IMG/VR virus record: IMGVR_UViG_3300025324_000007
Span: 1-21,759 of that record
Source: a virus
Length of the DNA stretch: 21,759 nt
Reading direction: 5' to 3' (one strand)
Made by a program: the position numbers and the translations under genes
In this document: positions 1 through 21,759 of the stretch, one piece after another
How the letters are laid out: every line of letters starts with the position of its first letter
How positions within the stretch are numbered: position 1 is the stretch's first letter
Notes under the pieces: generated by a model
Database searches by the model: none
Told to the model about the DNA's origin: nothing
Seen by the model: the letters and a program-made list of their open reading frames with translations, nothing else

Positions 1-99
1 GTTCAGAACGATAAGCAGAACGATGCCCGTTCCAGAACGTTCTAGAACCGCCAAGCCCAGTTCTACAAAACCTACCAGAACGGCAGTCAGAACAAAACA
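1..99. repeat. Left copy of 99-bp terminal direct repeat (circular contig overlap)
   Basis: These 99 bases are identical to positions 21661-21759. An exact odd-length overlap of this size is what a k-mer assembler leaves when it closes a circle, so the real unit is most likely 21,660 bp. A genuine short terminal repeat of a linear virion genome is the alternative. The repeat lies inside the AGAAC array, so the junction falls in a naturally repetitive place. Confidence 0.95.
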
Positions 100-250
100 G
101 AACCAAGAGAACCATTTGAGCGTTCTAACCAAAACCAAGCAGAACCGATAAAACGTTTTGTTTCGTTCTACCAAGTTCTGCTCAGTTCTGAAAGTTTTGT
201 ATCGTTCTGTACGTAGAGTAAAACCGACCATTTTTCACTAGAACCCCTCA
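1..250. repeat. Dense AGAAC/GTTCT iteron-like array in the main control region
   Basis: AGAAC starts at 5, 17, 34, 44, 77, 89, 99, 108, 141 and 240. Its complement GTTCT starts at 39, 60, 122, 165, 175, 185 and 204. One more AGAAC lies across the junction at 21648. About 0.5 copies of a given 5-mer pair would be expected by chance in 250 bp. Two abutting 10-bp units, GTTCCAGAAC (29-38) and the perfect palindrome GTTCTAGAAC (39-48), suggest a dimer site. Many neighbours are 9-12 bp apart, so bound proteins would share one face of the helix. Degenerate GTTTT copies at 154 and 194 fill gaps in the right part. No ORF fits. Likely roles, all inferred, are replication origin, partition or packaging site, or a multi-operator. 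Confidence 0.85.
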
Positions 251-253
251 AAA

Positions 254-1039
254 CTACTGCCAACCATGCCCATCGCACACTTCCTTGATGAGAGAACTCA
301 TATAGCCCTTATTCTTGCTATGCTCAAGGCTAAAGCGTTCTGTCAAGTGCTTTGGACTAGGACGAGAACGGTTCTTTGCATAGTGTTCTTCGATGAACAC
401 AATTGCCTTATCTCGATAGTCAGAAGCGTGTTTCTCCCGAACTTCTTTGACCTGTGAAACGACTTGTTGGTTCATCACCATTTCCGGTTTCCCATGCTTA
501 ATAGCATACTTCCTAATTCTATCTTCACGGCTCTCATTACGAAGTTTTTCATCGTGCTTATCGCCTTCACCAGTTACCAAAAGCACAGCGAACATAAAGC
601 CAGCAGGGATGGAGAACAAGGACAGGAGTAGGATAACGTTCTCTGTACTAACTTTGGAACTGTTCACAGCCCACAAATCTGCAACATATCCTACATAGGC
701 AAGGAAGGAAAGCACCGTAGGGATAAGGTATTCATCTTCCTTAGTCTTTACCCACTTGAACAAGTTACGCACAAACGCAATTGTTCCAACCCATCCCAAG
801 AACTCCAACACGATTGCCGTAACCAAAGCCCCAAACGTAGCAACCCAATCAGGAAAACGTCCTGCAATCAACTCCACATACATAGCATGGAGTTTGATCG
901 CCGTGATGAAAGCAGGAATGAGTGGAGCCAGAATAGGAAGCAAACTGGAAGCAAGACGCACAGCAGGTGACTGAGCCGCATCAATTACTTCATCACTCCA
1001 ACGAAACATCTTTGCCAGAAAGTCACTTTGAATTTTCAT
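254..1039 (-). CDS. Four-helix membrane protein with C-terminal winged-helix-like domain
   Basis: This 261-residue protein has four hydrophobic segments at roughly residues 28-54, 63-90, 103-125 and 131-156. A charged soluble tail of about 100 residues follows. The last 50 residues (RDKAIVFIEEHY, then RPSPKHLTERFS) follow the pattern of a small helix-turn-helix or winged helix, with an Arg-Pro-Ser turn before the putative second helix. A membrane-anchored DNA- or protein-binding factor is my inference; no enzyme motif is visible. The start ATG overlaps the stop of the upstream gene (ATGA), which implies translational coupling. It is the last gene of the operon led by the HNH gene, and its stop codon lies a few bases from the AGAAC array. 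Several AGAAC/GTTCT copies continue into its 3' part, including a palindrome at 365-375. Confidence 0.85.
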   Translation of the reverse strand: MKIQSDFLAKMFRWSDEVIDAAQSPAVRLASSLLPILAPLIPAFITAIKLHAMYVELIAGRFPDWVATFGALVTAIVLEFLGWVGTIAFVRNLFKWVKTKEDEYLIPTVLSFLAYVGYVADLWAVNSSKVSTENVILLLSLFSIPAGFMFAVLLVTGEGDKHDEKLRNESREDRIRKYAIKHGKPEMVMNQQVVSQVKEVREKHASDYRDKAIVFIEEHYAKNRSRPSPKHLTERFSLEHSKNKGYMSSLIKEVCDGHGWQ

Positions 1040-1251
1040 CCTTCACCTAGCCCTTCATTCATCAGTTCATGCAACGCTTCATCTTGAACAGACGGCATGT
1101 TCTCGGCATCAAATACTATGCCTTCCTGAACACCCTGCCCGTTGCCGTTGCCGTCGCTGTTGACAAGCGAGTTATACAACGCACTCAACTGGATATATAT
1201 AAATAGAGCCAGACCCAAACCAATCAAAGCATAAAAACCTATTTGTAGCAT
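1036..1251 (-). CDS. Small single-pass membrane protein with acidic tail
   Basis: This is a 71-residue protein. The start at 1251 is chosen because a near-perfect Shine-Dalgarno (AAGGAGGTG) sits just upstream; longer readings from 1314 lack one. Residues 4-26 (IGFYALIGLGLALFIYIQ) form one membrane helix. A Gly/Asn linker and an acidic C-terminus (EALHELMNEGLGEG) follow. It overlaps the downstream four-helix membrane gene by 4 bases, so the two are probably made together and may act as a pair at the membrane. Its function is unknown. A holin or spanin role is possible, but there is no lipobox and no adjacent endolysin to support it. Confidence 0.8.
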   Translation of the reverse strand: MLQIGFYALIGLGLALFIYIQLSALYNSLVNSDGNGNGQGVQEGIVFDAENMPSVQDEALHELMNEGLGEG

Positions 1252-1262
1252 CACACACCTCC

Positions 1263-1466
1263 TTATTGAAACACAACACGTTGCATAGCTTGAGAAGTCT
1301 TGATAGCCTCCCATTCGGCCTTACTTAGCTTGACACGGACAATCTCAATTCGGTTATCGTGTTTCTTCAAATACTCCACAATACCATCCGTAAAGGGAGC
1401 CTGTCTTTTCGAGATTTCATATTCAACTAGGAAAGGGTCGTACTTCTTGATCCACAGATTTTTCAT
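1263..1466 (-). CDS. Small hypothetical protein (67 aa)
   Basis: The start ATG at 1466 is preceded by GAGAGG and lies one base after the TGA stop of the upstream gene, so it belongs to the same operon. The protein is charged and soluble, with an Arg/Lys-rich centre (YLKKHDNRIEIVRVKLSK) and a C-terminal helix (AEWEAIKTSQAMQ). No known family motif is visible. Its position between the unknown 122-residue protein and the membrane pair suggests an accessory or host-interaction gene, but this is inference only. Confidence 0.7.
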   Translation of the reverse strand: MKNLWIKKYDPFLVEYEISKRQAPFTDGIVEYLKKHDNRIEIVRVKLSKAEWEAIKTSQAMQRVVFQ

Positions 1467-1467
1467 C

Positions 1468-1836
1468 TCAGCCTCTCAACTTTGCACACCGATTTGCACA
1501 AATAAACCACTGTTCACCATGCTTTGCGTTCAGGACATCCCTCGTCCCATACTGCTTCAAATCTTCAATCGAAATCTTGTACTCGCCCTTCGCACAAACC
1601 TTCGTGGGGTAGCCGTATCGGTTCATCCTACGATAATCTTCAAGGTCACTTTTCACCACGAAGATGATGCTCTCATAGTTTTTGGCTTCCAACTCGTCCA
1701 CAAGTTCCGCTTGGATACCAAATCCATCATAGCGAGAAACATAGAACTTCGTATTCTTCCTATAGGATTTTCCACCTTTACGCACCAAACCTGCGAACTG
1801 CCTGCCATTCACGTTCGTAAACAAACTTTCGTCCAT
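1468..1836 (-). CDS. Hypothetical basic protein (122 aa)
   Basis: The product is soluble and basic at the N-terminus (RKGGKSYRKNTKFY). The central stretch ELVDELEAKNYESIIFVVKS looks like a helix followed by a buried strand, an alpha/beta pattern. Four cysteines are present, two of them in the C-terminal sequence WFICANRCAKLRG. I do not recognise the family. The gene follows the HNH gene by 17 bases and precedes the 67-aa gene by one base, so it is in the middle of a five-gene operon. The Shine-Dalgarno is weak (AGGAAGG about 12 bases ahead), so it may depend partly on coupling. Confidence 0.72.
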   Translation of the reverse strand: MDESLFTNVNGRQFAGLVRKGGKSYRKNTKFYVSRYDGFGIQAELVDELEAKNYESIIFVVKSDLEDYRRMNRYGYPTKVCAKGEYKISIEDLKQYGTRDVLNAKHGEQWFICANRCAKLRG

Positions 1837-1853
1837 CTCAACCCAATCCCTTC

Positions 1854-2186
1854 CTAATAAACTATTGTAAAGTGGGCAGGATTAGCGCAATCTACACGCC
1901 CACACCGATGTTTGATTGTTCCGATAAATATCTTTTCCTTTTTGACTAGCATCCACGTAATTCTGCGAATGTCTTTTCCAAATCCACGCCCTCTCACTGA
2001 TGGATTGATGGGCGTCTTGCGTTCTGAATGTTCGCCTGTCCAAAGCCAACAGCCGCTTGGAACTTCCACAAGTTTTTCCCAAATCCAATCGTATGTATCT
2101 TCTGGTTCGATAATGTTCACCGACTTGATGAACTCAAACTTAGGTTCCGTTCTCGCATCTACATCGAATAACCTTGTTGCACCCAT
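1854..2186 (-). CDS. HNH endonuclease-like protein
   Basis: This 110-residue protein matches the small phage HNH family in its C-terminal half. It has the entry motif CWLWTG (residues 46-51), a Gly/Arg-rich loop (RGRGFG, 65-70), then the core H93-R-C95, C100, N102-P103 and H105 (HRCGRVDCANPAHF). The His, Asn and His that give the fold its name are all present, and C95 and C100 would help bind zinc. In related proteins a His-Arg pair usually precedes the core; here it reads Arg-Arg (74-75). Family members nick or cut DNA and act as homing or packaging-associated nucleases. Here the gene leads an accessory operon well away from the terminases. Ribosome site GGAAGGTG precedes ATG 2186. A consensus promoter and a large hairpin lie upstream. 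Confidence 0.82.
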   Translation of the reverse strand: MGATRLFDVDARTEPKFEFIKSVNIIEPEDTYDWIWEKLVEVPSGCWLWTGEHSERKTPINPSVRGRGFGKDIRRITWMLVKKEKIFIGTIKHRCGRVDCANPAHFTIVY

Positions 2187-2207
2187 TTCGCACCTTCCGT
2201 TTCAAAC

Positions 2208-2262
2208 AAAAAACCGTCAAAAGTTTTAGCCAGATTTTCTTCTGACCTAACTCTTGACGGTT
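2208..2262 (-). terminator. Large hairpin plus U-run in the leader of the HNH operon (terminator or attenuator)
   Basis: On the minus strand, 14 bases (2262 down to 2249) pair with 2225-2212, with one G-U wobble. An inner stem GTCAGA/TCTGGC carries a six-base loop. The stem runs into six T's (2213-2208). The opposite strand has no T-run, so it would act only on minus-strand transcripts. It ends about 20 bases before the HNH start codon, between a strong promoter and the gene. It therefore either terminates a short RNA or acts as a regulated attenuator. Confidence 0.75.
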
Positions 2263-2379
2263 CAGTTACCTTAACCAAGATTTACTAGGCTCTATCTTTT
2301 GCTTCCGCTATTCAATTTTGTGCGGTTATTCTGGAAACATCGGATTTACGAGTGACCTGAATGAACCTTTACACTACTA

Positions 2380-2407
2380 ATTATAAAGACATATACCAAA
2401 AAGTCAA
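2380..2407 (-). promoter_or_regulatory. Consensus sigma70-type promoter for the HNH leader/operon
   Basis: On the minus strand the -35 box is TTGACT (2407-2402) and the -10 box is a perfect TATAAT (2385-2380), with a 16-base spacer. Transcription would start near 2373. It would run through about 110 untranslated bases, the hairpin at 2262-2208, and then the HNH gene. The stretch 2187-2463 holds no protein gene, only this promoter, leader and hairpin. Confidence 0.78.
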
Positions 2408-2463
2408 ATGCCATCGCCTCCAAAGTCAAGTAATTTTCTCATAAATCGAGTAGCCCAAAGGTA

Positions 2464-2667
2464 CTACTCCGAAACCAGGCTCATCAAGTATTCTGCGCTG
2501 TCAGTAGGGTAGAGTTGTTTGTAGTGCTTCAAACAAAGATAGATTATGGATTGAGCCGTCTTTCGTATCTTCCTGATCTTGAAACGAGCATCCTTTTCAC
2601 AAATTCTGCCCCTAGAGTATTCACAAGTTCTTATTCCTTTTTCTACATCAATAACGATTAGTCTCAT
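2464..2667 (-). CDS. Small cysteine-containing basic protein, possible zinc finger
   Basis: This 67-residue product has cysteines at CEYSRGRICEKD and a distal YLCLKHYK, so a C-x7-C...C-x2-H metal site is possible. A run of Arg/Lys (RFKIRKIRKT) between them suggests nucleic-acid contact. No family is recognised. GGAG is only three bases from the ATG, which is too close to work well. The start overlaps the stop of an upstream 35-codon reading frame as ATGA, so translation is probably coupled. No terminator lies between it and the promoter at 2380-2407, which would initiate just downstream of its stop. Confidence 0.65.
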   Translation of the reverse strand: MRLIVIDVEKGIRTCEYSRGRICEKDARFKIRKIRKTAQSIIYLCLKHYKQLYPTDSAEYLMSLVSE

Positions 2668-2771
2668 TTACTCCGTGACACAGTGTTCAGCAAAAGGTTG
2701 AACAGCCACATGCAGAGTAAAACAAGAACGGTCATCAAAATCCAAACTGCAACTTTATATTTGTTGTTTGA
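2664..2771 (-). CDS. Tiny single-pass membrane protein (35 aa)
   Basis: This short frame reads MSNKYK, then a continuous hydrophobic helix (VAVWILMTVLVLLCMWLFN, residues 7-25), then a polar end (TVSRSK). Its TGA stop overlaps the ATG of the next gene in the ATGA arrangement used all over this phage, which argues that it is real. The ribosome site is weak (TTTTTGAGTTTGA). Its upstream edge abuts the T9 run at the end of the candidate RNA. A small toxin-like, holin-like or membrane-sensor role is possible; none can be shown. Confidence 0.55.
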   Translation of the reverse strand, partial: SNNKYKVAVWILMTVLVLLCMWLFNLLLNTVSRSK

Positions 2772-2779
2772 CATTCAAA

Positions 2780-3493
2780 CTCAAAAAAAAATTCGTGCGC
2801 CCCTATATATTAATATTTAATCTTTATATTTCTATATTCTTATTCTCTATATCTTTCTATATATCAATTGGCAAAGCTCTGCCCTACGGTCAGGAAATGA
2901 ACTTCTTGGACAGGGTGGTAATTTATCCTTCATTCATTCACTTTTCGTCAGGGGCAGTGTCTTGCTTTTAGCAGTCTACTGTGTAGCAAAAATCTCGAAC
3001 TAGGTTTTGAAGCTTGTTTTCGGCGTTAGGTTTCATCCATGCCAATATAGTTTCATCAGAAGTTTCGGGAGTGTTTCAACTCTTGCGCCGCGTGTTCCTT
3101 TATCAGCTCACTTCTGCCTGCCAACAGGTTATTTATTCCTGCTGCGGACATCTCTCAACCTAGATTGCCTTTCAATCTGCTCCCTGTGAGTGATGGTGGG
3201 TTTTCGCATTGCCCACAACTGTCAGTGTCATACGTTTCTCGCTACTTCTGTTCCAGCCGTTAGGTTCAGAAGTGTTCGTTGGTCTACTCTCGAATATTTG
3301 CTTAGTGAAACTTCGTCTCTCTAACTGTCACATCCTCTTTCACTAGCATCTCTGCCGCTACTTCAGATTACGTTTTTTGGGTTTACAGTTCCAGCATTTA
3401 TTCGATTGTTAGTGTGCAACGGGATGCCAGTATTCTACCTACATCCTAAGTCTAAGCCCGCGAATTGATGTTATCGCCCATAACTTTTGACTT
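2780..3493 (-). ncRNA. Candidate large structured phage non-coding RNA (~700 nt)
   Basis: About 0.9 kb (2772-3696) holds no convincing ORF on either strand, although coding is dense elsewhere. On the minus strand an extended -10 promoter motif precedes it and a run of nine T's (2788-2780) ends it. It contains many local perfect stems: 3345-3338 with 3310-3303 (8 bp), 3273-3267 with 3250-3244 (7 bp), 3178-3173 with 3167-3162 (6 bp), 3446-3442 with 3426-3422 (5 bp), and 2957-2952 with 2884-2879 (6 bp) enclosing 2934-2929 with 2901-2896 (6 bp). Several loops are A-rich. Large ornate RNAs of this size (GOLLD, ROOL) are known from phages; I cannot show that this is one of them. The 3' boundary is uncertain because no GC-rich hairpin precedes the T-run and the last 80 bases are very AT-rich. 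Confidence 0.5.
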
Positions 3494-3499
3494 ACCACT

Positions 3500-3508
3500 A
3501 TTATATCA
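3500..3508 (-). promoter_or_regulatory. Extended -10 promoter motif ahead of the candidate RNA
   Basis: The minus strand reads TGATATAAT: a perfect TATAAT (3505-3500) with the upstream TG of an extended -10 element. No good -35 box lies 16-18 bases upstream, which extended -10 promoters can tolerate. Transcription would start near 3493, just before the first predicted stems. Confidence 0.6.
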
Positions 3509-3591
3509 CGTTCTCATGAAAAATTCATCTTATTCTCATACTAATATCTATCCCCCGAAGGTACTAAGCGGATAGTCAACATATTAAACGC

Positions 3592-3623
3592 AAAAACCGT
3601 CCACTGCGAATATGAACGGTTTT
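3592..3623 (-). terminator. Hairpin with T-run, probable terminator
   Basis: AAAACCGT (3623-3616) pairs with ACGGTTTT (3600-3593) around a 15-base loop. On the minus strand the right arm continues as TTTTT and then GC. It lies about 70 bases past the stop of the 77-aa gene and about 85 bases before the next promoter motif, where a terminator would be useful. The T's are partly inside the stem, so strength is uncertain. A bidirectional terminator is possible. Confidence 0.5.
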
Positions 3624-3639
3624 GCCTAGGCTAGAAACG

Positions 3640-3662
3640 GAAGATTATGGATGATAATCTTC
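3640..3662. repeat. Perfect 9-bp inverted repeat (stem-loop)
   Basis: GAAGATTAT (3640-3648) and ATAATCTTC (3654-3662) are perfect complements separated by five bases. It lies between the 77-aa gene and the hairpin at 3592-3623. As RNA it would be a stable stem-loop; as DNA it could be an operator. A TGGTATACT extended -10 motif at 3677-3685 sits just upstream on the minus strand. Confidence 0.6.
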
Positions 3663-3696
3663 AAGACACTGGATATAGTATACCATAGATATTCGT

Positions 3697-3930
3697 CTAT
3701 TTGGGAATTTCATGCGTGAGACTTTCCAGCAACTCTTTCAGGAAAAATCCGCACATAAACAAGTTACCATTACCTATCGCATCCTGAATAGATTTTATGT
3801 GCTTCTCGCGCTTCCTGACCATCATGCTAATCTCTTTGAAATCTTCGTCAGGTACTTTCTCCACGATTTCGAGATATTGCGTGATCTGTCTGGCCGCACT
3901 TCGCAACAAGATAATTGAATTGATTTCCAT
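3697..3930 (-). CDS. Small helical hypothetical protein (77 aa)
   Basis: The start at 3930 is preferred to the longer frame from 3957. An excellent ribosome site (AAAGGAGATACCC) lies directly ahead of ATG 3930, and the extra nine residues lie over it. The product is mostly helical and charged (EIVEKVPDEDFKEISMMVRKREKHIKS in two amphipathic stretches), with no membrane helix and no recognised motif. It follows the integrase by 73 bases on the same strand. A place next to the recombinase fits a recombination directionality factor or a regulator, but no helix-turn-helix or excisionase signature is clear, so the function stays unknown. Confidence 0.75.
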   Translation of the reverse strand: MEINSIILLRSAARQITQYLEIVEKVPDEDFKEISMMVRKREKHIKSIQDAIGNGNLFMCGFFLKELLESLTHEIPK

Positions 3931-4003
3931 TGGGTATCTCCTTTCTTCTTGTTGCAACCTAATCTACTCATATACATGAAACGTATTCCATCCCACATTT
4001 ATC

Positions 4004-4981
4004 CTATAAATTGTCCACAGGGCTTGCTAAATCGTGGGAGGCTTTCAAATCAGTTTGTGTTTGAGCCAGATAGCGTCTAAGAATTTGAATATCGGCGTGA
4101 CCCATCAAGCCTTGCAGAGAGAAGATGTCAGCACCATTCCTAAGCATTTGCAAACAGAACCATCGCCTGAAAGCATGAACGGATGGGACAGGGACACTCG
4201 CCTTTTCTGCTCTCCGACGCATTATCATTTTCAAGCCTCTGTATCCAAGCCTTTCTCCCTCGTCATTCACAAACAGGGCAGGGGAGTGGTCACGGCGCAT
4301 TTTCAGGTACATTCTGAGAGATTTGCGAGATGTAGAACCTAAATACACAGAACGTGCCTTGTTGCCCTTCCCATGCAATATCTTGATTTCACCTGTGATT
4401 GGATTTAGGTCTGCCCCGTTGATTTGAAGCAGCTCATTGGCTCGACATCCTGTGTCCAGAAGCACATACAAAATAGACTTGTCCCTTCTGCCTAAAAAGT
4501 TCGTACCACAAACACCTATCATGGCTTGAACATCGTCTATGTCGGCAGGAGCAAGTATCTGCGAGCTTTGCTTTGGAGGTTTTATTTTGTTGATCGGGTT
4601 GGGATAGTTTGGCTCCGTTTCATTCCAGTACCAACGTAGAAAAGCCTTCACAGAACGGAAATAAGTATGGATGCCTCCTGCATTGTGTCCTGTGCTTTCC
4701 AGATAAATCAAAAATTCCCGTAGGAACGATGGGGTTATTTCTGAAATCTTTTTCAGAGATTGGGCATCACAGTAGTTTGTGAACTTTTCTAGCTTCTCTT
4801 TATAAAACCCCACTGTTCTCTTGCTTAGATTTTGAGCCTGTCTATCTTTCAGGAAACCATCAATCCAAACTGCTACATAATCTTCAGTAGTCCATTGGTC
4901 TAAAGTAATTGGGGAAGTGGATTTCACTATAAAAAGTTGATAGTCCGTGACTTTATTATACATTAAAAGGTTCGCTCCCAC
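4004..4981 (-). CDS. int: Tyrosine recombinase / phage integrase
   Basis: This 325-residue protein has an N-terminal core-binding (SAM-like) domain at about 33-120 and a C-terminal catalytic domain at about 140-312. The full catalytic set is visible: R180 (TGCRANELL), the beta-hairpin lysine region (GKGNKAR), H269 and R272 (HAFRR), H295 (LMGH) and the nucleophile Y304 (RRYL). Enzymes of this family join phage attP to a host attB or resolve DNA multimers. The likely start is GTG 4981, with GGGGA six bases ahead; ATG 4963 (seventh codon) is an alternative with GGGAG upstream. It follows the portal gene by 60 bases and precedes a small helical protein. No attP core could be identified. Confidence 0.95.
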   Translation of the reverse strand: MGANLLMYNKVTDYQLFIVKSTSPITLDQWTTEDYVAVWIDGFLKDRQAQNLSKRTVGFYKEKLEKFTNYCDAQSLKKISEITPSFLREFLIYLESTGHNAGGIHTYFRSVKAFLRWYWNETEPNYPNPINKIKPPKQSSQILAPADIDDVQAMIGVCGTNFLGRRDKSILYVLLDTGCRANELLQINGADLNPITGEIKILHGKGNKARSVYLGSTSRKSLRMYLKMRRDHSPALFVNDEGERLGYRGLKMIMRRRAEKASVPVPSVHAFRRWFCLQMLRNGADIFSLQGLMGHADIQILRRYLAQTQTDLKASHDLASPVDNL

Positions 4982-5040
4982 TCCGCTTCCCCAGGGCAGA
5001 ATGAGAGCTAAATATCAGTCCAGTGGAGGCGTCTGAACTG

Positions 5041-6450
5041 TTATTCTTGGGGAGTTGTGTTATCACTTGACACAGTGTCATTCATGGGCATGAGTGCGAT
5101 TTCTTCAGGAGAGAAACCACAAATCTGCATTTTCATTTGGATTGGCATGTCAATGTTTGCCATAGATGCAAGGTTAGTAATCTTCTCGGTCTGCGTGCTG
5201 ACAGGAATGATTTCTTCAAACTCCATCGCATGTTCAAAATCACCATTGGCATAGTCACCAATCGTGGATGGGAACAATCCATAGAAGATACCCATCGTGA
5301 GTGCCATTTCATTTGCACGTACCTGTCCAGTTACGAAGGCTTCCTCGGCTTCATTAGCTCTGTCCAATGCTCCTGCCAGAAGCGTTCGCATCGCAATCCC
5401 TGAAAGTTCATTCTCTCTCAGGTCATAGTATTTCAACTCAGGCAAGTCCTGTTTGATTTCTTCCCCATCCCCATCCAAAATAGCCTTGAATTCTGTCCAA
5501 GCAAAGTCCAATGCAGAAGTCTTGACCTCATCCCAACCATTTGCTTTGAGAACCTTGAGCCTGCTAAATTTCATCACATCGTCGTCCGTTGGTTTTGTGA
5601 TAGTGCCAGCAGGTTTCTTCATGCCCGTTTCGAGTGTGCTGTTTCTCATAAGCAGGAACATATCGGATTGGAACATCATTTCAGAAAGAACCGTTGCCTT
5701 CCTGTCCCATTCTTCAATCTTCTCGATTGCATGGTCAATACAGGAAACGCCCCACTTATCCCCAACATCCGTGAACTTGCTATGAACGATGGGAATGAAA
5801 TCAATTCCAAAATCGGTCAGGAAGTTGAAGGTCATTGCATCGCCAAGATTTTCCAGTTTGGTTGTTCTATCGCCATGATGTTCCCATGTTGCTACATACC
5901 CATCGAAACCATCGTTCTTTGTCCAATATTCCGTGTAAGTCTTTCTGTCAGAGATGGGAACATCAATACGGATGGAAAGCAGGAAACCACGTTCATCTTC
6001 ATCGAAGTCCGTGACGGTTTTGGTATCTAAAGCAATCTCAACAATTTTCTTCCCATCGAACATGACTTTGGTGAACAGATTGCCGTATAAAGTATTCTTG
6101 CGGAGCATGGGACGTTTGTTGGTTCCAAATCCTGACCACTTCTGAACCTGTTGAATGGCAGATAGCACCGTGTCATTCTTATTGACAACCATAATTTTTG
6201 GCTTGCCCATGCAAAGTTTGGTAGCAAAGAACTCAACACTTCGATGGGTAGGATTTCTCAGTGGTTTGATTGCTTCCAGCCACAAATCGTTGTCTCTCGC
6301 ATAAGAAGCCAAATCGTCGTAAAGAGAATTGTTGGAATAGAAAATGTCCAGCTTATCCATTTTCTCATGGGGAGTAAGTTTGTCCCAATTCTTCTCTAGG
6401 CCAACAAAGCGTCCCTGCAAACTTCGTTCGTTGTCAGTTAGTATTGCCAT
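5041..6450 (-). CDS. Portal protein
   Basis: This 469-residue protein follows directly on the large terminase (TAATG, one shared base). Its size and layout match the SPP1 gp6-type portals that form the dodecameric DNA channel at one capsid vertex. A charged N-terminal region is followed by a central clip and stem region, including IEEWDRKATVLSEMMFQSDM, which resembles the long helix region of portals, and an acidic C-terminus. Positions are approximate because no short signature defines the family. The gene lies at the far end of the virion genes, next to the integrase and about 12 kb in transcription order from the capsid gene, which is unusual. A ribosome site (AGGA) overlaps the terminase stop. 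Confidence 0.85.
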   Translation of the reverse strand: MAILTDNERSLQGRFVGLEKNWDKLTPHEKMDKLDIFYSNNSLYDDLASYARDNDLWLEAIKPLRNPTHRSVEFFATKLCMGKPKIMVVNKNDTVLSAIQQVQKWSGFGTNKRPMLRKNTLYGNLFTKVMFDGKKIVEIALDTKTVTDFDEDERGFLLSIRIDVPISDRKTYTEYWTKNDGFDGYVATWEHHGDRTTKLENLGDAMTFNFLTDFGIDFIPIVHSKFTDVGDKWGVSCIDHAIEKIEEWDRKATVLSEMMFQSDMFLLMRNSTLETGMKKPAGTITKPTDDDVMKFSRLKVLKANGWDEVKTSALDFAWTEFKAILDGDGEEIKQDLPELKYYDLRENELSGIAMRTLLAGALDRANEAEEAFVTGQVRANEMALTMGIFYGLFPSTIGDYANGDFEHAMEFEEIIPVSTQTEKITNLASMANIDMPIQMKMQICGFSPEEIALMPMNDTVSSDNTTPQE

Positions 6451-7916
6451 TATTTCCTGCCTTGTCCATAAAGATAGCCGTCTGATAGTTCAGGTTCAAG
6501 CATGAAGATGAGTTGCACCAGACAGTCCGTCAGGTCTTTGTATCTTCCGTTTGGGAAGTTGAAAAGTTCTTCTTCTAGCGGAATAAGCCATTCCTTGTTT
6601 TCGTCCGTTAGTTCAGGCAATATTACAGAAGCGTTTTCACACCACTTGGAGGACACAATTGCACGTTCTTCTTTGGTCAGTTTTGCAGGAGGGTTGAACG
6701 GAAAAACCTTTTCTGCAATCTCCAATCCTGTTGTCTGCTTGATGGTCTGCATAGCACTAATGCCACTTGCCTTTGCTTCAATCACAATGCCATATAGGTT
6801 ATGAAGATAATTGTTGGCAACTTCCACAATCTTATTCACGAATTGCGGGAACTGAACTTTATCTGCCCATGCAAACATCGGAATAAGGCGATATTCGTCT
6901 GTTAGTCCAGCAACCAGAATGGCACTCTTGGCACTTTCTTCCGTATCACTGAAAGCACCATCTACAGATAGATAAATGCCACGAATGTCCTGCTGCCCAA
7001 ATCTTTGCCTGAACCATTCTTTCTTGAAGGTGTAGCCTGCTAATGGTGCAGGACGCTGCTGAAGTTGTCCAGCCACGCCCCGTTCAGACATGGTTCGTTT
7101 CAGGTCATCTATGGTCTTGCGGTCATATCTACCTGCCCACAACAATTCGCCTGTCTCTGTGCGATGGTCAACAAATCCAAAAGAACTTTTGAAACGTGCC
7201 ATGCCTTCATATTCGGCAGGAAGCACTAACCATTCAAAGTCCAGCTTCTTTTCTTCAATGTGACCACACAAATCGTTCTCATGTAATCGTTGCATGATGA
7301 TGACCATGCGTCCATCTGGTTTCATGCGGTTATATGCGGCATCGTCAAAGTTTCTGTTGACTTCCTTGCGAGATGCTTCACTGTCTGCTTCTGCGGCCTT
7401 CAAGGGGTCATCTATGCAGACGAAATCAGCATGTAGACCCGTATAGGCTCCACCAAAACCATACGCATATCGCCAGCCCCAACCCACATTGCCAAACTTT
7501 GTGGACGTATCAGGAGTAAAGGCAAGTTGCACACCAAATCGTTGCTGATACCACTCACTCTGAATAAGTCGTTTGCACTTGCCCGTATCTCTGATTACCA
7601 AATCCTCTCCATAAGAGAGAAACAGGAACTTTCTGGATGGTTCTTTTGTCCATACCCATGCAGGGAAGAACACATTCACCAATAAAGACTTCATGTGACC
7701 AATCGGGATATTGATAATCTGTCGGGTTATCTCTCCATAGTAGACTTTCTCAAGATAAGTGCATACTGCTTTGATATGCCAACCGTCCACAAATGGGTCA
7801 GTCTCAATTACAGGAAAGGCTTCCTTCACAAAGTCATAGAGACTATCTGTGAGGATAGAGACTTCCAGAGAAAATATCGCTTCGGCAGGTAACTCAAGCG
7901 TCTGTTCGTCTAACAC
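6450..7916 (-). CDS. terL: Terminase large subunit (packaging ATPase-nuclease)
   Basis: I start it at GTG 7916 (488 residues) because GGAGA lies about ten bases upstream. The longer reading from ATG 7982 has no ribosome site and adds 22 residues inside the small terminase gene. With GTG as 1, the Walker A motif is IPIGHMKS (70-77; Met replaces the usual Gly before the Lys). Walker B is FVCIDD (165-170) and the coupling motif is IIMQRLHE (206-213). The RNase H-like nuclease has D319 (LSVDGAF), E380 (IVIEAKASG) and D464 (KDLTDC). The enzyme drives DNA into the prohead and cuts it. It overlaps the small subunit by 23 bases and touches the portal gene. The type of cutting (cos or headful) cannot be told from this alone. 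Confidence 0.95.
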   Translation of the reverse strand: MLDEQTLELPAEAIFSLEVSILTDSLYDFVKEAFPVIETDPFVDGWHIKAVCTYLEKVYYGEITRQIINIPIGHMKSLLVNVFFPAWVWTKEPSRKFLFLSYGEDLVIRDTGKCKRLIQSEWYQQRFGVQLAFTPDTSTKFGNVGWGWRYAYGFGGAYTGLHADFVCIDDPLKAAEADSEASRKEVNRNFDDAAYNRMKPDGRMVIIMQRLHENDLCGHIEEKKLDFEWLVLPAEYEGMARFKSSFGFVDHRTETGELLWAGRYDRKTIDDLKRTMSERGVAGQLQQRPAPLAGYTFKKEWFRQRFGQQDIRGIYLSVDGAFSDTEESAKSAILVAGLTDEYRLIPMFAWADKVQFPQFVNKIVEVANNYLHNLYGIVIEAKASGISAMQTIKQTTGLEIAEKVFPFNPPAKLTKEERAIVSSKWCENASVILPELTDENKEWLIPLEEELFNFPNGRYKDLTDCLVQLIFMLEPELSDGYLYGQGRK

Positions 7917-8319
7917 TGTTGATTTTCTCCAAGAGTTGTTTGCGTTCTTCCAAGGGCATACTTGACCAATCGTATTCGGCATTGAGATTAGCGTTCAAGT
8001 TGACATTATGAACCACATCACCATAGCCCCTATCTTTGGCTTGGCGAGGTAGATACCATTTGGCAGCATCTATCGCCTGTTGCTTATTCCTGCCACGAAT
8101 AGTTTTGGAGATGACGTTTTCTGCGTCATCCTTCAACTGCTCTCTTGCTTCGACAAGGGCTTTTTTTAGAATAGGGTCAGCATTTATACGTAGTCGCAGA
8201 GATGTAACATCTTTCAAGCCCAACGCCTTTGTAGTCTGCTTAACATTTCCACCAGTCTCGTATAGAGCATTGATTACTTCTTCATCTGTACTGTAAATTG
8301 CGTGACCATTCTGAGCCAT
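7894..8319 (-). CDS. terS: Terminase small subunit
   Basis: This 141-residue protein lies directly upstream of the large terminase. Its N-terminal third reads as a helix-turn-helix (EEVINALYETGGNVKQTTKA, then a glycine turn and LRLRINAD), expected for recognition of the packaging site. The central part (AENVISKTIRG, AIDAAKWYL, RQAKDRGYGD) is a pattern seen in many phage small terminases. The C-terminal helix would contact the large subunit. GGAG lies five bases before ATG 8319. The binding site is not known; the repeat array at 1-250 is one candidate. Confidence 0.85.
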   Translation of the reverse strand: MAQNGHAIYSTDEEVINALYETGGNVKQTTKALGLKDVTSLRLRINADPILKKALVEAREQLKDDAENVISKTIRGRNKQQAIDAAKWYLPRQAKDRGYGDVVHNVNLNANLNAEYDWSSMPLEERKQLLEKINSVRRTDA

Positions 8320-8327
8320 TCATTCTC

Positions 8328-8714
8328 CTACTTGAACCATGCAATCAATCCAGCAACAAGCGCACCTGCTCCAACGATCAAATCGCCTATCTTCCAGCGA
8401 GCGTCCTGTGCGCCGATTTGTTCTTTTAGCTCCATGACATCTCCTATAATAGCGTCTACTTTGCCTTCGGCTTTTGTCAGGTCGTTTCGCATGATAGTTA
8501 CTCTCTGATCGAGAGTGGCATCCCGTTCATCCAGTTTGTCCATCTTTCTATCCAACTTATCCATGTAGCCTTCAACAGTACGCTTCAAATCGTTGTTGGA
8601 GTTGGTCAGAACTGCTACCTGCGTGTTCAGAGAGATGACAAGTTCATTTGTTTCAAACAATATCTTTTCTTTGGTTTTGGTCATGGGTGTGGTTTCTTCG
8701 ATTAGGTCTGCCAT
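8328..8714 (-). CDS. Holin-like coiled-coil protein with C-terminal membrane helix (XhlA-like)
   Basis: This 128-residue product has a long heptad-rich coiled coil (about 25-100, with MDKLDRKMDKLDERDATLDQ in its centre). It ends in one hydrophobic helix followed by a lysine (LIVGAGALVAGLIAWFK). This layout matches the XhlA/haemolysin-type proteins that assist membrane lysis in Gram-positive phages. Its place between the fibre gene and the terminases is where many siphophages keep lysis genes. No endolysin gene is next to it, so the lysis role is inference. GGAG lies nine bases ahead of ATG 8714; a second in-frame ATG ten codons later has no ribosome site. Confidence 0.65.
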   Translation of the reverse strand: MADLIEETTPMTKTKEKILFETNELVISLNTQVAVLTNSNNDLKRTVEGYMDKLDRKMDKLDERDATLDQRVTIMRNDLTKAEGKVDAIIGDVMELKEQIGAQDARWKIGDLIVGAGALVAGLIAWFK

Positions 8715-8746
8715 TCATCATTGCTCCAAGATATAGAATAATTTTC

Positions 8747-9652
8747 TCATCTCTGTATATTGACGCCTTTTATTCTTATACCTATAGTGCTTGTGCCAGC
8801 GTTGTCCGTTGTAACATAATCTATAGAAGTTCCTGTCAACTTTATCTCCGCAGGTGGAAGGAACATAGTCATGCTCGCCGCCGCTTTAGCGTTTTCTATT
8901 CTCAGATTTATCTCTCCTGCGGCCACGCCAGACACTTCAGGAGGAATACTTGCTCCTACAGCCGCACTTATATCTGCCGCCGCCCCAAGTGCTAGGGTGA
9001 CTTGAACCAATGCACCAATGAAGGCTCCTGATACGGGAACGAGATGTGTGATGGGCAATGTGACAGGCGTTGTGGATGCAACTCCTATTGCCACACGAAA
9101 CGGGAATACGGTTGGAGATGTAGGCATCCAGTTCATCTTTAGCACATTGCCATGTACTGCCGATGTAAACTTGAAAAGGTATCCTCCTGTATCACAGTAG
9201 AGACTTCCAAGATACCTTCTGGACGTGTCGCCACTCTTTGTTCTGGCCACACCCCTGTATGGGTTGGAAGGAACGGTTGTGCTTGCTTCGATGCTGGTCA
9301 CGCCTGCATTGTCATACATATAAACATGCTGCCAACTACCAGAATTATTAGTTGCTACAGGTGTAAAACTTGCTGTAAGTGTACCTGTCACGATAAGGAA
9401 CTTATTTGCGCTTGGAAGAAAGGCGGCTCCATTGGTCACTGAAAATGAGCCTGACGTTGTATAGTTGACGTTCAATCCGTTGATATATGCAGTATCTTCT
9501 ATCAAGCCCTGTTCGGTCAAAAACTGCGCTGTCTGCAATAGGCTGGATTGAATGGTTAGTGTGCCAGTGGGCATCCCAAGTTCAAGCGGAAAAGCCGCCG
9601 TAAGGGCATCTATCGTGCCAGTTGGTAATCCTGAAATAAACTGGTCGGTCAT
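8747..9652 (-). CDS. Tail fibre / receptor-binding type protein
   Basis: This 301-residue protein is rich in Thr, Ser, Val, Gly and Ala and has almost no helical stretches, as expected of beta-structured fibres. An N-terminal helix-prone stretch (about 20-60) may dock to the tail tip. The centre contains SGSFSVTNGAAFLPSANKFL, typical of phage surface proteins. It overlaps the tail-tip gene by four bases (ATGA) and is the last tail gene. It probably contacts the host surface. A base-plate upper-fibre role without receptor binding is the alternative. No chaperone gene for it is visible. Confidence 0.72.
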   Translation of the reverse strand: MTDQFISGLPTGTIDALTAAFPLELGMPTGTLTIQSSLLQTAQFLTEQGLIEDTAYINGLNVNYTTSGSFSVTNGAAFLPSANKFLIVTGTLTASFTPVATNNSGSWQHVYMYDNAGVTSIEASTTVPSNPYRGVARTKSGDTSRRYLGSLYCDTGGYLFKFTSAVHGNVLKMNWMPTSPTVFPFRVAIGVASTTPVTLPITHLVPVSGAFIGALVQVTLALGAAADISAAVGASIPPEVSGVAAGEINLRIENAKAAASMTMFLPPAEIKLTGTSIDYVTTDNAGTSTIGIRIKGVNIQR

Positions 9653-11967
9653 GTTAACTCCCGTCCACGCAAAACGTGGCTGTCTGCTGTGAATTGGTTG
9701 TAGGGTGTACCTGCTGCACCATATACAGCTTCAAGCACAAGGTCTTGATCTGTGATATTGGCATTGATATAGCCATCTCTGTTGTCTCTTGGAACGTAGA
9801 TGCCTTGAAAAACAAGTCCATCCTGAACAATGTCGAAGTTGTTCGGATTGCGGTAAAGCTCTCCCACTTCTTGCGGCGTCAATTCCCTGTTCCATATTCT
9901 AGGTAGCTTTACATCCACATCGGCAAGATTTTCGTGTTGATAGATTGTGTTCACAGGGTCAGGGCCAAGATTGAGAATAATTGTTGGACAGTCACTATCA
10001 TCATCCGACGTCCCTGAAGGTGTATTGGTTTCTGTGACATCAAGTGCTTGGTCATCCAGATAAATCTTGGGGTCTGCTCCATCACTTGAATTGTTGTAAG
10101 TGACAGTAACTAGCTTCCATGTGTTCTGTGTTGTAAATGCGCCAGGAACCCACCAGAAGCCGTCTGTAGGGGTTTTGTAGGAATGGAAGGTTAGTGTTCC
10201 AAACTCATTCAACGATAGATAGTTACCCCTTCTTCCGCTTCCAATGTCCACTGAGCGAGAGATAAGATATGCTTGTGTAATCAGTCCCCGCCTTCGCACC
10301 CATACAGAATAGGTAAAGGCGGACATGTTCGCAAGATAAGGAAGTATTCCAAAATCAACTGCACCAATAATCCCTGACGCTGTGCCTGTTGGTGCGGCAA
10401 CAGTAATTGGCTCACAGAACGTCTCTACAGCCTCATCGAGATACCATGTAAAATCTATCATCCCTCCCAAATCAATCTCAGACTTTATTCCTTGAATGTA
10501 GTATGAGCCTGTATGGTTTGGAGAACGAGTAATCAGTTGAAACTTATCTCCCTGCTCCAAGTTCATATAAGCAGATAACAGAGTTTCACTTGTGTTCGCA
10601 ATAAAAGATGCTGAGTGCAACATTTTTGATGGATACCTGTTTATGGCAATTCTGTTATCGGCAAAGGTCTTGGATGTGTTGTAGTCGGTAGAGTATTCTC
10701 TAGTCAGTGTTCCGGCGATAGTTTCTCTCGCCAAACTTTGTTCAGATTGCGTGTTTACGTTGCGGTAGTCAATGGGCTTCATCCTGTGGATGCCATAACC
10801 TCGTAGTTGGAAATACCATAGCCATCCCGCAGGCCCGTTATTGAATATAGACCACCGGAAGCCGCCTGGGTTATATGCCAAAGTGCCTGTAATATTGCCT
10901 GTGTAGTTTGGCCCCGACCCTGATATAGAAAAATCAAATTTGAAGTCTGTAGTTGCTACAGGGTCAATAACATTAAAGCCAGGAATGGGCTGGTCGGTGT
11001 CAGGGTCAATAAAGTAGGCATTGATGTCCCTGCGCTGTGTCGTTCCGATATAGAATGGCGCATCTAAACTGTATAGAACAATGGGAGATGTGTCAAAGAA
11101 CCTCGGATAAATCTTCACCGAAACGTCGTTGACCATATCCTTGCCAGCGTCCCAATCTCCGTCTATCAATGTTGCATTGAAAGAAGCATCTGCTCGACTG
11201 TGAATTTTTATCCTGCCATCATCCGTTGCGCTATGCCACTTTATATATCCAGTTTCGCCAGACAATCCGTGAAATTTCAATAATCCAGAAGTGGCTATGT
11301 TAGTCGGAATAGTGCTGAGTGGCGTGGTAGAGCCACGTGATAGGTAGTTCTCGGCTCTCAAAGTGACACCATCTTGGAAGGGTCTGAATTTTGGATATGT
11401 CCAACCCAACTCGCTCTTGGTAAGTTTGTCAATTTCGCTATAGACAGTTACCTTCTTTTTGATGCCGTCAAATACCGCAGGGAATGTCTCAAAGCCTTCA
11501 TCAAAGTCTGTGTGAGCAGGGTCTACAGCCGTTTCAGCAAACAGGAAGGGAATTGCTTCGTCTATGGTGACATCAGACTGAAGCCGTACATTCTGAATGA
11601 TTTTGCCCTGTGCAACACTCATCCAATCTACTGCTTGAACGTGAACTCTCTGGTCGCCCCAATCTCCATCATCTATTTTGGTTGACTTGATATGTCCGTA
11701 CCATACCTGTTTCGAGAAGCCACTATAAGTCAGGATGATGTTTATAGCCTTGCCAACGAGATTAACACTGCTCGTGTATGTCCCGCTGCTGTTATCTATG
11801 GAAAAAGATAAACTCCCGACACCCGCAGTTCTCTCAAATCCATTAGAACTGAATATCCCATTTTGAAAGACAAGTGATGTGACAACTCTGGCAGTAATGT
11901 CGGTTTCAGGTATACCGTCATCGTTCAAGTCTATGGAGATTGTTCGAGTTGGAAATATCATGCTCAT
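9649..11967 (-). CDS. Tail tip / hub protein with C-terminal LamG-like domain
   Basis: This 772-residue protein overlaps the tape-measure stop by four bases. The N-terminal part (DLNDDGIPETDITARVVTS and onward, about 10-160) matches the first hub domain of siphophage tail-tip proteins. The middle is beta-rich. From about 535 to 715 it follows a concanavalin A/LamG pattern: FTYSVWVRRRG, NYLSLNEFGTLTFHS, TWKLVTVTYN, IYLDDQ and finally RIWNRELTPQEVGELYRN. Such domains bind carbohydrate, so this protein may both cap the tube and contact host glycans. Separate Dit and Tal genes are not seen; this single gene may cover part of both jobs. Confidence 0.82.
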   Translation of the reverse strand: MSMIFPTRTISIDLNDDGIPETDITARVVTSLVFQNGIFSSNGFERTAGVGSLSFSIDNSSGTYTSSVNLVGKAINIILTYSGFSKQVWYGHIKSTKIDDGDWGDQRVHVQAVDWMSVAQGKIIQNVRLQSDVTIDEAIPFLFAETAVDPAHTDFDEGFETFPAVFDGIKKKVTVYSEIDKLTKSELGWTYPKFRPFQDGVTLRAENYLSRGSTTPLSTIPTNIATSGLLKFHGLSGETGYIKWHSATDDGRIKIHSRADASFNATLIDGDWDAGKDMVNDVSVKIYPRFFDTSPIVLYSLDAPFYIGTTQRRDINAYFIDPDTDQPIPGFNVIDPVATTDFKFDFSISGSGPNYTGNITGTLAYNPGGFRWSIFNNGPAGWLWYFQLRGYGIHRMKPIDYRNVNTQSEQSLARETIAGTLTREYSTDYNTSKTFADNRIAINRYPSKMLHSASFIANTSETLLSAYMNLEQGDKFQLITRSPNHTGSYYIQGIKSEIDLGGMIDFTWYLDEAVETFCEPITVAAPTGTASGIIGAVDFGILPYLANMSAFTYSVWVRRRGLITQAYLISRSVDIGSGRRGNYLSLNEFGTLTFHSYKTPTDGFWWVPGAFTTQNTWKLVTVTYNNSSDGADPKIYLDDQALDVTETNTPSGTSDDDSDCPTIILNLGPDPVNTIYQHENLADVDVKLPRIWNRELTPQEVGELYRNPNNFDIVQDGLVFQGIYVPRDNRDGYINANITDQDLVLEAVYGAAGTPYNQFTADSHVLRGRELT

Positions 11968-13655
11968 TGGTTGTTCATCTCTCTCACAACAGCCGCAGGG
12001 ATGACCACTCCTAATCTATCAGCCAAATCATCAATACTTCTTCGGCTGAGAGTGACTTCGTTGCCAGACTTCATTGGGTCAATTCTTCCAGCCGTGAAGG
12101 GAGTGAACATTTCAGACTTGCCTAATTCCAACACGTTATAGGCTTTCCCTGCGAGAGTAGCACCACCAGTAGCACGCCCACTCCCAGGAACGTGTTGAGT
12201 GTTAGTTGTGTTGGGTGTCCCACTGCCACTACTTCCTCCCCCTCCTCCCCCTCCAAGCCAGCTTGGAAGTTTAATGGTAATAGTGAAAGCCGTAATAATC
12301 TTTTTCAGAATTTTATTGATATCGTCTTTGATACCTGTAACAACGTCCAAAAGGGCTTGTTTGCCACTGTTTAAAGCGTCAACCGCCTTCCTAATCCACC
12401 CACCTACTTTTTGCTCAAATGTTTTGGCAATCTCTCCCAATTTGGTTGATATAGAATTTTTCCATTCCACTAATTTTGCGGCAATCTCAGGAACAGAAGT
12501 ACCAAATAGTGTGAGAACCGCCTGAATGATGCCTGCAACTCCGTCTACAAGAGCATTGAAAACCTTAACGGCAGTTTCTTTCAAAGTTGTCCATGCCCCC
12601 TTCCAATCCCCCGTTGCAACCTGCATAACAATTTTGGCAAGTCCAAGAACCAAATCAATAATGCCCGTCAAGATAGGTTCTATGCCTCCCCACGCCTGAA
12701 CAACAGCAGGTAAAACGTTATTCATCCACACATCCATCATCACTCTACCAAACTCCTGAATGAGTGGGAGATTATCTTGAACCCATGCTTGGATTTTCAC
12801 AACTACCTTGTCTATAAATGCCGAGACTTTTTCTCCAATTTGTTGAAAGGCACTTATGAGGGCTTGAAAGGCTGGATGTTGTGCTATTTGTTGGAGCAGG
12901 GTAGGAATACTTGCTATACCCGCCCCTATTGCATCTGCAAACATTCTGAACTTTGGATTATCAGCCGCTTGTCCAAACCAATTCAGGAAGCCTTCGAGTA
13001 TAGGCATGACCTTTTCTGTAAAGGATACTGCCAATCCAAGTCCAATCAGTTTAAGTTCTTCAAGGTTTCTATTGAATTTTTCATACCTTGCAGGGTCAAC
13101 AGCAAGTCCAAATTTCTTTACCTTTTGTGTGACTTTATCTATCCCGCCTTCAGCAACAAGTGTGTCAAAGAAATCAACCATCTGTGCGCCACTCTTGCCG
13201 TAGATTTCAGTCAAGAAGTTCACACGCTCTTGCTGAGTGCCTAGTTCAGCATACTTTTGGGCAATTTCATCTGTCAGTTGTACGCTATCTTTGACATTGC
13301 CATTGGCATCCTTCACGTCAATGCCATACTCTTTCAGTTTCTTGCCAGCGACATCCAAAGTGCCGTTGGATTTGAGAAGGCTTTTGTTCAACAAGACATT
13401 GGCTTTGGCTACAGCATCTACTCCTACACCAGATTTACGGGCAACAAACCCAAGAGCCGCCAACCCATCGGTTGTGCCATCCATGACATCGCCAAGACTG
13501 TCCAAATCTTTTGCCCAATCCATCGTAGCCTTGACAGCAATAGTAATGCCAGCAACAACAGCCGCCACACCTGCAACAGCTAACTTAGCCCCCGCTTTAA
13601 GTGGATTGCTGTCTAAACTGAATGTAGATTTAAGGTCTTGTAGTGCGATTGTCAT
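11964..13655 (-). CDS. Tail tape measure protein
   Basis: This 563-residue protein sits just after the G/T chaperones, where every siphophage places its tape measure. It has a hydrophobic segment at about 25-45, long helical stretches, further hydrophobic helices in the middle and the family-typical GDWKGAW. A poly-glycine linker (seven Gly, 468-474) precedes a C-terminal domain that probably binds the tip. Using the usual rule of about 0.15 nm per residue, the tail would be roughly 85 nm, short for a siphophage. Its ATG shares one base with the stop of the T frame (TAATG), with AAAGG as ribosome site. No peptidase or lysozyme domain is seen. Confidence 0.93.
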   Translation of the reverse strand: MTIALQDLKSTFSLDSNPLKAGAKLAVAGVAAVVAGITIAVKATMDWAKDLDSLGDVMDGTTDGLAALGFVARKSGVGVDAVAKANVLLNKSLLKSNGTLDVAGKKLKEYGIDVKDANGNVKDSVQLTDEIAQKYAELGTQQERVNFLTEIYGKSGAQMVDFFDTLVAEGGIDKVTQKVKKFGLAVDPARYEKFNRNLEELKLIGLGLAVSFTEKVMPILEGFLNWFGQAADNPKFRMFADAIGAGIASIPTLLQQIAQHPAFQALISAFQQIGEKVSAFIDKVVVKIQAWVQDNLPLIQEFGRVMMDVWMNNVLPAVVQAWGGIEPILTGIIDLVLGLAKIVMQVATGDWKGAWTTLKETAVKVFNALVDGVAGIIQAVLTLFGTSVPEIAAKLVEWKNSISTKLGEIAKTFEQKVGGWIRKAVDALNSGKQALLDVVTGIKDDINKILKKIITAFTITIKLPSWLGGGGGGGSSGSGTPNTTNTQHVPGSGRATGGATLAGKAYNVLELGKSEMFTPFTAGRIDPMKSGNEVTLSRRSIDDLADRLGVVIPAAVVREMNNQ

Positions 13656-14382
13656 TAGTTACCTTTCGCCCTCGCTTGCATCTCTAGCAGTTTTGCTCCA
13701 AAGGCTTTATCTGCTTCGGCTTGCTGTTCAATAGCTTTTGGCTTTGACGCTGTGTCATCTAAGTAGTGAGGCAGAAAATCTTTTAACTTCATCAAATGAG
13801 TTTCTTTAATCATCCTGCCACTCATGTTTGAGATGGTCTGTGCAAGCAGGGCTGTTCGTGCGTCTGCTCTCTCCTGCGGGAATGGGTAGACTTCGTAGTA
13901 GGCTCTCCAATACTCAATCTCACTAGCAGGCAGTTCCATGATTTCATAGAGCCACTTACCCTTTGCTTCGGCTAACTGTCCGTAGAAGATGTACTCAGGT
14001 CGTTTGGGAGGTTCTTGTTAGCCCCCATGCCTGCCATCTCCATTGCTTTATCGGCCACAAGTTGCAACTGAGAAATCGAGCGATTAGCAAACAACTCTGC
14101 TTCATCTTTGGATACAAAATAGGGAGAGCCGTCAACATTACAAGCCGTTTTATATACAAGGTCAGTCATCAGTTCAAGACCTTGAATATCACTAATTTCA
14201 CCATCAACGGTTTCACTTTCCATCTGCTTGATAAGCTCTCTATATTCCAAAAGAGCCTTACCACCTAACTCACGAACATAGAAACCTACCCCTGTGCCAT
14301 CAAGCGGAAGGAACTCCATCCTGGGCAGGAGAAGTTCCTTCTTGCTGATGACAACAGGAGTGATTGATTTACGTTTAGCCAT
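13655..14382 (-). CDS. Tail assembly chaperone G-T fusion made by -1 frameshift
   Basis: Ribosomes that slip back one base at CCCAAAC (14008-14002) leave the G frame after residue 127 and continue in the T frame to 13655, giving about 242 residues. The T frame is open upstream to a stop near the slip site. It encodes sensible protein through the junction (RPEYIFYGQLAEAKGKWLYE) before the apparent ATG at 13939, and that ATG has no ribosome site. So T is not an independent gene. The T part has the family pattern EIEYWRAYYEVYPFPQERAD. As in phage lambda, G and G-T coat the tape measure while the tube assembles and are not in the virion. Confidence 0.88.
13972..14382 (-). CDS. Tail assembly chaperone G
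   Basis: This 136-residue protein is the unshifted product. It lies between the tail-tube gene and the tape measure, the fixed position of chaperone G. It starts MAKRKSITPVVISKKELLLP and has the pattern of the family: an N-terminal strand region, then a helical middle (EYRELIKQMESE) and a Ser/Thr-rich end. A strong ribosome site (GGAGG) lies five bases ahead of ATG 14382. Near its 3' end it carries a canonical slippery heptamer that yields the longer G-T product. It binds tail-tube subunits and the tape measure during assembly. Confidence 0.88.
   Translation of the reverse strand: MAKRKSITPVVISKKELLLPRMEFLPLDGTGVGFYVRELGGKALLEYRELIKQMESETVDGEISDIQGLELMTDLVYKTACNVDGSPYFVSKDEAELFANRSISQLQLVADKAMEMAGMGANKNLPNDLSTSSTDS
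14002..14008 (-). promoter_or_regulatory. Slippery heptamer for programmed -1 frameshift
   Basis: In the G frame the bases read C CCA AAC, a canonical X XXY YYZ site. Slippage to CCC AAA opens the T frame. It lies ten codons before the G stop. No strong hairpin or pseudoknot directly downstream was found by eye. Confidence 0.88.
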
Positions 14383-14404
14383 TTAGTCCTCCGTTCAGGC
14401 TAAC

Positions 14405-14815
14405 TTATGAATTTGCTAGAGTAATCTCGCCAACGGGCGTGACCACCACAGTTGCTACCACGTTGTCAGGGCTTGTGGCGTCTGCATCTTCCTCTTTGAT
14501 AGACTTAATCCAGCCAGTAAAGACGTACTGATAGCTAGGGTTTTTCAAATGACAAACCCTTTCCGTCTCGGCTTTCATGTCTGTATAGAGTGTCGTGAGT
14601 TGATTAGGTGTAGAAAGGACTTGCAGAGTGAAGTCACTTGCCGACACTAACCCATTGGGTCGGCGTTCCTCAAATCCACCACTTCCATGATTGGTTGTGT
14701 TTCTTTCTCCTTGCGCCAGTTCAGGAAATCCAATCACCTGTGCAGGCACAATATTGGTTCCACTTGGGAATGAGAACAACGAACCATAACTTGACATTGT
14801 TCCAGTAGTTGCCAT
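14405..14815 (-). CDS. Major tail (tube) protein
   Basis: This 136-residue beta-rich protein precedes the G/T chaperones, the standard place of the tube subunit. It begins MATTGTMSSYGSLFSFPSGT and has a run of strands (ASDFTLQVLST, YQYVFTGWIKSI, NVVATVVVTPVGEI) that fits the tube beta-sandwich fold. Hexameric rings of it would stack along the tape measure. The strong ribosome site (AAGGAG), with high expression expected, supports the call. It is short for the family, with no extra C-terminal Ig domain. Confidence 0.82.
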   Translation of the reverse strand: MATTGTMSSYGSLFSFPSGTNIVPAQVIGFPELAQGERNTTNHGSGGFEERRPNGLVSASDFTLQVLSTPNQLTTLYTDMKAETERVCHLKNPSYQYVFTGWIKSIKEEDADATSPDNVVATVVVTPVGEITLANS

Positions 14816-14827
14816 CTTAAAAACTCC

Positions 14828-15190
14828 TTATGCTTTCCATTGCACGTAGAAACCTTTGATAAGTGTCCACAAATCTTCGGCTTCCTGACGCTCAATGTAA
14901 ATTCCATCAGATATTGCGGAAAGGAAGTCAGTTTTATTCCCTTCCAGATAATTTTGTACCGTTTGAACATAGGGACGGACTGTTTCCCAATCGCCTATGT
15001 GACTGATTTGCACCCTGCTCATGTGAATACTTGCGCCTGCCGAATGGTTGTGATCTTGCATCGGGTCAGAAATCGTCTGAACTGTGATGCAGGGAACACT
15101 TGCACCCGCAGGCTTGGGAGCAGGAAATACTTCTAAACCTGTAGCCGCTTTCAAGCCCCAAATGAGAGTAGACATCATATCTGCCATCAA
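14828..15190 (-). CDS. Tail terminator protein
   Basis: This 120-residue protein lies between the gp10-like neck protein and the tube protein, where siphophages encode the terminator that caps the tail before head joining. The middle (ASVPCITVQTISDPMQDHN, then SRVQISHIGDWETVRP) follows the alternation of strands and a long helix (VQTVQNYLEG) seen in gpU/DUF3168-type proteins. It overlaps the previous gene by ATGA. The sequence is not decisive alone; gene order carries most of the weight. Confidence 0.72.
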   Translation of the reverse strand: MMADMMSTLIWGLKAATGLEVFPAPKPAGASVPCITVQTISDPMQDHNHSAGASIHMSRVQISHIGDWETVRPYVQTVQNYLEGNKTDFLSAISDGIYIERQEAEDLWTLIKGFYVQWKA

Positions 15191-15537
15191 ATCACCTTCT
15201 TCATAATCGCTTCGGCTTCCTTAGCGGCTATCTTCATTGCTTCATCACTCTTGGTATCAATCGCAGGGCGCATGTAGGGTCTTGCTTCTCTACTAACCGT
15301 ACCAAATTCAACTTCTACTGCATAATCCACATTACCTCCACCTGCTTTGAGTGACACAGTATCATTCTCAACACGGACTTCTTCAGAGGCCAGCAAGTCG
15401 CCAGTACGAACAGGTGTGAGTGCTTGCATTTCAGGAAAAATGGCTTCTCGCACACCCTTCTCAAGTGCAGGAGTGTAATCAACATCAGCGATTGCTTTCA
15501 ATTGTTTCTGAAGTTTGTCCCATCCGTATACTGTCAT
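15187..15537 (-). CDS. HK97 gp10-like neck / tail completion protein
   Basis: This 116-residue protein has the family signature: TPVRTGDLLASEEVRVEN (about 40-58), then DYAVEVEFGTVSREARPYMRPA (shown in part: YAVEVEFGT and RPYMRPA). These match the P-TG-L-S and Y-vEfGT-pf-pA pattern of HK97 gp10. Such proteins help join tail to head. It begins in the stop codon of the upstream connector and ends in the start of the tail terminator, both by ATGA overlaps. Confidence 0.85.
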   Translation of the reverse strand: MTVYGWDKLQKQLKAIADVDYTPALEKGVREAIFPEMQALTPVRTGDLLASEEVRVENDTVSLKAGGGNVDYAVEVEFGTVSREARPYMRPAIDTKSDEAMKIAAKEAEAIMKKVI

Positions 15538-15914
15538 GGGGCTTGCCTTTTGAGTTGAACCTTCTGCACAGACGAATTGACCGTTGGGGCAGAGAAGGGT
15601 TTGAAGGTTCCTGAGATTGCAAAGGTTCCCTTTTCAATCAACTCAATCTCATCAGTCATCAGCACAACAACACCATCATCAATCCGAAGAATGGCATCGT
15701 AGTCCACGAAGAATGTTTCGCCACGTTGAACAACTTTGCCGCCTGTGAAATCTATGCCACAAGCCACACCAGATAGGGAGATGGTTCTTGTTTCTACTGT
15801 ATTACCATAAGTACCTGAACTAGAGGATATGCGATAGATGTGACATAGGTCGTCCATTGTATCGGCCTGTTCCGTTTGCAGTTTCGTCAATTCGGCGTCA
15901 GAGTGTGCCTTCAT
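15534..15914 (-). CDS. Head closure / head-tail joining protein
   Basis: This 126-residue, mainly beta protein lies between the adaptor and the gp10-like protein. DLCHIYRISSSSGTYGNT near residue 21 and the following strand-rich part (GVACGIDFTGG, FFVDYDAILRI, DEIELIEKGTFAI) resemble the small beta-barrel stoppers (SPP1 gp16/HK97 gp7 type) that close the portal after packaging. It is coupled on both sides by ATGA overlaps. The call rests on order and pattern, not on a sharp motif. Confidence 0.75.
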   Translation of the reverse strand: MKAHSDAELTKLQTEQADTMDDLCHIYRISSSSGTYGNTVETRTISLSGVACGIDFTGGKVVQRGETFFVDYDAILRIDDGVVVLMTDEIELIEKGTFAISGTFKPFSAPTVNSSVQKVQLKRQAP

Positions 15915-16312
15915 GTGCTTCTCTTGTATGGACTAAAGCCCAGGTCGATGTAATCTTGAGCCAGGTCACTGGCTTCCGGCAAGTATTGAACAGCCACTAT
16001 ATAGGCTTCCATAACCATATCTGATACATGCTTAAACATTTGAGAGCGATTGAAGCTTTCGCCATCCGTTTTATAGTCATAAGCAGTTGCAAGTTCTCTA
16101 CGAAACTGTTCAAGAGCCTTGTACTTTAGCAGAGCATAGTATTCAAACTTATCTGTTGTGGAAGTTGGCTCTGCCGTAATATCCATAATGCGCCAAACTT
16201 CTTCTGTGATGAAGATAAAATCAGTATTCTCCCAACCAGTTTCGTCAATCAACGAACCCATGACAAACTGTATATAGGAATAGGCTAGGGAAATATCGGC
16301 TATAACTGTCAT
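15911..16312 (-). CDS. Head-tail adaptor (connector) protein
   Basis: This 133-residue, mostly helical protein precedes the head-closure gene, as adaptors of the HK97 gp6/SPP1 gp15 type do. Helices include WENTDFIFITEEVWRIMDI, FEYYALLKYKALEQFRREL and VSDMVMEAYIVAVQYLPE. Adaptors form a ring under the portal. It is coupled by ATGA overlaps to both neighbours. The call is by position and helix content. Confidence 0.7.
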   Translation of the reverse strand: MTVIADISLAYSYIQFVMGSLIDETGWENTDFIFITEEVWRIMDITAEPTSTTDKFEYYALLKYKALEQFRRELATAYDYKTDGESFNRSQMFKHVSDMVMEAYIVAVQYLPEASDLAQDYIDLGFSPYKRST

Positions 16313-16593
16313 TCTACGTAGAAATTCCTTTCTCCGCTGTCAGCTTGTCCTGTGCCTGTCGAGTACCACGTATAGAGCCAAAGCCCACGCTTACCTGTCG
16401 TATCCAGATTGGCATCAAAGATGCCTGTAGAAGCCAAAATGATTGTGCCTCCTACGCCATAGATATATGTGGTTTCTGTCCCGCTAGGCTCTCTGGTATC
16501 CAGAAAGACAGCAGTTGGATTGAGCAATGTTCCTGTCGAGTTTCTAAATGTCCCTCGAACAGTCACTAAATCACCTTCATGGTAAATGTTCAT
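16309..16593 (-). CDS. Small beta-sandwich virion-associated protein
   Basis: This 94-residue protein begins NIYHEGDLVTVRGTFRNSTG and continues with TAVFLDTREPSGTETTYIYG and a closing strand GLWLYTWYSTGTGQADSGER. The alternation and the D/PSG turns match a small Ig-like family that many phages encode among head and connector genes. Its precise role, such as head decoration or a neck part, is not established. It is coupled by ATGA overlap to the large Ser/Thr-rich protein upstream and the adaptor downstream. Confidence 0.7.
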   Translation of the reverse strand: MNIYHEGDLVTVRGTFRNSTGTLLNPTAVFLDTREPSGTETTYIYGVGGTIILASTGIFDANLDTTGKRGLWLYTWYSTGTGQADSGERNFYVE

Positions 16594-17594
16594 AGTTCTT
16601 CTGCCTCGACATCGGATGCTGCACTATCTGAAGAATTTACATTGCTAGATTTGAATGATGTTGTTTCGGTGTCGCTAGATGCAAAGTCTGATGGAACTGT
16701 ACTACCTGCTTTGAACGAGATTGCCGCTGCCACACTAGAAAGGAAATCTGCAACTGACAAATATCCTTTGAGTACAAGAGCAGAGAAGCCATCCAAGAAC
16801 GATGTTGTAACCACTTTTGCTAAAGATATTGTCGTGTTCATTGTGATGCTATTACCATCAGTAATGGCGTTGATTTTAGATATACTCACACTCTCCTCAT
16901 AAGTCTGCGTTATTTCAGGAGCCGCAACGATTTCAAGAGCAATCCCTAATCCTGCGCCAGAAGTTATCCACGAGGCACTAGGAGATACATCGGCTACACT
17001 ATCACTATCCCAAGCAGAAGCAAGTTGGTGGCCTGGACTTGTTCCATTGATGTCATCAAGTTCATCCCATCCAGCTTCAAAGGTAATTCCTTCTGGCTGT
17101 CCATGTCCTATGCCAACAGCAAATCTATTATCAGCATCATTGGCCGCACTCAAAGTAACTGCAAGACTGGTAATACCGTTTCCAGAATTGGTAGGCTGTT
17201 GAATAATCGCTCCTGCCAATCCACCAGTCAAATCCACACCAGTTACTTGTTGGAACTCCATGATGATAGATGACTGCGTAACGCCGCCAAAATCTACTGT
17301 TGTTGCTCCTGCTGTAGCCGTTCCTGTTGAGATTGCGGCATAGCAGGTAAGCCGATGTGCCTGTGCGCCTGGGTCTGTTCCAACAGTTGCCTGCTGTGTC
17401 CATGTCAATCCGTTACCTGAAACTGTGCCAGCAGAGCCTAAGTCAGTCGCTTTTGTGTTATAGGCCCATAGCAGAATAATGGAATTATCAGCAGTAGGCG
17501 GTGTCCATGAAGCATTGGCATAAGATGTAGCATCAACATTGTTCTCGTAGTCAGGAGCCGCACTACTACCAAGGTTCGTGATTGCTATTGCCAT
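16590..17594 (-). CDS. Large beta-rich surface protein in the head module
   Basis: This 334-residue protein is rich in Ser, Thr, Ala and Gly. Residues 1 to about 225 look like one beta-sandwich domain (SIILLWAYNTKATD, VSGNGLTWTQQATVG, SIIMEFQQVTGVDLTG), a pattern common in phage exterior proteins. The rest (about 226-334) is a low-complexity tail with repeated short Ser- and Asp-rich strands and an acidic end (SDVEAEEL). It lies between the capsid and connector genes, where head fibres and decoration proteins are sometimes encoded. It may be displayed on the capsid and bind host surfaces or other ligands; that is inference. The ribosome site is moderate (GAAGG). Confidence 0.7.
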   Translation of the reverse strand: MAIAITNLGSSAAPDYENNVDATSYANASWTPPTADNSIILLWAYNTKATDLGSAGTVSGNGLTWTQQATVGTDPGAQAHRLTCYAAISTGTATAGATTVDFGGVTQSSIIMEFQQVTGVDLTGGLAGAIIQQPTNSGNGITSLAVTLSAANDADNRFAVGIGHGQPEGITFEAGWDELDDINGTSPGHQLASAWDSDSVADVSPSASWITSGAGLGIALEIVAAPEITQTYEESVSISKINAITDGNSITMNTTISLAKVVTTSFLDGFSALVLKGYLSVADFLSSVAAAISFKAGSTVPSDFASSDTETTSFKSSNVNSSDSAASDVEAEEL

Positions 17595-17858
17595 CTATAC
17601 GCCTTCAACTCCAATGTTCCAAGTAGGCTGATACCGACTGGCTATTGCATTGGGAATGTTGCGTGACACAGTGGTTTCGCTGTCAAATGTAGTTGTAAAG
17701 GTTCGTGTCCTGTCAGGACTAATTACTATAAATCTATATCTTCCAGCAACGCCCCTGACTTCTACTCTAACGGGTAGGCTAGTTGAACTCTCAAAGTAAA
17801 CTGTGACCACAACTTCATTTTCACCAAGAATACTTTGGAAGCCCACATATTCAGCCAT
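17595..17858 (-). CDS. Small beta-rich hypothetical virion-region protein
   Basis: The product has 87 residues, with strands EVVVTVYFESST, VRVEVRGVAGRYRFIVIS and TRTFTTTFDSETTVS. No cysteine-rich or membrane features are present. It begins one base after the upstream stop and ends one base before the next start, so it is translated within the head operon. No clear ribosome site is visible, so coupling is likely. A capsid-associated or connector-associated role is inferred from position only. Confidence 0.68.
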   Translation of the reverse strand: MAEYVGFQSILGENEVVVTVYFESSTSLPVRVEVRGVAGRYRFIVISPDRTRTFTTTFDSETTVSRNIPNAIASRYQPTWNIGVEGV

Positions 17859-17859
17859 G

Positions 17860-18351
17860 TTAGTTCGATGCGCTCAAAGTAACTGTAACATTCAGTGTGT
17901 CGCCAGAAATAGCCGCACGATTACCGCCAGTGAAAGCACCACCACCATAGAGAATACCAGTCGTGCCATTCTTGGTGTTCACTGTGGTTAGGAAAGCACC
18001 ACCTATCGTGACTGTGGCATTAATTGAAAAAGCCGCCTTTGAAGCGGAGTTGTCTACAGAGCCAGATGCAGGAGTGCCGAGTGTAAGAGTTTGTCGCACA
18101 CTTTCTGAATAATCATCGGCTTCTGTCCATCCGGCGTGAGATGACATAGTATCGCCAACCGCAAAGGTAGGAGAAATATCTACCAAGCCAACATACCAAG
18201 CCGCTGTATAGGATGAACCTTTGAAATGCTTATCTAAGCTGTCATTCAATCCAACAGTAGCGACTAAGTTATGAAAGTCATCAGCCCAACGGAGTGAACC
18301 ATCAGGCTTAATGCACTCTATGTGATACTTGGTAGATAGATGTTTATCCAA
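17860..18351 (-). CDS. Conserved phage virion-region protein with TTG start
   Basis: This is about 163 residues. No ATG or GTG is near the 5' end. Two adjacent TTG codons (18354 and 18351) follow GGGAG, and the second has the better spacing, so I use it. The start region STKYHIECIKPDGSLRWADD, then NLVATVGLND and YTAAWYVGLVD are the hallmark of a widespread phage structural-region family. The C-terminal half is Gly/Thr-rich beta structure (AAFSINATVTIGGAFLTTVN). It directly follows the capsid gene across an 89-base gap that contains an 11-bp inverted repeat. The rare start and the hairpin may hold its level below that of the capsid protein. Confidence 0.8.
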   Translation of the reverse strand: MDKHLSTKYHIECIKPDGSLRWADDFHNLVATVGLNDSLDKHFKGSSYTAAWYVGLVDISPTFAVGDTMSSHAGWTEADDYSESVRQTLTLGTPASGSVDNSASKAAFSINATVTIGGAFLTTVNTKNGTTGILYGGGAFTGGNRAAISGDTLNVTVTLSASN

Positions 18352-18364
18352 CAAATTCTCCCAC

Positions 18365-18436
18365 TAGTAATGCAGACGGCTATTTGTTTATTGGAAACTA
18401 CTTCCCCCATTTTTGTCCATCACGCCTGCATTACTA
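18365..18436. repeat. 11-bp perfect inverted repeat after the capsid gene
   Basis: TAGTAATGCAG (18365-18375) and CTGCATTACTA (18426-18436) are exact complements 50 bases apart, filling the gap between the capsid stop and the next TTG start. A smaller stem (GGAA/TTCC) fits in the loop. There is no T-run, so it is not a simple terminator. It could stabilise the capsid mRNA, form a processing site, or limit read-through to the next ribosome site, which starts just past the stem. Confidence 0.7.
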
Positions 18437-18443
18437 AATCATT

Positions 18444-19523
18444 TTAGAGAACCAACGTCGGAACGCTGTAGGTCGTCTGTGTTGCCGTATCCAAGAAGGA
18501 AGCTGCACCACGATTGTTAGCCGCCATACCAAAGTAGGCACGCCATTCCTGAGCCGAAAGCACGTTGTCACGAATAGCCGCAAGTGGGCGCATCCCATTG
18601 AACCAAGTAGGTTCACGGAAGCCAAGAGCCTTCTCCGGCGCACCAGTCGCTACACATGCGATGATATTGGCAGGACACCAACTGCGAACAAACACAGGAT
18701 AACCATCCCAATGACCGACGAGCTTGTTAGCAGCATCGGCTTCCAAATTGTCCACAAACGCAGAATGATTAGCCGCATCCGAGTAAACAACATTTGGGCG
18801 GTCAACTGCGACAAACTTTGTCGAGGCAATGCCTGACAGTGTAGCCACAAGAGCTTGCGGCATGAACAGAGCGATACCCTGTACATTGTCATGCTCAGTC
18901 ACATTGGAAATCAGAAGCGTGTCAATGTCATAGATAGACGTAGAAGTTCCTGACGTACCGTTGTAGTGCTGATGAGTAGACGCCGTGAAAGTCGTGCCAG
19001 CCCTGTTTGCGGGAATAGTCTGACCATCTGCATTGTAGAATGGATAGCCAATCAAGCCAGTACGCTTCGTGTCAAACCTGTCGTCAAACTCTCTACGCAC
19101 ACTGTTGTACATAGCCGCTTTGATTTCATCCTGCAAAGACAGACTATATGAATACTCAGCATCCAGCACACTCTTGCGGAAATCACCAACAGATGCTTGA
19201 AGTAGGAAATCTTCCGTCCAGCCAGTGTTGTATCCCCACTTCCACAAAGGGAAGTTGATTTCAACCACTGAGCGTTCACCTTCGGATTTCTTCAAGCCAA
19301 ACTCACCAAGTTTCTTCATAGCATTGGCAGGGGTAGATACATCCACCATCTTAGCTTCAGATACTACAGGCTGTGCAACACCCTGCAACATCCTGTCAAC
19401 TTCGGTATGGATAAATTCACCACGAGCCGCAACCTGGCGGTTCAAATCGCTAGTATCAATCGTGTTGACACCGGCTTTCAGTTGCTTTTCGGTAAGTTCG
19501 AGATCAAAAATATTAGTAGCCAT
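18444..19523 (-). CDS. Major capsid protein (HK97-type fold inferred)
   Basis: This 359-residue protein follows scaffold and decoration genes and has a strong ribosome site (GGGAG). The N-terminal 60 residues are helical and could be the arm. The body has strands and helices consistent with the HK97 fold (INFPLWKWGYNTGWTEDFLL, SLQDEIKAAMYNSVRREF). The C-terminal part (GHWDGYPVFVRSW, NIIACVATGAPEKALGFREP, LSAQEWRAYFGMAANNRGA) is typical of this protein in small siphophages. It forms the icosahedral shell. No separate protease gene was found, so maturation may proceed without cleavage. Confidence 0.85.
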   Translation of the reverse strand: MATNIFDLELTEKQLKAGVNTIDTSDLNRQVAARGEFIHTEVDRMLQGVAQPVVSEAKMVDVSTPANAMKKLGEFGLKKSEGERSVVEINFPLWKWGYNTGWTEDFLLQASVGDFRKSVLDAEYSYSLSLQDEIKAAMYNSVRREFDDRFDTKRTGLIGYPFYNADGQTIPANRAGTTFTASTHQHYNGTSGTSTSIYDIDTLLISNVTEHDNVQGIALFMPQALVATLSGIASTKFVAVDRPNVVYSDAANHSAFVDNLEADAANKLVGHWDGYPVFVRSWCPANIIACVATGAPEKALGFREPTWFNGMRPLAAIRDNVLSAQEWRAYFGMAANNRGAASFLDTATQTTYSVPTLVL

Positions 19524-19535
19524 CGTATATCTCCC

Positions 19536-19955
19536 TTACCGCAAAATCAGAATGTCGGTTGCCGAAATCGCTTTGGCAATCGGACGGTCAGTAGCACCCT
19601 GCATGGCGTCTTGAATTTTGCCAGCCGTGTTTGAAACATAATAGTGTGCGCCAACGGTCAGACCAGAAGCGGCATAGCCAACAATCGCTCCTGCACCATA
19701 CAGCGTGACACCAAATGAACCAGAAATAAAGTCCTCAGCCACAATGCCGTCAAACTTACTCTCGGCAAGGTGAGAACCAGTAGCCCCAATGACGGTTGAA
19801 ACAGCCTTTTGCGCTCTGCTGTTGCTGTCCACATAACAAGCATCACCCTTTGCGAGTGAAACCCCTGCTTGTAATTCTGGAACAAAGCGACAACGCTGTG
19901 CGCTAGTTGCATCCAAACCGACTTCGGGTGATGTGCGTTTCGTTAGGTCAGTCAC
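19536..19955 (-). CDS. Capsid decoration / cement protein
   Basis: This 139-residue protein starts at GTG 19955, with AGGAG six bases ahead. The sequence SLAKGDACYVDSNSRAQKA, then FDGIVAEDFISGSFGVTLYG and LTVGAHYYVSNTAGKIQ matches the DUF2190-like small beta-barrel family that many phages encode just ahead of the capsid protein. Such proteins trimerise on the shell and stabilise it. It lies 12 bases upstream of the capsid gene and 17 bases after the scaffold gene, so all three are probably on one mRNA. Confidence 0.8.
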   Translation of the reverse strand: MTDLTKRTSPEVGLDATSAQRCRFVPELQAGVSLAKGDACYVDSNSRAQKAVSTVIGATGSHLAESKFDGIVAEDFISGSFGVTLYGAGAIVGYAASGLTVGAHYYVSNTAGKIQDAMQGATDRPIAKAISATDILILR

Positions 19956-19972
19956 AGTAATCTCCTAAAAAT

Positions 19973-20395
19973 TTATATACGTCCAAATCCAACCTGCTTT
20001 ACTTTAGAAGTTTCCTTATCAGTAGGAGGAGTTTTGGGTGGAACATTCTTTCTGCGAGCCGCCGTTACAAACTCGGCATCACTCAGTTTCTTCCATTGCT
20101 CCATAACAGGTAGGTCTTTGAGAAGTGAGAGAACCACAGGGTCAAAATCGGCTGTCTGAACTTCGATGACTTTCTGCAAACCACCTTCAATCTCGGTAAT
20201 CACAGTGTCCTTAGTTGTCAGCAAATCCTTCCACTTGGCTTCTTCCTTCTCACGTTCACGCTTCAATAAACTGTTAATCTGCAACTGTTGTTCAGAAGTG
20301 AAGGACGTAACCTTCGGCTTTTTATCCTGTGCCTGTTCAGTAGTAGGTTCAGTTTCTTCTTCAGTTGTCTTAGCGTTTTCAATTTTTTCAGTCAT
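19973..20395 (-). CDS. Scaffold protein
   Basis: This is a 140-residue, highly charged protein. I start at ATG 20395 because GGAG lies six bases upstream; the ATG at 20407 has no ribosome site. The N-terminus is acidic and disordered (TTEEETEPTTEQAQ). A coiled-coil segment (QLQINSLLKREREKEEAKWK) follows, and the C-terminus is basic (FVTAARRKNVPPKT, SKVKQVGFGRI). An acidic and coiled core with a basic tail that binds capsid protein is the usual design of internal scaffolds. The gene order scaffold, decoration, capsid supports the call. Confidence 0.82.
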   Translation of the reverse strand: MTEKIENAKTTEEETEPTTEQAQDKKPKVTSFTSEQQLQINSLLKREREKEEAKWKDLLTTKDTVITEIEGGLQKVIEVQTADFDPVVLSLLKDLPVMEQWKKLSDAEFVTAARRKNVPPKTPPTDKETSKVKQVGFGRI

Positions 20396-20481
20396 ATCAA
20401 TCTCCATAGTGTTAGTCAGTCTATGTAACTCGCCTGCATATAGCAGTAGGATAAATTAGGTTTTTCTCTCTACGGAGAAAT

Positions 20482-20531
20482 AAAAAAAGTCCTATACTCT
20501 CCCCACACCTTTTCAGGCTTGACAGGGAGAG
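20482..20531 (-). terminator. Possible intrinsic terminator between the leftmost small genes and the scaffold gene
   Basis: On the minus strand CTCTCCC (20531-20525) pairs with GGGAGAG (20503-20497). An inner CCT-GAAA-AGG hairpin has a GNRA loop, and seven T's (20488-20482) follow eight bases after the stem. The gap is longer than usual, so strength is unsure. The 165-base gap 20408-20573 holds no protein gene; a start site for the virion operon may also lie here but no clear promoter is visible. Confidence 0.45.
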
Positions 20532-20573
20532 AGGAACTTTCATTCCCACTAATACGGGTAATCAGAAGGCTAT

Positions 20574-20816
20574 TTAATCAAACTCAGAAATTTCGTAACC
20601 TACCTGTCTCTGAACAGAAGGAGAAAGGTCAGCAAAAACCTTTGTTAGCTGATATTCCATTCCCTGCTGAAATCTATATTCCATCCTGACTAACTCCACA
20701 AGCCACAACGGTTTCGGCATTGTCCCCGTAACTGTCCACTCTGACCAGCAATTTTTGCAAAGTTCGTATCCTATATAGTTTGGATTTCCACAGACAGCAC
20801 AGGTATCAAGTCTCAT
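20574..20816 (-). CDS. Small double-CxxC zinc-ribbon protein
   Basis: This 80-residue product begins MRLDTCAVCGNPNYIGYELCK and continues NCW, so CAVC and CKNC form a C-x2-C-x11-C-x2-C zinc ribbon at residues 6-23. A helical remainder with VELVRMEYRFQQGMEYQ follows. Zinc ribbons of this size bind nucleic acid or partner proteins. It overlaps the upstream gene by 11 bases, with GAGG ahead of the start. Last of the four-gene unit before the scaffold gene, it may regulate late transcription; this is inference. Confidence 0.75.
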   Translation of the reverse strand: MRLDTCAVCGNPNYIGYELCKNCWSEWTVTGTMPKPLWLVELVRMEYRFQQGMEYQLTKVFADLSPSVQRQVGYEISEFD

Positions 20817-21021
20817 TCTCGTCCTCTGGAAACTGCCATTTTATTTTATAGGACTTTTGAAGTTCTTCTTTTGTGCCTACCGCAATGGATTTTCTCCCAT
20901 CTGCATATCTATCATTCTCAAAAGCATCCTGTATCTGCTGAAAATTGACGAACTTCTTGGGCTTGCTTCGAGAATTGTTCAGCACATCCAACCAAATGTA
21001 GTATCTGTAGTATCTAGTCAT
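20806..21021 (-). CDS. Small hypothetical protein (71 aa)
   Basis: The start overlaps the upstream stop by ATGA and follows a strong GGGAGGGGAA ribosome site. The product begins with an aromatic cluster (TRYYRYYIWLDVL), has a basic middle (RSKPKKF) and an acidic end (PEDENET). No known motif is visible. It lies between two other small genes in a tightly coupled early-type cluster. Confidence 0.72.
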   Translation of the reverse strand: MTRYYRYYIWLDVLNNSRSKPKKFVNFQQIQDAFENDRYADGRKSIAVGTKEELQKSYKIKWQFPEDENET

Positions 21022-21260
21022 TTCCCCTCCCCATTTGGCTTCTGTATAGGCTTCAATGTAAGTTTGTTGTCCTTATGCTCCCATTGGCTAGGCTTGAACA
21101 TGAGCGCAATCCAGATTTTCCCATCAGGCATTTGCACATCCATCCATTTTGCCATATCCCCTAGAAACTCTGCTTCTCTTACTATACGATCTACTCTATA
21201 TTGCAGTTGACCATCAAACCCCATCGCTTCCAATTGTTTCTTTCGTCTGGCCTGTCCCAT
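21018..21260 (-). CDS. Small hypothetical basic protein (80 aa)
   Basis: I choose ATG 21260 because GAGGAG lies seven bases upstream. A longer reading from 21311 would overlap the previous gene by 40 bases. The N-terminus is basic (MGQARRKKQLEAMG), the middle has WMDVQMPDGKIWIALMFKPS, and the C-terminus is lysine-rich. It ends in an ATGA overlap with the next gene. No family recognised; the basic N-terminus would suit a nucleic-acid or ribosome contact. Confidence 0.72.
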   Translation of the reverse strand: MGQARRKKQLEAMGFDGQLQYRVDRIVREAEFLGDMAKWMDVQMPDGKIWIALMFKPSQWEHKDNKLTLKPIQKPNGEGK

Positions 21261-21271
21261 CTCAAATCTCC

Positions 21272-21541
21272 TCAAATATCTGCATAAAAAGTCTTGCCAC
21301 AAGTTTTGCACCGTAGCCTGACCTGAAACTCATCGCATGTCTCATCTCTGTAAAGAAGTTCCAAATCTCCCCCGTCAGGAAGGTGGACAATCTTTCCATA
21401 AATGTTCTGGATATATCTCCATTCCAACTTTGGATGTGTGCCAGTGATAGCCCCAAAGTATTCCACACCACGATCCAAATCCCACCAAACAAATCGCCAA
21501 TCTTCAATGACCTTGATTTCTTCACTGTTTCTGAATGTCAT
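21272..21541 (-). CDS. Small single-CxxC protein, first gene after the control region
   Basis: This 89-residue protein is the first gene of the leftward transcript that leaves the control region. The C-terminus reads TCDEFQVRLRCKTCGKTFYA, with one CxxC and an earlier Cys, as in half of a zinc ribbon. The centre is Asp/Trp-rich (EDWRFVWWDLDRGVEYFG). GGAG lies five bases ahead of ATG 21541. It is probably made early, but its function is unknown. Confidence 0.75.
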   Translation of the reverse strand: MTFRNSEEIKVIEDWRFVWWDLDRGVEYFGAITGTHPKLEWRYIQNIYGKIVHLPDGGDLELLYRDETCDEFQVRLRCKTCGKTFYADI

Positions 21542-21570
21542 TCAATCTCCAAATATTTTATGAATACCGT

Positions 21571-21624
21571 GTCCACATAATAAGGCACTCCACTATTTGA
21601 CACTGTGTCACTGATTATGTGGAC
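21571..21624. promoter_or_regulatory. Nested palindromes upstream of the first gene (operator/promoter region)
   Basis: GTCCACATAAT (21571-21581) and ATTATGTGGAC (21614-21624) are perfect 11-bp inverted repeats. Inside them lies a second palindrome, TGACACTGTGTCA (21598-21610). Together they sit 30-83 bases upstream of ATG 21541 and beside the AGAAC array. On the minus strand a weak promoter could be TGTCAA with TATTAT in this segment, which would place the inner palindrome over the -35 box. Operator sites for a phage regulator are the simplest reading. No other gene lies in 21542-21660 or 1-253. Confidence 0.65.
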
Positions 21625-21660
21625 TTTCCTATACAAAACAGTGGGAGAGAACCATATAGC

Positions 21661-21759
21661 GTTCAGAACGATAAGCAGAACGATGCCCGTTCCAGAACGT
21701 TCTAGAACCGCCAAGCCCAGTTCTACAAAACCTACCAGAACGGCAGTCAGAACAAAACA
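21661..21759. repeat. Right copy of the 99-bp terminal repeat
   Basis: This is identical to 1-99. Joining the ends at 21660/1 makes the circle and places the AGAAC array directly after the nested palindromes. Confidence 0.95.

Follow-up and report, generated by a model that had tools for sequence, protein, structure and literature searches.

Little is known about how phage genomes are held or positioned in the cell; attachment of DNA to the membrane was suggested long ago, and few examples of it have been described at the molecular level. Passages in PMC11500499 describe RocS of Streptococcus pneumoniae and the Par protein of plasmid pSK1, which each combine a winged helix-turn-helix (wHTH) and a membrane anchor in one protein and have been proposed to act in segregation by tethering DNA to the membrane; their wHTH is N-terminal and of the MerR type, and they further have a coiled coil with DUF536 and, at the C-terminus, an amphipathic helix. 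The same source mentions RacA of B. subtilis, which anchors DNA via repeated short centromere-like sites, located on the host chromosome and not, as here, on a phage genome. TubY of type III plasmid partition, as outlined in PMC7762940, is an HTH protein which binds both DNA and the membrane and works with a repeat centromere, but differs from the protein described below in its amphipathic-helix anchor and its partners TubZ and TubR.

The locus presented here, in a viral window of 21,759 nt (the whole stretch of DNA that was analysed), consists of an array of AGAAC/GTTCT words and the adjoining gene of a 261-aa protein. RocS and pSK1 Par appear to be the nearest studied cases, although the architecture differs: as in these proteins, an HTH domain (modelled as three helices, pLDDT 92.8, with weak LexA-like matches) is predicted to be joined to a membrane anchor, but here four TM segments in the N-terminal part come first, the HTH comes last and the array is at the 3' end of the gene. 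DUF536 was not among the Pfam matches of the proteins. The p16.7 protein of phage phi29, which organises replication, likewise is membrane-bound and binds DNA through its C-terminal domain, but has one TM segment, binds DNA non-specifically and is not known to have an array, whereas the 261-aa protein has four predicted TM segments and an array. FtsK is a four-TM membrane protein with its reader last, and LexA consists of a wHTH and an S24 peptidase domain; the FtsK gamma domain (with KOPS) and the LexA N-terminal domain are small winged helices reading a short word, with a likeness that is one of common fold only (Z 4-5), and unlike these proteins the 261-aa protein has neither a motor nor a peptidase domain (no peptidase match). 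CadC/ToxR-type regulators have an N-terminal HTH, a single TM segment and a C-terminal sensor, an order which is reversed in the 261-aa protein with its four TM segments, and RacA is anchored through DivIVA and is not known to have TM segments.

A dense array of short words at the circle junction

The final 99 bases of the window (21661-21759) duplicate its first 99, and the genome is therefore a circle of 21,660 nt. The main genes are all on the minus strand and encode tailed-phage terminase, portal, capsid and tail proteins and a tyrosine recombinase, and the array comes after the stop codon of the 261-aa gene (Table 1). A sequence-only reading of the window had reported 17 AGAAC/GTTCT sites in 250 bp, far above chance, and this was confirmed: the sites are at positions 5, 17, 34, 39, 44, 60, 77, 89, 99, 108, 122, 141, 165, 175, 185, 204 and 240 (the last one ending at 244), compared with 0.64 expected from the genome composition (maximum 3 in 200 resamples) and 1.35 when the base composition is taken from the array (maximum 5 in 500 resamples). 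The array also stands out genome-wide, with 59 sites in the ~21.3 kb outside it (2.76/kb), and AGAAC forms the densest 5-mer cluster on the circle (17 per 250 bp, runner-up 10). The same reading was correct on the orientation of the sites, which left of position 150 are mainly AGAAC (nine, versus three GTTCT) and right of it mainly GTTCT (four, versus one AGAAC), on the presence of abutting 10-bp palindromes, and on a continuation into the neighbouring gene, where the array thins to five sites between 255 and 400 (0.4 expected) with no clear phase. Aligning 44 AGAAC sites extends the word to yAGAACgnT, with a pyrimidine at -1 in 36, G at +5 in 23 and T at +7 in 26 of these sites.

Table 1. Coordinates of the array and of the adjoining gene in the window
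Feature	Position	Strand	Remarks
AGAAC/GTTCT array	1..250	.	17 sites; 25 with AAAAC/GTTTT; on the left it crosses the junction and reaches ~21636
Left end of the array	21648..21759	.	18th site at 21648, 13 bp short of the junction
Abutting inverted sites AGAAC-GTTCT-AGAAC	34..48	.	palindromes 34-43 and 39-48; like pairs in G001 and G006
Ten-site ARAAC/GTTYT run	122..208	.	9-10 bp steps, one 5-bp step at the orientation flip
Five more AGAAC/GTTCT sites	293..389	.	at 293, 337, 365, 371 and 385, within the 3' end of the 261-aa gene
Gene of the 261-aa protein	254..1039	minus	4 predicted TM segments, charged linker, C-terminal HTH domain; homologues adjoin an array in 5/5 records
C-terminal DNA-binding domain as modelled	254..442	minus	residues 200-261, three helices; proposed array reader; pLDDT 92.8

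The members of the ten-site run are at 122, 131, 141, 150, 155, 165, 175, 185, 194 and 204. A hydrophobic ORF of 117 aa on the minus strand runs across the junction (21538-21660 and 1-231) and through the array, with an ATGA overlap with the next gene; as it has no match among phages and no counterpart across the arrays of the two related records G001 and G006 (see below), the array was not treated as coding. The claim that the array occupies the only intergenic control region is wrong, since 2668-3696 is also without a long minus-strand ORF; this stretch of ~1 kb is AT-richer than the remainder and has no Rfam match, and no RNA families were found in the window.

The adjoining predicted membrane protein

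The predicted TM segments of the 261-aa protein span residues ~30-48, 60-78, 105-123 and 135-153. The TM computation was done on four of the five proteins of this family described here, and gave four segments for the window, G001 and G006 and five calls, two of them adjoining, for G008. The loop between TM2 and TM3 is rich in K and R in the window, G001 and G006, which predicts a cytosolic C-terminus. The AlphaFold model of the C-terminal domain was made from three sequences, and the full-length model of the protein is poor (pLDDT 60.8). With Foldseek the best matches of the domain were LexA winged helices, at a weak level (E 0.25, probability 0.92-0.95), and VIA-align gave Z scores of 5.3 for BrxR, 5.3 for SUN1, 4.9 for LexA and 4.3 for the FtsK gamma domain; as these matches are weak and include SUN1, which is not a DNA reader, they indicate a common HTH-like arrangement only and no closer assignment. 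When the domain was compared as a profile with solved structures, the matches were all weak and mostly due to chance. No convincing family for the 261-aa protein was found in Pfam, PHROGs, NCBIfam or PADLOC, and a literature search found nothing on this protein family or the array.

Relatives carrying the gene and an array

Searching viral_contigs for a pattern of four phased GTTYT words gave 96 stretches, for which densities were computed, and 20 of the dense ones were viewed. Nearly all of these were dropped as simple tandem repeats, and only one (L019) looked alike. This record, IMGVR_UViG_3300005577_000039 (G001, 57.6 kb), was thus found by its array, which is dispersed, consists of AGAAC words and contains abutting palindromes; it has a 271-aa gene with 33% identity to the 261-aa protein (E 3e-52), and the order of gene and array at its 3' end is kept.

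We also searched for homologues by protein motif alone, ignoring the array. The motif LPxxAPLxPAF was found in 18 stretches with two homologues (G001 and the new G006), VLExLG[WY]VG in six stretches with three homologues, one of them new (G008), and a third protein motif in seven stretches with four homologues, again with one new (G007). IMGVR_UViG_3300044538_000006 (G006, 47.5 kb), judged circular from its 105-bp terminal repeat, has 11 AGAAC/GTTCT sites at 733-969, at the 3' end of a 268-aa gene. The other two have different words, which were picked after looking, as the densest 5-mer there. In IMGVR_UViG_3300002124_000007 (G007) the last part of the gene contains 13 copies of GAAAG/CTTTC within 250 bp, which has the highest score of any 5-mer cluster in the full 64.7 kb and is not due to the encoded residues (15 in the gene versus 7.5 +/- 2.1 in 300 synonymous shuffles, maximum 13). 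IMGVR_UViG_3300037264_007085 (G008) has no AGAAC array, but GAAAC/GTTTC is present seven times at 1943-2102, which is marginal by density (score 6.2 versus up to 6.1 in 20 shuffles). The sample therefore consists of five homologues, all from uncultivated-virus records, of which three are independent tests: in all three homologues found without the array, an array is present where the gene ends (3'), weakly so in G008, and a repeat array beside the gene, as looked for in a tether of the RocS/pSK1 Par type, is present in all five records. Equal density across the genome or a lack of conservation in relatives had been named beforehand as grounds for abandoning the array, and neither was found.

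The TerL relatives (9 loci, <=41% identity) have no such array, no relative was found in viral_contigs by capsid or by the 261-aa protein alone, there was no match in the phage collection to the window, G001 and G008 proteins, and none in plasmids to the G006 protein. Whole-genome searches with a 4-row alignment gave 0/6, 0/292, 1/398, 0/396 and 0/82, the single match (L211) looking like a sensor histidine kinase, and among 38 stretches of genome_contigs that matched a pattern built on one block of the protein there was no convincing homologue. Another virus record of 19.4 kb (G002) has a long array of 10-bp units NTTCTNNNNN (L061 and L131, ~5100-5430).

Genomic context of the arrays

In the window, G001 and G006 the genes that come next on this strand lie downstream of the array, and the predicted HTH domain would suit a regulator, so that the array could be an operator through which the membrane-anchored HTH protein or another regulator controls its own operon and the genes beyond, as a membrane-bound one-component regulator. 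We consider this unlikely overall, although it may hold for the window, G001 and G006: the G007 array falls within the coding sequence, whose stop codon is overlapped by the following gene, so that no interval is left for a promoter, which argues against an operator; no sigma-70-like promoter was found in 1-400 of the window, and 250 bp with 17-25 sites is large for this purpose.

A replication origin, in which an initiator would bind an iteron-like array and the membrane protein would anchor the replisome, is less probable still. Membrane attachment of origins is an old theme, and a repeat array on a circular phage record would fit it, but the origin hinted at by the sequence-only reading was not borne out, as the GC skew of the window shows no inflection at this position. 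The arrays of G001, G006 and G007 are ~1-7 kb from the detrended skew minimum, which also argues against an origin, though phage skew also follows transcription. Furthermore, no initiator was recognised among the subset of window proteins scanned, and in G006, which encodes DnaB, primase, DNA polymerase and thymidylate synthase, the DnaB, primase and polymerase genes are far from the array.

The word changes with the C-terminal domain

The proteins of the window, G001 and G006 can be aligned over their C-terminal domains (KG.(M/I)S.L), and all three arrays consist of AGAAC. In a tblastn search with the G006 protein (268 residues) the match to G001 reaches residue 265, whereas those to G007 and G008 stop at 224, leaving most of this domain unmatched; for G008 a longer alignment to residue 262 was also obtained, with little conserved within the domain. 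The changed C-terminal domain and the changed word thus come together in G007 (GAAAG) and G008 (GAAAC), and a word that differs where this domain differs is expected if the domain reads the array. Such natural swaps of word and reader (AGAAC, GAAAC, GAAAG) are ready specificity controls.

A different candidate for the binder is a small HTH protein whose gene comes directly after the array in G006 (63 aa) and G001 (86 aa), and which could be an ordinary autorepressor; it is suggested by its position and by an HTH_23-like match below the cut-off (E 0.0012). This is very improbable, as the window (best E 0.065) and G007 or G008 (best E 0.15) have no recognisable homologue of it, their arrays notwithstanding. 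With regard to the earlier proposal of a protein-binding array, the array is real and conserved in position, and among the binders named at the time, which were TerS, the tail of the 261-aa protein and the small zinc proteins, this tail is by far the best supported as a putative reader; as a whole, that interpretation is partly supported.

Orientation and helical phase of the sites

The partly helical phasing reported for the window depends on how the sites are counted. Ignoring orientation there is no period in the window (p=0.2), and a common phase for both orientations is not seen on pooling either (p=0.18), but per orientation the phasing is present (p=0.0145 for AGAAC, 0.001 for ARAAC). 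All five arrays peak at 10.25-10.5 bp when analysed per orientation, with p-values of 0.0065 for G001, 0/2000 for G006, 0.011 for G008 and 0.0585 for G007. Pooling the five arrays (64 sites, ~10.3 bp) gave a score of 34.2 versus a maximum of 23.2 in 2000 random sets, and with the opposite orientations set half a turn apart the pooled score was 30.9 versus 19.2. When the orientation labels were permuted with positions fixed, none of 5000 permutations was as strong (maximum 19.4); per array, this permutation gave p-values of 0.0185 (window), 0.0055 (G001), 0.001 (G006), 0.147 (G008) and 0.0345 (G007). The best offset between opposite orientations is 4-4.5 bp.

The 10.3-bp repeat and the offset of ~4-4.5 bp fit binding on one face of the DNA, and a site centre ~2 bp downstream of the centre of the 5-mer would bring both orientations to that face. 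Binding on one face would also be what a row of readers fixed on a flat membrane needs. Helical phasing, together with the simple tandem repeats of the same word in other phage records, could also point to an intrinsically curved phased sequence or a decayed tandem repeat, to which no dedicated protein would bind. We regard this as the least probable of the explanations considered, since the spacers between 10-bp steps in G001 average only 40% identity, AGAAC is not an A-tract, orientation is coupled to phase and the word changes with the C-terminal domain of the neighbouring protein.

A possible membrane tether

On balance we favour, by a modest degree, the reading that the array would be the binding platform of the adjacent 261-aa protein, and that together they would most likely tether the genome to the membrane. 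This reading builds on the observed array, its conserved position, the change of word with the change of domain, the phasing and the predicted domain fold, whereas the binding itself, membrane insertion, the tethering and its purpose are inferred. The gene and the array, placed at or in its 3' end, would form a single cassette, in which the four-TM protein would be anchored in the inner membrane and its cytosolic C-terminal HTH would recognise AGAAC (extended yAGAACgnT). With sites of the same orientation at each helical turn and opposite ones displaced, all sites would face one side of the DNA, so that some 250 bp of the phage genome could be kept flat on the inner membrane by a series of membrane-anchored domains. 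Such a one-protein tether may serve to organise, position or segregate replicating phage genomes. A ParA-type ATPase (PF13614, AAA_31) was detected in 0/5 records, with the control positive in 14/14. Across the records compared, the constant feature is the cassette of putative reader and array, for which membrane tethering would be the simplest use.

We tentatively suggest that this is an undescribed type of phage tether, in which an integral four-TM protein with an exchangeable C-terminal reader would bind a one-face, helically phased array of a 5-bp word at the 3' end of its own gene, reader and word being swapped together and the flat membrane setting the geometry. A tyrosine recombinase was detected in only one of the five records (the window). 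G006 has its own replisome genes, so the module is not tied to the absence of a replisome. It is conceivable, with similar reserve, that the same proposed tether would serve the integrase-encoding phage of 21.7 kb as well as larger phages in which no tyrosine integrase was detected and of which one encodes a replisome. If true, a single gene and an array of ~250 bp would be a minimal and portable tether, of which the word, the reader and the 10.3-bp geometry are directly testable.

Other observations

In G007 (L206, 7918-9068) and G008 (L191, 648-1773) the membrane gene has two neighbours, one for another membrane protein (207 and 204 aa) and one for a protein of the DUF2227 type (E 1.7e-19 in G007, judged by eye in G008). 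In the window, a 14-bp inverted repeat (93%, 26 bp between the arms) at 21571-21624 flanks the left of the array and encloses a 13-bp palindrome, TGACAC(A/T)GTGTCA, at 21598-21610, upstream of the first gene past the array. A further copy precedes the integrase gene (5068-5080), and 11 bp of the palindrome recur at 2676-2686, upstream of the gene at 2464-2667; these copies look like operators of a phage repressor.

Follow-up and report, generated by a model that had tools for sequence, protein, structure and literature searches.

The IMG/VR record IMGVR_UViG_3300025324_000007 (21,759 bp with a 99-bp direct terminal repeat), which we analyzed over its full length as our window, encodes a small tailed phage. 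Its recognized genes all lie on the minus strand and comprise a phrog_38 terminase large subunit (TerL), a portal, a phrog_3990 major head protein, a tape measure protein, a tyrosine integrase and an HNH endonuclease; no tRNA genes were found in the 21,759-nt window. Searches for relatives of the phage via TerL, portal, major capsid, integrase and a membrane protein yielded distant ones or none. The TerL relatives in IMG/VR had identities of mostly 30–46% and none was confirmed in a separate collection of genome contigs, and exact-peptide searches of IMG/VR with the portal and the major capsid returned no relative. By these comparisons the phage is an orphan in the collections searched, and a 21.7-kb tailed phage with a terminal repeat, an integrase and head and tail genes possibly represents a new lineage.

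Between the listed ORFs of 67 aa (2667–2464) and 86 aa (3957–3697) the genome contains an empty gap of 1029 bp (2668–3696); the next-longest gaps between genes measure 277 and 166 bp. Even when a 36-aa ORF at 2774–2664(−) is counted, which takes up about 110 bp and leaves a gene-free length of about 920 bp, this is the largest gene-free region of the genome, as the first-pass annotation had stated. The longest minus-strand ORF in 2775–3508 has 31 aa, a length equalled or exceeded in 90% of dinucleotide shuffles, and the longest plus-strand ORF, with 60 aa, is likewise unexceptional compared to shuffles. Six-frame translations of the stretch had no family match in PHROG at E 1, which speaks against a decayed protein gene, and by all tests applied the stretch is noncoding. 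Its core (2870–3494) has a G+C content of 44.5%, compared to 36–38% in the adjacent non-coding stretches, and an A content on the minus strand of 35%, compared to 29% in genes. GOLLD and ROOL are large phage RNAs that form RNA-only cages, and a real ROOL (pMP118, true strand) contains 33% A. The base composition of the core fits a structured RNA read from the minus strand.

The sequence elements flanking the stretch are those of a transcription unit. An extended −10 element (TGATATAAT) at 3508–3500(−) is the sole TGnTATAAT on either strand of the window, where shuffles lead one to expect about 0.34 per strand; the minus strand of the window has three copies of the hexamer TATAAT, at 4960, 3505 and 2385. 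The −35 box of this putative promoter is weak and was missed by a two-hexamer scan. Transcription would be expected to start at about 3493, which coincides within 1–2 nt with the beginning of the first predicted helix (3494–3447). At the far end, a run of nine T at 2791–2783(−), a possible 3′ end or terminator, is the sole run of at least eight T on that strand of the window, with runs of at least nine T expected 0.29 times per strand in shuffles. Promoter and T9 run had both been pointed out in the first-pass annotation, and both are borne out. No local GC-rich hairpin precedes the T9 run and a consensus scan calls no minus-strand terminator there; because of this missing hairpin, termination at the run would need a long-range closing helix. 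Upstream of the promoter, an inverted repeat at 3619–3597(−), with arms that are 91% complementary (CCGTTC ... GGACGG) and followed by T5, resembles an intrinsic terminator, which escaped the consensus scan owing to a loop of more than 8 nt. This terminator-like hairpin would close the upstream unit of the integrase and the 86-aa ORF, and the region therefore has the anatomy of a separate transcript of about 710 nt, whose predicted ends lie at 3493 and 2783(−) and which contains no ORF longer than 31 aa. Given the absence of an ORF, the promoter of its own, the upstream terminator and the T9 run at the far end, the stretch is likely to be a noncoding transcription unit that is read from this promoter.

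The position of the T9 run relative to the genes that follow also allows a reading in cis. The 36-aa ORF (2774–2664(−)), which is transmembrane-like, has its ATG 8 nt past the run, its stop and the start of the 67-aa ORF (2667–2464) overlap, and no clear promoter lies between the run and these two genes, neither of which has a family match. Since base pairing in the closing helix of the predicted 3′ domain extends to the very edge of the U-run, the RNA might be a long leader of the two genes, in which the 3′ domain and T9 act as an attenuator gating read-through into them. We nevertheless consider this distinctly unlikely: with 710 nt the leader would be very long, the partners of the terminator stem would lie 150–200 nt apart and no local hairpin is present, and the first ORF is preceded by no ribosome site better than a weak GAG.

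The predicted fold is moderately better than that of shuffled sequences. The minimum free energy (MFE) of the whole length gave z-scores of −2.44 and −2.56 in two runs, with only one of 200 shuffles as good in the latter, and the antisense strand of the whole stretch scored −2.15. The minus strand has 75 base pairs with P > 0.9, compared to 46 in the antisense, and a lower entropy; its pair confidence and entropy are within the upper tenth of the shuffles. Nested long-range helices (TCAAAA/TTTTGA, AGTTCG/CGAATT, GCCCCT/AGGGGC) are predicted with pair probabilities of 0.95–0.97, so that the long-range helix enclosing another, which the first-pass annotation had described, is present in the prediction; however, 14 of 120 shuffles have at least as many confident long-range pairs. 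The many perfect stems with A-rich loops, also cited there, are at chance level, as we observed seven perfect Watson-Crick stems of at least 5 bp compared to 7.2 in shuffles, and an A content in loops of 55% compared to 53.5%.

Along the molecule the folding signal is uneven, with z-scores that are biased for the three folded domains because these were chosen from the fold itself. The predicted 5′ domain (3494–3422(−)) consists of a helix TAAGTC/GACTTA (3494–3447) abutting a hairpin GGATGTAGGTA/TACTGGCATCC (3446–3422) (P 0.91–0.96; biased z −3.39, 0 of 400 shuffles as good). It is followed by a domain at 3421–3277(−), closed by CGTTG/CAACG and with TCGAATA/TATTCGA within (P 0.93–0.99; biased z −2.90, 2 of 400), by a middle part at 3276–3011(−) that folds no better than shuffles (z −0.37, 142 of 400), and by a 3′ domain at 3010–2781(−), closed by long-range helices that run to the U-run (P 0.95–0.97; biased z −3.11, 3 of 400). 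Windows of 120 nt were unremarkable (mean z −0.58 compared to −0.23).

Control sequences limit what these energies can tell. The true ROOL strand of pMP118 scores only z −1.20, and two coding tiles of the same phage, at position 0 and at 13680, score −2.35 and −2.94 (0 of 40 shuffles for the latter). Folding energy thus cannot settle the case for or against an ornate RNA, and after these controls we dropped the MFE z-score as a proof of structure. A fold moderately better than shuffles, obtained from one orphan sequence, suggests that the stretch encodes a structured RNA. Apart from this, the coding stretch 13680–14400(−) stands out in itself by folding much better than shuffled sequence.

Local folding near shuffled or coding levels, together with hairpins and A-rich loops at such levels, would also be compatible with a locus that holds no RNA gene at all, but a DNA element near the integrase, such as an attachment site or a replication origin, or what is left, by chance, of genes that were lost. 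The stretch does lie two genes downstream of the tyrosine integrase, and searches found no homologue of it. We regard this reading as unlikely, though deserving some weight. A search for iterons as the mark of a replication origin found none, and the stretch has no repeat array, just AT-rich simple repeats; a tRNA-like attachment core is likewise missing. A remnant of lost genes is at odds with six frames in which there is no trace of any phage protein family, and a DNA element has no need of a unique extended promoter and a U-run placed in the right order and on the right strand.

For the noncoding RNA, we asked whether it belongs to a described family. GOLLD and ROOL are often encoded near tRNA genes, and ROOL forms a homo-oligomeric RNA nanocage. 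A cmscan of the window and of 2700–3620 against all families of Rfam 15 (E ≤ 10) produced chance matches alone, among them SNORD41, which matched the candidate RNA region on the opposite strand at E 8.4. OLE, HEARO, raiA and the group I and II introns had no covariance model match (Rfam 15, E ≤ 10). Direct searches with the ROOL model (RF03087, gathering score 99.1 bits) gave no match at E ≤ 10 in the stretch, whereas the same search does find the pMP118 ROOL (543 nt) at 130.4 bits; the GOLLD model (RF02032, gathering score 150 bits) gave no match at E ≤ 10 and found no control genome above the cut-off either. Membership in GOLLD or ROOL, which the first-pass annotation had raised, is therefore not supported by the covariance models. 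Size, phage origin and A/G-rich composition would suit a divergent member of one of these or of another described large RNA family, but we consider this very improbable in view of the absent matches and of the lack of adjoining tRNA genes, even if the proximity to tRNA genes is a tendency of GOLLD and ROOL and not a strict part of their definition.

Searches for homologues outside the described families were equally negative. We compared the stretch by blastn to phages (up to E 10) and plasmids and found no relative, and DNA pattern scans of IMG/VR yielded no genuine one. Covariance models, each built from a single sequence for the 5′ or the 3′ domain, had no match among 50 related records, a search for which no positive control is possible. 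One candidate was a 26-nt match with 88% identity in a terminase relative from IMG/VR (IMGVR_UViG_3300044623_001551). We took it as chance rather than homology because the site is a gap of about 240 nt that looks tRNA-like on the other strand, and because the other matches in a follow-up pattern scan were to a coding stretch and to another copy of that contig region. The gap, at 1356–1540 of that record, separates the terminase from an HNH gene and contains tRNA-like stems; the tRNA family model makes no call within it and recognizes a tRNA further on, at 2280–2351. Two further patterns were rejected as chance. The matches to GAACCTAACGGCTGG extend to 26 nt inside an apparently conserved protein frame (..EPNGWNRS..), which we take to resemble a terminase motif, and the similarity ends at once on both sides, while GAGAGTAGACCAACG matches a conserved stretch whose flanks show no similarity. 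The RNA of about 700 nt proposed in the first-pass annotation is well supported by its anatomy as a probable noncoding unit; its structured nature is suggested by the fold, but the hairpins cited for it do not exceed chance and the collections searched yielded no homologue.

The stretch is best classed as an orphan candidate among the large noncoding RNAs of phages, a known kind. ROOL is borne by phages and prophages, about 540–660 nt long, untranslated, A-rich and without an assigned function (PMC12286853). The candidate is also phage-borne, untranslated, A-rich and of similar size, yet it has no sequence or covariance match to ROOL and does not lie beside tRNA genes. GOLLD, which is phage-borne as well and of similar or larger size, is induced during lysis (PMC12286853); the candidate differs in having no match to it and no tRNA inside or beside it. 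In Staphylococcus phage K, two large lncRNAs of an unnamed family, lnc001 and lnc002, were seen by RNA-seq, and the more highly read of them has its own early promoter (PMC9241854). These lie beside tRNA genes and come with expression data; the candidate, predicted from sequence, has no significant similarity to the phage K lncRNAs (best E 0.13) or to the ROOL sequence.

In the reading that we prefer, RNA polymerase would start at the extended −10 element at 3508–3500(−), just past the terminator of the unit of the integrase and the 86-aa ORF, and transcribe about 710 nt of untranslated RNA down to the U-run (2791–2783). This RNA would fold into a compact 5′ half of three abutting domains, with its first helix within 1–2 nt of the transcript start, and into a 3′ domain whose closing helix runs into the U-run. 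By analogy with what has been proposed for other large phage RNAs, it would most probably act in trans, as a structured and untranslated molecule, in infection or lysogeny. We give an even chance to the stretch encoding such an independently transcribed, structured, trans-acting untranslated RNA outside the described families. More tentatively, it may represent a hitherto undescribed family of large, structured RNAs in phages that has no sequence relationship to GOLLD, ROOL or OLE; its carrier would be a temperate siphovirus-like phage of 21.7 kb, and the RNA would have a promoter of its own and end in a U-run. If this were so, the occurrence of an unrelated large RNA in a very small phage would make such RNAs a recurrent invention, and the phage would offer a small genetic system in which to test what large phage RNAs do. 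At present its value is that of one orphan sequence, a marked target for future relatives or RNA-seq data.

A second, smaller candidate RNA unit is located nearby at about 2407–2208(−), with a putative transcript at about 2380–2208(−). Its promoter, TTGACT-16-TATAAT at 2407–2380(−), is near-consensus (11 of 12 positions) and is followed by about 120 nt without an ORF, by a strong intrinsic terminator (CCGTCAAGAGTT..AACTTTTGACGG) at 2260–2214(−) and by T6. This unit (2407–2208(−)) has no match in Rfam and weak, scattered matches alone in phages, and its predicted fold has a z-score of −4.43 (0 of 200 shuffles as good), which is mostly due to the terminator.
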